Part shown: positions 1-64,000 of the stretch, piece after piece
Numbering within the stretch: the stretch's first letter is position 1
Layout of the letters: each line of letters begins with the position of its first letter
Source: Oscillospiraceae bacterium
GTDB taxonomy: Bacteria; Bacillota; Clostridia; Oscillospirales; Ruminococcaceae
NCBI GenBank assembly: GCA_031253495.1
Contig: JAIRWC010000012.1
Location: forward strand, 1 to 64,000
DNA: 64,000 nucleotides
Direction of reading: 5' to 3'
Program-made: the position numbers and the translations under genes
Notes under the pieces: generated by a model
What the model was told of the DNA's origin: nothing
Databases searched by the model: none
The model's input: the letters and a program-made list of their open reading frames with translations, nothing else

Positions 1-166
1 TTAGAACCTGTATTCAGCAGTCAAAACGCCCATATTTTCGCCGATTTTTCGTCATACTGCGTTAATTTTTCCTTAAATATCACTGATATTCGCGTCAAAA
101 TTGCCTTGTCTGACAAAAAATCCGCTTAAAAATATGAACATTTTGCCTACTGAATACAGGTTCTTA
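1..166. repeat. MITE-like palindromic element with terminal inverted repeats (TTAGAACCTGTATTCAGCAG ... CTACTGAATACAGGTTCTTA)
   Basis: Ends are inverted copies; both halves align to each other's reverse complement over almost the whole length, around a centre at ATATCACTGATAT (77-89). No ORF inside. Confidence 0.75.
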
Positions 167-275
167 TTTTTCAACCTTTAAACTTCATACTATAAAACAT
201 ATATTTCATATATATTTTACTATAAAACGAAAACAATTGCAAGCGTTTTTTGAAAAATAAAAAAAATTTTCAAAT

Positions 276-620
276 TTACGGCGGCGGCGAACCGCTCGCG
301 GGGCTTTCCGCTTCGCGGCGTTTTTCCCGCTTTAAACGTTTTTGCAGGCGGCGGCGCTGTTCGCGGTTTAACGGCGGGGTATTGACGTCGCCGGGCGGCT
401 CTTCGGCGTCTTTTTCCGGCGAACGGGCCGGCTTGCCCATATCGTTGATAATGACTACGCCTTTCTCTTCTTCCGGCGTTTTTTCGAGCGACAGGAATTT
501 CACCAGCACACGAATAGCGGCGAGCTTATGGTTGATTTTCACGCCCTCGCCGAACGCGATTGCCCGCAGTTCTTTTAGGATTAACCCCGTAATCTCTTCT
601 TTGTCGATAATCAGTTCCAT
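276..620 (-). CDS. hypothetical protein, charged C-terminus (possible terminase-small-subunit-like N-terminal segment)
   Basis: 114 aa ORF with good SD (AAAGGGGG) upstream of ATG; no firm family recognised. Confidence 0.55.
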   Translation of the reverse strand: MELIIDKEEITGLILKELRAIAFGEGVKINHKLAAIRVLVKFLSLEKTPEEEKGVVIINDMGKPARSPEKDAEEPPGDVNTPPLNREQRRRLQKRLKREKRREAESPASGSPPP

Positions 621-749
621 AATGAAACCCCCTTTTTTGTTTCATTATAGGTTTTGTTCAAGTCGCTTGGTGCCAAAATTCGTTGCGCGGGCAACTTATA
701 AACAAAACGGCGCGGCCGTGAACAGCCGCGCCGTTTCGTTTAAATGAAA

Positions 750-1736
750 TCACCCGGGTTTAACCGTCCGGATGGAACCGTCGGCGTTATATTTTATCTC
801 CGTGTATTTCACGCAGCGCTTATGGCTGACCCCGCCGGACAAAGAACTGTCATGGTAGAACAAATACCATTTCCCCTTAAACTCGACTATCGAGTGGTGC
901 GTGGTCCAGCCGATAACCGGCTCTAAAATCCTGCCTTTGTACGTGAAAGGGCCGAAAGGGCTTTTGCCCGTGGCGTAAACCAAATAATGGGTCGTCCCCG
1001 TCGAATAGGAAAAATAGTATTCCCCGTTGTACTTATGCATCCAAGGGCCCTCGAAATACCTTCTGTCTTCGTCGCGGGCGGTTAAGGGCTTTCCGTCTTC
1101 GCCGAGGATTTTTATTTTCGACGGCTTATCCTTAAAGGTCAGCATATCGCCGTTCATTTGCGCGACGAAGGGGCACGCGGACAAAACGCCGCCGAGCGAA
1201 CCCTCCTGCGGCGGCGCGTCGGGGTTAAAAACGCCGTCTTGCCATTTTTCAAGCTGTCCGCCCCAAAGCCCGCCGAAGTACATATAAGATTCTCCGTCGT
1301 CGTCGGTGAACACGGCGGGGTCGATACTGTAACTCCCCGGGATATAATCGGGTTCCGGCGTGAAAGGCCCCGCGGGATTCCCGCTTGTCGCGGCGCCTAT
1401 ACGGAATATGCCCTCTTTGTCCTTCGCGGGGAAATAAAGGTAGTACACGCCGTTTTTGAAAGCCGCGTCGGGAGCCCACATCTGCCCGCTCACCCACGGA
1501 ACGTCGTTCATGTGGAGCGCGAGGCCGCAGTCCGCGCAGGGCGCGCCTATATCGTCCATGGAAAGGACGTGATAGTCCTCCATTTGATATTGGTCGCCGT
1601 TTTCGTCGTCGGGCGCGTCAAGGTCCATGTCGTGCGACGGATAAATATAGAGTTTGCCCTCGAAAACGTGAGCCGAGGGATCCGCGGTGTAAATGTGCGT
1701 TACCAAAGGGACGCCGGGTTTTGAATTTTTGTCCAT
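750..1736 (-). CDS. glycoside hydrolase family 43 (beta-xylosidase/arabinofuranosidase-like)
   Basis: 328 aa; GH43 pattern: N-terminal 'NPVL..IYTADPSAHVFEGKLYIYPSHD', 'SIDPAVFTDDDGESYMYFGG', 'EGPWMHKYNGEYYFSYS'. Confidence 0.88.
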   Translation of the reverse strand: MDKNSKPGVPLVTHIYTADPSAHVFEGKLYIYPSHDMDLDAPDDENGDQYQMEDYHVLSMDDIGAPCADCGLALHMNDVPWVSGQMWAPDAAFKNGVYYLYFPAKDKEGIFRIGAATSGNPAGPFTPEPDYIPGSYSIDPAVFTDDDGESYMYFGGLWGGQLEKWQDGVFNPDAPPQEGSLGGVLSACPFVAQMNGDMLTFKDKPSKIKILGEDGKPLTARDEDRRYFEGPWMHKYNGEYYFSYSTGTTHYLVYATGKSPFGPFTYKGRILEPVIGWTTHHSIVEFKGKWYLFYHDSSLSGGVSHKRCVKYTEIKYNADGSIRTVKPG

Positions 1737-1790
1737 CGTTTCGTCTCCGTCCGTTACGGTTTATAACCTTTTCTCAATTTCCGGGGAGGT

Positions 1791-3053
1791 TTAATACACG
1801 CCTTGGTTGATTACGTAAACGTCGACCTCCCTCGCCCCCCAGTTACAGGCGTCGGTATAATGGTCGGTCGTGGTGCCCATGAACAAGTCGACGAGAACGC
1901 CGTATTCCCCGAACTCGCCCGTGTCGGCGGCGACAGCCGCCCCGTAAACGCGGTTCCCGTCCTTGGTGACGATATAGAGCAGCGACCCGTAAGGTATTAC
2001 GTTCGGGTCGACCGCGACAGTCCCCACCTGAAGCTTCCTGCCGCTCGCCGTTCCGCCGGAATTGGCGGTGTAGGCGCAGGATTTCCCTGAAATGACGTAA
2101 AGGTAATCGACGGGCAGACCGCCCTCGAGTTTTATCTCCGCGAAATCGCGCTTGCTGTAAGGCGTTCTGAGCGCCTTGCCGTACGTTACTATTTCGTTTA
2201 CGGGTTCCTTAACGGATTTTTCCGACAGGACCTCGGAGCTGACGACCGCGCCGTCAACCAGCTTTTCTTTGTAAACCACTTCCGCCTCGCCGTATACGCC
2301 CTCCGTAACCTCGCTGTTCCCGATGGCCACGAGGTTCGAGTACCGCGTCTCCGTATCGTAGGGCACGAGCTTCGTTTCAGTCCTCTCGCGGGCGGTTACG
2401 CGCTTGATTATGATTTTGTCGCCCTCGGCGACCGTTTCGTCGGCGCCGATATTGACGATATCGTCTTTCCCCAATTTTACGCCCGTTTTTTCAATAAGTT
2501 CCCCGACGGTTTCGCCCGCCGCCCCGACCGTAACCGTCGCGCCGTCCGCGGTTATGTCCACGCCGAAACCGCGCAGAAGAACAATCTTACCGTCCGCGTC
2601 GGTTTTGATAACGTCGTATTCGCCGAGCCGCTTCCCGGCGGAAGCCAATATCGCCTCGGGGGTTTCGCCCGCGACCGCGCCGACCGTAAACGTTTCCCCG
2701 TCCGCCTCAACCGTAACGCCGAAGCCCCTTTTTATTTCGATGCTGCCCTTCCCCCCGGAAAGCCCGCTGAAAGACACCCTGTCGAACTCGCCGACGTCAT
2801 AGCCGTAATCGTCCAATATATCGCCCGGAACGTCTTTCATCGTAAAAGCCAGTTTAACGTCGTCGCCGTCCGTGATTATAAAATCGTTCTTGAAATAGAG
2901 CACGCCGGTCATAAGCAGGATTACGGAGAAACTGAGCGCGAAAACCCCCGCGCTGATTAAGGCGGGCCTGCGCAATTCCCTGCGCCGCCTTGCCAGCCTG
3001 ACCGCCTGCCTTATACGTATAATCTCGACTTCCGCTATTCTCAAAACAATCAT
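1791..3053 (-). CDS. YabE-like protein: TM anchor, DUF348 repeats, G5 domain, C-terminal 3D domain
   Basis: DUF348-like repeats (ITVEADGETFTVGAVAGETPEAIL..., ITADGATVTVGAAGETVGELI...), G5-like segment, 3D motif 'VAVDPNVIPYGSLLYI...AADTG...VDLFMG'. Confidence 0.85.
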   Translation of the reverse strand: MIVLRIAEVEIIRIRQAVRLARRRRELRRPALISAGVFALSFSVILLMTGVLYFKNDFIITDGDDVKLAFTMKDVPGDILDDYGYDVGEFDRVSFSGLSGGKGSIEIKRGFGVTVEADGETFTVGAVAGETPEAILASAGKRLGEYDVIKTDADGKIVLLRGFGVDITADGATVTVGAAGETVGELIEKTGVKLGKDDIVNIGADETVAEGDKIIIKRVTARERTETKLVPYDTETRYSNLVAIGNSEVTEGVYGEAEVVYKEKLVDGAVVSSEVLSEKSVKEPVNEIVTYGKALRTPYSKRDFAEIKLEGGLPVDYLYVISGKSCAYTANSGGTASGRKLQVGTVAVDPNVIPYGSLLYIVTKDGNRVYGAAVAADTGEFGEYGVLVDLFMGTTTDHYTDACNWGAREVDVYVINQGVY

Positions 3054-3126
3054 CCTTTCACATAAACAACCGCTTGATATTCTTCATTTTTAAACGGCGA
3101 ACCGCGTTAACATACCGCCTGCGGCT

Positions 3127-3155
3127 ATTATACCCGAAGAGTTTATTTATGTCAA
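3127..3155 (-). promoter_or_regulatory. sigma-A-type promoter for the YabE-like gene (TTGACA-N17-TATAAT)
   Basis: Reverse strand reads TTGACA TAAATAAACTCTTCGGG TATAAT. Confidence 0.75.
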
Positions 3156-3415
3156 ACAAAAGAAAAAGCGGTTTTTTGTATTTATTGCACAAAAAAAACG
3201 CTTGTAACCTTTTTGTAACCATTTCGTAATCTTTGTAATATTTAGGATTTATGGGGTTTTATAAAATATTTTGTCATTTTCTTTTGTACACTTTACACGA
3301 AAAACGCCCGTTTCAATTATTCGTGAAAAATTTACAAAAAATTTTAACAAAAACCAAAGCGAATTATGCGAACTGTCTAAATGAAATATTTATCGGGATA
3401 ACCGAAATAATTTTG

Positions 3416-3444
3416 TTGTATTTTTCAAAATTTTATGATATAAT
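3416..3444 (+). promoter_or_regulatory. putative promoter for rpsB-tsf (TTGTAT-N17-TATAAT)
   Basis: TTGTAT at 3416, TATAAT at 3439, 17 bp spacer; about 110 bp upstream of rpsB. Confidence 0.6.
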
Positions 3445-3554
3445 ACTTGACGCGGCTTTGAAAGCCGCAAGTTCGCGCGCCGCGTTGTTTTGGTCCGTAT
3501 AAACGGGTGGACGCGGCGGAGGATTAACCGAAACAAAAGGAGGATATTACGCAA

Positions 3555-4313
3555 ATGGCGGTAGTGTCAATGAAACAGCTTCTTGAAGCGGGGGTTCACT
3601 TCGGGCATCAGACAAGGCGCTGGAACCCCAAAATGGCGCCGTATATCTTTACGGAAAGGACGGGAATTTACATCATCGACCTGCAAAAGACGGTGAAAAA
3701 ACTTGACGAGGCTTATTTGTTCATACGGAGCGTGGTCGAGAACGGAGACGACATTCTTTTCGTGGGAACGAAAAAACAGGCGGCGGATTCGATTAGGGAA
3801 GAAGCGGAGCGTTCCGGTTCGCATTTCGTGAACGCGAGATGGCTCGGCGGCATGATGACGAATTTCAACACGATTAAGAGGAGGATTAGGCGTCTTGAAC
3901 AGCTTCACCAAATGGAAACGGACGGAACCTTCGACCTGTTGCCGAAAAAAGAGGTTATCAAGCTCAACCTCGAAATCGAGAAGCTGGAGAAATTTTTGGG
4001 CGGGATTAAAAACATGAACAGGCTTCCGGGGGCGCTGTTTATCGTGGACCCCAAAAAAGAGAAAATCTCCGTCTTGGAAGCGCGTAAGCTCGGTATCCCC
4101 ATCGTGGCGATTGTCGATACGAACTGCGACCCCGACGAGATAGACTACGTCATTCCGGGCAACGACGACGCCATACGTTCGGTGAAGTTGATTGCCGGGG
4201 CAATCGCCAACGCCGTTATCGAGGCGAGACAGGGCGAAGCGGGGGACGAATCGGACGAGGCGGCGGCAAGCGGCGGCGAACCCGAAAAGAAACCCGAAAC
4301 CGGGCAGGAATAA
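3555..4313 (+). CDS. rpsB: 30S ribosomal protein S2
   Basis: [41 protein letters not shown] is diagnostic. Confidence 0.98.
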
Positions 4314-4329
4314 ATTAAGGAGAAAATAA

Positions 4330-5247
4330 ATGGCTATTTCCGCACAAGACGTAAAGCAGTTGAAAGAATTAACCAACTGCGGCATGATGGACTGCAAGCG
4401 CGCGCTGGAAGAAACCGGCGGCGACATTGACGAGGCGATAAAATATCTGCGCGAAAAGGGGCTGGCGAAAGCGGCGAAAAAAGCGGGCAGAATAGCGGCG
4501 GAGGGGCTCGTTTACGCCGAAGTCGACGAAGCGAGGAAAAAAGGCGTTATCGTCGAGATAAACTGCGAAACCGACTTCGCGGCGAAATCCGACAGATTTA
4601 TCGAGTTTGTGGAACTCGTGGCGCGGACGGTTATCGACAACGACGTCGCCGACGTCGAAGCGTTAAAGGAAACGAACGGTTACGGCGCGAACGAAAAAAT
4701 CGCCGATATCCTGACGGAGAGGATTTCCACAATCAGCGAGAATATTCAAATCAGGCGTTTCGCCAAATTGGAGGGCGACGGGCTGTTCTCGTACGTCCAT
4801 AACGGCGGCGGGAGCATTATCGGGACTTTGCTGAAGATAAGCGCCGACGATTACGGCGAGGAAGTCAGGGCGTGCGCGAAAAACCTGCTTTTGCACATTA
4901 CCGCGACCGCCCCCGACTATATAGCCGTCGGCGACATACCCGAAGAGGACGTGAACGAGGAAAAGGAAACCCAGTTAAAGCTCATCACGAGCGAAAACGA
5001 GGCGAAACCCAAGCCGCAAAACGTCGTCGCAAAAATTCTCGAGGGAAGGATGAAGAAGTTCTTTGAGGAGAGGTGTCTTTTGACCCAACCGTATGTAAAG
5101 GACGATTCGACGACCGTTGAAAAGTATATGCAAAGCGTCGGGAAAAATATTAAGGTCGTCGAGTTCAGGCGTTTTGAAAAAGGCGAGGGCATAGCGAAGA
5201 AAGCGGATAATTTCGCGGACGAGGTCGCTTCAATGGCGGGATTGTAA
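4330..5247 (+). CDS. tsf: translation elongation factor Ts
   Basis: ISAQDVKQLKELTNCGMMDCKRALEETGGDIDEAIKYLREKG; follows rpsB. Confidence 0.98.
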   Translation: MAISAQDVKQLKELTNCGMMDCKRALEETGGDIDEAIKYLREKGLAKAAKKAGRIAAEGLVYAEVDEARKKGVIVEINCETDFAAKSDRFIEFVELVARTVIDNDVADVEALKETNGYGANEKIADILTERISTISENIQIRRFAKLEGDGLFSYVHNGGGSIIGTLLKISADDYGEEVRACAKNLLLHITATAPDYIAVGDIPEEDVNEEKETQLKLITSENEAKPKPQNVVAKILEGRMKKFFEERCLLTQPYVKDDSTTVEKYMQSVGKNIKVVEFRRFEKGEGIAKKADNFADEVASMAGL

Positions 5248-5258
5248 AAACCGTTCCG

Positions 5259-5285
5259 AGGGGGCGAGGGGGCGAGGGGGCGAGC
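5259..5285. repeat. short G-rich tandem repeat (gagggggc x3)
   Basis: cgagggggcgagggggcgagggggcgagc directly downstream of tsf. Confidence 0.7.
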
Positions 5286-5317
5286 TTTCGATACGGGCGG
5301 GGGATGTAACCTTTTAA

Positions 5318-5348
5318 AACGAAAACTCTAAAGGGGTTTTCATTTTTG
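5318..5348. terminator. putative bidirectional terminator between tsf and the DUF368 gene
   Basis: GAAAACTC-TAAA-GGGGTTTTC stem-loop followed by ATTTTT. Confidence 0.55.
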
Positions 5349-6182
5349 AAGATTATGTTCCCCGCCGTTCTTTTTACCGAGGAACAAGCCCGCCGCCATA
5401 CCGGCCGCGAAGCACGGAATTCCGGCGAGGGTGGCGGCGTTAAGCCCGGCGCCTTCGGGGAACAGCGGCAGCGCCGAACCCGCCACCATGCCGGTTATCG
5501 CGCCGTATACGACCGATTTGAATTTCTTAAGCAAGAACAAAATCATCTTTGCGCCGACGACTATTCCGAACAGTATGCCCGCCGCCGCCGGGGCGATTAT
5601 CGTGAAATCAAGCGCTTTCAGCCCGTTCATAAACATTTCGTAAACGCCGAAGGCCACCAAAACAAAAGCTCCGGAAATCCCCGGCATCACCATGGCGATT
5701 GCCGCCGTAAAGGCGTAAAACGCTATTCTCAGCGTAAAAGCGAAATCGGCGGTTTGAACCGCCCCCGTTTCAAAAGCGCCGGATTTTTCAACGACGAAAA
5801 GCGCGGCGATTAACGCGAATCCAAGCAAAAACGGCGACAGGCGGACCTTTTTAAGTTTTTCCCCCGACGCCGCGATTTTAAGGATGAGCGGTATTCCGCC
5901 CAAAATGAGACCCATAAAAAACAGGTTCGTCTGAACGGGGAACCCGTCAAACAAAAAAGTTACGGCGTGGGCGAACCCGATTATCCCGCCCACCGTGCCT
6001 ATCCCGAAAAACAAAAGGAAAAAGAAATGTTTCTTTATTTCCTTGAAATTAAGGGCGAACGCTTCGCATACGGTGTCGTAGCAACCGAATATTACCAAAA
6101 ACGTGCCGCCGCTCAACCCGGGGATAACGTGGGCTGTTCCGTAAACCGCGCCGTAAATTAATCCGAGAACGCACCGTATCAA
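5340..6182 (-). CDS. DUF368 membrane protein (undecaprenyl-phosphate translocase family)
   Basis: GTAHVIPGLSGGTFLVIFGCYD ... VMPGISGAFVLVAFGVYE repeated DUF368 motifs; start placed at TTG 6182 (SD AGAGG) overlapping the upstream stop (TTGA). Confidence 0.87.
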   Translation of the reverse strand: MIRCVLGLIYGAVYGTAHVIPGLSGGTFLVIFGCYDTVCEAFALNFKEIKKHFFFLLFFGIGTVGGIIGFAHAVTFLFDGFPVQTNLFFMGLILGGIPLILKIAASGEKLKKVRLSPFLLGFALIAALFVVEKSGAFETGAVQTADFAFTLRIAFYAFTAAIAMVMPGISGAFVLVAFGVYEMFMNGLKALDFTIIAPAAAGILFGIVVGAKMILFLLKKFKSVVYGAITGMVAGSALPLFPEGAGLNAATLAGIPCFAAGMAAGLFLGKKNGGEHNLQK

Positions 6183-8713
6183 TGGCTGAACCTCTTTTTC
6201 ACAAAATCGAACCAAATCTGAGAAACCGTTCCGACGGCAAGGCAAAGCATGAGCGTCAGCGGGTTAAGCCGCGCCAGCCCGAGCGCCGAATTGACAAACG
6301 GCATATAGATAACAAGCAGTAAAAGCAGACACATTAACACGCTCAACGATATGACCGAGTTGTTTCTTCGGTTGAAAAAGCGGTAAAAAGGCTTTTCAAA
6401 CGACAGCCCGACCCAAGCCATGGCGATTATCCCCGAAAAGAAAACGGCCGCGAATACGGAGCGCTGGGTTACGACGGCTTTTTCCGGCATGGCGAAAAAC
6501 ATCGCCAATTCCGCGAAGAGCAGGGAACCGCCTTGGATAATCGCGCCGAAAAGGAAATTTTTGTTGACGGCGCCCCTGCCGATAAAGCCGGAGGGTTTCA
6601 GCCAACTTTTCAAGTCGGCTTTGTTGTCTATGAAAATCAGCATCATAACCGGAACGGCGACGACGGTCAAAAACGACGCGAAAACGGCGTCTAAGACAAA
6701 ACCCCCGCCCGACAGCAGATTGACGAGCGCGAAAGGCGCGATTGTTATAAGCGCGGAAATGGCGGCGGAAACGCCGCGCTTGATGTTACGGTGCATTTGC
6801 CGCGCCTCCCTGAACGTGTCGGCGGCTTTGACAAAGCCGTCCCCCTCCATTATAAAGTCGCAGGCTTCACACGCGGAGCCCGTGGTGGATTGCGAAAGCG
6901 TGTCCATGTCCATGTCCCATTCCCGTTCGGTCGTGTACTTGGATAAGGCTATTCCCACGTCCGCCTGTTCAAGCGCCTCAACGTCTGAGCTTTCGCCGCC
7001 GAACACGGCGACTATCTCGCCGGACGAACGCATAAGGTTCGTTATTTCGCCTTTTTGCCCCGCCGTAATTCCGGAAAAGACGTTCACTTCCGAAACGTCT
7101 GTTTTATCGCCGTCGAATTTAGCCCTTTCAAGTTCTTCGCCCGTGATGACGCCGCCGGATTTAAGCCCGATTTTTTCCGCCGCGGCCAAGGCGGTTTCCT
7201 TGCCGTCGGGCGTCAGCATAACGACGTTGACGCCCGCGCGGTAACAGTTCCTGACCGCCGTCTGAACATTCTCCCTGATATTCCCGGAAAAAGCCGTCAG
7301 CCCCAGATATGTGTATTCAATTTCAAAAAGGCTTTCCGGGACGCGGTCGTTTTCGATTTTCGCGAACGCGACGGCGAAGACCCGATACCCCTCCCTCGCG
7401 TATTCGTGCTGTTTTTTCTGAATGGTGAAGAGCTGTTCGGTGGGCGGCTTGCAAAACGACAGTACGACCTCGGGTTCCCCCTTTACGCATAAAAGGCGCG
7501 AACCGCCTATCCCCCAAAGACAGCCGTTGATTTTGTGATAACGCGCTTCGTCGTCGGAGCCGTAGCTTTTGATTAACTCGTTTTCGTGCATTTCCTTAAC
7601 GTCTATATGTTTGAACGCCGCGCTCAAAAAAATCGCTTTTTCATAAGAATCGGCGGGCGAGGTCCCGCAGGAAAGCGCCGATATTCTCGTCAGCATTTCC
7701 TTGTTCGCGGAACTCTCCCCGACCAGCGGGGTGTTGTCGGCGGCGATAATCGAGTCTTTTCCGACGCAGACCGCCGTTACGGAATTGAGCGTTTCAAGGG
7801 CGCGCAGATGTTTGATTTCGCCGTACTTGCGCGAAAGCCTCAAAGCCCCCGTTATGTAATAAATCCGCACGATTGAAGCCGCTTCGACCGGCAAAACGCA
7901 CAAAGCGAACGATACCGCCGGAAGGAAAGTTTCGGTGAAATAACCTATTATGTCCGTTTCGGGCGGGACGGCGGTTATGAACTTGAACGCCGTGGTGATT
8001 ATCAGAACCACCGCCGCACAGCAGGTGAAAATCGGCATAAGTTTGTTGAACGCCGCCTCGAATTCGGTGTAATAGCCGTCTTTGGCGGAACGGTGCCCGC
8101 GGTTCGCCTTCGAGTCCTGCCCCGTCGCGAATACGCGGGCTATAAGTATGCCGGAAACGATTCTCGTGCCTTTGTACACGCAACTTTGCTTAAGCTCGTT
8201 TTTCCCGTCCGCGCCCGCCGCTTTTTTCACGGGGAGCGGCGAACCCGTAAACGCGCTTTCGTCCGCGGTAACGCCGTATGATTCGAGAATGTGCGCGTCG
8301 GCGGGAACGTTCTCCCCGCCTTGCAGCACTATTAAATCGTCCTGTACGATATGCTCCCTTTTCAACAAGATAACGCCGCCGTCCCTCACCGCCCTTACGG
8401 TGATTTCCGACGAGCGGGTAAGCTCGGCGAGTTTTTCGTCGCATTTTACGCCTTTTAAAATTTCGGCGGCGCAGTGCGTTACCGTAAGCAGGGAAAGCAT
8501 AATCCCGCCCGATAGGTTCCCCCCGATGAAAGTTAACGAAATCGCTCCCAACATAAGAAAAAAACGCATTGACAAAAACACGTTCCTTGCGCGAAAGCCG
8601 GCGCGTTCGTCGTGTTTAACGTCGGAGTTGTGCCCGTAAAACGAAAGGTTTTCTTCCGCGCGCGCCGTGTCAAGCCCGTTATAGTCGCCCTTGAACTTTA
8701 AAATTTGTGCCAT
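6179..8713 (-). CDS. P-type ATPase homologue lacking catalytic motifs (pseudo-P-type ATPase)
   Basis: Collinear with P2-type ATPases (VPADAHILESYGVTADESAFTGSPLPVKK; LRALETLNSV; VKGEPE; ADVGIAL; C-terminal TM bundle) but DKTGT, TGES, TGD and GDGxND are all replaced. Start MAQILKFKGD at 8713 overlaps the upstream stop (TGATG). Confidence 0.88.
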   Translation of the reverse strand: MAQILKFKGDYNGLDTARAEENLSFYGHNSDVKHDERAGFRARNVFLSMRFFLMLGAISLTFIGGNLSGGIMLSLLTVTHCAAEILKGVKCDEKLAELTRSSEITVRAVRDGGVILLKREHIVQDDLIVLQGGENVPADAHILESYGVTADESAFTGSPLPVKKAAGADGKNELKQSCVYKGTRIVSGILIARVFATGQDSKANRGHRSAKDGYYTEFEAAFNKLMPIFTCCAAVVLIITTAFKFITAVPPETDIIGYFTETFLPAVSFALCVLPVEAASIVRIYYITGALRLSRKYGEIKHLRALETLNSVTAVCVGKDSIIAADNTPLVGESSANKEMLTRISALSCGTSPADSYEKAIFLSAAFKHIDVKEMHENELIKSYGSDDEARYHKINGCLWGIGGSRLLCVKGEPEVVLSFCKPPTEQLFTIQKKQHEYAREGYRVFAVAFAKIENDRVPESLFEIEYTYLGLTAFSGNIRENVQTAVRNCYRAGVNVVMLTPDGKETALAAAEKIGLKSGGVITGEELERAKFDGDKTDVSEVNVFSGITAGQKGEITNLMRSSGEIVAVFGGESSDVEALEQADVGIALSKYTTEREWDMDMDTLSQSTTGSACEACDFIMEGDGFVKAADTFREARQMHRNIKRGVSAAISALITIAPFALVNLLSGGGFVLDAVFASFLTVVAVPVMMLIFIDNKADLKSWLKPSGFIGRGAVNKNFLFGAIIQGGSLLFAELAMFFAMPEKAVVTQRSVFAAVFFSGIIAMAWVGLSFEKPFYRFFNRRNNSVISLSVLMCLLLLLVIYMPFVNSALGLARLNPLTLMLCLAVGTVSQIWFDFVKKRFSH

Positions 8714-9870
8714 CAATCCGTCTCCGTATAAAACATGTGATATTTCTTTTCTTTGTGCGCCCAAACGCTTAACACCAATCCCACCGCGCAATACAAGGCC
8801 AAGGTCGAACTCCCCCCCGCGCTGATAAACGGCAGGGGAACCCCGACGACGGGCGTTACCGCGATAACCATCCCCACGTTTATTACCGAGTGAAAAAATA
8901 TCATCGAGAACGCGCCCACGCAAATCAGCTTACCCATCAAATCCTTGGCGGCGCCCGCCGCCGCGATAATTTTCACGCAGATTAACAAAAGCAGCGCGAG
9001 CGTTACGGCGCAGCCGACAAACCCCAGCGTCATCCCTATGTAAGCGAAAATAAAATCGTTATGGATGGCGAAGATGTACACATAATTCCCGCCGGAAAGA
9101 CCCTGACCCGTCAGCCCGCCCGAACCGAGCGCCATTAAGCTGCGCCTTTGCTGGTCGTATAACCCGACAGCCTCTTTTTGCTGGAGTTCTTTGTCGATTA
9201 AAACGAGGATGCGCATTTTATGGTGCGGCTGCGCGTAGAAGTTCCAGAAAACGACGCCCAAAACCGGAAACCCCACCAATCCGGCGAGAATATATTTCCA
9301 CGAAAGCCCCGCCGCGAACATCATGGTCAAGAACATCATAAGTATTATAAGCGCCGTTCCGGTGTCGTCCTGTATAATCACCAGCCCGACGGGAACCATT
9401 CCGTGCAGGCACAGCAGCGCGAAATGCCGCGGGTGGTTCATTTTGTCGCCGGCTTTACAAAGGTGCGTGGCGAAGGTCATAATGAAAGCGACTTTCAGAA
9501 ATTCCGACGGCTGGATTTGTATAAAGCCCAAGTCAAGCCAGTTAAGGTCGGTCGCGCCTTCCGTCCGCACGCCGAGCGGCGTGAACAAAAGCAGCGACGT
9601 CAACAGCGCCAAACCGGAATACACAAACCACAGCCTCGATAAAAGCCTGTAATTTATCGAGGCGATGACAAGGGCGAACGCAATTCCCGCCGCCATCGTG
9701 ATAAGTTGAATTTTCCAGGTTCTCGGCGAAACCTTGCCGGGGTTAATCCCGTTGAGGTTAATCGTGTAAAGGAGGTAAACGCTGAACAGGCTCGCGATTA
9801 CGCAAAGCGCGAGCAGTATTTTGTCCAAACGCTTAAAATAATTTATTAAATCGTTTATAACGCGCTTCAT
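8713..9870 (-). CDS. SEDS family peptidoglycan glycosyltransferase (RodA/FtsW/SpoVE type)
   Basis: LNWLDLGFIQIQPSEFLKVAFIMTFA, GSGGLTGQGLSGGNYVYIFAIHNDFIFAYIG, GVPLPFISAGGSS. Confidence 0.93.
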   Translation of the reverse strand: MKRVINDLINYFKRLDKILLALCVIASLFSVYLLYTINLNGINPGKVSPRTWKIQLITMAAGIAFALVIASINYRLLSRLWFVYSGLALLTSLLLFTPLGVRTEGATDLNWLDLGFIQIQPSEFLKVAFIMTFATHLCKAGDKMNHPRHFALLCLHGMVPVGLVIIQDDTGTALIILMMFLTMMFAAGLSWKYILAGLVGFPVLGVVFWNFYAQPHHKMRILVLIDKELQQKEAVGLYDQQRRSLMALGSGGLTGQGLSGGNYVYIFAIHNDFIFAYIGMTLGFVGCAVTLALLLLICVKIIAAAGAAKDLMGKLICVGAFSMIFFHSVINVGMVIAVTPVVGVPLPFISAGGSSTLALYCAVGLVLSVWAHKEKKYHMFYTETD

Positions 9871-9897
9871 CGATTGACCTCAACGGGAAACCGTTCC

Positions 9898-10440
9898 TCA
9901 ATAATTCTCGGCTTTTATTTCAAAATAAGCCTGAGGATGGAAGCAAACGGGGCATTTGAGCGGCGCCTGCTTTCCCGCGTGTATGTGCCCGCAGTTGAGG
10001 CATTGCCAAACGGCGTCGCCGTCACGCGAGAAAACGATTTTGTTGTTGTGGTTTTCAAGCAGTTTGCGGTAACGTTCCTCGTGTTTTTTCTCAATCTCGG
10101 CGACGGCCCTGAACAGACGCGCGATTTCGCCGAAACCCTCTTCCTCCGCGATTTTCGCGAATCCCGGGTACATATCCGTCCATTCCTCGTTTTCGCCGTC
10201 CGCCGCTTCGGTTAAATTTTCCGCCGTGCCGGGGATTTCCCCGTCGTTTAACAGCTTAAACCAGATTTTCGCGTGTTCCTTTTCGTTTTCGGCGGTTTCA
10301 AGAAAAAACCGCGCGATTTGCTCGTAGCCCTCTTTCTTCGCCTTTGAGGCGAAGTAGGTATACTTGTTCCGCGCCTGGGATTCCCCCGCGAACGCCGCCA
10401 TTAAATTCGCTTCCGTTTTTGAGCCTTTTAATTCTGCCAT
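9898..10440 (-). CDS. rbr: rubrerythrin (ferritin-like plus rubredoxin domain)
   Basis: [44 protein letters not shown]-terminal CxxC pair [22 protein letters not shown]. Confidence 0.96.
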
Positions 10441-10456
10441 TTTTTTGTCCTCCGTT

Positions 10457-11188
10457 TTATAATGTTAATTCCGCGACGGCGAACGACGTTTCGCCGCCGC
10501 GTAAATCCACGGTGATTTTGCCGCCGCTTTCACGGGAGAAAACCGAAACGAGGTCGTTTAACGCGGCGGGGGCGCGGTATTCGAGCCTTATCCTCTTAAC
10601 GCTCAAATCAGCCGGCAGGAATTCCAGCGCCAAATCGACGTACCTCGCGTTGTTGACATGGTTGTAAGCGTCGAGGAGATACCGCGTTATCTTTAATTCC
10701 CCGAGCCGCTTAAAACCGCCGCCCGGGACGGCTATCTTACGCGGAAGGTATTCCATGTCGAACCTTTCCCGCATATCGAAAGCGTTTATAATCTCGGCGG
10801 GAATACGGCGGGGACGCCCCGTTTCCAAATCCACGAACGCGCCCGCGGCGTGGCTGCAGACGCAAATTTCCCCGTCCGCCCCCCGTATATTGGTATTGCG
10901 GAACCCGTAAACCGTCTTGCACTCGTACACGGCGGTCGCAACGGCGAGTTTTTCGCCGTAAAGCGGGAGCCGCCTTATGTCAATCTGCCGCGAGGTGAGA
11001 AATATCCCTATCCCGTTGTCTTTAAAATATTCGCGAAATTCCGTCATTGAATCGAGCTGAAACCCTTCGCAGTCCTGCATCAAATCCACAATCGCCGAAT
11101 AACGCAGCCGATTGTCCGGAGTAACGTGGCTCGCCCCGATTACGCGCTCGGTTGAAAACGCGACGGAACCTATGCCTTTAATAATCAT
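10457..11188 (-). CDS. acyl-ACP thioesterase
   Basis: 243 aa, double hot-dog pattern: [14 protein letters not shown]..., [21 protein letters not shown]. Confidence 0.85.
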
Positions 11189-11206
11189 CAGCTTTTTATA
11201 AAACCG

Positions 11207-12202
11207 TTAATCGCCGGTTTCCCATTTGTACATTTTACGGAGTTCTTCCCCCACTTTTTCAAGTTCGTGTTCGCTTTCCAGTCTTCGGCAGGCGTTGAAG
11301 TGGGCGCGCCCCGTCTTGTTTTCCGCAATCCAGTTCCGGGCGAAGGCGCCGTCGCGTATTTCCGAAAGGATTTTCTTCATTTCTTTTTTTGTATCTTCGG
11401 TAATTATGCGCTTCCCCGTTTCATAATCGCCGAATTCGGCGGTGTCGGATATCGAGCTCCTCATAAATTTGAACCCGCCCTTGTAGATTAAATCAACGAT
11501 TAACTTCATTTCATGGATACACTCGAAATAAGCGTTCTCGGGGGCGTAACCCGCCTCGACGAGGGTTTCAAACCCCGCTTTCATCAACGCGGTAACGCCG
11601 CCGCACAATACCGCCTGCTCCCCGAACAGGTCGGTTTCGGTTTCCTGCCTGAACGTCGTCAGCAACACGCCCGCCCGCGCCCCGCCTATGCCCGCCGCGT
11701 AGGCGAGCGCCGTGTCCAACGCGTTCCCCGACGCGTCTTGATAAACGGCGGCAAGGCAGGGAACGCCTTTTCCCGCTTCGTACTCGTACCGGACCGTGTG
11801 CCCCGGACCCTTCGGCGCGACCATAATCACGTCGATGTCGGAAGGCGGGATAATCTGCCCGAAATGGATATTGAACCCGTGCGCGAAAGCGAGGGTTTTC
11901 CCCGGGGCGAGATTAGGCTCGACGCTCTCCTTATATAAGTCCGCCTGCTTTTCGTCGTTGACCAAAAGCATGATAACGTCCGCCCTCTTCGCCGCGTCGG
12001 CCGTCGCGGCGACCTCAAAGCCGGCTTTTTGAGCCGTTCCCCACGATTTGCTGCCCTCGTACAATCCGACGGTTACTTTGACGCCGCTGTCCTTGAGATT
12101 GAGGGCGTGAGCGTGCCCCTGGCTCCCGTAGCCGATAACCGCCACGGTTTTCCCGCTTAACGCGGAAAGGTTACAGTCTTCCTGATAGTAGATTTTTGCC
12201 AT
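11207..12202 (-). CDS. ilvC: ketol-acid reductoisomerase
   Basis: [62 protein letters not shown]. Confidence 0.97.
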
Positions 12203-12253
12203 AATCGCGTTCTCCTTCAATGTTTAGTTTTCATTCGCGGGGGGGGGTCGCCT

Positions 12254-12739
12254 TTACAGCGCCCCCGAACCCTTCTGCAAAGCGATAACGCCCGTCCTCG
12301 CCGTTTCTTTTATCCCGTAGGATTTCAGCAAATCCTCGAAAGTCGCTATCCTCGCCTCGTTCGCGGACAGTTCCAGCGTCATCGTTTCTTTTGAAACGTC
12401 GGAAATTTTCGCGCCGCAGATTTCGGCGATTGAAATAAGCTCGTGGCGTTGCGCGGGGGCGCAGCTCACCTTAATCAGGACAAGCTCCCGCGAGAGCAGT
12501 TCGTTCCCTTTGACCGAGCGGACTTTTATCACGTCAATCAATTTGTTTAACTGCTTTTCAATCTGCTCGAGGGCGTAATTATCCCCCTCGGCGACTATGG
12601 TAACGCGCGAAACCTTTTCGTTTTCGGTAACGCCGACGGCAAGGCTGTGTATATTAAAGCCCCTGCGCGCGAACAGCCCCGATATCCTCGCGAGAACGCC
12701 CGCGTGGTTTTCCACGAGGATGGAGATGGTATGCTTCAC
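12254..12739 (-). CDS. ilvN: acetolactate synthase small subunit
   Basis: KHTISILVENHAGVLARISGLFARRGFNIHSLAVG; overlaps ilvB by 4 bp. Confidence 0.96.
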   Translation of the reverse strand: MKHTISILVENHAGVLARISGLFARRGFNIHSLAVGVTENEKVSRVTIVAEGDNYALEQIEKQLNKLIDVIKVRSVKGNELLSRELVLIKVSCAPAQRHELISIAEICGAKISDVSKETMTLELSANEARIATFEDLLKSYGIKETARTGVIALQKGSGAL

Positions 12740-14376
12740 AGAACGCTCCTTTCGTTTTCGTCGACCTTTACCCGTAAAACGTAAGGCTTTTTCGAGGCGA
12801 GCAGGGTAATAAGGGCTTTTTCCGCTTCGCCGCCGCTGTCGACGTATTCGCCGTTTATGCCGTAAGCGGCGGCTAATTTGACGAAATCGGGGCTCCCGTC
12901 GAGGAAAACGGCGGTAAGGTTGCCGCCGTACAATTTTTCCTGAACCTCGCGGACCATGCCGAGACGGTTGTTCGCCATTATAATGACTTTAACGCCGACG
13001 TTATGCTGAACCGCCGTGGCAAGCTCCATTGACTGCATTTGAAAGCCGCCGTCGCCGCAAATCGCGACGACCTCGCGGTCGGGGGCGGCTTTTTTCGCGC
13101 CGATTGCCGCGGGCAGCGAATACCCCATGGTCCCCATGCCGCCCGACGTGATGAAACGCCCCCGTTCGCCAAGCTCGATGTTGTTCGCCGTCCATATCTG
13201 GTTTTGCCCCACGTCCGACACGATAACCGTATCGTCCGGGATAAGGCGGTTTAGTTTTTTTATGAAAGTTTTCGGGTTGACGCAACCCGGCTTATCGTCC
13301 GGCGCGACGTCGCGGATGGAATATTCCGAATTTCTGTCGCGTAAATAGCCGTTCCATTCGGCGTGCTTTTTTTCGGGGAGCAGTTCCAAGAGCTGTTCCA
13401 AAACCGCCCGCGCGTCGCCGACCACGGGGATTGAGGCGGGAATATTCTTCCCTATTTCGGCGGGGTCGACGTCTATGTGGACTACCTTAAGGTTTTCCGC
13501 GTTTTTCAAGGCGAGAACGGCGCGGTCGTTCACCCTCGCCCCGAGTAATATCAACAAATCGCAGTTGTTCAGCGCGTCGTTGGCGATTTCTTTGCCGTGC
13601 ATACCTATCATTCCGAGATGAAGCGGATGGTTGCTTTCAATGGCGCTTATCCCCATCATCGTGGTTATCACGGGAATATCGGCGGTCTCCGCGAACTTTC
13701 TCATTAAAATATGGGCGTCGTTCCCGAATAAGCCCCCGCCCGCGCAAATAAGCGGTTTTTGCGAAACCCGAACGGCGTCGATTACGCGTTTAATCTGCGG
13801 CTTATTCCCGAAAAAGCTCGGTTTATACCCGCGTATTTCAATCTTTTCGGGATAGTCGAAGTCTATTTCCGCAAGCTGCACGTCGACGGGAATATCCAGC
13901 AATACGGGTCCGGGTCTGCCTGTCGAGGCGATGTAGAACGCCTTTTTCACCGTTTCGGGAAGCTCGGCGGCGTTTTTCAGCAAATACGAGTGTTTTACGA
14001 AAGGTTCGGCGGCCCCCGTAATATCCGCTTCTTGGAAGACGTCCCTGCCGATTTGTTCGGAACTGACCTGCCCCGTGATAACCACAATCGGGATGCTGTC
14101 CATATAAGCGGTGGCAATCGCCGTAATCAGGTTGGTGGCGCCGGGCCCCGACGTGGCGGCGCAAACGGCGGGCCTGCCGGTTATCCGCGCGTAACCGCTC
14201 GCGGCGTGCCCGCCGTTGGCTTCATGGCGGACGAGAATATGTTCGATACCCGTTCTTGACATTTCGTCGTAGAACGGGCAAACGGCCGCCCCCGGATACC
14301 CGAAAACGGTTTTAACATTCTCTTTTTCAAGGCATTTGACTAACGCTTTAGCGGCCCTCATACGTTTAGGCACCAT
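12736..14376 (-). CDS. ilvB: acetolactate synthase large subunit
   Basis: TPP enzyme: VFGYPGAAVCPFYDEM, HEANGGHAASGYARITGRPAVCAATSGPGATNL, GDGGFQM. Confidence 0.97.
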   Translation of the reverse strand: MVPKRMRAAKALVKCLEKENVKTVFGYPGAAVCPFYDEMSRTGIEHILVRHEANGGHAASGYARITGRPAVCAATSGPGATNLITAIATAYMDSIPIVVITGQVSSEQIGRDVFQEADITGAAEPFVKHSYLLKNAAELPETVKKAFYIASTGRPGPVLLDIPVDVQLAEIDFDYPEKIEIRGYKPSFFGNKPQIKRVIDAVRVSQKPLICAGGGLFGNDAHILMRKFAETADIPVITTMMGISAIESNHPLHLGMIGMHGKEIANDALNNCDLLILLGARVNDRAVLALKNAENLKVVHIDVDPAEIGKNIPASIPVVGDARAVLEQLLELLPEKKHAEWNGYLRDRNSEYSIRDVAPDDKPGCVNPKTFIKKLNRLIPDDTVIVSDVGQNQIWTANNIELGERGRFITSGGMGTMGYSLPAAIGAKKAAPDREVVAICGDGGFQMQSMELATAVQHNVGVKVIIMANNRLGMVREVQEKLYGGNLTAVFLDGSPDFVKLAAAYGINGEYVDSGGEAEKALITLLASKKPYVLRVKVDENERSVL

Positions 14377-14454
14377 TTTACCTCGGTTCTTAAAAATTTT
14401 TTGCCGGCGGCTGTAATGATTATACCCCCGCGCGGGTAAATTGTCAAGCGCGGT

Positions 14455-15033
14455 TTAATACCTGTATATGCTCCTCAGCCTCGCGCTCCTTATCAGAAAA
14501 GGCGCCGCTATGGCCGCTCCGGCGGCGGCGGCGCCCCCCGCGACCGGAAGAACGGCCGAAACCGCGCCCGCCGAAGTTGAATCCGAGTGGTCGCCTTCTT
14601 CCTCGTCTTCGGGTTCGGTTACGGATTCCGCGCCTTCGGTTTCGCCGGGTTCGTCCGCGGTCGAGGGCTCCGGCTCGGCGGAAACAGGCGGCGAAACGTT
14701 GGCGGGCGTTTCCGTAACGGGTTCGGCGCTCGTTTCCGTAACGGGTTCGGCGCTCGTTTCAATAACGGTTATTTCCCCGCTTGCGGTCGTTTCTTCCTCT
14801 GTCGCCGTTTCTTCCTCTGTCGCCGTTTCTTCCTCGGTCGCCGTTTCTTCCTCTGTCGTCGTTTCTTCCTCGGTTTCCTCGAGGTCTTCAAGGTCTTCAA
14901 GGTCGTCGTTCGCCGATTCGGGCCCATCCGTCGGGACGCCCTCAAACGGGGACAATTCCGCCGCCGCGCCCGCGCGAGAGAGGCACATAATCGCCGCCGA
15001 TAACGCCGCGACAGCCAAAATAATATTTTTCAT
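14455..15033 (-). CDS. secreted/anchored low-complexity Thr/Glu-rich protein with C-terminal TM segment
   Basis: Signal peptide, (T/A)TEEE repeats, ETSAEPVT repeats, Gly/Ala-rich hydrophobic C-terminus followed by RSARLRSIYRY. Confidence 0.65.
   Translation of the reverse strand: MKNIILAVAALSAAIMCLSRAGAAAELSPFEGVPTDGPESANDDLEDLEDLEETEEETTTEEETATEEETATEEETATEEETTASGEITVIETSAEPVTETSAEPVTETPANVSPPVSAEPEPSTADEPGETEGAESVTEPEDEEEGDHSDSTSAGAVSAVLPVAGGAAAAGAAIAAPFLIRSARLRSIYRY
14785..14880. repeat. in-frame 18-bp tandem repeat coding (TATEEE)n
   Basis: gtcgccgtttcttcctctgtcgccgtttcttcctct... Confidence 0.8.
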
Positions 15034-15048
15034 TTATATCCTTTCGGT

Positions 15049-15627
15049 TCAAACGCCCATGGCGGTCGCCGCTTCCGTAACGATGTTCACGCAGGGTTCA
15101 AGCCCCAGCGCGCTGTTGACGGAAATATGATAATTGTGGGAATATCCCCATTTATTCTGGGTAAAGTAGTTATAGTAGGTCATCCTTTTTTTATCCTGCT
15201 TCAAGACATATGTGCGGATGTCCTCGCCGATTTCCTTGTATTCGTCGCGAACGCGCGCTATGCGCTCGTCCAAAGGCGCGTAGACGAACACGTTAAGGCA
15301 GTTCTTCTCGTCCCTCAATACATAATCGGCGCAGTTGCCCACGATTACGCAGGAACCCTGCCGCGCCGTTTCCAGAATAACCTGCGACTGCGCGAGGAAA
15401 ATTTGGTCGGAAACGGGCAAGCTCGTCATATAAAGGCTGTAAAGCAAGCTGACGGTCTTCTTTTCCTCCGCTTCCCGCACAAATTCCTCGGTGAACCCGC
15501 TTTTCTCCGCGGTGCGCCGTATGATTTCCCTGTCATAGAACGGGATGTTCAACCGTTCCGACAGCATTTTCGCTATTAACCTGCCGCCGGACCCGTATTC
15601 CCTCGTAACGGTGATAACACAGCTCAT
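15049..15627 (-). CDS. cytidylate kinase-like family protein
   Basis: VITVTREYGSGGRLIAKMLSERLNIPFYDREIIRRTAEKSG (P-loop, PF13189 type). Confidence 0.85.
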   Translation of the reverse strand: MSCVITVTREYGSGGRLIAKMLSERLNIPFYDREIIRRTAEKSGFTEEFVREAEEKKTVSLLYSLYMTSLPVSDQIFLAQSQVILETARQGSCVIVGNCADYVLRDEKNCLNVFVYAPLDERIARVRDEYKEIGEDIRTYVLKQDKKRMTYYNYFTQNKWGYSHNYHISVNSALGLEPCVNIVTEAATAMGV

Positions 15628-15687
15628 AACTCATTCCTCCCGCGCGCTTTATGAAAAAAAATTCTCCGTTCCGCCAAATCGCGACCC

Positions 15688-15716
15688 TTGACAAACGTTT
15701 GCCGGCGTGATATAAT
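15688..15716 (+). promoter_or_regulatory. consensus promoter for tRNA-Lys (TTGACA-N17-TATAAT)
   Basis: TTGACA 15688-15693, TATAAT 15711-15716. Confidence 0.8.
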
Positions 15717-15764
15717 GTTTGCGGCGTTACGGCGACACAAACCTTAATCCAAGCCGCCGCCCGC

Positions 15765-15837
15765 GCACCCTTAGCTCAGTTGGTAGAGCAACTGACTCTT
15801 AATCAGTGGGTCCTGGGTTCGAGTCCCTGAGGGTGTA
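15765..15837 (+). tRNA. tRNA-Lys (anticodon CUU)
   Basis: Cloverleaf: acceptor GCACCCT/AGGGTGT, D-arm GCTCAGTTGGTAGAGC, anticodon arm ACTGA-CTCTTAA-TCAGT, T-arm GGGTTCGAGTCCC; CCA not encoded. Confidence 0.95.
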
Positions 15838-16921
15838 TAGCCGCCGCCGGTTCGTTGAAATACGACTGTTCGAGCAGGCGTATGGCCGTATCCTCCACGA
15901 GGCGGAGGTAGGACAGCTTTTTCACCCAGTTTTTCGGGATAAAGCCCGCGCCGTGATACGCGCCGAGAAGCCCGCCGCACATGGCGCCGCAAACGTCGCT
16001 TTCGCCGTCGTGGTTTACCGCCAAGCGAACGGCGTTTTTATAGTCGTCCTCGTGCAGAGCCGCCGAAAACACCGCTATTCCCAACGCTTCATCCGCGCGG
16101 AGGCCGCCGCCTATCCTCCGGACGGCGTCAAGCGGGGGGACGTCGGCGTCGGCGAGAAGCTCGCGCGTCAGTTCGAGAGTTTTGTAACATTCGTCGCAAC
16201 CGTCGTAGGATTGCAGGATAATCATCGCTTTTTCAACGGCGTCGTCTATCCTCGCGCCGTTGACAAGCTCCGCGATTATCGCGGAATAGCACCCCGCCGC
16301 GAGGTATCCCGTGGGGTTGCCGTGCGTTACGGCGGCGAAATCCGCCCCCGCGCGAAACGCCAAAACGGCGTCGTAATTAAAGAACAGCCCCGCGGGCATA
16401 ACCCGCTTAACCGCGCCGTTGTCGCCGTTGTTGTTCTTCGCTCCGCCGATTTTTCCGTAACCGAGGTTTTTCGCTTCAAGGAGCGCGTCGATATTAACGG
16501 AAGAGGAAAAGCGTTTTTTGTACAGCCCCTTGGTTTTAATCAAGCCGGACCTGTACGGGTTCGCCCGTTTGTCGAACAGCCATGAATATTCGCTGCCCGC
16601 CACCGTTTTCGTTTGGGTGTAAAGCCAATACTGATAGGCGTAAAAAACGTGGGCGGTATAATCCACGCCCCCCCCGCCGAGGGACTGCGCGGATGAGGCC
16701 CAAATAATCCCGTCGGCGGTGAAAAGCGTCATCTGCGTGGCGTCCGTGAAAAGCGCGGTATCGGTTTTTGAGTTAACCGCGAGGCGCAGACAGCCTTTTT
16801 TCTCAAATCGGCGGCATATCTCCTCAAACGTCAAGTTCCTGCACGGATAACCGAAAGCGTCTCCTACCCCAAATCCGGTAAAAGCCCCGATAAATCGGGA
16901 GTCATACGTCAACTCCAACAT
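15803..16921 (-). CDS. ADP-ribosylglycohydrolase family protein
   Basis: FIGAFTGFGVGDAFGYPCRN; GEISDVCGAMCGGLLGAYHG-type C-terminal motif. The last codons (IHPQGLEPRTH) and the stop lie antisense to tRNA-Lys. Confidence 0.85.
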   Translation of the reverse strand: MLELTYDSRFIGAFTGFGVGDAFGYPCRNLTFEEICRRFEKKGCLRLAVNSKTDTALFTDATQMTLFTADGIIWASSAQSLGGGGVDYTAHVFYAYQYWLYTQTKTVAGSEYSWLFDKRANPYRSGLIKTKGLYKKRFSSSVNIDALLEAKNLGYGKIGGAKNNNGDNGAVKRVMPAGLFFNYDAVLAFRAGADFAAVTHGNPTGYLAAGCYSAIIAELVNGARIDDAVEKAMIILQSYDGCDECYKTLELTRELLADADVPPLDAVRRIGGGLRADEALGIAVFSAALHEDDYKNAVRLAVNHDGESDVCGAMCGGLLGAYHGAGFIPKNWVKKLSYLRLVEDTAIRLLEQSYFNEPAAAIHPQGLEPRTH

Positions 16922-17017
16922 ACAGCCCCTTTTGTTTTCACGAGCGGGCGGCGTTCGCCCCGCGTGATTATTTGTGATAATTTCCGTTCTGATTTTCCGC
17001 TTGAGTTTAAGCGACCG

Positions 17018-18565
17018 TCAGCGCCTTATCCTTTTGTTTTGATGCTTTTTCTTCCTCGCTTTCTCGCGCCGCGCCCTCCGCACGGATTCGAGAACAACCA
17101 GCGTTACCGTCATAACCGCGAGTAACGCGACGAGCGGCTTGAACCACCACTGCCCCAGCACGTTGTTGAATTTTTCGGTTATTTCCGCCGCTTGAGAGCG
17201 TTCCGCGGCGTCAACCGTAACCAACTGCCATTTCCCCAGCGTTTTATTCGCGAGACGAAGTTCGATGCTGCCGAAAACGTCCCCTTTGCCGACGGGGGCG
17301 GTCGTTTCCTCTTCCGCGTCTATTATCCGGAGTATGGCGCTTTCCATGTCGAGCGATTTGGGCAGCAGCGTCCAAAAATCGGATTCCATCTGAGGAAAGA
17401 CGTTGATTTCGCTTACGTCCTGCCCTTCCGCGACCCTGACGCTTCGTATGGGTTCGTTCTTCGACAGCACGCAGCGGTATTCAAAAGTCGAAAAAACCCA
17501 CCGATACAGCAGTTGATGGTCGAAATAGGCGTATTGCAGGTTTTTCAGATTGTTCCCGTCGTCGTCGGCGTAGGGCCCGTAATAGAACGGGGCGCCCATA
17601 GTTACGACAATGTAGGTGAATTTATCCCTTGTCGCGCTCGATACCAAACAAGCCGTGCCGCCGTCGGATTTTTGCCAGTTGCCCGCGCCGTCCCTTTCAT
17701 AAAAAAAATCTATGCTCCCCGTTTTCACGCCGGTGGCGAAATCGTAAAAATACGGGTTTTTGGGGTCGTTGAACAACAGCACGTTCCTGTTGACTATCGT
17801 ATAACCGTCGGGTTCGGCGGGTATCGGCGGCATACGGTATTCGGATTCTTTGACGAGCGCGGCGAAAAACGGATAATTGTCTATCGCGTACTGCGTGATT
17901 AGATACATATCATAAGCGCACGACCAGTTATCCGGCTGGTAAAGGCCGTGCGCGTTGGCGAAATTGGAGTTGACGCACCCCAGTTCGTCGGCTTTGGCGT
18001 TCATCATGCCGAAAAACGCTTCCATATCGCCGCCCCCCACGTTATAGGCGAGGATGTTCGCCGTTTCGCACCCGGAGTAAAGCATGAGCCCGTAAAGGCA
18101 ATCGCGGTAGGTAAGGTTTTCCTGCCCGAAAACGGTTCCCGCCGTCGCGACGTCCGTTTTGTTCGGGTCGCCCGAATGGAACTCGTCAAGACAGGCGGAA
18201 ACCACCTTGACCGACCCGTCGAGGTCGTTCACCCTTTCAAGCGTTACGAGCGCCGTCATAATCTTGGCGGTGGAGGCGGGAACCATTTTTTTCTTTTCGT
18301 TCTTGGCGTAAACGGGTATCCCCGTGTCGGTGTTGACCGCGTAAACGCTGCCGCTGTTCAAAACGCCGTCCGGTTTTATTCCGCCCAAAACGAAAACGTC
18401 GTCCGTGCCCGCGCTTATATCGGCGGTTTCGCCGGCCGTCGTATTCTCGCCCCCGCCCTCGTCGGGTTCTTCGGAAAAAACGGTGAAAACCGCTTGGTTG
18501 CTCAATAAAATCGCGATAATCAAAACGCCCGCCGAAAAAAAATTCGCGTTTTTCCTCCGGAACAT
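17018..18565 (-). CDS. D-alanyl-D-alanine carboxypeptidase (DacF/penicillin-binding protein 5-like)
   Basis: SxxK in VPASTAKIMTALVTLE, YSGCETANILAYN, KTG in GVKTGSI; C-terminal TM anchor. The ORF-track start at 18637 lies in the -10 region, so MFRRKN (18565) is used. Confidence 0.88.
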   Translation of the reverse strand: MFRRKNANFFSAGVLIIAILLSNQAVFTVFSEEPDEGGGENTTAGETADISAGTDDVFVLGGIKPDGVLNSGSVYAVNTDTGIPVYAKNEKKKMVPASTAKIMTALVTLERVNDLDGSVKVVSACLDEFHSGDPNKTDVATAGTVFGQENLTYRDCLYGLMLYSGCETANILAYNVGGGDMEAFFGMMNAKADELGCVNSNFANAHGLYQPDNWSCAYDMYLITQYAIDNYPFFAALVKESEYRMPPIPAEPDGYTIVNRNVLLFNDPKNPYFYDFATGVKTGSIDFFYERDGAGNWQKSDGGTACLVSSATRDKFTYIVVTMGAPFYYGPYADDDGNNLKNLQYAYFDHQLLYRWVFSTFEYRCVLSKNEPIRSVRVAEGQDVSEINVFPQMESDFWTLLPKSLDMESAILRIIDAEEETTAPVGKGDVFGSIELRLANKTLGKWQLVTVDAAERSQAAEITEKFNNVLGQWWFKPLVALLAVMTVTLVVLESVRRARREKARKKKHQNKRIRR

Positions 18566-18716
18566 ATAGACAAATCCCCCCGAATTATATATAATTAGCT
18601 GTGAAAAGCGTGAAAGTCCCCGTATTATCCCATACATTATAGCAGAGATTTCATAAAAATAAAAGCCTTTTTTGAAATTGTAATAAAATTTTAACTTTTT
18701 TTCAGAAGGGATTGCG

Positions 18717-19400
18717 ATGATTTACGTAACAGGCGACACGCACGGCGATTTAAGCCGGTTTAAACATCCGGCTTTCCGGAAAATCAAGAAACGCGACGCG
18801 CTGATAATCTGCGGCGACTTCGGTTTTATTTGGGACGGGGGCAAAAAAGAAAAGCGCGCGCTCAAATGGCTCGGAAAGCGGCGGTACGACGTGCTGTTCG
18901 TGGACGGCGCCCACGAAAACTTCGACGAGCTTGAAAAGTATGGGGAAGAATACTGGTGCGGGGGGAAAACCCGTAAAATCAGCGGGAAGTTGCGCCTGTT
19001 AATGCGCGGGCAGGTCTTCGAGATAGGGGGAAAACGGGTATTGGCGTTCGGCGGCGGCTACCGCGACGAAAGCGAACGCCCGGCGGTCGGCCGGGAGAAC
19101 AACGATTCCGACGAAAAGCCGTCCCCGAAGGATTATGAGGAAGCGATGAGGGCTTTGGAAAAAGCGGATTTCAAGGTCGATTACGTAGTCAGCTACGAGC
19201 CGCCCACGCGAATAGCCGAGTTTTTGTCGCTGAACAGACCGGATGTCGACAAGGCGAACCGTTACCTTGACGACATAAATGAAAAAACCGAGTATAAACG
19301 GTGGTTTTTCGGCAGGCACCACGTTAACAAAATAATAACGTCCAAGTATTTCGCTTTGTTCGACAACGTCGTCGCCGCGGATTATAACCTTTTAAAATGA
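18717..19400 (+). CDS. metallophosphoesterase
   Basis: MIYVTGDTHGDLSRF, ICGDFGFIWDG, DGAHENFDEL calcineurin-like motifs. Confidence 0.88.
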   Translation: MIYVTGDTHGDLSRFKHPAFRKIKKRDALIICGDFGFIWDGGKKEKRALKWLGKRRYDVLFVDGAHENFDELEKYGEEYWCGGKTRKISGKLRLLMRGQVFEIGGKRVLAFGGGYRDESERPAVGRENNDSDEKPSPKDYEEAMRALEKADFKVDYVVSYEPPTRIAEFLSLNRPDVDKANRYLDDINEKTEYKRWFFGRHHVNKIITSKYFALFDNVVAADYNLLK

Positions 19401-19430
19401 GAACGAAAAAATAATTAAGGAGACGCTAAA

Positions 19431-19667
19431 ATGGCTGAATTTACCTATGAGGTAACGAAAGAACTCGGCGTTATTTCCGAGAACGCGAAAGGCTGGCAGA
19501 CAAAGCTCAACATGGTCAGCTGGAACGGCAACGAGCCGAAATTCGACATTCGCCCGTGGTCGCCCGACGGCGAAAGGATGGGCAAGGGGATTTCTTTGTC
19601 GGAAGAAGAGATGGAGCGGTTGACGGTCCTTTTTAAGGAGCGCGACGAGGAAGACTCTTTCGAGTAA
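19431..19667 (+). CDS. YdbC-like PC4-fold ssDNA-binding protein
   Basis: 78 aa; WQTKLNMVSWNGNEPKFDIRPWSPDGERMGKGISLSEEE. Confidence 0.85.
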   Translation: MAEFTYEVTKELGVISENAKGWQTKLNMVSWNGNEPKFDIRPWSPDGERMGKGISLSEEEMERLTVLFKERDEEDSFE

Positions 19668-19741
19668 ACGATATCGCTAAAGTTTACGGTTCCTCCGCCG
19701 ATATTACATTCGGAATATACGCGCGCGGGGGAGGGTTTGTT

Positions 19742-20245
19742 ATGACTGTGCAAGGCGAACGGGGCGCGACGAATAAAGAAAGCTTTCTGAAAACGATAAA
19801 AGACGCCGACCAAAAGCGGCAAAGCGTTTCGGAAGCCATGAGGCGCGCCAAGGAGGAAGAATCGAAAAAACGCTTGTCGTCCGTTACGTACAAGTTAAAA
19901 ACCGGGAAAAAGCTGACTTTCGAGGAAATGGAGATTTTGCGGGTTCACGCGCCCGAGCTTTACAGGGAAGCGTTGATGATTATGCGCCGGCGCGAGGAAT
20001 TGGAGCGCCGTATGAAAGACGCGAAAACCAAGCGGGAAGTCGAGGTTATCCGCGCTTCCGCGATTGCGACGGTAAGCGGGGGGAGGTCTTCGCCCAAAGA
20101 CGGCGGCGAAGCCGATATAAAGCTTATTACCGCCAACCAGTTAACCGACGCTTACCGCGAATATACCAAAACCGCGCATTATAAAAACAAACCGAATTTT
20201 TCCTCAGTCAGAAAAGACGAATTCGAGGAGAATTCGGCGGAATAG
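19742..20245 (+). CDS. hypothetical protein, highly charged
   Basis: 167 aa ORF in tandem orientation; no family recognised. Confidence 0.6.
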   Translation: MTVQGERGATNKESFLKTIKDADQKRQSVSEAMRRAKEEESKKRLSSVTYKLKTGKKLTFEEMEILRVHAPELYREALMIMRRREELERRMKDAKTKREVEVIRASAIATVSGGRSSPKDGGEADIKLITANQLTDAYREYTKTAHYKNKPNFSSVRKDEFEENSAE

Positions 20246-20263
20246 TTTGCGATTAGGCGGTAT

Positions 20264-20304
20264 TGCACAAAAATATATCCGCGTTATTGTGGATATTGCA
20301 CAAT
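20264..20304. promoter_or_regulatory. candidate operator upstream of pgi: stem-loop ATATCCGC/GTGGATAT flanked by direct ATTGCACAA repeats
   Basis: attgcacaaaaatatatccgcgttattgtggatattgcacaat about 30 bp upstream of the pgi -35. Confidence 0.45.
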
Positions 20305-20327
20305 TTCAAACAAAGCGAAAAAACAAC

Positions 20328-20356
20328 TTGAAAAACCCCGCCGTTTCATGTATAAT
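20328..20356 (+). promoter_or_regulatory. promoter for pgi (TTGAAA-N17-TATAAT)
   Basis: TTGAAA at 20328, TATAAT at 20351. Confidence 0.7.
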
Positions 20357-20394
20357 TGAGTTACGGCAGATTACAAAAACGGGGGGTAAAGATT

Positions 20395-21750
20395 ATGGCT
20401 GTCAAACTTAATTCCGCTTACCTTAAAGGGTTCATAAACGAGGGCGAGCTTTCCCACGTTGCCGGGGCGTGCAGGGCGGCGCATGACGCTTTGCATAACG
20501 GCACCGGAGCGGGGAGCGATTTTTTGGGTTGGCTTAACCTGCCCTCCGATTATGACAAAGAGGAATTCGCGCGGATAAAAACCGCCGCCGAAAAAATCAG
20601 GAAAAACAGCGAAGTCGCGGTTGTTTTGGGGATAGGCGGCTCTTACCTCGGGGCGCGCGCCGTTATCGAGGCGCTGAAGGGTTCTTTGTACAACTCGCGG
20701 TTTAAGCCGGAGATTTATTTCGCGGGGAACAGTATCAGCCCCGCCTATATGAACGAAATTCTGTCATTGACGGAAGACAGGGATTTTTCCGTCGTGGTGG
20801 TGTCGAAATCCGGCACGACCACCGAAACCGCCTTGGCGTTCAGGGTGTTTAAGGAACTCGCGGAAAAGCGTTACGGCTCCGACGGCGCGAGGGAACGGAT
20901 TTACGCCGTTACCGACAAGGAGAGGGGCACGCTTAAGGGGTTATCCGGGAAAAAAGGCTATGAAACCTTTGTGATTCCCGACGACGTGGGCGGGCGGTAT
21001 TCGGTGCTGACAGCGGTGGGGTTGCTGCCTATCGCCGTCGCGGGGTGCGATATCGGCGCGATTATGGCCGGCGCGGAAGAGGCGCGCAGAGAGCTTTCCG
21101 AGCCGGACCTGAACAAGAACGACTGTTATAAATACGCGGCTTTGCGCAATATATTGGCGCGCAAGGGATTTAACATAGAAATGCTCGTCGCTTATGAAAA
21201 CTCGTTCACGATGATGAACGAGTGGTTCAAACAGCTTTTCGGGGAAAGCGAGGGCAAAGACGGGAAAGGTCTGTTCCCGTCGTCGGCGGTGTTCTCGACG
21301 GACTTGCACTCGCTGGGGCAGTATATTCAAGACGGTTCAAACATTATTTTTGAAACCGTCCTGCGGTTTAAGGAGACCGATTCGGATTTCTTCCTGAAAG
21401 ACGACGCCGAAAACGCCGACGGCCTGAACTTCCTTTCGGGGCGGAATATGTCGGAAATCCGCGAAAAGGCTTTCCAGGGGACGCTGTTGGCGCACACGGA
21501 GGGCAAAACCCCGAACATCGTGCTTGAATCGCCTAAATTATGCGATTTTGAATTGGGCTATCTTTTGTATTTCTTTGAAAAAGCCTGCGCCGTATCCGGT
21601 TACATCCTCGGGGTTAACCCGTTCGACCAGCCCGGCGTCGAGGCCTATAAAAAGAATATGTTCGCCTTGTTGGGCAAACCGGGTTACGAGGCGGAAAAAT
21701 CCGCGTTGGAGGCGAAGCTCGCCGATACGGAGGTAAACGCGCATGGTTAA
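20395..21750 (+). CDS. pgi: glucose-6-phosphate isomerase
   Basis: [73 protein letters not shown]. Confidence 0.97.
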
Positions 21751-22174
21751 GTTAATTCCGGGCAAAAAGGGTTCCGGTAAAACCAAACTGTTAATAGAGG
21801 CAATCAAAACTGCCCGGAATGAAAGCAAAGGGAACGTGGTGGCGGTTCAAATCGGCAGCTCTTTGAACTCAAGCGTTCACTACAGCGTAAGGCTGATTAA
21901 CGTCGAGGATTATAAAATCGGCAACTATAAAAACCAAAACAACGAAATCGAGGGTTATGACGCGATGTTCGGGTTTATCGGGGGGATATTGGCGTCCGAC
22001 TACGATTGCACGCACATATTCGTGGACGGTATTTTGCGGATAGCGGGCAGGGATTTGTCGAAGATAGGGGAGATGCTCGGAAAAATCGAAAAGGTTTCCG
22101 GCGAGACGGTCGTAACGCTTACCATTTCAGCCGACGCGGACGGTTTGCCGCCCGAAGTAAAAAAATACTGTTGA
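21743..22174 (+). CDS. small P-loop protein (Walker A GKKGSGKT), function unknown
   Basis: 143 aa; start overlaps the pgi stop by 8 bp. Confidence 0.75.
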
Positions 22175-22185
22175 TACCGCAATCG

Positions 22186-22258
22186 CGGGAAACGGGGATT
22201 CCGCCGCGGTGCGCCGGCGTCGTTAAACGGGAAACGGGGATTCCGCCGCGGTGCGCCG
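22186..22258. repeat. two direct copies of a 31-bp GC-rich repeat CGGGAAACGGGGATTCCGCCGCGGTGCGCCG (42 bp period)
   Basis: Identical copies at 22186-22216 and 22228-22258 between convergent genes. Confidence 0.9.
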
Positions 22259-22292
22259 CCGCAAGCCCGGTTCGCCGTTTTTAAACGGTGAA

Positions 22293-23033
22293 TCAAGGGT
22301 TCGTTTCGACTTTTTCCGCTTCGCGCAGTTTCTCCGCGATTTCGCTTATACGCTTAAACCTGTGGTTGACCCCGCTCTTGCTGATTTTCGGTTCGAGCGA
22401 TTCGCCGATTTCCTTAAGGGACATCCCTATGTTGTTCAGCCGCGCAACCGCCGTCTCCGACAGTTCTTTCGGTAAAAAATCCTTCCCCTTGACGCGAAAG
22501 ACGTATTCGATGTCGGCGAGCCTTTTCCCCGCCGCTTTGGCGGTTTTTTCTATGTTGGCGGCCTCACAGTTGACCGCGCGGTTGACGTTGTTGCGAACCT
22601 CTTTGAGTATCTTCGCGTTCATTACCTCCATGGAATGGCGCGACGCCCCGATATAAGCGAGAAAATCGGCGATTTGTTCACTGTTTTTACTATATATGAA
22701 TTTTTTGCCTTTGCGTTCGGAAATCTTCATGTTTATACCGCGTTCGTTCATATAATCAAGTAATTCTGAACATTTATCCGCGCTCGGTAAGACGAGTTCA
22801 AGGTGATACCGCTTGTCGGGCGCGGTTACGTGCCCGCAGGAAACGAACACGCCGCGCAGAAATATACCCGCGATTTCGTCGTCGCTCGAGTAGACGGAAG
22901 CGTCGATAACGGAATCGACGGGTCCGGTTTTCTTCAAACCGTATGAAAGACCGTAGTTATACGCGTTTTTATAAACTTTCCCGGTTTCTCTGACGCCGCT
23001 CAGTTTCAGTTTGACTTTTCCGGAAAACGACAT
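22293..23033 (-). CDS. whiA: DNA-binding protein WhiA
   Basis: FLRGVFVSCGHVTAPDKRYHLEL, IGASRHSMEVMNAKILKEVRNNVNRAVNCEAANIEKT, C-terminal HTH. Confidence 0.93.
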   Translation of the reverse strand: MSFSGKVKLKLSGVRETGKVYKNAYNYGLSYGLKKTGPVDSVIDASVYSSDDEIAGIFLRGVFVSCGHVTAPDKRYHLELVLPSADKCSELLDYMNERGINMKISERKGKKFIYSKNSEQIADFLAYIGASRHSMEVMNAKILKEVRNNVNRAVNCEAANIEKTAKAAGKRLADIEYVFRVKGKDFLPKELSETAVARLNNIGMSLKEIGESLEPKISKSGVNHRFKRISEIAEKLREAEKVETNP

Positions 23034-24277
23034 GGCCGACCTCCTTTTGAAAGGGTTTCCGCCGCGGGCGAACGGGCGGGTTTGTTTATCCTCCTCAGCA
23101 TCGTCCCTTTCGGAAACGCCTTTTCATAAGGAATACGCAGTTTTTCCATGGCGCGGTTGGCGATTTCCGTCCTTTCGCCGTTTGAGGAATACATTTCCCT
23201 TATGCGAAGTTTTTCGGGGGGGTTTTGCGGAATTACGACCTCGACGTCGTCGTTCGCGGTGAAATAGTTGCGCTGGGTTATTTCAAGCGCGCCGCCGCCG
23301 TAACCGTCCGCGGTCCCGATAAAGTCGCAATCCCTTTCATAATCTCCGGTTTCGCGGTGTTGCGCGCCTTTTTCCCCGAAATAAAACCCTTCGCAATAGG
23401 GGCGGTGGCTCACCGTAAAAACCTCGCGCAAAGCCCAATCCGGAACCGGTTCCCCTTTTTCGGCGGCGTCGACGGCGGCGCGGTAGGCGTTCGTAATCAC
23501 GGCGGCGTAATAAGCCGTTTTCGCCCTCCCTTCGATTTTAAACGAGGAAACCCCCGCGCTTTTCAGTTCGCCGACGCGCTTAATGACGCAGAGGTCTTTT
23601 GAATTGAGTATGTAACTCCCCGCGTCGTCCTCGAAAACCCGGAAAAACTCGTTCGGGCGCGTTTCCTCGGTGAGGAAGTAGTTCCAGCGGCAAGGGTGGG
23701 AACATTCCCCTTTGTTGGCGTTCCTTCCGGTCATGTAAGCGGATAAAAGGCACCGCCCCGAAAAGCTCACGCACATCGCCCCGTGGACGAAAACCTCGAT
23801 TTCCAAATCCGGCGGCGTTTTGTCGCGGATTTTTTTTATCTCCTCAACCGGAACCTCGCGGGCCAGTATGACGCGTTTCGCGCCGAGCCTGTGCAAGGCG
23901 GCGCAGGCGGCGTAATTGGTTACCCCCGCTTGGGTCGAGACGTGTATCGGCAACCCGGGGGCGCGGGCTTTCACAATGTCGAAGAATCCGAAGTCCGATA
24001 CTATGACGGCGTCGATTCCGAGCGCCGCGGCCTTTTCGATAAAATCGGGGAAACGGCGAACGTCGGAATTTTCGGCTATTATGTTGCAGGCGAGATAAAC
24101 CTTAACGCCGTTTTTACGGGCGCGCCGAACCGCTTCGGCAAGGTCGCCGTCGCTTAATCCCGCCGTCGCGCGCAACCCGAACGCCTTACCGCCCACATAC
24201 ACCGCGTCCGCGCCGTACAGCGCCGCCGCGTCAAGCGATTCAAGGTCGCCCGCCGGGGAAAGGAGTTCCGGTTTCAT
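23006..24277 (-). CDS. peptidase U32 family protein
   Basis: MKPELLSPAGDLESLDAAALYGADAVYVGG; VFVHGAMCVSFSGRCLLSAYMTGRNANKGECSHPCRW. Confidence 0.95.
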   Translation of the reverse strand: MKPELLSPAGDLESLDAAALYGADAVYVGGKAFGLRATAGLSDGDLAEAVRRARKNGVKVYLACNIIAENSDVRRFPDFIEKAAALGIDAVIVSDFGFFDIVKARAPGLPIHVSTQAGVTNYAACAALHRLGAKRVILAREVPVEEIKKIRDKTPPDLEIEVFVHGAMCVSFSGRCLLSAYMTGRNANKGECSHPCRWNYFLTEETRPNEFFRVFEDDAGSYILNSKDLCVIKRVGELKSAGVSSFKIEGRAKTAYYAAVITNAYRAAVDAAEKGEPVPDWALREVFTVSHRPYCEGFYFGEKGAQHRETGDYERDCDFIGTADGYGGGALEITQRNYFTANDDVEVVIPQNPPEKLRIREMYSSNGERTEIANRAMEKLRIPYEKAFPKGTMLRRINKPARSPAAETLSKGGRPCRFPEKSN

Positions 24278-24294
24278 AAATCACCCCGTACCGT

Positions 24295-25728
24295 CTACGC
24301 TATGCCGGCGCGTTCAAGGTTCAGCTCGTGTTCGTAAAGCGTTTCGGCGTAAAACATTTCCAGCGTTTCCACGTTCGCGCAGAAATAAAAGTATTTTTTT
24401 CCTTCTTCCGACAATTTGGCGTTGGTGTCCGGCGCGGAAAGAACCGCTTCCATCGCCGCCATCCCCGGGTTGCAAATCGGACCGGGCGGCAACCCCGCGG
24501 AAACGTAAGAGTCGTACGCCTCCATTATCGGTTCGTAAATCCCCGCGTTTTGGGCGTTCACATACGGTTTTATGTCGTCTCTCGCGTATAAGCCCGTTAC
24601 GTCCGACTGCAAATAGGGGAAGCGGTCGGAATTGTCCAGCCTGTTGAGGAACACCGCCGCGACGAGGTACATATCCCCGACTGTTCCGGCTTCTTTCTGA
24701 ACCATTGAGGCGAGGGTAATAAACTCGTCGAGCGTAAACCCCATTTCGTTGATTTTCTTGTACATTTCCGGCGTAATCCGCTCTTGGGTGTTCGCGTAAA
24801 TCGTTTTCGCGGCGATTTCGGCGTAATCGGCGGTGTCCGAGTTTTCGGCGAGTTCGTCCGCCACGTAAAAGTCGTAGGTATCCGGAAACAGGTAGCCCTC
24901 AAGCTGATTAAACTTCGCCGTGCTCTGCAAAACGCGTTTTTCAAAATTAAACGTATTGATTTTCATTCTGTAAAAGATTTCAAAATCCGCCGCCCTGCAA
25001 ACGCGGTTTTCCTCCAAAAGCAAACCGATTTCACGCGCGGTCATCCCCTCCCGGATTTGTATCCTGACCGTTTCGCTGATTCTCGTCTTATTTTGGAGAG
25101 CGCCGATAATTTGACCGTACGACATATTTGAGTTGAGCGTAAACAGCCCGTGCAGATAACCGCCGTCTTTTTTGGTTACGCGCGAATAAAAGCAAAACAG
25201 GTCCGGCATCCCGATAATGCCGTTTTCCTTTAATATGCCGGCTATTTCTTCCGTGAGCGCGTCTTCGGGGATTTCCACCGTGATTTCAAGGACGTCCGTC
25301 GTTATTCCCGTGAAATCCAGCGCGGCGCGAACGATAAACTGGGCTATGAAAGCCGACGCCGATACGATAAACACCACCAGCAGCACGCTCCCGAAAATGT
25401 GCGTAAACGTCCGGGCGTGCTCCCTTTTTTTACGCCGCCTTTTCTTCTCCGCTTCCTCTCGCATCTTTATGACGGCCTGTTTTTTGCCGACGGGCGCCGA
25501 TTGCGTTCTCCTTTGCGGGGGCGCGCCCGTTTCTTCCTTAAAATCCTTCGGAACGTCGGTTTTTACCGTATCAATCCGGATGGTATCGAAATTGTTCGGC
25601 TTTTCCCCTTCTTTTTCCGCGAAAGGCTCTTCGCTTGTAAAAAAAGCCTCGTGTTCCCTTACGGCGCCGCGTTCCCCGTTTTCCCCGGCGGGAACGGGTT
25701 CGACGGGCGGCGTTTCCTTACCGCGCAC
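24295..25728 (-). CDS. mltG: endolytic transglycosylase MltG (YceG-like)
   Basis: LEGYLFPDTYDF, LASMVQKEAGTVGDMYLVAAVFLNRL, LPPGPICNPGMAAMEAVL. Confidence 0.94.
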   Translation of the reverse strand: MRGKETPPVEPVPAGENGERGAVREHEAFFTSEEPFAEKEGEKPNNFDTIRIDTVKTDVPKDFKEETGAPPQRRTQSAPVGKKQAVIKMREEAEKKRRRKKREHARTFTHIFGSVLLVVFIVSASAFIAQFIVRAALDFTGITTDVLEITVEIPEDALTEEIAGILKENGIIGMPDLFCFYSRVTKKDGGYLHGLFTLNSNMSYGQIIGALQNKTRISETVRIQIREGMTAREIGLLLEENRVCRAADFEIFYRMKINTFNFEKRVLQSTAKFNQLEGYLFPDTYDFYVADELAENSDTADYAEIAAKTIYANTQERITPEMYKKINEMGFTLDEFITLASMVQKEAGTVGDMYLVAAVFLNRLDNSDRFPYLQSDVTGLYARDDIKPYVNAQNAGIYEPIMEAYDSYVSAGLPPGPICNPGMAAMEAVLSAPDTNAKLSEEGKKYFYFCANVETLEMFYAETLYEHELNLERAGIA

Positions 25729-25739
25729 AAAATCCCCCC

Positions 25740-26234
25740 TTAATCATGAATAACGACGTCAACGGGGCAATCGTGCCCTTCCGCGCGGAACTCGCGTATA
25801 AACTCGCGGTAGCACAGCCCCGCCGAAAAACCGTCGTATCCGCTCAAAAACCTGTCGTAAAACCCTCCGCCGAAGCCGACGCGATAATTCCCCGCGTTAT
25901 ACGCCAACGCGGGAACGATACAAATACTGCCGCCGAAATCGACGACCTTGACATCCCTGTTCATCAAAACGAAAAACATATCCCGGTTTTCGGTTTTCGG
26001 CTCGGCGACTTCAATCCCTTTTTCAACGCAGTAACTTATCAATCGCCTCGTATCCACTTCTATGGGAGACGATACGTAGGTCAAAACCAGTTTTGCGCGG
26101 GCAAACTCGGGGAGCGCGAGCAGTTTTTCAAACACCGCCGCGTCCTTTAACTCCTTCTCCGCGGGCAAAACGGCTTTGCGCGCCTTAATCAGCTCTTCCC
26201 GCAGGCGGGATTTTTCCGGCGCGGTCATTTGCAT
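25740..26234 (-). CDS. 5-formyltetrahydrofolate cyclo-ligase
   Basis: KSRLREELIKARKAVLP; VPALAYNAGNYRVGFGGGFYDRFL. Confidence 0.93.
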   Translation of the reverse strand: MQMTAPEKSRLREELIKARKAVLPAEKELKDAAVFEKLLALPEFARAKLVLTYVSSPIEVDTRRLISYCVEKGIEVAEPKTENRDMFFVLMNRDVKVVDFGGSICIVPALAYNAGNYRVGFGGGFYDRFLSGYDGFSAGLCYREFIREFRAEGHDCPVDVVIHD

Positions 26235-26764
26235 AGCATGGCCTTGAAAACCTGCCGCGACTTTTCCTTTCCGGCGAGAATTTCCGCGATGGCGAACCCA
26301 AACTCGAACGCGGCGCCCGCCCCGTTCCCGGTAATGAACTTTCCGTCCGAAACCACGGGTTTATCGACGTATTCCGCCCCCGTCAGCTTATCCTCCCAAC
26401 CGGGGTAACAGGTCGCCTTTTTCCCTTTGAGCAGCCCCAACATTCCGGGAACGGACGGGGCGGCGCAAATCGCCGCGATATATATTCCGGAAGCGGCGCA
26501 ATACTTGAGCGCCCCGATAACCTTTTCGCTCTTTTTGAGGTTTTCCGTGCCGGGCATCCCGCCGGGCAGGAAAACCATGCGGGCGTTTTCGCAATTAAGC
26601 CCGTCAATCGTAATATCCGCTTTCACCGTAATGTTCCGCGAACTCGTAACATATTCCCCCGTGACGCCGACCGTCGCCGTTTCTATCCCGCATCTTCGCA
26701 TAATGTCAATAGGGACGATTGCCTCCGCTTCTTCAAACCCGTCGGCCAAAAACGCGTAAACCAT
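26225..26764 (-). CDS. DJ-1/PfpI family protein
   Basis: VYAFLADGFEEAEAIVPIDIMRRCGIE; nucleophile elbow AAICAAPSVPG. Confidence 0.92.
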   Translation of the reverse strand: MVYAFLADGFEEAEAIVPIDIMRRCGIETATVGVTGEYVTSSRNITVKADITIDGLNCENARMVFLPGGMPGTENLKKSEKVIGALKYCAASGIYIAAICAAPSVPGMLGLLKGKKATCYPGWEDKLTGAEYVDKPVVSDGKFITGNGAGAAFEFGFAIAEILAGKEKSRQVFKAMLCK

Positions 26765-26821
26765 AATATACCTCCGTAATTTTACATAACCCGCCCCGCC
26801 GCCCCGCCCCGACGCCTCGCC

Positions 26822-27697
26822 TTACGTCTTAAACGCGACCCTGAACTTTTCGACCATGAACGCGGGGCAATACGACATTTTCGCCTTGCGTAAGTTTTCC
26901 GCGCCCATATCCTCCTCGCGGTTGACGTATTTGAACCCGCGGCAGGCGTAATTAACGAACTCGCGGTTTATCGCCGCGTATATTCCCCGCGTTTGCGTCA
27001 ACGCCTTTTCCACGTGAACCACGAAGGTGTCGCCGTTCAGCGGTTCCCCGAACGAATAAGCCCGAACCTCGCCGTCAACCCGTATCAGCCCGCCGATAAA
27101 GCCCAAATCGAAAAAACTTTCCAATCCGCGGGTTACGGCTTCAAATTCCTTTTTTTTGTCCTTGTCGGAATTAACGCCGCGTTCCTCGCTCCAACGCTCG
27201 CTCATTTCGGCACATTCGCCGATATTTTCGGGGGTGACAGGCTCGAAAGCCCAGTTGTTCTCATAGAATCGGTTAAGGTGATTGCGCTTGGCGTGGAGCT
27301 TTTTCCCCGAAAGATTGGCCAAAGCGTCAAAATCGTAAACATAATCGTAATAGTCGCGGTTGGTCGTTATCTCGATTTCATCGGAATACGCGGCTTTGAG
27401 CGTTTCCATAACCTCTCTGTTCATGCTGGAAAAGCAAAGGGCGTTACCGCCGCTCGCGCAGTATTCCCGCAGAACGCCGACGATTTCGCCGACGTCGCCC
27501 CGCCCCGCGGGAAAAGTAAAGCCGAATTTGTTTTTTATGAGGTAAAAATCCTTATACCGCGCGATTTTTATATCATAAACGCGGCTCCACATATAATTGC
27601 TCCCGAACGAATACTCGCACCCGCGATAACCCGAAAGACGGAGAAGCCCGTCCGCCCACGCCTTGTCCTTAACCTCGACTTCTTTAAACTCAATCAT
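26822..27697 (-). CDS. DUF2156 / phosphatidylglycerol lysyltransferase C-terminal-like protein
   Basis: LSGKKLHAKRNHLNRFYENN, FVVHVEKALTQTRGIYAAINREF, YVNREEDMGAENLRKAKMSYCP. Confidence 0.85.
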   Translation of the reverse strand: MIEFKEVEVKDKAWADGLLRLSGYRGCEYSFGSNYMWSRVYDIKIARYKDFYLIKNKFGFTFPAGRGDVGEIVGVLREYCASGGNALCFSSMNREVMETLKAAYSDEIEITTNRDYYDYVYDFDALANLSGKKLHAKRNHLNRFYENNWAFEPVTPENIGECAEMSERWSEERGVNSDKDKKKEFEAVTRGLESFFDLGFIGGLIRVDGEVRAYSFGEPLNGDTFVVHVEKALTQTRGIYAAINREFVNYACRGFKYVNREEDMGAENLRKAKMSYCPAFMVEKFRVAFKT

Positions 27698-27870
27698 TGT
27701 AAGCGGTCTTTCTTAATTTTGTATTCGGCGTTTTTTTATATGATACCATAAATCGCGATATTAGTCAAGCGCCGGAAAAGCGGCGGTTTCCGGGGAGGTC
27801 TGTTGACAATTGGGGGAAATTATGTTAAACTGCTAAAAAGGGAGCTGATACCGCCGTTTTCCGGATTGAA

Positions 27871-27988
27871 AACGAGGGGCGCGCCGTTTAGGTTGCGCCG
27901 ACGGCACGAACGGCGAATTTCGGCTGAGAGGAAACGGATTGACGTTTCGACCTATAACCTGACGCGGATAATGCCGCCGTAGGGAAAT
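27871..27988 (+). ncRNA. TPP riboswitch (THI element)
   Basis: GAGGGGCGCGCCG ... CGGCTGAGA ... ACCTATAACCTGACGCGGATAATGCCGCCGTAGGGAA; upstream of a ThiT-like gene. Confidence 0.93.
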
Positions 27989-28018
27989 AGCTTTAAAGCG
28001 GCTCCGCCGTCTCTCCGA

Positions 28019-28051
28019 CAAGGCTCCTTCAAATGAAAGGGGGCTTTTTTA
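28019..28051 (+). terminator. riboswitch expression platform: terminator hairpin overlapping the ribosome-binding site
   Basis: AAGGCTCCTT-CAAATG-AAAGGGGGCTTTTTT just before ATG 28054. Confidence 0.7.
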
Positions 28052-28053
28052 TT

Positions 28054-28629
28054 ATGAAAAGCGAAAAAAATATCACGGTTGCGGTTCTGGCGGAATGTGC
28101 CGTAATGCTCGGCTTGGCGACGGTCTTAAGTTTTGTGAAAATTATTCCGATGCCTATGGGCGGTTCGGTAACTTTGCTGTCAATGCTGCCGATTGTGCTG
28201 ATTTCGATAAGGCACGGGGCAAAGACGGGGCTGTTGGCGGCGGGAGCGTATTCGCTGATTCAGTTTGCCGCCGACGCGGGCATGTTGTTCGGATGGGCTT
28301 TAACCCCCGCCGCGTTAATCGGGACGGTTACGCTGGATTATTTACTGGCGTATACGGGATTGGGGCTGGCGGGGGCGTTTGTAAACAAAGGGGGACCGGT
28401 CGCGGGCGCGCTCGCCGGCACGGCGGCGGTAACGGGTTTCCGTTTCTTGTGCCATTTTATATCGGGGATTATCATCTTCGGGCAGTGGGCGCCGGACGGT
28501 TGGAACCCCGTATTGTACTCGCTGTGCTATAACGGCTTGTATATGCTTCCGGAGCTGATTTTCACGGTCGCGGGCGCGGCGGCGCTGTTAAAGGCGCCTT
28601 ATGTGAGCAAGATGTTCGTTCGGCGATAA
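28054..28629 (+). CDS. thiT: ECF-type thiamine transporter S component (ThiT-like)
   Basis: Six-TM; SFVKIIPMPMGGSVTLLSMLPIVLISIRHG and HFISGIIIFGQWAP; preceded by TPP riboswitch. Confidence 0.92.
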   Translation: MKSEKNITVAVLAECAVMLGLATVLSFVKIIPMPMGGSVTLLSMLPIVLISIRHGAKTGLLAAGAYSLIQFAADAGMLFGWALTPAALIGTVTLDYLLAYTGLGLAGAFVNKGGPVAGALAGTAAVTGFRFLCHFISGIIIFGQWAPDGWNPVLYSLCYNGLYMLPELIFTVAGAAALLKAPYVSKMFVRR

Positions 28630-28704
28630 AAAACCAAAAACCCATTGAATTTATTTGTAAAATATGCTATCATATTAAAAATTGATAAATTCCGGAGGTA
28701 AGAC

Positions 28705-29343
28705 ATGGAAACCCGTATGAGCGAAATCGCTTCAAAGAAGAACAGGCACATCAAAATCGGAATAATTCCGGGGCACTTCGCCACCAACCATTCCCACGTG
28801 AATTATTACGTGGATATGGACAGCGTAAAATGCCGCCTTAAAACGGCCAAGGAAGCCGCCGAGGTTATTTCCGCGGAATATGTAAGCACCCAAATTGACA
28901 CGATTATCTGCCTTGAGGGCACCCGTATGCCCGGCGCGTTAATCGCCGAGCAGCTTTCGGAAAACCACAGCCATTCCGTCAATCACGGCAACGACATTTG
29001 CGTAATAACGCCCGAGCTTGATTCAAACAAGCAGATGATTTTCCGCGACAATACCCAAAACATGATTTGGAACAAACGGGTTCTCCTCCTTATTTCCTCC
29101 GCTTCCACGGGGAGGACGATTGAGAGGAGCGTCGAGTGCCTGCGGTATTACAGCGGGATTTTGGTGGCTGTGGCGGCGATTTTCAGCGCTATAGAGGAGG
29201 CCGGCGGTATTCACGTTAACTCGCTGTTCACCGCCGAAGACCTGCCGGGTTATTTTACGCTCCCCTCGGCGGAATGTCCGATGTGCCGCGAAAAGCAGAA
29301 GGTTGACGCTATTATCAACGACCACGGGTATTCCAAGATTTAA
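28705..29343 (+). CDS. orotate phosphoribosyltransferase-like protein with atypical PRPP loop and C-terminal CxxC
   Basis: PRTase layout: IDTIICLEGTRMPGALIAEQL ... RVLLLISSASTGRTIERSVECLRYYSG. Confidence 0.7.
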   Translation: METRMSEIASKKNRHIKIGIIPGHFATNHSHVNYYVDMDSVKCRLKTAKEAAEVISAEYVSTQIDTIICLEGTRMPGALIAEQLSENHSHSVNHGNDICVITPELDSNKQMIFRDNTQNMIWNKRVLLLISSASTGRTIERSVECLRYYSGILVAVAAIFSAIEEAGGIHVNSLFTAEDLPGYFTLPSAECPMCREKQKVDAIINDHGYSKI

Positions 29344-29361
29344 AAATCATAAGGTTGGGAT

Positions 29362-30402
29362 TTGATGGACGTTTTCGAGGTTCTTAAGAGGCTTACCCGC
29401 GCGGCGGGCGTTTCGGGCGGCGAAAATTCGGCGGCGTCGGTCGCGTCCGATTTTCTGAAAGAGTACGCCAACGCGGTGGGTTTCGATTGCCACGGCTCGG
29501 TTACGGGCTTCATCGGTAACCGCAACAACGGCAGACCCGTGATTTTACTCGACGCGCACATTGACGAAATCGGGTTAATCGTTACCCATATCGACAAGGA
29601 AGGCTTCGTTAAGGCGGAGCCTTGCGGCGGCGTCGACCGCCGTTCGCTTTCCGCGCTGACCGTTACGGTTCACGGGAAAGAACCCGTTAAGGGCGTGATA
29701 TGTTCTTCGCCGCCGCACGCCGGGAATAAAAATGAAGAAGCGGCTTTAAAAGCCGGCGAAATCCGGATTGATACGGGTTACGGCAGGGAAGGGCTCGAAA
29801 AGATAATCTCGCCCGGCGACAAAATTACGGCTGACGGCGAATTGACCCGCCTGCTCGGCGGTAAAGTCAGCGGGCGGGCTTTGGATAACCGCGCGGGCGT
29901 AACGGCGGTTTTATACGCTTTGTCGCTGCTGAAAAACGGCAGCCCGGGGTTTAATATCGCCGTGGCTTTCACCGTTCAGGAAGAATTAGGATGCAGGGGG
30001 GGGCGGGTTGCGGCGTATAACGCCGACGCCGATTACGCCATCGTAACGGACGTCAGTTATGGGATATCGCCGGCGATTTCGCCGAACGAAGAGCATAAAT
30101 GCGGAAAGCCGGGCGGCGGTCCCATGCTCGGATTCGCCCCCTCGCTTGACCGCGAAATGTTCGACGGGTTGAGAAAGACCGCCGAGGATTGGGAAATCCC
30201 CTATCAGCTTGAAATAATGAACCGCGACACGGGCGGGACGAACGCCGACGAAATCAGCCTTGCCAAGGGCGGGGTAAAAACCGCGCTGGTGTCCGTTCCC
30301 CTGCGGTATATGCACACGCCCGTCGAAACGGTCGCGCTTTCCGACGTCGAGGCGGCGGGGCAGTTAATAGCGGCTTATATCGAGGGGTTTAACTCCGTTT
30401 AA
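29362..30402 (+). CDS. M42 family metallopeptidase
   Basis: LDAHIDEIGLIVTHID, ALDNRAGVTAVLYAL, VQEELGCRGGRVA, GGTNADEI. Confidence 0.93.
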   Translation: MMDVFEVLKRLTRAAGVSGGENSAASVASDFLKEYANAVGFDCHGSVTGFIGNRNNGRPVILLDAHIDEIGLIVTHIDKEGFVKAEPCGGVDRRSLSALTVTVHGKEPVKGVICSSPPHAGNKNEEAALKAGEIRIDTGYGREGLEKIISPGDKITADGELTRLLGGKVSGRALDNRAGVTAVLYALSLLKNGSPGFNIAVAFTVQEELGCRGGRVAAYNADADYAIVTDVSYGISPAISPNEEHKCGKPGGGPMLGFAPSLDREMFDGLRKTAEDWEIPYQLEIMNRDTGGTNADEISLAKGGVKTALVSVPLRYMHTPVETVALSDVEAAGQLIAAYIEGFNSV

Positions 30403-30449
30403 GTTCAAAACGCAAAGCATTTTGAATTATACTCGCGAGGAAGGTTATA

Positions 30450-31466
30450 ATGCTCGAACTGTTAAAAAAATTATGCGCCTTGAACGGCGTGAGCGGGGAC
30501 GAAAACGACGTCGCCGATTTTATAATCGGCGAAATAGGTTCCGACGGGGTAGTCGTCCAAAGGGATAACTTAGGCAACGTTCTCGTATTTAAAAAAGGGG
30601 AACGCACCCCGAACAAGAAAATTATGTTCGCCGCGCACATGGACGAGGTGGGGTTCGTCGTTACGGATATCACGAAAGAGGGGTTTTTGCGGTTCGCGCC
30701 CGTCGGCGGGATTTCGCCGTCGGCGGTTTTCGGGCGCGGGGTGGTATTCAAGAACAATATCGTCGGCGTAATCGGCGGAAAGCCCGTTCACCTGCTTGAC
30801 GGCGATGAAAAAAGCAAGCAGCCGAAAATCGGGGATTTGCTGATTGACATAGGCGCGGCGGATAAGCGCGAAGCGGAGAAATACGTCCAAAGGGGCGATA
30901 ACTGTTATTTTACCGGGGAATTTACCGAATTCGGAAACAACCGTATCGGCGCGAAGGCGATTGACGACCGTTTAGGGTGCGCGATTATGTTGGATATGCT
31001 GCGTTCGGATTTAAAATACGACTGCTCGTTCGCCTTTACCGTACGGGAGGAAGTGGGGTGCAGGGGAGCCGGAGCCGCCGTTTTTAACCTTGAACCCGAT
31101 ATATGCGCGGTTTTGGAAGCGACGACGGCGCTCGATACGCCGGGCGTTCCGGAAAGCGACGCGGTTTGCCGGTTAGGCATGGGAACGGTCGTTTCTTACA
31201 TGGATAAAGGCGCGGTTTATGATAGGGAATTATATAACATCGCCTTTGAAACGGCCGAGGAAAACAATTTAAAATGCCAAACCAAGACGAAAATCATCGG
31301 CGGCAACGACGCCTCCGCCATCCATAAGTCGTTCGGGGGGGTAAGGACGGTCGCTTTATCCTGTCCCTGCCGTTATCTGCATACGTCTTTTTGCGTAATT
31401 GACAAAGGCGATTTTTCGGAGATGAGGGTTTTGGCCGAAAAGCTGTCGGAGAAAGCGGCGTTATGA
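30450..31466 (+). CDS. M42 family metallopeptidase (second copy)
   Basis: FAAHMDEVGFVVTDIT, IDDRLGCAIMLDML, VREEVGCRGAGAA, GGNDASAIHKS. Confidence 0.94.
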   Translation: MLELLKKLCALNGVSGDENDVADFIIGEIGSDGVVVQRDNLGNVLVFKKGERTPNKKIMFAAHMDEVGFVVTDITKEGFLRFAPVGGISPSAVFGRGVVFKNNIVGVIGGKPVHLLDGDEKSKQPKIGDLLIDIGAADKREAEKYVQRGDNCYFTGEFTEFGNNRIGAKAIDDRLGCAIMLDMLRSDLKYDCSFAFTVREEVGCRGAGAAVFNLEPDICAVLEATTALDTPGVPESDAVCRLGMGTVVSYMDKGAVYDRELYNIAFETAEENNLKCQTKTKIIGGNDASAIHKSFGGVRTVALSCPCRYLHTSFCVIDKGDFSEMRVLAEKLSEKAAL

Positions 31467-32071
31467 AATCGTGCGCAATCGTCGGGGCGGGGGAGTTTAA
31501 CGGCTTTCACCCCTGTTTTGCCGGCGAATATACAATCGCCGCCGACGGCGGGTGCGACAATCTCGCCAAATTCGGGATAACGCCGGATTTAATCGTCGGG
31601 GACTGCGATTCGATAAGCGAAATTCCCGGCGGCGTCGAGGTCGTCCGCGCCCCTTCGGAAAAAGATGAAACCGACGCGGCGTTAGCCGTGAACGAAGCGA
31701 TAAGGCGGGGTTATGTCCGGTTTTATATTTACGGGGCTTTGGGCGGAAGGTTGGACCATACCTTAGCGAACATATCCCTTTTGGCGAACCTGTCAAGACG
31801 GGGCTTCACGGCGCGGATAATCGGCAAAAACGAGATTATCGCCGCCGTAACCGACGGTGTGGCGGCTTTCGGCGCGGATAAAACGGGGATAATTTCAATT
31901 TTCCCCGCGGGGGAAAAGGCAAAAGGCGTGAGTTTGAAAGGTTTGAAGTACGGGCTTGACGACGCGGAGTTAAGGTTTGACGCCGCCGTCGGCGTGAGCA
32001 ACGAGTTTATCGGAGAGGAAAGTTTTGTCGGGGTTAAAAAAGGAACGCTGATAATCGTAACCGGCGCTTAG
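31463..32071 (+). CDS. thiN: thiamine diphosphokinase
   Basis: TIAADGGCDNLAKFGITPDLIVGDCDSI, ETDAALAVNEAI, GALGGRLDHTLANI. Confidence 0.94.
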   Translation: MKSCAIVGAGEFNGFHPCFAGEYTIAADGGCDNLAKFGITPDLIVGDCDSISEIPGGVEVVRAPSEKDETDAALAVNEAIRRGYVRFYIYGALGGRLDHTLANISLLANLSRRGFTARIIGKNEIIAAVTDGVAAFGADKTGIISIFPAGEKAKGVSLKGLKYGLDDAELRFDAAVGVSNEFIGEESFVGVKKGTLIIVTGA

Positions 32072-32112
32072 GACGGTATGGCAATTTATCTTGCAAGGAG
32101 AAACAAACAAGC

Positions 32113-33339
32113 ATGACCATTTTCCAAGAGCTTAAACGGCGCGGGTTAATCGCGCAGACCAGCCGCGAAGAAGAAATAGAGGCGCTTTTTGAAAAAGAGC
32201 GGGTGAAGTTCTACGTCGGGTTCGACGCGACCGCCGACTCGCTTCACATAGGCGGGTTGCTCCAGTTAATAACGATGCGGAGGTTACAGCGGGCGGGGCA
32301 TTACCCAATCGCGCTGCTCGGCACGGCCACCACCGTTATCGGCGACCCGACGGGCAAAACCGATATGCGAAAAATGCTCGACGACGGGCAAATCGCGCAC
32401 AACGCCGAGTGTTTCAAAGAGCAAATGTCGCGGTTCATCGAGTTCGGCGAAGGGAAAGCCGAAATCGTCCGCAACGGCGACTGGTTCGCCGACATGAAGT
32501 ACCTTGAGTTTCTGCGCGACATAGGCAGGCACTTCTCGGTCAATAAAATGCTGACCGCCGAGTGTTTTAAATCGCGGTTCGAGGGCAAGGGGCTGTCGTT
32601 CCTTGAGTTTAACTATATGTTGCTGCAAAGCTACGACTTCCTGCATTTGTACAGGACGAAGGGGGTTAGGCTGCAGCTCGGCGGCGACGACCAGTGGTCG
32701 AACGTTCTCGCGGGCGCGGACTTGATTCGCAGGGTTGAACAGGGCGAGGCGTTCGCGATGACCTTCGCGCTTATCACCACCAAAGACGGCAAGAAAATGG
32801 GCAAAACCGAAAAAGGCGCGCTCTGGCTTGACGCCGAGAAATGCCCCCCCTACGACTTTTTCCAGTATTTCCGCAACGTCGACGACGCGGAAGTCGTCAA
32901 GCTTATGAAAATGCTGACCTTTATCCCCGTCGGCGAAATCGAGGAAATGGAAAAGACGCTTAGCGGCGCGGAGTTCAACGCCGCCAAGGAACGCTTGGCT
33001 TTTGAAGTGACCGCGCTGGTTCACGGCGAGGGCGAGGCGGCAAAGGCGCGCGACGCGGCGAAAAGCGTGTTCGGGGCGGGGAGAGCTAACGACAATATGC
33101 CGACGGTTACGCTTGCCGAAAGCGACTTTTCCGACGGGAAGATAGCCGTTCTCGATTTGTTGGTGAAGGCGGGGCTGTGCGCTTCCAAGCGCGAGGCGAG
33201 AACGACGGTCGAGCAGGGCGCGGCAAGCGTCAACCGCGTCAAGGTTACCGACGTCAACGCGCTTATCGAAATTGACGGTTACGCCGAGGTGCAAAAGGGC
33301 AAGAAGAATTTCGTGAAAGCGGTAAGGGGGCGGGGATAA
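32113..33339 (+). CDS. tyrS: tyrosyl-tRNA synthetase
   Basis: YVGFDATADSLHIGGL, GDDQWSN, KMGKTEKGALWL, S4-like C-terminus. Confidence 0.98.
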   Translation: MTIFQELKRRGLIAQTSREEEIEALFEKERVKFYVGFDATADSLHIGGLLQLITMRRLQRAGHYPIALLGTATTVIGDPTGKTDMRKMLDDGQIAHNAECFKEQMSRFIEFGEGKAEIVRNGDWFADMKYLEFLRDIGRHFSVNKMLTAECFKSRFEGKGLSFLEFNYMLLQSYDFLHLYRTKGVRLQLGGDDQWSNVLAGADLIRRVEQGEAFAMTFALITTKDGKKMGKTEKGALWLDAEKCPPYDFFQYFRNVDDAEVVKLMKMLTFIPVGEIEEMEKTLSGAEFNAAKERLAFEVTALVHGEGEAAKARDAAKSVFGAGRANDNMPTVTLAESDFSDGKIAVLDLLVKAGLCASKREARTTVEQGAASVNRVKVTDVNALIEIDGYAEVQKGKKNFVKAVRGRG

Positions 33340-33473
33340 CGCCCGCGCCCGTAAAGTTCAGCGTAAAAACATATTTTTTTAATAGAAAATTCACGCCGTC
33401 TACACAATGCCGGGGTATTATTAAGACAAGAAAGGTCGTCGGCGGTTCGCCGGCAAAACGAAAGGAGTTAATT

Positions 33474-34784
33474 ATGGAATACGAATACGGTTACGTCAAC
33501 GACGCGATTGAAGCCGCGCACGCAAGGACGGAATTTCCGTCGGAGCCGCGTTCACGCGTTCCCGTTTTTCCGCGGACCGCGCCGGGGTCGCGCCAAACGC
33601 CGAAAAGGAGAAAGGGTAAGTTAAGAACCGTTATAGCGGCGTGTTTGGCGGTGATAGTTTTGGGCGGCGCGTCCGGCTTCGGCGGGGCGTACCTTTGGAA
33701 CGGCATTAACGGCATCTTAAACGGCGGCGAACGCGAAAACGGACCCGTGCTTTCCGACAGGAACGCCGGCGCGACGACGGAGGAATTATCAATCGCCGAA
33801 CCCGACGTCCTCGTGCCGCCGAGCGAAAACGACAGGCTGTTAAGCAAGATTGAGCTTTATGAAAAGGTCAGCGATTCCGTCGTGGGGATTAAGATTTCGT
33901 ACCGGAACGGCGGATACGGGAACGACGGCGTGGTGGCGAGCGGCGTTATCTACACCACGGACGGGTATGTCATAACCTGCGCGCACGTCGTCGTTAACGC
34001 AAGCAAGGTTTATGTCGTCGTCAACGATTATGCCGACCCCGAAATCGTTTACGAATACGAGGCGGAAGTGTTAGGTATGGATAACCCCACGGATTTGGCG
34101 GTGTTGAAAATCAAACGCGACGAACCGTTCAAGGCGTCGGCAATCGGCAGCAGCGGCGATTTGAAAATAGGGCAGGACGTCTGCGCCGTGGGAAACCCCG
34201 CCGGGCTTTCCAAAACCTTGACGGACGGGATAGTTTCGGGACTTCAGCGCGGTTTGGGCGACAACACCTACGAACTGCCTTCCATTCAGACGAACGCGGC
34301 GGTTAACGGGGGCAATTCCGGCGGCCCGCTCTACGATATGTACGGGAACGTGGTCGGCATAGTCAATAAGAAAATCGTTTATAACGGCGAGATAGACAAT
34401 TTGGGGTTCGCCATTTCAATAGACGAGGCGAAACCGATTATCGACGAGCTTGTCAAAAACGGCTCCGTTACCAGCCGCGCCAGGCTCGGCATTTCCGCTA
34501 AGGAAGTCAACTCTCAAAACGCTTTCACGCTTGGCGTGGACGTGGAAAAGGGGCTTTACGTGGACAGCGTGACGCCGGGGACGTCCGCCGCGGAAAGCGG
34601 GTTGACGCGCGGCGACGTGATTATCAAAATCGACGGGAAGGACGTCGCGACCATTGCCGACGTGCAAGGGATTATCAAATTCAAGAGCGCGGGGGACATG
34701 GTGGAGGTTACCGTCGTGAGATACGATAAGTTCGGCGAAAAGGAAGAGTTGAAGATAAAATTCAAGCTGACGGCAAGCAGTTGA
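33474..34784 (+). CDS. HtrA-like S1C serine protease with PDZ domain
   Basis: TCAHVV, DNPTDLAVLKI, NGGNSGGPL; C-terminal PDZ. Confidence 0.96.
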   Translation: MEYEYGYVNDAIEAAHARTEFPSEPRSRVPVFPRTAPGSRQTPKRRKGKLRTVIAACLAVIVLGGASGFGGAYLWNGINGILNGGERENGPVLSDRNAGATTEELSIAEPDVLVPPSENDRLLSKIELYEKVSDSVVGIKISYRNGGYGNDGVVASGVIYTTDGYVITCAHVVVNASKVYVVVNDYADPEIVYEYEAEVLGMDNPTDLAVLKIKRDEPFKASAIGSSGDLKIGQDVCAVGNPAGLSKTLTDGIVSGLQRGLGDNTYELPSIQTNAAVNGGNSGGPLYDMYGNVVGIVNKKIVYNGEIDNLGFAISIDEAKPIIDELVKNGSVTSRARLGISAKEVNSQNAFTLGVDVEKGLYVDSVTPGTSAAESGLTRGDVIIKIDGKDVATIADVQGIIKFKSAGDMVEVTVVRYDKFGEKEELKIKFKLTASS

Positions 34785-34807
34785 CGCTATTTGCCTTTTA
34801 AAACGGG

Positions 34808-34834
34808 AAAGGCGGCTTTACGCCGCCTTTTCTC
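34808..34834. terminator. bidirectional terminator between convergent genes
   Basis: AAAGGCGGC-TTTAC-GCCGCCTTTTCTC. Confidence 0.8.
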
Positions 34835-35807
34835 ACTGCATGAGTATATAACCGCCGTATCCGCAGTATACAAGCATAAAGATAACCGCCTCGTACCTTT
34901 TCAGTTTTCTGTTGGTAGACGAAAAAATCCACAAAAGTACGACGGACAGAGACATAAAGGTCATATCGACGGCGTTAAACGCCGCCGTCGCCGCCTCGCC
35001 CAAAACGATTACGGGCAGACCGAGCACTATGCACGCGTTGAATATATTGCTACCCACTATATTGCCGATAGCCATGTTGTTTTCGCCTTTTTTTGCCGCC
35101 ATTACGGTGGTTACCAATTCCGGAAGGGAAGTCCCTATTGATATTATCGTTACGGATATTATCTTTTGGCTTATCCCTATTCTTTCGGCGAAGGCGGCGA
35201 CGTTGTCCACGACCAAGCCGCTCCCCAAAATAACTCCTGTCAGCCCCAACGCTATGATTATAACGGATTTGAGCGTTTTATATCTCGGGGTTTCGTTCGC
35301 GTTTTTGTTTTTGCCGTCCGATAACAGCGTGATTAAATAATAGACGAATATGGAGAAAAAGAGGATTAACGTAACGCCGTCCGCCCGCGTGAGCGAGTTC
35401 GCCCGGGAGGGGTCGAACAGGTTATCCAAAAACAGCGTTGACAGACCTAACGTTACCAGCAGCAATATGGGAATTTCTTTTTTTATTACGTCGTTGCAGA
35501 TTTGAAAAGGGACTATCAAAACCGCCAAACCCAGTATAACGAGTATGTTGGCTATATTGCTCCCTATCACGTTCCCGAAGAGCATATCCGCGTTGCCCGA
35601 CAGGCGCGAATTGAAAGAAATGGCGAGTTCCGGCGCGGACGTGCCGAAAGCCACTATCGTCAGACCGATTACGGACGCGGGGATTTTTAAATTCTTAGCG
35701 AAAGACGAAGCGCCTTCGACAAAAAAATCGGCGCATTTTATCAGGATAAAAAACCCGGCGACTGACAGCAAAATATTTAATGGCAAGTTAACCGACCCCC
35801 GCTTCAT
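34833..35807 (-). CDS. CaCA family sodium/calcium antiporter
   Basis: FGTSAPELAISFNSRLSGNADMLFGNVIGSNIANIL and SIGTSLPELVTTVMAAKKGENNMAIGNIVGSNIFNA repeats. Confidence 0.94.
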   Translation of the reverse strand: MKRGSVNLPLNILLSVAGFFILIKCADFFVEGASSFAKNLKIPASVIGLTIVAFGTSAPELAISFNSRLSGNADMLFGNVIGSNIANILVILGLAVLIVPFQICNDVIKKEIPILLLVTLGLSTLFLDNLFDPSRANSLTRADGVTLILFFSIFVYYLITLLSDGKNKNANETPRYKTLKSVIIIALGLTGVILGSGLVVDNVAAFAERIGISQKIISVTIISIGTSLPELVTTVMAAKKGENNMAIGNIVGSNIFNACIVLGLPVIVLGEAATAAFNAVDMTFMSLSVVLLWIFSSTNRKLKRYEAVIFMLVYCGYGGYILMQ

Positions 35808-35905
35808 GGCGGATTATGTTTTTATGAAAGCGTCCGCAGGAACGCGCCGTCCTGCGGACTTTCATACGAACGCGCGGCGGGCGCCGCCGCAACGGCGCGG
35901 AACCG

Positions 35906-36163
35906 TTATCCCGCGTAAACCGTCGGGCTTCCGCAAATATCGCAAAAACGCGCGTCGTCAGGGTAAATGAATTTGGTTTTGTGATAATCGCAGTCGATGT
36001 TCGTGCAGATGTTTTGGTAAGGCGCGTCTTCCGCGTCGGGCAGCTTCGCCCCGCATTTAAGGCAAAATTTCGATTCAACCCTATAGGATTGGTTTTTGCA
36101 GTTCGCGCAAGTTTTCATGATTCCCTCCTCATGCTTTTCCGCTGTACGGTATAAGCATATCAC
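35906..36163 (-). CDS. small double zinc-ribbon protein
   Basis: CANCKNQ...FCLKCGAKLP and CTNIDCDYHKT...FCDICGSPT. Confidence 0.75.
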   Translation of the reverse strand: MICLYRTAEKHEEGIMKTCANCKNQSYRVESKFCLKCGAKLPDAEDAPYQNICTNIDCDYHKTKFIYPDDARFCDICGSPTVYAG

Positions 36164-36185
36164 ATTATCGTCTGAAAGTCAACCG

Positions 36186-37313
36186 TTACGGCAAATCTTG
36201 CCGGCGCGTCGCCGCCCTTGCCGCTTCGGCGGCGCTCGCCCACGCCCACGCCAGGTTATATCCGCCGCAATCGCCGTCAACGTTGACCGCCTCGCCGATT
36301 ATAAACAAATTAGGATGGAGCTTCGACGACAAATCGCCGTTAAGTTCGGCGGCGGGGACGCCCCCCGCCGTAACCTGCGCTTTGCCGAGCGGGGCTGTTC
36401 CCGTTACCGGAAAACGCCAGTCCTTAATTAAACCGACCGCGTCGCCCCGCCGCTGCGCGAGCGCCGCCCCTATCCGCTTGCGGAACAGCCCGGTGAAACG
36501 GTCTTCCGGCGCGCAGCCGGCGCGTTTGTTTATAATTTCCCTCAATTCCCCCGGCGTGAAATCGGGGGCGATGTCCAACGAAACCGTCAGCCTGTTCCCG
36601 TAATCGCGGACAAGGCGGGAAAGGTTCATAACACATATTCCCGACAGCGAACCGTCGTTGAACTGCACTTCCCCCCGCTCGGATTTGAGGGTTTTCCCGC
36701 CCGCCTCGGCGCGGCAAACGGCGCGCACCCGCAGCCCTTTGAGCGGACGGGTCAGGGCTTTATCGGTGATTATCGGGCAAAGCGAGGGAAAGGGCGTTAT
36801 TATCGTATGACCTATCTTTCCGAGCGGCCCGAAGTTTGAAGTCTCGCCGCCGCCCGCCGCCCAAATCAGCTTTTTCGCGAAAATCCCGCCGTTTATCAAG
36901 AACCCGCCGTCAATCGGGGTTATATCGGAGCAGGTCGTCCCCGGCATGAACGCGGCGTTCGGGAAAGCGGCGAGTCTTAGCGCGTCCAAAACGGAAGCGG
37001 CGGCGTTTGAATGGGGGTAAACACGCCCGTCCCCGTCGGTTACGCAAACCAACCCCAGCGAGGCGAAAAATCTTTCCGCCCCCTCCCATTTCGCGAGGAC
37101 GGCGCGCGCCAGTTCCGCGTCGCCGTGATACGCGCCCAATTCAAGAGGGGAATGTGAAAGGTTGCACCGCCCGTTCCCCGTCATAAGCAGCTTTTGTCCG
37201 GCGCGCGCGCCGCGTTCCGCGACGAGAACGCGTTTACCCGATTTTGAAACGAGCGCGGCGGCGGCCAAGCCGGACGCGCCGCCGCCGATTATGGCTATGT
37301 CAAATTTCTCCAT
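36186..37313 (-). CDS. HI0933/YhiN family flavoprotein (NAD(P)/FAD-dependent oxidoreductase)
   Basis: MEKFDIAIIGGGASGLAAAALVSKSGKRVLVAERGARAGQKLLMTGNGRCNLSH; GEAVNVDGDCGGYNLAWAWASA. Confidence 0.93.
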   Translation of the reverse strand: MEKFDIAIIGGGASGLAAAALVSKSGKRVLVAERGARAGQKLLMTGNGRCNLSHSPLELGAYHGDAELARAVLAKWEGAERFFASLGLVCVTDGDGRVYPHSNAAASVLDALRLAAFPNAAFMPGTTCSDITPIDGGFLINGGIFAKKLIWAAGGGETSNFGPLGKIGHTIITPFPSLCPIITDKALTRPLKGLRVRAVCRAEAGGKTLKSERGEVQFNDGSLSGICVMNLSRLVRDYGNRLTVSLDIAPDFTPGELREIINKRAGCAPEDRFTGLFRKRIGAALAQRRGDAVGLIKDWRFPVTGTAPLGKAQVTAGGVPAAELNGDLSSKLHPNLFIIGEAVNVDGDCGGYNLAWAWASAAEAARAATRRQDLP

Positions 37314-37363
37314 TGATTTGCGGTTCTTCTCACACTGATTTCCGATTAAAACGGGGGACGGTA

Positions 37364-38425
37364 TCAAACGCGTATCAGCGTTTTCGGCGTTTTCGTAAGG
37401 TTGACGCATCCGTTTTTGGTAACCACCGCCATATCCTCAATCCGTACCCCGAACTTATGCGGGATATACACCCCCGGCTCTACCGTGAGAACCATGCCCT
37501 CTTTAAGCGTCGAATCCGATTTCGCGGAAAGGGCGGGCGCTTCGTGAACTTCCAGCCCGACCCCGTGTCCGAGGCTGTGCCCGAAAAAGTTCTCGTACCC
37601 CCACGCCTCCAGCGTGGAGCGCGCCACGTTGTCAAGCAGCTTCCCCGTAACTCCGGCGCGGATTGCCTTTAAAGCGTCGGTGTTCGCCGACCATACCGCG
37701 TCGTAAACCCGCTTCATGTTTTCGGTGGGCTTGCCGACGACGACCGTTCGCGTCATGTCCGAACTGTAGCCGTCTACCGACGCGCCGAAGTCGATTATCA
37801 GAAAATCGCCGTTTTCCAACGGCTTATCCGTGGGGGCGGCGTGCGGAACGGCGGAATTTTTCCCCGAAGCGGCGATTGTGGGGAACGCCGCGCCGTCCGC
37901 CCCCAATTCCATCATATAATAGTTCAAAACGGCGGCGACCTGTTTTTCGGTTACGCCCGCTTTCAGCTTTGTAATCAGTTTTCCGAAAGCGCGTTCGGCA
38001 AGCCTTTGCGCCGTTTCGATTTTTTTCAGTTCCGAAGCGCTTTTAACCGCGCGTTTTTTTATAATTAAGTCTGAAAGCCAAGGCGAAGCGTCAAATTCCG
38101 TCTGCGGGAACATCTTTTTATATTTTTCAAACTCCGCCAGCGTTACGGTTTTGTTCTCGACTGAGACGGTTTCTATTCCGTGCTTCATAAAGATATATTC
38201 CAAATGCTCCTTCAGCTCGTTCAGCAAAACGACCTTGAAGTCCTTAACGGTCTCCGCGGCTTTTTCGTAATATCGCGAATCGGTTAAAAAATAGCTCTTT
38301 TCCTTTGTGACGACGACGACGCCGGACGACGACTTAAACCCCGTCACATAACGGCGGCCGACCTCCGACGTGATTAACGCCGCCTGTTTTGAATCCGGCA
38401 AAGAATCGGCGATTATCTCATTCAT
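37364..38425 (-). CDS. M24 family aminopeptidase (Xaa-Pro type)
   Basis: LIIDFGASVDGYSSDMTRTVVVG, FGHSLGHGVGLEVHEAP, LTVEPGVYIP. Confidence 0.95.
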   Translation of the reverse strand: MNEIIADSLPDSKQAALITSEVGRRYVTGFKSSSGVVVVTKEKSYFLTDSRYYEKAAETVKDFKVVLLNELKEHLEYIFMKHGIETVSVENKTVTLAEFEKYKKMFPQTEFDASPWLSDLIIKKRAVKSASELKKIETAQRLAERAFGKLITKLKAGVTEKQVAAVLNYYMMELGADGAAFPTIAASGKNSAVPHAAPTDKPLENGDFLIIDFGASVDGYSSDMTRTVVVGKPTENMKRVYDAVWSANTDALKAIRAGVTGKLLDNVARSTLEAWGYENFFGHSLGHGVGLEVHEAPALSAKSDSTLKEGMVLTVEPGVYIPHKFGVRIEDMAVVTKNGCVNLTKTPKTLIRV

Positions 38426-38850
38426 AACATCTCCTTGACGGCGTATAACGCCAATATATAGCTGTTTTTCCCGAACCCGGCGATAACCCCTTTGCAAACC
38501 GGCGCGATTACGGAACGGGCGCGAAATTCCTCCCGCGTGTGGACGTTGGACAGGTGAACCTCGATTACGGGGATTTTCAGCGCGGAAATGGCGTCCCTAA
38601 TCGCGTAGCTGTAATGGGTGTAAGCCCCCGCGTTGAGTATGACGCCGGCGGCGGTTCGCCCCGCCTCATGCAGTCTGTCTATAATGTTCCCCTCGCAGTT
38701 CGACTGATAAAATTCGCAGTCTATTTCCAACTCTTTACACTTTTTTTCGATGAACACATAGACGTCTTCAAGCGTTTCGGTTCCGTAAACGCCCGGTTCC
38801 CGCGTTCCCAGTAAATTCAAGTTCGCCCCGTTGATAACGTAGATTTTCAT
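38422..38850 (-). CDS. aroQ: type II 3-dehydroquinate dehydratase
   Basis: MKIYVINGANLNLLGTREPGVYG; VILNAGAYTHYSYAIRDAI; VEVHLSNVHTREEFR. Confidence 0.96.
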   Translation of the reverse strand: MKIYVINGANLNLLGTREPGVYGTETLEDVYVFIEKKCKELEIDCEFYQSNCEGNIIDRLHEAGRTAAGVILNAGAYTHYSYAIRDAISALKIPVIEVHLSNVHTREEFRARSVIAPVCKGVIAGFGKNSYILALYAVKEML

Positions 38851-39695
38851 TTCGACAGCCTCCTGTAATAATTTGCCATGACGGCGCAGTCCTCCGCCTG
38901 CGTCCCCCGCGATTCGCACACGACGAACGGCTCCGCCCCGCGTTTGAATATCTCTTCCATAAGCGGCTCGTATTCCGGACCGAAGCGGTCGTCACGAAAC
39001 GTCAGGTGCGTTTTCTCCCCGCCCGCCGTGTATTCGATTTTGCTGAAGTGTATGTGTAAATTATGAAGCCTTTCCGCGCCCAGCTTATCCTTTATTTTAT
39101 CGAATATCGCCGCGTAGTCGCCGCCGGTTATTATTCCGCCGCGGGTTCGCGCGTTTAAGTGCCCGAAGTCCACGCAGGGCATCATCCTTTCGTCGAACGA
39201 GCACAACTCCAACACTTCCTCAAGGTCGCCGAGCTGGTTGATTTTCCCCATCGTTTCCGGGCAGATAACGACGTCGCCCAAACCTTCCGCGTCTAAAGCA
39301 TTCCGCGCTTCCTTAAACGTGTCGGCGGCGAGCGCCAACGCTTCCCCCCTGCTTATCCCGGCGCATGAGCCGGAATGTACCACTATCCTTTTCGCGCCGA
39401 TTTTTTTGGCGGCGCGGGCGCTTTCGAGAATATACGTTACGCTTTTAAGCCTTATCTCCTCTTTTACGCTTGAAACGGATATGAAATACGGGGCGTGCAG
39501 GGACAGCCGCATACCGTGCCTTTCGGCGAGCGCGGGCAAGAGTTTACGGGCGTTTTCCGCGATATTAACCCCTCTGCCACATTCGACCTCGAAGCCGTTC
39601 AAACCAAATTCGGCGAGGTAGGCGGGGAGGGCTTCGGGAAATTTGCGGTCGCCGTAACTGTCAGGCTTCCCTCCCGGGGCGAACGTTACAGCCAT
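38847..39695 (-). CDS. TIM-barrel endonuclease IV-like protein (AP endonuclease/sugar isomerase superfamily)
   Basis: LHAPYFISVSS, IVVHSGS, CPETMGKINQLGDLEEVLEL, CVDFGHLNART, LHIHFSKIEYTAGGEKTH. Confidence 0.86.
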   Translation of the reverse strand: MAVTFAPGGKPDSYGDRKFPEALPAYLAEFGLNGFEVECGRGVNIAENARKLLPALAERHGMRLSLHAPYFISVSSVKEEIRLKSVTYILESARAAKKIGAKRIVVHSGSCAGISRGEALALAADTFKEARNALDAEGLGDVVICPETMGKINQLGDLEEVLELCSFDERMMPCVDFGHLNARTRGGIITGGDYAAIFDKIKDKLGAERLHNLHIHFSKIEYTAGGEKTHLTFRDDRFGPEYEPLMEEIFKRGAEPFVVCESRGTQAEDCAVMANYYRRLSK

Positions 39696-40195
39696 TATCT
39701 TTTCTCCAGTTTTGAAAAATCGCGCTTGAACACGGCGCTTTCGATTTTGCGCCTAAGCCGGAACGAAGGCTTGTCCTCTAAATAAAACGGTTCCACCAAA
39801 ATGGTCTTTATCCCGTATAAGTTCCCGCCCGCCACGTCCGTGAGAATTTGGTCGCCGACGAGCGCCACGCGGGATTTGGGCAACCCCAGCAGTTTGACGC
39901 CCTTTCGCAGACCGAAAGGCAAGGGCTTGCACCCGAACGCGACAAACCCTATCCCCAACTCTTCGGCGAGCGGCTTTACGCGCTTCGCCGTGTTGTTGGA
40001 AACGACGACGGCTTTCACGCCTAAGCCGCGCAAAGCGGACAGCCATTCCGTAACGCCGAACTCCGCCGCGGGGCTGCCGTGCGTTGAAAGCGTGTTGTCA
40101 AGGTCGAGAATCAACCCCTTGATTTTATATTTGAAAAGCAGTTTTTTATCGATTTGCAGAACGTTTTTCAGCCATACGGTGGGTTTAAACAGCAT
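39695..40195 (-). CDS. YqeG family HAD IIIA-type phosphatase
   Basis: IKGLILDLDNTLSTHGSP, VVSNNTAKRV, VALVGDQILTDVAGGNLYGIKTILVEP. Confidence 0.94.
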   Translation of the reverse strand: MLFKPTVWLKNVLQIDKKLLFKYKIKGLILDLDNTLSTHGSPAAEFGVTEWLSALRGLGVKAVVVSNNTAKRVKPLAEELGIGFVAFGCKPLPFGLRKGVKLLGLPKSRVALVGDQILTDVAGGNLYGIKTILVEPFYLEDKPSFRLRRKIESAVFKRDFSKLEKR

Positions 40196-40214
40196 AACGA
40201 ACCTCTTCGCAAAA

Positions 40215-40247
40215 GCAAATAAGCGGACTCTCGTCCGCTTATTTGCC
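40215..40247 (-). terminator. strong intrinsic terminator downstream of rpsU (14-bp perfect stem)
   Basis: GCAAATAAGCGGAC-TCTC-GTCCGCTTATTTGC. Confidence 0.75.
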
Positions 40248-40423
40248 TATTTGAATTTGCGCTTACGAGCGGCTTCGGACTTTTTCTTCCGCTTGACCGA
40301 GGGTTTTTCATAATGTTCCCTCTTGCGGACCTCGGCAAGAACGCCGTCCCTGGCGCACGAACGCTTAAAGCGTTTCAACGCGGTTTCCAGAGACTCGTTT
40401 TTCCCAAGACGAACTTCCGCCAT
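40247..40423 (-). CDS. rpsU: 30S ribosomal protein S21 (58 aa; absent from supplied ORF track)
   Basis: Manual translation [58 protein letters not shown]. Confidence 0.96.
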
Positions 40424-40481
40424 TTATTTCCCTCCCTTTGCGTTAAAGCACAGGATAACATACATACAAAACACGATAACA

Positions 40482-40510
40482 AGTATACATCAAAAAGTTA
40501 TCCTTGTCAA
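40482..40510 (-). promoter_or_regulatory. promoter for rpsU (TTGACA-N17-TATACT)
   Basis: Reverse strand TTGACAAGGATAACTTTTTGATGTATACT. Confidence 0.7.
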
Positions 40511-40527
40511 GCGTTATTTACGGTTAA

Positions 40528-42411
40528 TCAAAAATAATCATAGCCGTAGGATGAGTACAACGCGAAGACGTCTTTAAGGACGTACCCCACAATGTCATAA
40601 ACGCCGTTGTCGTCAAGGTCGTCTACGATTATCAAAAGATTCCGCCCGGCTTGCTCGCTCAAGTCGTAATAGGTGTCGGAGTAGGTATCGTCCATATCGA
40701 CGCTGTTATCTCCCGTCAGATTGGGGTACGGCTTTCCCGAAAAACCTTCGGAATAGGTAAGCTCGACCGTCGCGACCTTTACGTATCCCAATTCCAAACT
40801 GCCTTTGAACCCGTTTTCCCTGAACGACATCTTAATCGCGACGACATCGCCCAGTTCCTCGGTTAAAGCGCCGGAAGTAATCGTAATGTCGCCGCCGGTG
40901 ATTCTGTCGTCCTTATCGAACGTCAGCCCCGAGTATGACGCGGACACGCCCACATCTTTGCTAACCTCGCGGTATTCCCAGGTGTCGTAGTCCCATTCGG
41001 TATCTTTGTATTTGACATTCAGCCGCGTTTCGCCCGTGTAGACGCCTTTTTGGTTTTCGCCGGAATCGGTAAGCTTAACCGTCGTTTCGCCGGATTTCAA
41101 AACCACTTCCGTTTCGTATTTGCCTTTGCTCTCCAAAGCGGTGTAGGTGAAGCCCACGCCGTCGTCGCCGCTCGGGAAGATTTCACGCTTTACTATATTC
41201 CCGCCGTTTGAGTAAACGACCATCACGATGATGCTTTCGGAACCGTTTGCGTCGGCAATCAGCATTTCAAGCGAGTCTATCCCCGCGGAAATAACGCCGT
41301 CAATTTCAAACCCCGCGGAACCGTAGTAGCCGTAATCGTATACTTGATTGAAACAGTCGTTAATATAGGTCTTGACGCCGTCGCTCTTATCCACGGCCTT
41401 CAATAAGGCGAGGGCGAGTTTGTACGCCATTTCTTCCGTGATTTCTATCTCTACGGCGTCGCACTTCAACGAAATGCCGCCGAGGCTTACCTCCGCGTTT
41501 TTCTTGACGGGGGCGTCTTTCGTAAGGTTAAAATACTCGTCCCACACGGCGTCGTAGATTTTCTCGAACTCTTTGTCGGACGGCATATTAACGGACGCCG
41601 CCGAGTAAATCCCCGAATAATCGACGTCGTATCCCGCCGATTCTATAGACGCTTTCAAATACTTTTCGGCTAATTTCGGGATGTACAATACAAATTCGTC
41701 GCCTTTCAGCCACATATCCGCCGAAACGATTTCCTTTTCGCCGTTTTTGTAAGTCAGCCCGGCGAACACGTCGCCGCCGTCCACGGCCGACCTTAATATA
41801 ACCGTGGTGGGGTTAATCGTCTGCGGAACGTCCATATACAAATCGTCGCGCATGAAGTTCAAAATGTATTCCTCGGGCGTGAATTTGACGACGACCTCGC
41901 CGCCGTCGGACGATTCGGTCAGGCCGCTCAAGGCGGAATAAGCGGTAACCCCGTTCTTGACAAAACTGCGCTCCGCCCTTTCGTAAGACGATTGCCCTTT
42001 CAGGTTGATTATCGGGTTGTCCCCGCGCGTAAGCAGGAATATACCCCCGCCCAACAAAGCCGCCGCCAATACCGCTACCAACGCGATAACCGGAGCCTTA
42101 GACCTCGCTCTTACCGCGCCGAAACCCGCCGTAACGGGGACGTAGCTTGATTGCTGATACGGCTGCGCCGGTTGTTGATACGGCTGCTGATACGGCTGCG
42201 CCGATTGCTGATACGGCTGTGCCGATTGTTGATACGGCTGCTGATACGGCTGTGCCGATTGCTGATACGGCTGTGCCGGTTGCTGATACGGCTGCTGATA
42301 CGGTTGTGCCGATTGCTGATACGGCGGCTGCTGATACGGTTGTGCCGGTTGCTGATACGGCTGCTGATACGGCTGCTGATTTCCAAACGCGTCGTTTCTG
42401 TTTTCTTCCAT
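40528..42411 (-). CDS. membrane-anchored protein with N-terminal Gln/Tyr/Pro-rich repeat domain and large extracytoplasmic domain
   Basis: (QPYQQPAQPYQQS)n, then one TM (APVIALVAVLAAALLGGGIFLLTRG), then ~500 aa extracellular region. Confidence 0.75.
   Translation of the reverse strand: MEENRNDAFGNQQPYQQPYQQPAQPYQQPPYQQSAQPYQQPYQQPAQPYQQSAQPYQQPYQQSAQPYQQSAQPYQQPYQQPAQPYQQSSYVPVTAGFGAVRARSKAPVIALVAVLAAALLGGGIFLLTRGDNPIINLKGQSSYERAERSFVKNGVTAYSALSGLTESSDGGEVVVKFTPEEYILNFMRDDLYMDVPQTINPTTVILRSAVDGGDVFAGLTYKNGEKEIVSADMWLKGDEFVLYIPKLAEKYLKASIESAGYDVDYSGIYSAASVNMPSDKEFEKIYDAVWDEYFNLTKDAPVKKNAEVSLGGISLKCDAVEIEITEEMAYKLALALLKAVDKSDGVKTYINDCFNQVYDYGYYGSAGFEIDGVISAGIDSLEMLIADANGSESIIVMVVYSNGGNIVKREIFPSGDDGVGFTYTALESKGKYETEVVLKSGETTVKLTDSGENQKGVYTGETRLNVKYKDTEWDYDTWEYREVSKDVGVSASYSGLTFDKDDRITGGDITITSGALTEELGDVVAIKMSFRENGFKGSLELGYVKVATVELTYSEGFSGKPYPNLTGDNSVDMDDTYSDTYYDLSEQAGRNLLIIVDDLDDNGVYDIVGYVLKDVFALYSSYGYDYF
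42140..42385. repeat. coding tandem repeat (CTGATACGG / GTTGATACGGCTG units)
   Basis: Repeated ctgatacggctg(ctgatacggctg)tgccgattg; encodes QPYQQ(P/S)AQ. Confidence 0.9.
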
Positions 42412-42434
42412 TTGTCCCTCCTTAAATGGCGGAT

Positions 42435-43010
42435 TTATTCCTGCTTAACCCCGTCCTCAAAATCGGCGGGCAACTCGCCCCTTATGCCGTCCGTAATAAT
42501 TTCGGCGCAAAGCAACTTGACGAGCGCCGCCTCGTCTTTCGGGTTTTCGCGGTCTCCCGCCAAAGACGACAACTCTTCAATTTTTTCGCTCAATTTCCGA
42601 ACGGCGTCGGGTCTGCCGTCAAGCTCGCTCAAACCGTTAAGCTTTTCGCACGTCAACCGATAACCGTCCTGATACGGAGACAAAGTAACCAAGCTTATCA
42701 TCGGGCAACCCAACACGGTTTCTACCAACGCCTCCGTAGTCATGTCCTTTAAAATATCATCGGGAACTTGGGACGCGTCGAGCTGACGCCCGGCTTCCGC
42801 AATCTCATACCACCCCGGGTCGCCGGGGACGACGGGGAACACATACGGCTCGGTGATGGTATAAGCCTTTACCTCATTTCCTTCGTGCCCATTTTCATCG
42901 GCGGCGGAAAAAACGTTCAAAAGCAACGCGACAGCCAGTAACAGCAGCGCGACCGCCGACAACGACAACGCGGGGAAAATCCGCCGAAAATCCGTCTTTT
43001 TCATTTTCAT
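42435..43010 (-). CDS. secreted protein, stand-alone paralogue of the N-terminal domain of the adjacent Cys-peptidase-like protein
   Basis: 191 aa; N-terminal signal/TM; near-identical to residues 1-~190 of 43069-44061. Confidence 0.75.
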   Translation of the reverse strand: MKMKKTDFRRIFPALSLSAVALLLLAVALLLNVFSAADENGHEGNEVKAYTITEPYVFPVVPGDPGWYEIAEAGRQLDASQVPDDILKDMTTEALVETVLGCPMISLVTLSPYQDGYRLTCEKLNGLSELDGRPDAVRKLSEKIEELSSLAGDRENPKDEAALVKLLCAEIITDGIRGELPADFEDGVKQE

Positions 43011-43068
43011 ACCCTCCTATCAATACATTATACCGATTTCTAATCGAAAACGCCAAATAACCACCTTT

Positions 43069-44061
43069 TCAAGCCAGAGCCCAATAGGTTTTGCTCGTTG
43101 CAAACGCATTGTACGGGCAATCGTTCACAGGATGCTCCACCACCCCCCCATAACCCCATTTAGACCTCACTATCACCACGCCGCCGGTTATCCTTTGTAC
43201 AATTCCGGAATGTTCGTTGGCTATCACAGACGCATGGTAGTAAACTTTACGCCCCGAAGCAGCTGCCGAATATACATAACTGCCGTCCGTAATATACGCG
43301 GTCGCGTTGTTTATCCAGTACGCATTATTTGTGGAAGTACCGTAAAACGCATATGAGTGACAGTTATACTTCGGGTTTACGGTCGTAATTTCCACGGCGG
43401 ACGGATACTGACTGAGGTAGCTGTTGAACACCGCTCGCGCGGAAGACTCAGTGGTATTGTGGTCTGACCATGAAAGATCTTCATAGACAAGTACATTCGT
43501 GTTGTTGGGGGTTCTGATGTACGTTGTGGTATACCGCGATGGCGGATTTACCGAATTTTCCGGCAGTTGCCCGGTCATGCCCTTTACAATGATTTCGGCG
43601 CAAAGCAACTTGACGAGCGCCGCCTCGTCTTTCGGGTTTTCGCGGTCTCCCGCCAAAGACGACAACTCTTCAATTTTTTCGTTCAATTTCCGAACGGCGT
43701 CGGGTCTGCCGTCAAGCTCGTTCAAACTGTTGAACAACCCGCACGCTAACCGATAACCGCTTTCATACTGAAGCAAATAGATATGAGATATGGTAGGGCA
43801 ATTCAGAACGGTTTCGACCAACGCCCCCGTAGTCATGTTCCTTAAAATATCGTTGGGAACTTGAGACGCGTCAATTTTTTGTTCGCTCGTCGTAAACTCA
43901 TACCACCCCGGGTCGCCGGGGACGACGGGGAACACATACGGCTCGGTGATGGTATAAGCCTTTACCTCATTTCCTTCGTGCCCTCTTTCATCGGCGGCGG
44001 AAAAAACGCTCAAAAGCAACGCGACAGCCAGTAACAGCAGCGCGATCGCCGACAACGACAA
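43069..44061 (-). CDS. secreted protein with C-terminal papain/NlpC-like Cys-peptidase-like domain (NCHSYAF ... HSGIV ... SKWG)
   Basis: 330 aa; YNCHSYAFYGTSTNNAYWINN...DGSYVYS...YYHASVIANEHSGIVQRI...VRSKWGYGGVVEHPVNDCPY. True start unclear (aligned ATG is ATA). Confidence 0.7.
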   Translation of the reverse strand: MSLSAIALLLLAVALLLSVFSAADERGHEGNEVKAYTITEPYVFPVVPGDPGWYEFTTSEQKIDASQVPNDILRNMTTGALVETVLNCPTISHIYLLQYESGYRLACGLFNSLNELDGRPDAVRKLNEKIEELSSLAGDRENPKDEAALVKLLCAEIIVKGMTGQLPENSVNPPSRYTTTYIRTPNNTNVLVYEDLSWSDHNTTESSARAVFNSYLSQYPSAVEITTVNPKYNCHSYAFYGTSTNNAYWINNATAYITDGSYVYSAAASGRKVYYHASVIANEHSGIVQRITGGVVIVRSKWGYGGVVEHPVNDCPYNAFATSKTYWALA

Positions 44062-44132
44062 CGCGGGGAAAATCCGCCGAAAATCCGTCTTTTTTATTTT
44101 TTCCTCCTTATGAATTTGCGCACTTACCTGAC

Positions 44133-44161
44133 ATTATATCACGTTTCACGCGGAAAATCAA
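44133..44161 (-). promoter_or_regulatory. promoter for 43069-44061 gene (TTGATT-N17-TATAAT)
   Basis: Reverse strand TTGATTTTCCGCGTGAAACGTGATATAAT. Confidence 0.6.
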
Positions 44162-44238
44162 TGGTGAGGATAAATTTTATTTAATTTCGGCGTTTTGCCG
44201 TATTATACCGTGCGCGGAAACGCTTTATTATGAATAAT

Positions 44239-46026
44239 TTACAACGCTTTGCTGTCGATTTCCTCACGAAGCGCGTTTATAAGGCTTTCCGGCGTCATAA
44301 CCCCCAAATCGCCTTTCTTCCCGCTTCTGACGGAAACCTCCCTCTTTTCCGTTTCGCTGTCGCCGACGACGAGCATATACGGAATTTTCGCCATGCGCGC
44401 CTCGCGGATTTTAAAGCCTATCTTTTCGTTCCTCGTATCGATTTCCGCGCGGACGCCGTTTTTGGTTAACTCGTCGCGAATTTCCCCGCAAAAGCCGTTA
44501 TGCCTGTCCGCGATGGGCAGGATTTTCACCTGGACGGGGGAAAGCCAAAGCGGGAACGCCCCCGCGTATTTTTCGATTAGCAAAGCCAGCGTCCTTTCAT
44601 AACAGCCTATCGACGAACGGTGAATGATGATGGGATATTTTTTCTCCCCGTCGGAATCCACATATGTCATGCCAAACATTTCGGCTTGTTGAAAATCGAC
44701 CTGGACGGTAATTAACGTGTCCTCTTTCCCGAAAACGTTGCGGATTTGTATGTCGAGCTTAGGTCCGTAAAACGCGGCTTCCCCGTCGGCTTCGTAGTAA
44801 TCCAGACCGGTTTTGTCAAGGATTCCCCGCATGAAGTTTTGTGTGCGCTCCCACTGTTCGGGTGCGCCTATGTACTTCTCGCGGTTGTTCTCGTCCCATT
44901 TTGAGAACCGAAAACTTATATCCTCTTCCAGACCGAGCGTTTTCAGCAGAAACCTGGCGAAGTCGAGGGCGCCGAAAAATTCTTCCTCCGCTTGCTCCGG
45001 CGCACAGATTATATGCCCTTCCGAAAGCGTGAACTGCCGCATACGGATTAACCCGTGCATTTCTCCGCTCGCCTCGTTGCGGAACAGCGTCGCGGTTTCG
45101 TTATAGCGCATGGGCAGGTCGCGGTAAGAACGTGAACGATTCAGGTACGCTTGATATTGGAACGGGCAGGTCATGGGGCGCAGCGCGAACGTTTCACCGT
45201 TTTTCTCTTCGTCGCCGATTATGAACATTCCGTCGCGGTAATGGTACCAGTGCCCCGAGATTTTAAACAAATCCGATTTGGCGAAAGAGGGGGTTTTCGT
45301 CAGCCGATATCCCCTTTTTTCCTCCTCGTCTTCCACGAAGCGCTGTAAAATCTGAAGGACTTTGGCGCCTTTCGGCAACAGAACGGGCAACCCTTGCCCG
45401 ATAACGTCTGAGGTGGCGAACAGCTCAAGTTCCCGCCCCAATTTATTGTGGTCGCGTTTTTTCGCCTCTTCCAGCTTGGATAAGTATTCTTCAAGCTGCG
45501 ACGCTTTCGGGAACGCCGTTCCGTAAACGCGGCACAACATTTTGTTCTTTTCGCTGCCGCGCCAGTAGGCGCCCGTCGCGCTCGTCAGCTTAACCGCCTT
45601 TACGGGGGTTACGTCGGTCAAGTGGGGACCCGCGCACATATCGGTAAATTCCCCTTGTTTGTAAAAACTGATTTTTTCGGCTTTGCCGCGCAGTTCCCCG
45701 GCAAGCTCGATTTTATACGGCTCGCCTTCGAGGAGTTTCAGCGCTTCGTCCGGCGAAAGCTCGAAGTATTCGAGGGGCAAACCTTCTTTAACGATTTTTT
45801 TCATCTCGGCTTCGATTTTTTCCAAATCCTCGCCCGCAAACGGCTTCTCCGTGTCGAAGTCGTAGTAAAAACCGTTCTCGACGGCGGGCCCCATGCCCAA
45901 TTTGACGGCGGGGTAAAGCCGCTTGACCGCCTGCGCCAAAATATGCGCGGCGGTATGGTGAAAGGCCTTACGCCCCTTTTCGTCGTCGAATGAAAGCAGT
46001 TCGCTTTCGCCCGTGATTTTCAACAT
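44239..46026 (-). CDS. thrS: threonyl-tRNA synthetase (lacks an N-terminal TGS domain of usual length)
   Basis: AFHHTAAHILAQAVKRLYP, RPMTCPFQYQAYLNRSRSYRDLPMR, EMHGLIRMRQFTLSEGHI, HRSSIGCYERTLALLIEKYAGAFPLWLSPVQV. Confidence 0.97.
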   Translation of the reverse strand: MLKITGESELLSFDDEKGRKAFHHTAAHILAQAVKRLYPAVKLGMGPAVENGFYYDFDTEKPFAGEDLEKIEAEMKKIVKEGLPLEYFELSPDEALKLLEGEPYKIELAGELRGKAEKISFYKQGEFTDMCAGPHLTDVTPVKAVKLTSATGAYWRGSEKNKMLCRVYGTAFPKASQLEEYLSKLEEAKKRDHNKLGRELELFATSDVIGQGLPVLLPKGAKVLQILQRFVEDEEEKRGYRLTKTPSFAKSDLFKISGHWYHYRDGMFIIGDEEKNGETFALRPMTCPFQYQAYLNRSRSYRDLPMRYNETATLFRNEASGEMHGLIRMRQFTLSEGHIICAPEQAEEEFFGALDFARFLLKTLGLEEDISFRFSKWDENNREKYIGAPEQWERTQNFMRGILDKTGLDYYEADGEAAFYGPKLDIQIRNVFGKEDTLITVQVDFQQAEMFGMTYVDSDGEKKYPIIIHRSSIGCYERTLALLIEKYAGAFPLWLSPVQVKILPIADRHNGFCGEIRDELTKNGVRAEIDTRNEKIGFKIREARMAKIPYMLVVGDSETEKREVSVRSGKKGDLGVMTPESLINALREEIDSKAL

Positions 46027-46061
46027 ATCGCGATACCGTTCCTTTGTCGTCTTATGGCGGC

Positions 46062-46090
46062 ATTATATCACGTTTTTCGGTTAATGTCAA
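46062..46090 (-). promoter_or_regulatory. consensus promoter for thrS (TTGACA-N17-TATAAT)
   Basis: Reverse strand TTGACATTAACCGAAAAACGTGATATAAT. Confidence 0.8.
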
Positions 46091-46133
46091 GCGACGGGGC
46101 CTTTCTGTCACGGCAATTCCGCGTGAAACGCGG

Positions 46134-48005
46134 TTACACCGCCTTTTCAAACTGGCTGTTGTACAACTCGGCGTAAAACCCGTTTTTCGCGATTAACTCG
46201 TCGTGGCCGCCCTGTTCGGCTATATCGCCGTTTCGCATCACGAGAATCAAGTCGGCGTTTTTAATCGTCGAAAGCCTGTGCGCGATGATAAAACTCGTCC
46301 GCCCCCGCATAAGGTCGTCCATAGCCTTCTGGATGCGCGTTTCCGTGAGGGTGTCCACCGAACTTGTCGCCTCGTCCAAAATCAATATCTTCGGGTCGGC
46401 GAGAACCGCCCGCGCGATTGTCAAAAGCTGTTTTTGCCCTTGCGAAACGTTGGTAACCTCCTCGTTCAACTCCATGTCATAGCCGCCCGGCAGCGTTTTT
46501 ATAAAATGGTGCGCGTGGGCGGCTTTGGCGGCGGCGATAACCTCATCGTCGGAAGCCTCGCCGTTTCGCCGCCCGTAACGGATATTCTCCATTATGGTTC
46601 CGTTGAACAGCCAGGTGTCTTGCAAAACCATCCCGAACGCCGAGCGTATTTCCCTCCGGTCATAATCGCGCAGGTCGCGCCCGTCGACGAGGATGGAACC
46701 GCCGTTCACGTCGTAAAAGCGCATCAGCAGCTTGATAATCGTGGTTTTGCCCGCGCCGGTGGGGCCGACAATCGCGATTTTCCGCCCGGCGTCTATCTTG
46801 GCGGAAAAGTCGTTTATTATAATCTTGCCCTCGTCGTAACCGAACCGCGCGTTTTTAAACTCCACGTCGCCCGCTATGCCGGAAGGCGGTATGGGCGCGC
46901 GCTCCCTTTCGGCGCCGTCGGTCTCCTCCTCGCCGCCCAAGAACTCGAAAACGCGTTCGGCGGCGGCGACCGTCGACTGCACCATGCCGCTTACCTGCGC
47001 GATTTGCCCCATAGGCTGGGTGAACTGCCTCGTGTATTGGATAAACGCCTGAATGTCGCCCACGTTTATCCTCCCGCGGATGGTGAAATACCCGCCGATA
47101 ATCGCGACGGCGACATAGCCCAAATTACCCACGAACGTCATTATCGGCATCATCAGCCCGGAAAAAGCCTGCGACCGCCACGCCGAGCGGTACAGCATAC
47201 CGTTGTCCTTGTCAAATTGCTCCATCACCCGCTCTTCGGCGTTAAACGCGCGGACGATGTTCTGCGCGCCGAACACCTCTTCAATCTGCCCGTTCACATG
47301 ACCCAGGTATTCCTGCTGGTTCTTGAAGTGCTTTTGCGAAATCTTCACGGTAACGGAAATCAGGATAAGCGACACGGGCACGATTATGAGGGCGACGAGC
47401 GTCATAACGACGTCTATTGACAGCATCATGGCGAACACCCCGACGATTGAGACGATTGACGTAATCATCTGCGTTACGCTTTGATTAAGGCTTTGGGAAA
47501 GGGTGTCGATGTCGTTGGTGATAATCGAAAGCGTTTCGCCGTGGTTTTTGCTGTCGAAGAACTTAAACGGCATACGGTGTATTTTTTCGCTTAAATCCTT
47601 GCGCAGGTTATAGGTCAGCTTTTGGGCGACGTTCGTCATCAGCCAACCTTGAACGTACGAGAACAGCGCGCTCGTAACGTACAAAACCAGTACGGTGAGC
47701 AAAATCCTGCCGATTTTCGAGAAATTGATTCCCGCGCCGCCGCTTAACTTGTTCATCAGCCCGGAGAAAAGCTCGGTCGTGGCGTTCCCGAGGATTTTCG
47801 GCCCCACGATGGCGAACGCCGTGCTCCCCGCCGCGAACGCGAAAATGAACGCCAGCGCGATTTTATACGGCGAAAGATACGCGAAAAGCGTTTTAAGCGT
47901 GGCCTTAAAGTTTTTCGCCTTTTCCACGTTCATCACGGCGTGGGGCGGCGCGCCCGGCGGCCCCATTCGCCGCCTTCTCTGCGGTGTTCTTTCCGGTTCC
48001 GCCAT
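46134..48005 (-). CDS. ABC exporter half-transporter (canonical Walker B, degenerate signature VSQGQ)
   Basis: VGPTGAGKTTIIKLL, NVSQGQKQLLTIARA, ILILDEATSSVD. Confidence 0.95.
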   Translation of the reverse strand: MAEPERTPQRRRRMGPPGAPPHAVMNVEKAKNFKATLKTLFAYLSPYKIALAFIFAFAAGSTAFAIVGPKILGNATTELFSGLMNKLSGGAGINFSKIGRILLTVLVLYVTSALFSYVQGWLMTNVAQKLTYNLRKDLSEKIHRMPFKFFDSKNHGETLSIITNDIDTLSQSLNQSVTQMITSIVSIVGVFAMMLSIDVVMTLVALIIVPVSLILISVTVKISQKHFKNQQEYLGHVNGQIEEVFGAQNIVRAFNAEERVMEQFDKDNGMLYRSAWRSQAFSGLMMPIMTFVGNLGYVAVAIIGGYFTIRGRINVGDIQAFIQYTRQFTQPMGQIAQVSGMVQSTVAAAERVFEFLGGEEETDGAERERAPIPPSGIAGDVEFKNARFGYDEGKIIINDFSAKIDAGRKIAIVGPTGAGKTTIIKLLMRFYDVNGGSILVDGRDLRDYDRREIRSAFGMVLQDTWLFNGTIMENIRYGRRNGEASDDEVIAAAKAAHAHHFIKTLPGGYDMELNEEVTNVSQGQKQLLTIARAVLADPKILILDEATSSVDTLTETRIQKAMDDLMRGRTSFIIAHRLSTIKNADLILVMRNGDIAEQGGHDELIAKNGFYAELYNSQFEKAV

Positions 48006-50314
48006 TACGCGCCCCCCCTTTCAAGTTCCTCTTTCGACAGCTGCGAATAAGCGGTCTGACGGTAGGGTTCGCAGGCTTCGAGAAGCTCGCGGTGCGTCCC
48101 CGCGCCCGCCACGCGACCGCGGTCGAGAACGATTATGCGGTCGGCGTTCATAACCGTGCTTATCCGCTGGGCGACCACGATAACCGTGCCGTTCTTCGTG
48201 ACGCCCGACTCAAACAGCGCTTTCCTCAAGGCGGCGTCGGTCTTGAAGTCCAGCGCGGAAAAGCTGTCGTCGAAGATATAGATTTCCGGGTTTTTGGCGA
48301 TGGCGCGCGCGATTGAAATCCGTTGCCTCTGCCCGCCGGAAATGTTGGCGCCCCCCTGCGAAACGGGCTCGTCGTATTTGTTTTCCTTGGTCAGGATAAA
48401 TTCCTCCGCCTGCGATATTTTCGCCGCCGCCGTAACGCGCCCCTCGTCCATGCCCCCGTCGGAATAGGATATGTTCGAGCGAAGAGTCCCCGAGAACAAA
48501 GAGCTTTTCTGCGGGATATAGCCTATCTTTCCCCGCAAGTCCGCGAGCGTTACGTCCTTGACGTTCACGCCGCAGACCAGCACTTCCCCTTCCGTCGCGT
48601 CGAAGAAGCGGGGTATAAGGTTAACCAGCGTGGATTTCCCCGAACCCGTCGAGCCGATAATCGCGGTGGTTTCGCCCGCGTTTGAGACAAAGCTGATATC
48701 GCTGAGCGCGTTTTCCTCGGCGTTGCGATAACGGAACGAAACGCCCCTGAATTCCAGCAAGGGAAGGTTCTCGCCGCCCGCGCCGCCGAATTTCACGGGG
48801 GTTTCGGGGTCGAGGACGCTGATTTCTTTATCCAAGACCTGCCCTATGCGCTTAAACGAGATAGCCGCCCTCGGAAGCACGACGGACAGCATCGAAAGCA
48901 TGAGGAACGACATGATGATTTGCATCGCGTAATTGATGAAGGCTATCAGGTCGCCCACGAGCATCGCCCCGGCGTCAATCTGTTTCGCGCCTTCCCATAT
49001 AATCAGAACCGACACCCCGTTCATGATGAACATCATGGTCGGGAACATCGTCGCCATTACGCGGTTGATGAAAATGTTGACTTTCGTTAAATCCGCGTTC
49101 GCCGCGTCGAAGCGCTTTTTTTCGCGCTCCTCGCTGGAGAACGCCCTGATTACCGGCAGACCCGTCAGTATCTCGCGGGAAATACGGTTTAAGTTGTCCA
49201 CCAATTTTTGCACGCGGTGGAATTTCGGCACCGCGATAAAGAAAAGGGTGAACACGATTAGGAAGATGACCCCCACGGCAAGACCGATTACCCAGCCCAT
49301 CGCGCTTTCCTTTCGCATGACCTTGAAAAGTGCGCCGAAGCCCATTATCGGGGCGAAAATCAACAAACGCAGCCCCATGGCGAGGAACATCTGCGTCTGC
49401 TGAACGTCGTTCGTACACCGCGTAATGAGGGAGGCGACGGAAAGGTCGTCAAATTCGCCGTTGCCGAACCGCAAAACCTTGCGCAGCGTCATTCCGCGCG
49501 TTTCGCGGGCAAAAAACGCGGCGACCCTCGCGGCGAGGAACGTCGTCAGCACGGCGGCCGCCATGGAGCCGAAAGCGAATAAAATCATAATCCCGCCCGA
49601 CTTGAACATATAGTCCATCTGTTCCTTATCGACGTCTATGCCGGCTTTTTTATGTATTTCCCGCGTTTGGAGGATTGCCGCGTTTTTGATTATGGCGGGG
49701 TCGAGCGTTTTTAATTGCTCCTTTACCGTTTTGATTATTATTTGGGCGAAAGGGTGGGTGAAATCGACGTCCCCCGTTTTCAGCATCTCCATGATTTCGG
49801 AAAAGTTTTTGTCGACCTGACCCTCGTCCGCGCCTAAAGAAACCATGCCGTCCCTTATTTTTTCCTTATAGCTTTCAATCTCGGCCGAAATCCCCCCGCC
49901 GCCGTCGCCGGAATCCGCCGATACGCCCGGCATATTCTCGGCGTAATAAATGATGAGCATGGACAGGGAAAGGCTGTTCCCGAGATTTTCATACGCCTTC
50001 GATTTTTCGCGGACGTCCCCGTTCAGCGCGTAAACGCCGCCGCTCAACGTGTAACGGCTTAAAACGTCGTCCGCGTCGATATCGTCCCCCGCGACGAGCA
50101 GAATCTTCTCCATTTCCTCCCGCGTAATCCTTTCGGGGACGGGGGCCTCGATGCCGCCGCGCTGGATTCCCACGTCGACGATGTCCGCCGTGTAAGCGGG
50201 GAGCGCCAGTTCGCAGTATGCCTGCCCCGCGAGCAGGGATACCACGACGACTATGATATGCCATTTTTTTAAAAGTAACCCGAACAGTTTCCCCATAGAA
50301 AAGCCCTTCCGCAA
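48005..50314 (-). CDS. ABC exporter half-transporter with degenerate Walker B (DD) and large extracytoplasmic insertion
   Basis: IGSTGSGKSTLVNLIPRFFD, ISGGQRQRISIARA, IYIFDDSFSALD; ~190 aa insertion after TM1. Confidence 0.95.
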   Translation of the reverse strand: MRKGFSMGKLFGLLLKKWHIIVVVVSLLAGQAYCELALPAYTADIVDVGIQRGGIEAPVPERITREEMEKILLVAGDDIDADDVLSRYTLSGGVYALNGDVREKSKAYENLGNSLSLSMLIIYYAENMPGVSADSGDGGGGISAEIESYKEKIRDGMVSLGADEGQVDKNFSEIMEMLKTGDVDFTHPFAQIIIKTVKEQLKTLDPAIIKNAAILQTREIHKKAGIDVDKEQMDYMFKSGGIMILFAFGSMAAAVLTTFLAARVAAFFARETRGMTLRKVLRFGNGEFDDLSVASLITRCTNDVQQTQMFLAMGLRLLIFAPIMGFGALFKVMRKESAMGWVIGLAVGVIFLIVFTLFFIAVPKFHRVQKLVDNLNRISREILTGLPVIRAFSSEEREKKRFDAANADLTKVNIFINRVMATMFPTMMFIMNGVSVLIIWEGAKQIDAGAMLVGDLIAFINYAMQIIMSFLMLSMLSVVLPRAAISFKRIGQVLDKEISVLDPETPVKFGGAGGENLPLLEFRGVSFRYRNAEENALSDISFVSNAGETTAIIGSTGSGKSTLVNLIPRFFDATEGEVLVCGVNVKDVTLADLRGKIGYIPQKSSLFSGTLRSNISYSDGGMDEGRVTAAAKISQAEEFILTKENKYDEPVSQGGANISGGQRQRISIARAIAKNPEIYIFDDSFSALDFKTDAALRKALFESGVTKNGTVIVVAQRISTVMNADRIIVLDRGRVAGAGTHRELLEACEPYRQTAYSQLSKEELERGGA

Positions 50315-50374
50315 AAATATAAGCCCCGAAAAATATTAACCCCGCCGATGTAAGACGGGGATTGACAATATTTC

Positions 50375-50629
50375 CTATGCGCCGGCGGAAAAGCCGCTTT
50401 GCTTTTTCGCTAACCGGGATTTTAAACGCGCCGCCTTGTTTTTATGGATTATCCCTTTGGCCGCCGCTTTGTCGATATTCTTGACCGTGATTTTCACGGT
50501 TTGGGCGGTCGCGCCTTCGGCCCTCGCTTTTTTCAAACCGGTTTTCAATTCCGATTTGCGCGCCTTATTGCGCTCGTTCCTCGCTTTCGTAACCAAGACC
50601 CTCTTTTTGGCGGATTTGATATTAGGCAA
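50375..50629 (-). CDS. rpsT: 30S ribosomal protein S20
   Basis: MPNIKSAKKRVLVTKARNERNKARKSELKT. Confidence 0.97.
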   Translation of the reverse strand: MPNIKSAKKRVLVTKARNERNKARKSELKTGLKKARAEGATAQTVKITVKNIDKAAAKGIIHKNKAARLKSRLAKKQSGFSAGA

Positions 50630-50803
50630 AATTTCACCCCCGTTTTGTTAATGAAAAATTTCAACGAATTACATTTTAACATACTTTTTTGAAAAAATCA
50701 ATAGTTTTTAAAAAAACGGCGAATTTTTTTTGCCAAAAGTATTTTATTTTTCCGTAATGTATGCTATAATTATACAAAAATCTGAAAGGGCAGGGTGCTT
50801 TCA

Positions 50804-51346
50804 ATGGCGAAAATAACTTTTATAACGGGCGGGACGGGCGGTAAATCGCGGTGGGCGATAACTAATTACGCGCCGTTCGACAACGTCTTGTACATGGTCG
50901 TTTCCGACGAGCTCGACGAGGACACCGCCAAGAGAATCGATTACAGTTGCAAAGAGCATAACATAGAATGGGATATAAGGCTCTCCGCGGATAACCTCGC
51001 CAAAATGGTCGAGGGGCGCAAGTTTTCAATCCTCGACGATTTGAGCGCGTTTGTCAAACGCGTGGTGGCGGGCAAATGCCCCAACCTCGACGAAATGAAC
51101 CACAAGTTAAGGCGGGAAATCGAGCGGGAATCGATTAAGGAAATCGAGGAGCTGATGAACGCCGTAAGGTCGTCGAACGGAAACCTTACGATTATTTCGA
51201 CCGAGATTGGGTTTTGCCCGGTCCCCAATGACGAGGAGCAGCGTTGGTTCAGGGAAATCCTCGGAAACGTGAACCAAAGGATAGCCAATCTGTGCAACGA
51301 GGTGCATCTGTCGACGAGCGGCGTTACGTTTAAAATCAAAGGGTAA
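50804..51346 (+). CDS. CobU-like (adenosylcobinamide kinase family) protein with altered P-loop
   Basis: MAKITFITGGTGGKSRWA ... IISTEIGFCPVPNDEEQRWFREILGNVNQRIANLCNEVHLSTSGVTFKIKG matches the CobU C-terminal pattern. Confidence 0.8.
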   Translation: MAKITFITGGTGGKSRWAITNYAPFDNVLYMVVSDELDEDTAKRIDYSCKEHNIEWDIRLSADNLAKMVEGRKFSILDDLSAFVKRVVAGKCPNLDEMNHKLRREIERESIKEIEELMNAVRSSNGNLTIISTEIGFCPVPNDEEQRWFREILGNVNQRIANLCNEVHLSTSGVTFKIKG

Positions 51347-51395
51347 CCTTTTAAGCGGTATTTTCAAACCATAAACTAAGAAAGGATTTTTTATC

Positions 51396-52442
51396 ATGAC
51401 TTTTGAGGAATTTGTAACCAGCGCGAGGGAGCGTAAGGCTTCCGACATTCACATGACGGTGGATACCCCCACGGTGTTCCGCATCAACGGCGACTTGACG
51501 GAAATAGAGGGGTTAAGCGACATCCCCGTCAACAACCGCTTAATTTTGTCCCTGCTGAACGCCGACCAGGAAGAGAACCTGAACGCCGGCAACGACGTCG
51601 AGTTCGTTATAGAGCTTAGCGACGGGAACAGGCAGCGCGTCAACGTCTACCGCCAAATGGGCAGGCTCGCCTGCGCCATTCGTCTGCTGAACAGCGTAAT
51701 CCCCACCCTTGAGGAGCTTAACCTGCCGCCTATCCTCAACGAGCTGGCTACCAAGAAGAGCGGGCTTGTTCTGGTTACGGGGACTTCCGGAAGCGGGAAG
51801 ACCACGACCCTTTCGATTATTCTCAACCACATTAACCAACACCGCCCCTGCCACATCATCACGCTGGAAGACCCGGTGGAATACCGCTACGAGCCGAAGA
51901 CCGCCACCATTCACCAACGCGAGATAGGCAGGGACGTAAAAGACTTCCAGACCGCGCTCAAGCACACCCTGCGCGAAGACCCCGACGTTATCTTGGTGGG
52001 GGAAATGCGCGATTATGAAACCATGCAGCTGACGATAACCGCCGCGGAAACGGGGCACTTCGTTTTAGCCACGCTGCATACGCGCGGCGCCATCCACACC
52101 GTAAACCGCATAGTGGACGCCTGCCCCCCCAATATCCAGCACCAGATTTTGGTTCAACTGTCGCAGATTCTGGAAGCGATTATATCGCAGCAGCTCCTCC
52201 CGCTGAAGAACGGCAAGGGCAGGGTCGCCGCGCTGGAGGTTATGATAGGCAACGACGCGGTCAAGAACATGATTCGCTCGAATAAGTGCCATCAGCTTGA
52301 AACGGCGCTTCAACAGGGCAAAAGCGCGGGGATGTGCACGATGGACGACGCCATAATCGACTTGTATCGGCAGGATTTGATTTCAAGGGAGACGGCGATG
52401 TCGTTCGCTTACGACAGGCTGAATATGGCGACGAAGTTTTGA
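51396..52442 (+). CDS. pilT: PilT-type twitching motility/secretion ATPase
   Basis: SDIHMTVDTPTVFRINGDL, VTGTSGSGKTTTLSIILNHIN, DPDVILVGEMRDYETMQLTITAAETGHFVLATLHT. Confidence 0.93.
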   Translation: MTFEEFVTSARERKASDIHMTVDTPTVFRINGDLTEIEGLSDIPVNNRLILSLLNADQEENLNAGNDVEFVIELSDGNRQRVNVYRQMGRLACAIRLLNSVIPTLEELNLPPILNELATKKSGLVLVTGTSGSGKTTTLSIILNHINQHRPCHIITLEDPVEYRYEPKTATIHQREIGRDVKDFQTALKHTLREDPDVILVGEMRDYETMQLTITAAETGHFVLATLHTRGAIHTVNRIVDACPPNIQHQILVQLSQILEAIISQQLLPLKNGKGRVAALEVMIGNDAVKNMIRSNKCHQLETALQQGKSAGMCTMDDAIIDLYRQDLISRETAMSFAYDRLNMATKF

Positions 52443-52475
52443 CCGCCGGCGGCGTAATTTTAAACAAGGTGCGTT

Positions 52476-53438
52476 ATGGACATTAAAGGCTTCACCTACG
52501 GCTACGCCGGGAAGCGGGGCGATTTCCGCTCGCCCGGGGCGGTCAAATCGCAGGAGCTTCTTTACGGCGTCGGTATAAACTGGCTTTGCCTCGCCGTCGT
52601 CAACCGCCAGAAAAACTTTTTTTCCACCGATATATCCTTCGACTACGCGGCGACGCCCACCGACGGGGATATAGCTTTCGCCGTCGGCAAGGCGCGGGAG
52701 CGCGGGATAAAGGTTTGCCTGAAGCCCATGCTCAATTCCGCGGACGGGATGTGGCGCGCCTACATCGGGTTCCCGGATTTGAATATGCGCGGGGTCGACG
52801 TTTACTGGGGGGAATGGTTCAAAAGCTATTCGGCGTTCATGTCGCACTACGCCGAATTGGCGGAGGAGCTTCAATGCGAGATGCTGTGCGTCGGCTGTGA
52901 AATGTCCGGGACGGAGCGCAAAGAGGATTATTGGCGGGAACTGATAGAAAAAATCCGCTCCGTTTATTCGGGGGCTTTGGTTTACAACGTCAACCACCAC
53001 CGCGAGGAAACGCTGGCGTGGTGGGACGTTTTGGATTATATCGGCACATCCGCCTATTATCAGGTGGGCGTGAACGGCGCCGAACGCGGAAAAATGCTCG
53101 CCGAATGGGAAAAGGTGAGGGCGGGTCTCGCCGCCTTATCCGAAAAGGCGGGCAAAAGGCTTGTTTTCATGGAAATCGGCTGCCGCTCGGCGAAGGGGTG
53201 TTCCTCGATGCCGTGGGATTTCAGCCATAAGGAATTTCCTTTTTCAGAGGACGAGCAGGCGGATTTTTACGAAACCTGCCTCGACGTTTTTATGAAAGAG
53301 CCTAACTTCGCGGGGGTGTTCTGGTGGGACTGGTCCACTTTCATTTACGATACCGAAGAAGAGGCGAAACGCGATTTGGGGTTCAACATACATTTGAAGA
53401 AAGCGGAAACTGTCGTAAGGGAAAAATATGCTGAATGA
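52476..53438 (+). CDS. glycoside hydrolase family 113-like protein
   Basis: TIM-barrel pattern: GFTYGYAGKRGDFRSP, GIKVCLKPMLNSADGMWRAYI, MLCVGCEMSGTE, IGTSAYYQV, VFMEIGCRSAKGCSSMPWDFSH. Confidence 0.82.
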   Translation: MDIKGFTYGYAGKRGDFRSPGAVKSQELLYGVGINWLCLAVVNRQKNFFSTDISFDYAATPTDGDIAFAVGKARERGIKVCLKPMLNSADGMWRAYIGFPDLNMRGVDVYWGEWFKSYSAFMSHYAELAEELQCEMLCVGCEMSGTERKEDYWRELIEKIRSVYSGALVYNVNHHREETLAWWDVLDYIGTSAYYQVGVNGAERGKMLAEWEKVRAGLAALSEKAGKRLVFMEIGCRSAKGCSSMPWDFSHKEFPFSEDEQADFYETCLDVFMKEPNFAGVFWWDWSTFIYDTEEEAKRDLGFNIHLKKAETVVREKYAE

Positions 53439-54504
53439 ACAGGAACCGTATCTGTGGGAATATCTGCGAAGCGCGGCGAAGCCCGTCGTCTTTTACGGAA
53501 CGGGCGACGGCGCGGATAAGGTTCTTGCCGTCGCGGAAAAATACGGGGTTAAGCCGGGCGCCGTCGCGGCGAGCGACGGTTTCACACGGGGGAAGACGTT
53601 TCGCGGGTTCGAGGTGAAGCCGATTTCCGAAGTGAAGAAAAGTTTTAAGGATTTTATCGTCCTTATCTGTTTCGGAACCGACAAAGAGGACGTTTTGGAG
53701 GGGCTGTACGCCCTTTCCCGGGAGTATGAAACGTTCGCGCCGGACGTCCCCGTCGTCGGCGGAGACATATACGACGCCGAATATTTGAGCGAACACGGGG
53801 AGAAATTGGCCAAATCGCGGGAGCTGCTCTCCGACGCGAAATCGAGGGAAGTTTTCGACGGGTGGCTGAAATACAGGATAAGCGGAAGAATAGAAATCCT
53901 CGACGAAATATGTTCGCTTGAGGATGAAGCGGTTTCCCTGCTCGGGATAAAAAGCGGCGGGGGGGAATTTTTTGTTGACGCGGGCGCGTGCAAGGGGGAT
54001 ACGGTCGACCTGTTTTTGCGGATTACCGGCAAAAAATTCAAGAAAATAATAGCCATCGAACCCGACGCGAAGAATTTCATGGCTTTGAGGCGCAGGTTCT
54101 ACGCCTTGGGCAGCGGGGTTTTCATCCCCGTGAACGCGGCGGCGTGGAGCGAGGACGCGACGCTTGAATTTACGGCGAAGACGGGGCGCGGCGGCGCGGT
54201 TTATCCGGGCAGGGGCAGACGGGTCGAAGTCGCGGCGGTTAAGATAGACGGCTTGTGCGCGGGTTCGGGGGATAAGCCCACGTTCATAAAAATAGACGCG
54301 GAAGGCGCGGAAGGCGAAATTTTGGCGGGCGCCGCGAACGTCGTTTCAAAATACCGCCCCAAAATGTCCGTCGCGCTGTATCACCGCGCCGAGGATATGT
54401 ACGCCTTGCCGCTGAAAATCCACTCGCTTAACCCGCGTTACAAGATGTATCTGAGGAAAGCGCGGTGCGTCCCCGGGTGGGGGTTTAATTTATACGCCGT
54501 GTAA
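53428..54504 (+). CDS. FkbM family methyltransferase with N-terminal Rossmann-like domain
   Basis: FVDAGACKGDTVDLFL, KIIAIEPDAKNFMALRRR, IKIDAEGAEGEILAGA. Confidence 0.9.
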   Translation: MLNEQEPYLWEYLRSAAKPVVFYGTGDGADKVLAVAEKYGVKPGAVAASDGFTRGKTFRGFEVKPISEVKKSFKDFIVLICFGTDKEDVLEGLYALSREYETFAPDVPVVGGDIYDAEYLSEHGEKLAKSRELLSDAKSREVFDGWLKYRISGRIEILDEICSLEDEAVSLLGIKSGGGEFFVDAGACKGDTVDLFLRITGKKFKKIIAIEPDAKNFMALRRRFYALGSGVFIPVNAAAWSEDATLEFTAKTGRGGAVYPGRGRRVEVAAVKIDGLCAGSGDKPTFIKIDAEGAEGEILAGAANVVSKYRPKMSVALYHRAEDMYALPLKIHSLNPRYKMYLRKARCVPGWGFNLYAV

Positions 54505-54521
54505 GAATTCGGAGGGTAGAT

Positions 54522-55265
54522 ATGCGGAGAATAGTCTTTATCGTCCTCATTGTGCTGGTCGCCGCCGTTACGGGGTTCTTCTGCTGGAGGGAATTTGCCG
54601 TTCCCGATATAGCTTACGTCGCCGATTTTCCCGATAAGACCGCGGCGGAAAACCATTTCGCGCTGAAACGGCTTTACGTCGCCGTGGTGGATGAAGAAGC
54701 GTTTGCGGACGCGCTTTCCGGGCTCACCATGACGGAATTTACGGAAGACGAGATGATGACGGCGGCCCTCGCCGCCGGCAATCCGGAGTTTTATCCCGTG
54801 TTCTATTACTCCGTTTATAAAGAGGGGGACGAAATACGCCTAAGCGCGTATATAAACATTGAACTGGCCGAAAAACAGACGCAATCGAGGTTCACGTTCG
54901 GGAAGGCGGACCTTGAGGCGGTGGCGCAGGGGCTGACGATTGACGAGGTCGCCGTCGTCCCCGTCGCCGGAAGGGAAAACGAGGCGGTGAAGAGCATCGT
55001 TTCCGAAGACAAAACGCAAATGGCCGTCGTCGACTTCGACAAGGCTTCGTCGTTTGAAATAACGCTCGGCGGCAGTTCGGGCACGGTAACGCTCAGATAT
55101 GTCTATTCCGTCGCGGTCGACACCTTTTTGGACAAAATCGTTTTGGAAGACCAATTGGCAATGGTTCACGCCAACATTTCAACCGACGAGAAAGGGAACG
55201 TGTCGGCGGAATTTATCAACGAGCCTTATTCGAGCCTCGACGATTTGGACGGCGGCGCCGCGTAA
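54522..55265 (+). CDS. hypothetical membrane-anchored/secreted protein
   Basis: 247 aa with N-terminal TM (IVFIVLIVLVAAVTGFFCW). Confidence 0.65.
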   Translation: MRRIVFIVLIVLVAAVTGFFCWREFAVPDIAYVADFPDKTAAENHFALKRLYVAVVDEEAFADALSGLTMTEFTEDEMMTAALAAGNPEFYPVFYYSVYKEGDEIRLSAYINIELAEKQTQSRFTFGKADLEAVAQGLTIDEVAVVPVAGRENEAVKSIVSEDKTQMAVVDFDKASSFEITLGGSSGTVTLRYVYSVAVDTFLDKIVLEDQLAMVHANISTDEKGNVSAEFINEPYSSLDDLDGGAA

Positions 55266-55301
55266 GGCGGAGCTTCAATACGGCGAAAGGGGGCGGCAAG
55301 C

Positions 55302-56597
55302 ATGCGCGGCGGCTTAAACAATGAACGGCTTCTCGGCTTAAAGGAAAAATCGGAGAAAGAATACGCCGGCGTTAAGGCGAAGGGGTTAAAACTCGATATG
55401 TCGCGCGGGAAACCGGGTCCCGACGTTCTTGAACTCTCGAACGGAATGCTGAAATTACCGGCGGGGGACTATATCTCCGAAAACGGGACGGACTGCCGCA
55501 ATTACGGGATTATTGACGGTATCCCCGAAGCGAAGAGGTTGTTCGCCCAAATGCTCGGCGTTTCGGAAAGCGAGGTAATCGTCGGCGGTAATTCCAGCCT
55601 GCAAATGATGTACGACGCGGTGGCGAGGGCGATGCTGTTCGGCGCGGCGGACGGCTTTGACCCGTGGTCAAAATCGAAAATCAAGTTTTTATGCCCCGTG
55701 CCGGGTTATGACCGCCATTTCTCCGTTTGCGAGACGATGGGCATAGAGATGTTAAGCGTCCCGACGGACGGGAACGGTCCGGATATGGACGCCGTGGAAA
55801 GGCTGGTTTCGGAGGATGAAAGCGTAAAGGGGATTTGGTGCGTCCCCATGTATTCCAACCCCACCGGTATAGTCTATTCCGACGCGGTTGTGAAACGCCT
55901 CGCCAACATGAAGCCTAAGGCGCCGGATTTCAGGATTTTTTGGGATAACGCCTATTGCGTCCACCATTTGACCGACGAACCCGAAAGTCTTGCCGACATT
56001 CTCGGCGAGTGCAAAAAAGCGGGTAATCCCGACATGGTTTATATCTTCGCGTCGACGTCGAAAATCTCTTTTCCCGGCGGGGGGGTGGGCGTTCTCGCCG
56101 CGAGCGCCGGCAACGTCGCTTATATAAAGAAGCATATGGGCTTTCAGACCATCGGTTCGGATAAGCTCAATCAGCTTCGGCACGTTCAATTTTTCCGTGA
56201 TTTGGACGGGATAAAGGCGCATATGGGCTTAATCAAAAACGTTTTGAAGCCGAAATTCGACCTGACGCTCGATATTCTGGAAAAAGAGCTTTCGCCCGAC
56301 GGGTTGGGCTCGTGGCATAAGCCGAAGGGCGGGTATTTCATCTCTTTCGACGGCGCGCAAGGCACGGCGAAACGCACGGTCGCTTTGTGTAAGGAGGCGG
56401 GGGTGGTTCTTACCGGGGCGGGCGCCGCTTTCCCTTACGGGAAAGACCCCGAGGACAAGAATATAAGGATTGCGCCCACTTATCCGTCGCTTGAGGAATT
56501 AAGGGCGGCGATGGAGGTTTTCTGCGTAAGCGTAAAGTTGGCGAACGCGGAAAAAATTTACAATTTGTTCACAACTTTTCCGGCGAAAGTGATATAA
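55302..56597 (+). CDS. aminotransferase class I/II, PLP-dependent (Asp aminotransferase type)
   Basis: LDMSRGKPGPDVLELSNGML, CRNYGIIDGIPEAKRLFA, STSKISFPGGGVGVLAAS. Confidence 0.94.
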   Translation: MRGGLNNERLLGLKEKSEKEYAGVKAKGLKLDMSRGKPGPDVLELSNGMLKLPAGDYISENGTDCRNYGIIDGIPEAKRLFAQMLGVSESEVIVGGNSSLQMMYDAVARAMLFGAADGFDPWSKSKIKFLCPVPGYDRHFSVCETMGIEMLSVPTDGNGPDMDAVERLVSEDESVKGIWCVPMYSNPTGIVYSDAVVKRLANMKPKAPDFRIFWDNAYCVHHLTDEPESLADILGECKKAGNPDMVYIFASTSKISFPGGGVGVLAASAGNVAYIKKHMGFQTIGSDKLNQLRHVQFFRDLDGIKAHMGLIKNVLKPKFDLTLDILEKELSPDGLGSWHKPKGGYFISFDGAQGTAKRTVALCKEAGVVLTGAGAAFPYGKDPEDKNIRIAPTYPSLEELRAAMEVFCVSVKLANAEKIYNLFTTFPAKVI

Positions 56598-56661
56598 TGG
56601 CAGTAGAAAGAGGAAGTACGGAGTAAGCGAGGCGCGATGTTTTTAGAAAGGGGGGTTTTAT

Positions 56662-57312
56662 ATGTCAGTCTGGGGTTTATCAAATTCGCCTGATTATTTT
56701 AATCTGATGAATTTAACCAACGTCAACAAGGCGGCGGAAAATCAGGACAGGAACCCGCAGCTGAAAGACGCGGGCGCGGGTAAGAAAGAGGACGGAACCG
56801 TCCAAACGGCCGACCGCCCGAGGAATTATGATTCTTATGACAAAGGCGTCGGCGTCTATGAAAATCGGCAGGTCGCCGAGAAAGAGGCGTCGGATTACAG
56901 AGCCGCCGATAAAAAATCCACCGAGGCGGAGCGCGGGAATAACAGGGCGGCGGAAGCGCAGCCCGACTACGCGAGGGATTACGCGAGGGCGGTGAACAGG
57001 CTCGCGGCTGAGGAAAAGCCCGATTTTAAGGCAATCAGCCTTATCAAGAACAGTCTGCCTTCCCCCGACGACGCGGCGGAGGATGAATCGCGGTATTCGG
57101 ACGGCGCGGTCGATTCTTCCGTTTTGTTTGACTCGTCCGATTTTGCCAAGTACGAAAGCCCGGCGTCCAAAGCGGAGGAAAGTCTTGTTTCCGCTTCGGA
57201 GAGCAACCGTTCCAAGTTGAACGCCGCCCAGCAAAGGGGGTTGGAGGTTTATCAGAGGATGCAAAGCTATCAAAACCCGATAAACCTTTCGCTCGCGAGG
57301 ATGGCGATGTAA
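56662..57312 (+). CDS. hypothetical protein, polar/disordered
   Basis: 216 aa downstream of a clear -10 and SD (GAAAGGGGGG); no family recognised. Confidence 0.6.
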   Translation: MSVWGLSNSPDYFNLMNLTNVNKAAENQDRNPQLKDAGAGKKEDGTVQTADRPRNYDSYDKGVGVYENRQVAEKEASDYRAADKKSTEAERGNNRAAEAQPDYARDYARAVNRLAAEEKPDFKAISLIKNSLPSPDDAAEDESRYSDGAVDSSVLFDSSDFAKYESPASKAEESLVSASESNRSKLNAAQQRGLEVYQRMQSYQNPINLSLARMAM

Positions 57313-57322
57313 AATTCAGTCC

Positions 57323-57390
57323 GTCGCGAGGGTGCGAAGCAGCGGCGTTGCGAGGGTGCGGAGTAGCGTCGTGAGGGTGCGGGCGTCGGC
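57323..57390. repeat. degenerate ~22 bp tandem repeat (3 units: g[t/c]gcgagggtgcg...)
   Basis: gtcgcgagggtgcgaagcagcg / gcgttgcgagggtgcggagtagc / gtcgtgagggtgcgggcg. Confidence 0.75.
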
Positions 57391-57408
57391 GAATTACAAT
57401 GAACACCA

Positions 57409-57440
57409 TAAAAGCGGCAAGGGCTGACCCTGCCGCTTTC
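57409..57440 (+). terminator. putative terminator/attenuator hairpin
   Basis: AAAGCGGCAAGGG-CTGA-CCCTGCCGCTTTCGTG. Confidence 0.5.
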
Positions 57441-57488
57441 GTGCTTGTAACTCGACTGTATGGTCGTTTAAATTCGGGAACGGTAACC

Positions 57489-58046
57489 ATGAAAAATCGC
57501 GGTTTTGAAACCAGCTTCAACATAGCTTATTGCGGTATAATATGCGCCCTCATTTCCATTATAATGTTCGCGGCGGTCATACCGTCCACGGCTTACGCGC
57601 TCGCCGCCGTTTCCGGAGTTTTGGTCTGGAGCGTCAGCGGGCAAATTAACCGCAAATGGGCTTTTATGACCTACGTTGCGGCTTCGGCGCTGACCTTGTT
57701 CCTCACGCCCGAACCGGAAGCCAAGACGTTTTTTATCTTGATTTTCGGTTATTATCCCTTGCTGAGAGAAAGCGCGCAGAAAATAAAAATCCGTATCCTC
57801 CGCGCGGCCGTTAAATTGGCGGTTTTTAACGCGGCGGCGGTAACGGCGTATTTCGCCGTGATATTTCTGTTCGGGGTAAGCGCGAAGGATTTCCTCGACG
57901 GGCTGGAGGGTTTCGGGAAATACGCCGTTTACGTTTTCTGGGCGATGGGTAACGCCGCGTTTTTTTTCTATGATTTTTCGCTGAAATACGTCATGTACGC
58001 TTATTTTCGGTGGATAAAACCTAAGTTGAATAAAAAAATAAGGTAA
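57489..58046 (+). CDS. multi-pass membrane protein, unknown function
   Basis: 185 aa, several hydrophobic segments. Confidence 0.7.
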   Translation: MKNRGFETSFNIAYCGIICALISIIMFAAVIPSTAYALAAVSGVLVWSVSGQINRKWAFMTYVAASALTLFLTPEPEAKTFFILIFGYYPLLRESAQKIKIRILRAAVKLAVFNAAAVTAYFAVIFLFGVSAKDFLDGLEGFGKYAVYVFWAMGNAAFFFYDFSLKYVMYAYFRWIKPKLNKKIR

Positions 58047-58111
58047 ACCGCTTGTATTTTTCAGAAAAAAATAGTATAATTAAGCAATAAAAATAACAGG
58101 AGGAACTAAAA

Positions 58112-58690
58112 ATGGATATCATTGTCGAAACGTCGGCACGACACGTTCACGTAACGAAAGAAACGCTTGAAATCCTGTTCGGGGCAGGATACGGACTCAC
58201 GAAAAAGAAAGATTTGTCGCAGCCGGGGCAATTCGCCTGCGAGGAAAGGGTTACCGTCGTCGGACCGAAAAATAAGATTGAGAATATTTCCATACTGGGA
58301 CCCGTACGTTCCGTCAACCAAGTCGAACTGTCCGCGACGGACGCCCGTTCGATAGGCGTGGGCGCGGTGGTTCGGGAATCGGGGGACGTAAGCGGAACTC
58401 CCGGTTGCGTGTTAACAGGACCGAAAGGGCAGGTTGAAATTTCCGAAGGGGTGATAGTAGCCAAGAGGCACGTCCATCTCACGCCTCAAACCGCCGAGGA
58501 ATGGGGAATTAAAAACGGTCAGATTTTGAGCGTGAAATTCAATACCGACGGCAGGCGCGCCGTTCTCGGCGACTTTGTGGCAAGGGTGCGCGGCGACTTC
58601 GCGAACGCGGCGCATATTGACACCGACGAATCCAACGCGGTATTATGCGCGCCGGGAACGGTCGGTATAATCGTTAAAGAAGCTGTTTAA
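58112..58690 (+). CDS. phosphate propanoyltransferase (PduL-like)
   Basis: VETSARHVHVT, LSQPGQFACEERVTVVGPKN, VAKRHVHLTPQTAEEWGIKNGQ. Confidence 0.95.
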   Translation: MDIIVETSARHVHVTKETLEILFGAGYGLTKKKDLSQPGQFACEERVTVVGPKNKIENISILGPVRSVNQVELSATDARSIGVGAVVRESGDVSGTPGCVLTGPKGQVEISEGVIVAKRHVHLTPQTAEEWGIKNGQILSVKFNTDGRRAVLGDFVARVRGDFANAAHIDTDESNAVLCAPGTVGIIVKEAV

Positions 58691-58709
58691 TACAAACGGA
58701 GGTATTTTT

Positions 58710-58976
58710 ATGGTAGAGGACAGGTTCTGCCAAAGCTGCGCCATGCCCATGGGAATTACCGACGAGCATTACGGCACTAACGAGGACGGGAGTAAAAGCG
58801 GGGATTATTGCAATTATTGCTATAATAACGGAAAATTTAATAAAGATTTGACAATGGGCGAAATGTTGGAAGTCTGCGTGGAGTTCATGGTCGATGAAAA
58901 CGTTACGGAGGATAACGCGAGAAAAGCGCTTTTGGAAATATTACCGACGCTGAAAAGGTGGAAAACAAACGGTTGA
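58710..58976 (+). CDS. zinc-ribbon domain protein (PF12674-like)
   Basis: FCQSCAMPMGITDEHYGTNEDGSKSGDYCNYCYNNGKF. Confidence 0.88.
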   Translation: MVEDRFCQSCAMPMGITDEHYGTNEDGSKSGDYCNYCYNNGKFNKDLTMGEMLEVCVEFMVDENVTEDNARKALLEILPTLKRWKTNG

Positions 58977-59042
58977 TACTGTATTTCTAAACAGTGAACA
59001 GTATGACAGTCGGCGGTTTCGGAACCGTCGGTCTGTCCGTGC

Positions 59043-59122
59043 GCGGATATGGCGGAATTGGCAGACGCGCCGGATTTAGGTTCCGGTGGGCGACCGTGGA
59101 GGTTCGAGTCCTCTTGTCCGCA
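59043..59122 (+). tRNA. tRNA-Leu (anticodon UAG)
   Basis: Acceptor GCGGATA/TGTCCGC, D-arm GGCGGAATTGGCAGACGCGC, anticodon arm CCGGA-TTTAGGT-TCCGG, variable arm, T-arm GAGGTTCGAGTCCTC; CCA not encoded. Confidence 0.93.
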
Positions 59123-59266
59123 GGCGAGAACCTCGGCTCGTATGAAGCACCCCGTAAAGTTGCGCGAAGTACGCGCCGGAGTTCTCTTTGCGGTTCGAGT
59201 CTTACGCCGTTGACCGCGGGCGCGGCCTGTTTTAAACGGCTTTAAAAGATTACGCGGGGTAGGCTT

Positions 59267-59695
59267 ATGAAAATCATGGCGATAGATTACGGCGAGGCGC
59301 GAACGGGCTTCGCCGTTTGCGATAAAGACGAAATTATAGCCTCGCCGCTTTGCGTGGTTCATGAAAAGGATTTAGGCAGGCTTATCGTTAAAGCCGTTTC
59401 CATCGCCGCCGAAAACGGCGCGGAGGAAATAATAGTGGGCGACCCGGTCAATATGGACGGGAGCAGGGGGGAGAAAAGCGCGAAATGCGCCTTATTCGCG
59501 GAAAAACTGCGAAAAAGCGCAAACATTCCTGTTTTTATGAGAGATGAACGTTTGACTACGGTCATAGCCGCAAACATTATGAACGAAAACAACCGCCGCG
59601 GGAAAAGGCGCCGGGAAACGATTGACGCGGCGGCGGCGGCGTTGATTTTGGAAGACTATATCGCTTGCAGGAAAAACTTGAAAGGCGGTTCTTAA
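59267..59695 (+). CDS. ruvX: Holliday junction resolvase RuvX/YqgF
   Basis: MAIDYGEARTGFAVCD, IIVGDPVNMDGSRGEKS, MRDERLTTVIA. Confidence 0.95.
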   Translation: MKIMAIDYGEARTGFAVCDKDEIIASPLCVVHEKDLGRLIVKAVSIAAENGAEEIIVGDPVNMDGSRGEKSAKCALFAEKLRKSANIPVFMRDERLTTVIAANIMNENNRRGKRRRETIDAAAAALILEDYIACRKNLKGGS

Positions 59696-59784
59696 TTGTG
59701 AAATACTTTCTTGTCTTTGTCGGTAAATTCGCCGGCGGCGGTAAAAACGTCGCCAATAAATCTAAAATAACGGAGGAAACCAAA

Positions 59785-60486
59785 ATGAGAACGGCAAAAA
59801 TCTTAACGCTTGTATTTGCGCTTGTAATGGCGTTTACCCTCGCCGCTTGCGCTAACGGCGACACGAACGCACCCGCGCCGTCGCCAACGCAAGGCGGAGC
59901 GACAAGCCAAGACCCAACGCCCGATAACGGCGGCGATACGACAGACCCGACGCCGGACGACAACGACCCTGCGGACGGCGACGACTCGGCAAATGACGGC
60001 GGCGGCGGCTGGTCGTCGGGGGTTTTCAACGCCGACGATGTGCGGGCGGAGGATTTCACATTCACCAAAAGCATTTCCGGCGACACAATCACAATCACCG
60101 TCTATGACAAAAACCTGCGCGAGGATTACGCCATAACCGAGGACAGTTTGATATATTATAGCTTGAGTGTCTACGCATTCAAAGACTTTTATGGTTATGA
60201 TGTGTTTTATTTCAATGCCGGTTCGAGTTCCGACAATCCGGGGGTCTTGAAGGAATCACGCTTCTTCGCGAGTGGTTATGGCGAGAACGCCCTGAACATC
60301 GATTATGGACAGCGGAAGATAACCTTTACCGTGAAATTGAATAGATTGCTCACCCCTGGGATTGACGAATCATGGAATGATTATGAATGGATGCTGGAGG
60401 CTTTTTATAGCGTTGATAGATTTAACGGTGATTTGGCGGAGGAAGTCCAAAGCAGCGGCAGGATGCAAATTTTTGAAACGCAATAG
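59785..60486 (+). CDS. putative lipoprotein with Pro/Asp/Thr-rich linker
   Basis: MRTAKILTLVFALVMAFTLAACANGD lipobox. Confidence 0.75.
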   Translation: MRTAKILTLVFALVMAFTLAACANGDTNAPAPSPTQGGATSQDPTPDNGGDTTDPTPDDNDPADGDDSANDGGGGWSSGVFNADDVRAEDFTFTKSISGDTITITVYDKNLREDYAITEDSLIYYSLSVYAFKDFYGYDVFYFNAGSSSDNPGVLKESRFFASGYGENALNIDYGQRKITFTVKLNRLLTPGIDESWNDYEWMLEAFYSVDRFNGDLAEEVQSSGRMQIFETQ

Positions 60487-60568
60487 TTTAAGCATTATCC
60501 CCCGACATCACGCTTTTTTCTTTTGTTATACCATATCTCAACGATTATTCATAGGTTTTTAGAGGGAC

Positions 60569-61126
60569 TTGATTGTGAAATACTTTAAAAAGATAGAAGG
60601 CGAAAGGGTTTATCTCTCGCCGATAAACGCCGAGGACGCGGAAACCTACGCCCGTTGGCTGAACGACCCGAACGTTACGGACGGGCACGGCACGACGTCT
60701 TTTGTAATTACGTCGGCGTTTGAAAAAGACTGGCTTGAAACCAATTTAAAAAGCGATAAGACGTACCATTTCGCGATTGTGAAAAAAAACGGCGACGAGC
60801 TTATCGGAAACGTGGGTTTCACGGATATCGAGCATATACATCAAACGGCGACAATCGGGCTGTTTATCGGCGAGGAAGAAAACAGGGGAAAGGGTTACGG
60901 CACGGAAGCGGTGATTTTAGCCGTAAAATACGGGTTTAACACGCTCAATCTCAACAATATCGACCTTAAAGCGTTCAGTTTTAACGAAAGGGCGATAAAA
61001 GCCTACGCCAAAGCGGGATTCCGCGAATACGGCAGACGCAGCCGGGCGTTTTACCTCGGCGGGGAATATCACGACGTCGTCTGCATGGAAATACTACGCG
61101 GGCACCGTCGCGGCAATTCCACATGA
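60569..61126 (+). CDS. GNAT family N-acetyltransferase (RimJ/RimL-like)
   Basis: GERVYLSPINAEDAETYARWLND, IGEEENRGKGYGTEAVILAVKYGFNTLNLNNI. Confidence 0.93.
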   Translation: MIVKYFKKIEGERVYLSPINAEDAETYARWLNDPNVTDGHGTTSFVITSAFEKDWLETNLKSDKTYHFAIVKKNGDELIGNVGFTDIEHIHQTATIGLFIGEEENRGKGYGTEAVILAVKYGFNTLNLNNIDLKAFSFNERAIKAYAKAGFREYGRRSRAFYLGGEYHDVVCMEILRGHRRGNST

Positions 61127-61172
61127 AACGCGGAATTGCCGCGGCCGACATTGAATTTATTTCAATTGCCGC
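61109..61172. repeat. palindromic repeat cluster (CGCGGCAATTCC-N11-GGAATTGCCGCG plus a third arm)
   Basis: 12-bp perfect inverted repeat 61109-61120/61132-61143; third inverted copy CAATTGCCGCGG at ~61163. Confidence 0.8.
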
Positions 61173-61557
61173 GGTTGATTTCCGCCTTCCATAAGCCGTG
61201 AAGGTTGCAGTAGGCGTAAGCGGCGACCGGCGCGTCGTCCGTCAGGCTGAAAGCGACCGCGGGTTCCGCGCCGATTTTCACGCTTTTGCGCTGGCCGCCC
61301 TGTTCGGTTTCCAGATAAACGAACGCGATATGATGACCGTCGTCCGTCGGGTGCGGCGCGCCGCCGACCCTCACGCTTACCGTATTGCCCGAAACGGTTA
61401 CGGCGGGCAGATGCTTTTCCGCGCTCGCCTCGACGGTGTTCGGGGCAAGTTCCGCCATTTTTTCGCCGCAGCAGACCAACGGAACCCCGTTGTCGGCGAT
61501 AAGCCCTATTAAATTCCCGCAGTGGTTACATTTGAAAAATTTTTGATTGCCGCGCAT
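61162..61557 (-). CDS. desulfoferrodoxin / superoxide reductase
   Basis: FFKCNHCGNLIGLI...LVCCGEKM, KHLPAVTVSGNTVSVRVGGAPHPTDDGHHIAFVYLE, AYAYCNLHGLWKAE. Confidence 0.94.
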   Translation of the reverse strand: MRGNQKFFKCNHCGNLIGLIADNGVPLVCCGEKMAELAPNTVEASAEKHLPAVTVSGNTVSVRVGGAPHPTDDGHHIAFVYLETEQGGQRKSVKIGAEPAVAFSLTDDAPVAAYAYCNLHGLWKAEINRGN

Positions 61558-61651
61558 ACTTAAACCCTCCTTGGCGTATGTTCCGCCGCCGATTATTGTA
61601 TCACAAACGGCGTGGTTTGTCAATACGGCAAATCACGGTTTCCCGCTTTGG

Positions 61652-61680
61652 TTGACAAAAAGACCGCGATGTGATATCAT
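61652..61680 (+). promoter_or_regulatory. promoter for the small ORF-cysE-cysS cluster (TTGACA-N17-TATCAT)
   Basis: TTGACA 61652, TATCAT 61675. Confidence 0.7.
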
Positions 61681-61768
61681 AAGGGCAAATCCGTATTCGT
61701 ATCAAGAATCATGAAAGGGGAAAATAGCGGGGCCGCTCCTTGCGGGATAACTCCGTTATACGGGGATA

Positions 61769-61888
61769 ATGAAAAAAGAGCCGGATAAAAAAAAGCCCGA
61801 CGACTTTCAGAAATTGGTCGTCCGCAACTGGATAATATGTATAATCTCTCTCGCTCTCGCTGTTATTTGCTATTATTACGTGAAGTAA
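61769..61888 (+). CDS. 39-aa small membrane protein MKKEPDKKKPDDFQKLVVRNWIICIISLALAVICYYYVK (absent from supplied ORF track)
   Basis: Intact ORF: basic N-terminus and a single TM, GGGG upstream of ATG, 10 bp before cysE. Confidence 0.6.
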   Translation: MKKEPDKKKPDDFQKLVVRNWIICIISLALAVICYYYVK

Positions 61889-61898
61889 CGGGTCAATT

Positions 61899-62585
61899 AT
61901 GTTTAAACGGATAAAAGAGGATATAGACGCGGTAATGGAGCGCGACCCCGCCGTCAAAAGCAGGCTGGAGGTGTTTTTTCTGTACCCGGGCTTTAAGGCG
62001 GTCCGCGCTTACCGCAGGGCGCACCGATGGTACGAGCGGGGATGTTTTTTCATAGCGCGCTGGATTTCGCAAAGGGCGCTTAGGCGCACCGGAATTGAAA
62101 TACACCCCGGCGCGAAAATAGGCAAAGGGCTGTTCATCGACCACGGGAGCGGCGTCGTAATAGGCGAAACTTCCGAAATAGGCGACAACTGCACGATTTA
62201 TCAAAACGTTACCCTCGGCGGGACGGGCAAAGACGTGGGAAAACGCCACCCCACGCTCGGGAACAACGTAATGGTGGGGGCGGGCGCGAGGATTCTCGGT
62301 CCTTTTAAAGTGGGGGATAACGCCAAAATCGCCGCCAACGCCGTCGTCCTCGGCGAAGTGCCGCCCAATTCCACGGCTGTGGGCGTCCCCGCGAGAATAG
62401 TCAGGCGCGACGGCGTCAGAACGGGCGCCCTTGACGACAGCCTCGACCAAATCCATTTCCCCGACCCCGTTTTACAGCAACTGAACTGCCTTAAGGCGCA
62501 GGTGGACAGGCTGTGGGAAATCACGGGGAACGGCGTTCCTTATAACATTTACGGCCCGCAAAAGAAAGAAGACCGACAATGCTGA
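61899..62585 (+). CDS. cysE: serine O-acetyltransferase
   Basis: Hexapeptide repeats: GIEIHPGAKIGKGLFIDHGSGVVIGETSEIGDNCTIYQNVTLGGTGKDVGKRHPTLGNNV. Confidence 0.96.
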   Translation: MFKRIKEDIDAVMERDPAVKSRLEVFFLYPGFKAVRAYRRAHRWYERGCFFIARWISQRALRRTGIEIHPGAKIGKGLFIDHGSGVVIGETSEIGDNCTIYQNVTLGGTGKDVGKRHPTLGNNVMVGAGARILGPFKVGDNAKIAANAVVLGEVPPNSTAVGVPARIVRRDGVRTGALDDSLDQIHFPDPVLQQLNCLKAQVDRLWEITGNGVPYNIYGPQKKEDRQC

Positions 62586-63988
62586 TTTACAATACCCTCA
62601 CCCGAAGAAAAGAAGAATTTGTTACGGTCAATCCGGGCCGCGTCGGCGTTTACGCCTGCGGTCCGACCGTGTATAACCTCACGCATTTGGGGAACGCGCG
62701 TCAGATATGCGTATTCGACGTGATAAGGCGGTATCTTAAATACCGCGGTTACGGCGTGTTTTACGTCCAGAACTTTACCGACGTGGACGACAGGATTATA
62801 AAGAGGGCGAACGAGCTTGGGATTTCCCCCTTTGAACACTCGGAGAACATGATAACCGAATATTATAAGGACGCGCGCGGGCTGAACGTCCTCGACGCGG
62901 ACGCCCACCCGAAGGTAACCGAGAACATAGACATTATTATTGACATAATCGGCGTTTTAATTAAAAAAGGCTTCGCCTATCAATCTCGCGGCGACGTATA
63001 TTTTTCAACGGATAAGCTGACGAGCGGTTACGGCAAGCTGTCGGGCAATTCTTTGGAGGAACTGCGCGAGGGCGCGAGCAATCGGTTAGACGCGGAAAGC
63101 GAAAAGAAACGGGCCCCTCTCGACTTCGCGCTGTGGAAAGCGGCGAAGGAGGGCGAGCCTTACTGGGAATCGCCTTTCGGAAACGGCAGACCCGGCTGGC
63201 ATATCGAATGTTCCGCGATGTCGCGCCATTATATCGGGAACACCATAGATATTCACGGCGGCGGGGCGGACTTGATTTTCCCGCACCACGAGAACGAAAT
63301 CGCCCAAAGCGAAGCGGCGACGGGTCAGCCTTTGGCGAAATACTGGGTTCACAACGGTATGCTTAACATAGACAACGTGAAAATGTCAAAATCCAAGAAC
63401 AACTTTTTTTTAACGAGGGCGGCGGCTGAAAAATACGGGTACGAACCCGTCCGGTTCATGCTCCTTTCCGCCCATTACCGCAGTCAGATGAATTATTCCG
63501 CCGAAACGCTTGAAAGCGCGGCGAAGTCGGTCGAACGGCTGCGTAACTGCGCGAGGCTTATGGACGCCGCCTTAAGGGACAAAGCTAACCCGGACGGCGC
63601 CCCGCCGTCGGATTATGCCGAAAAAATTGTTTCAAAACGCCGCTCGCAATTTATTAACGCCATGGACGACGACTTTAACGCCGCCGACGGAATTGCGGCG
63701 TTGTTCGAGTTTGTCCGCGATATCAACGCGGCGTTAAGCGGCGGAGCCCCCGCTCGGGACGTCGAGGAATACCGCGGGCTTTTCGGCGAGATTAACGGCG
63801 TTCTCGGGTTGGTTTACGCCGACGAGGAAGAAATTCCCGGCGAAATAATCGCTTTGGCGGAAAAGCGCCAAGCGGCGAAACAGGCGAAGGATTATGTCTC
63901 GGCCGACAAAATTCGCGGCGAAATTAACGAAAAAGGCTATATTATGGAAGAATCGCGTCAGGGCTTTACTTTAAGGAAAAGGATTTAG
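62579..63988 (+). CDS. cysS: cysteinyl-tRNA synthetase
   Basis: YACGPTVYNLTHLGNARQICVFDVIRRYL, GWHIECSAMSRHYIGNTIDIHGGGADLIFPHHENEIAQSEAATG, KMSKSKNNF. Confidence 0.98.
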   Translation: MLIYNTLTRRKEEFVTVNPGRVGVYACGPTVYNLTHLGNARQICVFDVIRRYLKYRGYGVFYVQNFTDVDDRIIKRANELGISPFEHSENMITEYYKDARGLNVLDADAHPKVTENIDIIIDIIGVLIKKGFAYQSRGDVYFSTDKLTSGYGKLSGNSLEELREGASNRLDAESEKKRAPLDFALWKAAKEGEPYWESPFGNGRPGWHIECSAMSRHYIGNTIDIHGGGADLIFPHHENEIAQSEAATGQPLAKYWVHNGMLNIDNVKMSKSKNNFFLTRAAAEKYGYEPVRFMLLSAHYRSQMNYSAETLESAAKSVERLRNCARLMDAALRDKANPDGAPPSDYAEKIVSKRRSQFINAMDDDFNAADGIAALFEFVRDINAALSGGAPARDVEEYRGLFGEINGVLGLVYADEEEIPGEIIALAEKRQAAKQAKDYVSADKIRGEINEKGYIMEESRQGFTLRKRI

Positions 63989-64000
63989 AACCTGTTGACA
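63985..64000. repeat. possible terminal motif of a second MITE-like element (TTAGAACCTGT...), cut by the window end
   Basis: Matches the first 11 nt of the 1-166 element. Confidence 0.4.

Follow-up and report, generated by a model that had tools for sequence, protein, structure and literature searches.

What could a P-type ATPase that has lost its catalytic residues be doing between the genes for a RodA-type glycosyltransferase and a PopT (DUF368) protein? The question is raised by a locus in the window, which here designates the whole 64,000-nucleotide stretch of the Oscillospiraceae contig that was analysed. PopT/DUF368 proteins are undecaprenyl phosphate (Und-P) translocases with an alkaline-conditional phenotype (PMC9876793). 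Recycling of Und-P sets a limit to wall synthesis and serves as a target for antibiotics, and its translocases were identified only recently. The open-access literature that was searched yielded no protein partner of PopT, no link between DUF368 proteins and P-type ATPases and no description of a pseudoenzyme of this kind. Papers concerning LMCA1 and alkaline pH, or the alkalinity of termite guts, contributed nothing of use here.

Structure of the locus

The three genes lie on the minus strand in the order SEDS, P-type ATPase, DUF368/PopT, with the following features:

8713..9870, minus strand: SEDS glycosyltransferase, RodA type, with PF01098 and Asp272 in NDFIF
8711..8715, minus strand: TGATG, overlap of SEDS stop and ATPase start
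6179..8713, minus strand: 844-aa pseudo-P-type ATPase, which keeps the membrane, A, P and N domains and has lost its catalytic motifs
8672..8713, minus strand: N-terminal signature MAQILKFKGDYNGL of the pseudo-ATPase, conserved family-wide and also present in intact ATPases of G712 and G751
7760..7762, minus strand: codon of Gly318, in place of the phosphorylated Asp of DKTGT
6776..6796, minus strand: MHRNIKR, cytoplasmic end of M5; H641, N643 and K645 are invariant in the family alignment
6179..6182, minus strand: TTGA, overlap of ATPase stop and PopT start, identical in L075 and L076
5340..6182, minus strand: PopT/DUF368 Und-P translocase family protein, TTG start, both PGxSG repeats intact
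5321..5341, minus strand: stem-loop with T-rich tail directly 3' of PopT, possible terminator

As the first-pass annotation of this DNA had described, the genes interlock through two overlaps. The final A of the SEDS stop codon (TGA, 8715-8713) is shared with the ATG of the ATPase (8713-8711), and the ATPase stop codon (TGA, 6181-6179) overlaps the TTG of PopT (6182-6180). Both starts are preceded, 8 nt upstream, by a plausible Shine-Dalgarno sequence: GGAG for the ATPase and AGAGG for PopT. A mechanical list of open reading frames placed the PopT start at 6245; the TTG at 6182, which has a ribosome-binding site and lies in the conserved junction, is the better choice. The relatives L075 and L076 share the TTGA junction, which therefore does not result from a sequencing accident. 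In a promoter and terminator scan of the whole region, sites were no commoner than in shuffled sequences, and a search of the window with Rfam returned two tRNAs only. A rubrerythrin-like gene (9898-10440) is found on the same strand 27 bp upstream of RodA; it is not kept beside the module in relatives.

The SEDS protein matched PF01098 with 235.9 bits (cut-off 26.4). Its score against the NCBIfam rodA_shape model (TIGR02210), 258 bits, falls below the cut-off of 336.7, yet this model still scored best, ahead of the FtsW model at 219.7. Asp272, within the NDFIF motif, corresponds to the catalytic Asp known from RodA proteins. The source genome (1.67 Mb in 45 contigs) contains two SEDS genes; the copy in the window is RodA-like and the other one is presumably FtsW.

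Predicted loss of catalysis and retention of the P-type fold

The ATPase was recognised by two Pfam models, PF00122 (84 bits) and PF00689 (30 bits), both above their cut-offs, and its best matches are Ca-type pumps. The first-pass annotation had considered it catalytically dead, and its sequence bears this reading out at every catalytic motif. The phosphorylation motif DKTGT has become GKDSI (residues 318-322), TGES has become TGSP (156-159), TGD has become TPD (501-503), GDGVND (consensus GDGxND) is replaced by GGESSD (572-577) and the PEGL-type motif by PVEA (275-278). The four other P-type ATPases of the source genome have intact DKTG and GDGxND motifs.

The same degeneration is seen throughout the family. 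At the phospho-Asp position, 50 pseudo-ATPases carry Glu in 27 cases, Asp in 17, Gly in four, Asn in one and Ser in one. The Glu of TGES is gone from 49 of the 50, and the first Asp of GDGxND, which binds Mg, from all 48 rows that could be scored. None of 47 proteins keeps the M4 Glu that serves as ion ligand, and the M6 Asp ligand is missing from the rows inspected. The nucleotide pocket of the N domain retains the K515-type Lys (KGxPE) in 44 of 47 proteins, the F487-type Phe in 12 and the R560-type Arg in four. Members with an Asp at the phosphorylation site still lack the other active-site residues; the joint loss of the TGES Glu, the GDGxND Asp and the M4 Glu, in Asp-keeping members included, rules out a residual pump. 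By its residues, then, the upstream ATPase is predicted to be a pseudoenzyme in which phosphorylation and ion pumping have been lost and the P-type fold kept. An AF2 model of the window protein has a complete P-type fold (pLDDT 81.5, pTM 0.74). With this model as query, the best Foldseek match was 6zhh, the Listeria Ca-ATPase LMCA1 (E 3.7e-41), and query-normalised TM scores among the matches listed reached 0.76.

Distribution, origin and constraint of the pseudo-ATPase family

The pseudo-ATPase occurs in the genus of the window, in a few related genera and at 40 named loci from metagenome-assembled genomes, mostly assigned to Oscillospiraceae or Ruminiclostridium. From record and isolate names, and partly by our own reading of them, the bacteria would come from the guts of termites, deer, goats, rabbits and other hosts. 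The search that gave the 40 loci was seeded in part on the N-terminal motif, and these loci were not used to argue for conservation of the motif; the genome searches were run free of such seeding. One of the loci, L087, comes from a record titled Bacteroides sp. but groups firmly with the Oscillospiraceae sequences, and is probably mislabelled or from a mixed bin. An extremely divergent dead ATPase was found in G928 (L214:1671-5349), which is the most divergent of the genomes, with a divergent PopT-like gene about 2 bp downstream.

In a tree with 41 active pumps, 47 full-length pseudo-ATPases formed one clade (SH-aLRT 100). Their open frames measure about 810-925 aa across dozens of genomes, and close pairs give dN/dS values of about 0.03-0.16. 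Together, these data show a single origin for a clade that evolves fast and is strongly constrained nonetheless. The constraint has moved off the membrane core and onto the actuator domain and the N-terminal tail. Relative to the whole protein, regional identity within the family is 1.36 in the actuator domain and 1.14 in the N-terminal tail, and is lowest, at about 0.74, in the membrane segments; in active pumps, by the same measure, the actuator domain shows average conservation and the N-terminal tail ranks among the least conserved parts. Family invariants include K8, Y11, G13, E134, D200, E219, R283, H641, N643 and K645. This pattern fits a protein that would work through its cytoplasmic parts, not through transport.

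PopT is the near-constant neighbour of the pseudo-ATPase

Within the genus, 70 of 71 genomes carry the pseudo-ATPase, and in 61 of those 70 PopT lies directly downstream on the same strand, at a median distance of 34 bp between match ends. In eight of the nine remaining genomes the locus is cut by contig ends, so that of the 62 genomes that can be assessed 61 have PopT next to the pseudo-ATPase. The one true exception is G902 (G902/G502), the genome of locus L079, where the pseudo-ATPase (7992-10637) overlaps RodA and PopT was not detectable anywhere in the genome. G100, which belongs to another genus, has both the pseudo-ATPase and PopT, located apart from each other. Flanking genes differ between sublineages and the ATPase-PopT pair is retained. 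The first-pass annotation had postulated the coupling of a dead ATPase to an Und-P translocase, an idea to be given up if the arrangement proved to be confined to this genome; the survey established it instead as conserved and recurrent across the neighbourhoods of relatives.

Control searches gave no comparable linkage. At 30 PopT loci of related genera devoid of the pseudo-ATPase, no P-type ATPase or SEDS gene was present within about 1.5 kb of PopT, and none of 54 other P-type ATPase loci had PopT nearby. Linked PopTs formed one clade (support 100/98); the pair is thus most simply explained as having arisen once and stayed together. Among 120 genomes sampled in the family, PopT was present in all four with the pseudo-ATPase and in 52 of the 116 lacking it, which indicates that PopT has no general need of the pseudo-ATPase. 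Hence the pseudo-ATPase hardly ever occurs in the absence of PopT, and the reverse is common. A mirror-tree comparison of ATPase and PopT distances gave a weak correlation beyond species history (partial r 0.25, Mantel p 0.04), which is confounded by that history and by a noisy RodA control set and was not counted as support.

The position of RodA is different. It adjoins the pair only in a termite-gut sublineage (the window, L075, L076, L078, L079, L081 and L082), lies 4.6 kb away in L077 and is found elsewhere in the other genomes with the pseudo-ATPase. Because RodA is next to the pair in this sublineage alone, the core module consists of the pseudo-ATPase and PopT and does not include RodA. 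A three-gene set as the ancestral unit is ruled out on the same ground, and the SEDS-ATPase-PopT module originally proposed for this locus has to be reduced to its last two genes outside the termite-gut sublineage.

Additional genes were noticed at some loci. A YkuE-like metallophosphatase gene is inserted between pseudo-ATPase and PopT at four of them (L085, L087, L088 at 10468-11295, and L114), and a phosphotransferase-like gene lies 3' of PopT at nine; both names come from reading the sequences and not from a family search. In one sublineage (L096, L099, L103, L108 and L111) the pair adjoins sporulation genes resembling sigG and spoIIGA.

PopT and other Und-P translocases

The PopT of the window matched PF04018 with 119.8 bits (cut-off 26). 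Against the NCBIfam PopT equivalog NF052563 it scored 114.2 bits for a cut-off of 400, which places it in the same family and outside the defined ortholog group. It shares PF04018 and the PGxSG repeats with VCA0040 of V. cholerae and SAOUHSC_00846 of S. aureus (PMC9876793); unlike these, the window-type proteins form a separate clade and are nearly always encoded beside a dead ATPase. A sequence search of the PDB gave no convincing match to PopT. The gene is the only PF04018 member of the source genome, and a single copy was counted in each of 17 genomes checked. No DedA (UptA-type) protein scored above the cut-off in 71 genomes, with the control positive in 13 of 14 reference genomes. By these searches, PopT would be the only recognisable Und-P translocase in these genomes, and the bacteria seem to depend on it. 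About half of the linked PopTs, for instance L036:11697-12857, contain an insertion of about 80-110 residues between the two repeat halves, and measure 361-405 aa as against some 280 aa.

A candidate partner of PopT

On balance we favour the view that the pseudo-ATPase, without pumping, regulates PopT or acts as its scaffold, a reading drawn from the conservation and neighbourhood data. The two proteins would constitute a co-inherited membrane unit in which PopT returns undecaprenyl phosphate across the membrane and the former P-type ATPase, no longer phosphorylated or pumping ions, serves as its partner. The pseudo-ATPase would bind PopT and alter its activity, acting mainly through the cytoplasmic actuator domain and the N-terminal FKGDYxGL tail. 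In the termite lineage, the gain of RodA may have coupled production of the lipid-carrier recycling function to that of wall synthesis. Genomic evidence is what suggests the functional link between ATPase and PopT; from it we infer binding and regulation. A more specific version, in which this P-type ATPase family became dedicated, nucleotide-independent subunits of PopT, gating it by means of the actuator domain and the N-terminal tail, is put forward tentatively, at somewhat less than even chances. If true, the P-type fold would have been put to a use not described before, and the lipid-carrier cycle would have a new control point. The present lineage, with PopT as its sole recognisable translocase and with the PopT gene nearly always behind that of a dead P-type ATPase, offers a testable candidate for a PopT partner, and the pseudo-ATPase would exemplify a pump family turned regulator.

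Other explanations were weighed against a regulator or scaffold of PopT. The pseudo-ATPase might work first and foremost with the RodA elongation machinery, with PopT as an operon companion: the termite-gut sublineage has RodA immediately upstream, the RodA stop codon overlaps the ATPase start in the window and in L079, and survival of this junction in L079, which has retained RodA and ATPase and no PopT, makes a role linked to RodA conceivable in that lineage. The location of RodA elsewhere in other lineages, set against the near-constant adjacency of PopT in the genus, makes this unlikely as the primary function. A passive channel, scramblase or lipid-binding carrier supplying PopT with an ion or a lipid would be in keeping with the retained membrane domain and overall fold, and with the finding that recycling through DUF368 proteins depends on pH conditions and, in V. 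cholerae, on Na+ (PMC9876793). We regard such a role as quite improbable: the M4 Glu and M6 Asp ligands are gone, and conservation is lowest in the membrane helices, which lends no support to a conserved lipid site in them, although the first-pass annotation had considered that the protein may still bind lipid.

Short gaps and overlaps point to likely co-expression rather than to common function, and the two genes could be functionally unrelated and held together by co-transcription only. Persistence of the pair at about 30% protein identity in spite of shuffled contexts, together with the fact that outside the clade neither gene has such a neighbour, makes this improbable. Finally, the lost catalytic motifs might be taken as the mark of a pseudogene or of an assembly artefact. 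Such a view can be practically dismissed given long frames in dozens of genomes, low dN/dS, conserved new residues and a confidently predicted fold; decay as a pseudogene is ruled out, as the family as a whole is under purifying selection and has long open frames.

Intact relatives and comparable systems

The highest-scoring intact relatives of the pseudo-ATPase that were found are P-type ATPases with a like N-terminal signature, FKGDYxGL in G712 and G751 and FEGDYTGL in G608. Two such genes, encoding FKGDYSGL (FRGDYSGL), are located at L157:8332-10914 and L158:7167-9722 and have no PopT nearby. Unlike the pseudo-ATPase, the enzymes of the G712/G751 type have all catalytic motifs intact and lack a neighbouring PopT gene. 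These FKGDYxGL ATPases of other Clostridia probably represent the ancestral type from which the pseudo-ATPase derives. Ca2+-type P-ATPases (LMCA1 of Listeria, 6zhh; SPCA1; MgtA) have the same fold and domain order and significant sequence similarity; compared with these pumps, the pseudo-ATPase has lost the phospho-Asp, the TGES Glu, the GDGxND Asp, the M4 Glu and the M6 Asp, and has acquired new invariant residues in the N-terminal tail and the actuator domain.

In KdpFABC, too, a P-type ATPase (KdpB) is encoded with a transporter of unrelated fold (KdpA; PMC8385062). KdpB is active and drives transport, whereas the dead ATPase described here could only gate or scaffold. The likeness is one of analogy: the partner here belongs to PF04018 and is not homologous to KdpA, and with a dead ATPase the pair does not amount to a composite pump of the KdpFABC kind.

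Five genomes of the genus (G332, G922, G915, G913 and G910; loci L163:3653-7123, L208, L209, L210 and L211) have a second, distant PopT immediately 3' of an intact LMCA1-type Ca-ATPase gene. This second, apparently separate pairing of a P-type ATPase with PopT may stem from one event.

Follow-up and report, generated by a model that had tools for sequence, protein, structure and literature searches.

Spi, the small partner protein of the streptococcal enzyme SpeB, resembles the SpeB propeptide. In Streptococcus pyogenes, SpeB is an exported cysteine enzyme with an N-terminal pro-part, and its small inhibitor is encoded just downstream, as outlined in a passage of PMC5613712 that cites Kagawa 2005. 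Genes for cysteine enzymes are likewise linked to those of small partner proteins in the staphopain-staphostatin pairs and in the C10 proteases of Bacteroides with their partners Bfi and Bti, the latter in gut bacteria (PMC3462683). Here we describe a gene pair that may follow a related logic. It lies in a 64,000-nucleotide stretch of DNA (hereafter, the window) and consists of a long gene, which encodes an export segment, an N-terminal domain (N-domain) and a C-terminal Cys-His domain (C-domain), and of a short gene, which encodes an export segment and the N-domain only.

Results

Organization of the gene pair

Both open reading frames lie on the minus strand, at the positions given for them in the preliminary description. 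In that description the long gene (43069..44097, minus strand) extends to 44061, where a TTG would give a protein of 330 aa; an AGGAGG motif and homology to the short gene point instead to an ATA (44095..44097, minus strand), from which the product would be longer. The ATA (44097-44095) aligns with the ATG at 43004, the likely start of the short gene, and lies 5 nt after the AGGAGG. We infer a start role for it and regard it as likelier than TTG 44061 because initiation at the latter would remove the charged beginning of the export segment (KKTDFRR). An ATA so well spaced from AGGAGG, where the paralog has ATG, would be a start codon of a rare type, or else one that has been damaged. The ATG is lost from the long gene, whose expression may be poor. 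Within it, the core of the N-domain (43579..43944, minus strand) matches profile A6 with an E-value of 3e-57 and follows the pattern W..., P..IL..M.T..L...V......G......EL..R.DA, while the C-domain, represented by profile A5, occupies 43072..43560 (minus strand).

The short gene (42435..43010, minus strand) adjoins the long gene and, as first described, has its own export segment followed by the N-domain alone; its frame is open, with a ribosome site and a start codon. The intergenic gap of 58 nt was searched for a terminator-like site and none was found; it does contain a promoter-like sequence, TTGGCG-18-TATAAT (43027..43056, minus strand). Another, TTGATT-17-TATAAT (44133..44161, minus strand), lies 5' of the long gene. 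The -10 boxes ascribed to each gene at the outset are therefore present, but their number is not above the shuffled expectation, the region holding three promoter-like sites against 2.1 +/- 1.5 in shuffles, no more than chance. In a composition test for horizontal transfer, the GC content of the gene pair was near that of its neighbours, the part encoding the C-domain being slightly lower (0.489 vs 0.532 for the window).

Upstream of the pair is thrS (44239..46026, minus strand), a threonyl-tRNA synthetase gene named from its sequence. Downstream, with its start 23 nt past the short gene, is a gene for a 627-aa protein (40528..42411, minus strand) with a single membrane segment, a large outer part and, at its N-terminus, an array of PYQQ(P/SA) repeats (42149-42394); a Pfam search with it returned no match.

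The C-domain resembles CHAP and DUF7689 proteins

The preliminary description had compared the C-domain to papain/NlpC-like peptidases on account of its SKWG/CPY motifs together with a Cys in NCHSYAF and a His in NEHSGIV. All of these are present in the long protein, and homologs of the C-domain from genome searches, from plasmids and from one phage-labelled contig share the pattern NCHxYA...GDxVxY...HS(G/A)IV...SKWG...H...PY, in which the Cys, the His and SKWG are invariant. The putative catalytic Cys (codon 43360..43362, minus strand) is invariant in all homologs covering the position, and the putative catalytic His (codon 43210..43212, minus strand) and SKWG (43153..43164, minus strand) in 16/16 homologs.

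Single-protein searches with the long and short proteins returned nothing above cut-off in Pfam, NCBIfam, PHROGs, PADLOC or the PDB, the best PHROGs result for the long protein being a PHROG of unknown function (E 0.26); a PDB search with the C-domain also returned nothing. The consensus of 16 C-domain homologs matched the Pfam family CHAP (PF05257) with an E-value of 4.8e-6 and 27.4 bits (gathering score, 26), aligning to positions 5-77 of the 81 in the profile. Subset consensuses built from two disjoint halves and from random fives matched CHAP in four of five cases, both disjoint halves among them (E 3e-6 to 1e-4, 23.0-28.2 bits), whereas none of four reversed or shuffled control consensuses did. 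No single member tested matches CHAP, the match arising only through consensus sequences. The Cys and His are 51 residues apart in the homolog consensus and occur in the Cys-then-His order of CHAP proteins. The third catalytic residue of CHAP proteins is often Glu or Asn; no invariant Glu or Asn was seen in this role in the C-domain alignment, which has the invariant SKWG in that region.

The C gene of one genome (G721) matched DUF7689 (PF24738) with 23.0 bits (cut-off, 22.6), and proteins from MT835658, a Flavonifractor plasmid and genome G496 matched the same stretch of this family below cut-off (E 7e-4 to 0.025). A search of 149 genomes with PF24738 gave no matches, nor did its controls, and a literature search found no paper on DUF7689, a family without known function. 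AlphaFold, run on the window proteins with one or two sequences as input, produced unusable models (pLDDT ~33). The CHAP consensus and DUF7689 matches together support the assignment of the C-domain as a divergent CHAP-like Cys-His domain with a papain/NlpC-like fold, and we regard it as a putative enzyme.

Arrangements of the N-domain

The N-domain matched no curated family. Coiled-coil or helical PDB matches (FliS, E 0.019; influenza HA2) were rejected as helical noise.

Fusion of the N-domain ahead of the C-domain was found in ten loci: the window, G329, G493, G496, G514, G727 (twice), G770, the Flavonifractor plasmid and MT835658. In Parabacteroides, G721 and G557, the N- and C-domains are encoded by distinct genes, the N gene directly before the C gene, and both products have an export signal; the two Parabacteroides genes (WP_005854650 and WP_005854648 on NZ_OY725812) overlap (ATGA). 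An N gene precedes a frameshifted C gene in G850 and is accompanied by a broken C remnant in G630. The G850 gene (L033 3393-4005), split by a frameshift in comparison with its close relative in G557, may have decayed, or the assembly may be at fault. N-only genes that lack a neighbouring C-domain are present in G029, G030, G035 (a tandem pair) and, in frameshifted form, on a Hymenobacter plasmid. Two genomes, G454 and G476, have the C-domain behind another N-part that shows only marginal similarity to the N-domain, and to its second half alone (hhalign probability 27%). Their C-domain proteins (L050 3102-5211, L037 3292-5428) end in a zinc-ribbon-like tail, and the genes overlap one for a lipoprotein of 342-348 aa. 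All forms encode an export or lipoprotein-type start, and across the searches the C-domain was almost always accompanied by the N-domain.

The arrangement of the window, with an extra N-only gene after a fused gene, recurs independently in the unrelated genome G496; the same pair does therefore exist elsewhere, although only one other genome has this order. A search of the source genome gave two N-domain matches and no third. In a tree, the two window copies group together (support 100/100), and the fused copy of G496 is closest to its own N-only neighbour (24/41 residues identical over the readable part only, the middle being Ns). Because each N-only copy is closest to the fused copy of its own genome, such copies must have arisen more than once.

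Distribution and genomic settings

The system was found in 6 of 398 genomes of a phylum-level sample and in 7 of 338 of a class-level sample, and the N-domain in 4 of 149 genomes of a family-level sample. Two genomes of the same genus (G015, G133) have no N-domain, and a scan of genome contigs confirmed no relative. The spread is patchy, includes plasmids, and is known from Bacillota and Bacteroidota.

N-domain genes occur in or beside housekeeping clusters: two lie between grpE and dnaK in G035 (L049 3484-4975), one lies between rbfA and truB in G029 (L047 2318-2779), the G496 pair (L036 2495-4905) is beside infC on a contig that ends just upstream, and the window pair is beside thrS. In G329, G493 and G727, the fused gene is followed by one whose product is a small lipoprotein containing an NTKSI motif (L040 4147-4668, L039 4233-4709 and L029 3626-4060), which had no Pfam family at cut-off. 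The Flavonifractor plautii plasmid NZ_CP095095 carries several toxin-antitoxin modules in addition to the fused gene (L053 20542-21588). MT835658 (L015), although filed as phage, resembles a piece of a Bacteroidota chromosome, with an alpha/beta hydrolase and a TonB-type receptor beside the fused gene.

Relationship of the two window copies

The shared N-terminal region, put at ~190 aa in the preliminary description, is indeed present and spans ~170 residues with 76% identity; the similarity is uneven, a mosaic rather than a uniform resemblance. Between the long and short genes, codons 1-65 show no synonymous difference (pS 0.00) and codons 126-171 very few (pS 0.06), while codons 66-125 have a pS of 0.44 and a pN of 0.27. 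The longest identical run between the copies is 90 nt, a length reached in 0 of 10000 shuffles. The diverged middle segment (43717..43896, minus strand, in the long gene; 42624-42803 in the short gene) thus sits between near-identical flanks, and contains the N-domain motif that is best conserved. Since dN/dS is ~0.5 there, the change is not obviously adaptive.

Such a mosaic is unlike the outcome of a single recent duplication and would fit an older duplication followed by gene conversion that homogenised both flanks. It therefore argues against a short gene that is no more than a newly made truncation, an alternative that had been raised for this pair. The old middle segment and the recurrence of N-only genes through separate duplications both run counter to that alternative, although the two same-genus genomes are devoid of the N-domain.

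Discussion

With a probability that we put at about 0.45, the gene pair encodes a CHAP-like hydrolase that is exported and has a partner domain dedicated to it, together with a free partner that binds and controls the enzyme in the way that Spi acts on SpeB. The long gene would give rise to an exported hydrolase composed of an export segment, the N-domain and the CHAP-like Cys-His domain, the last of which probably cuts amide bonds in the cell wall or in protein, and the N-domain would be the dedicated, pro-domain-like partner of this catalytic domain. The short gene would supply a free exported N-domain, whose most likely action is to bind the catalytic domain in trans and to restrain the enzyme or shield the cell surface from it, in the manner of a propeptide-type inhibitor or immunity protein. 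Such an inhibitor or immunity role is plausible, and we favour a controlling or protective action that takes place outside the membrane. The simplest reading is a pro-domain-like partner with an additional role in trans, because the N-domain precedes the C-domain and free copies of it lie beside the enzyme. The best evidence comes from the splits and fusions, since parts found in one chain or in neighbouring genes usually touch, and the natural gene splits suggest that the two can work as separate chains. It is possible, if somewhat doubtful, that we are looking at an undescribed two-part envelope system of Bacillota and Bacteroidota in which the N partner of a CHAP-like hydrolase is interchangeable between same-chain, neighbour-gene and free forms, the free copies acting as inhibitors of, or immunity proteins against, own or foreign enzymes.

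The lone N-only genes of G029, G030, G035 and the Hymenobacter plasmid suggest, on comparative grounds, that the N-domain may also act on its own. They bear on another reading, which we hold to be unlikely, whereby the N-domain is a module that binds or places proteins at the wall, the membrane or a surface partner, and the short protein is a competitor, a scaffold or an independent envelope protein. Genes without a C-domain nearby, among them the two tandem lipoprotein genes between grpE and dnaK in G035, agree with this idea, as do the export or lipoprotein-type starts of all forms and the divergence of the window copies in their conserved core, through which specificity may differ. The split genes of Parabacteroides, G721 and G557 nevertheless each encode an export signal, which argues that the N-domain is not needed to place the C-domain at the envelope, and the near-constant company of the C-domain and the N-domain across the searches also speaks against this reading.

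Gut bacteria are known to carry orphan immunity genes (PMC12247911, PMC10470768), and the lone N genes of relatives could be viewed as such if the C-domain were a wall-targeting antibacterial toxin and the free N-domain its immunity protein. The patchy distribution (6/398 and 7/338 genomes), the occurrence on plasmids and the diverged core segment of the window copies are consistent with this scenario. We nonetheless find it improbable: in ten loci the presumed toxin and its immunity domain form one protein, unlike the usual layout; no domain of a secretion system, a pre-toxin or a delivery module was seen; and searches of PADLOC, PHROGs, Pfam and NCBIfam with the window proteins gave no match at cut-off. 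Least probable to us is that the short gene is a functionless by-product of tandem duplication. The presence of the same gene order in just one other genome (G496), two same-genus genomes without the N-domain and the large near-identical blocks between the copies could all be read in this way, but the short frame has stayed open and has kept its ribosome site and start codon despite a pS of 0.44 in its middle, N-only genes have a separate origin in G496 and stand alone elsewhere, and it is the long gene that, if anything, has lost its ATG.

If the reading of an exported hydrolase controlled by a free copy of its own partner domain is correct, the pair would provide a simple setting in which to study the restraint of exported wall or protein hydrolases. 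The present analysis also defines an uncurated domain family that accompanies CHAP/DUF7689-like hydrolases, and offers a first testable role for DUF7689-like proteins.

Compared with CHAP (PF05257), the Cys-His amidohydrolase/peptidase family of the papain-like NlpC/P60 group, the C-domain has in common the conserved Cys, the GD-x-V-x-Y strand, the His in HSGIV and the order of these elements; its homologs differ in that SKWG occupies the region in which a Glu or Asn is common among CHAP proteins. Relatives match DUF7689, whereas the window protein itself does not. Staphostatins are not propeptide copies, whereas the window partner duplicates the N-domain of the enzyme beside it, and the Bacteroides inhibitors Bfi and Bti further differ in being predicted to be mostly beta-sheet. 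SpeB belongs to family C10, to which the CHAP/DUF7689-like C-domain of the window shows no match, and the cytoplasm is the presumed site of Spi action, whereas the short protein has an export segment. The putative enzyme is of a known kind and the partner arrangement is undescribed; a likeness to SpeB-Spi is that, in the window and in G496, the free partner gene copies the N-terminal part of the enzyme and adjoins the enzyme gene.
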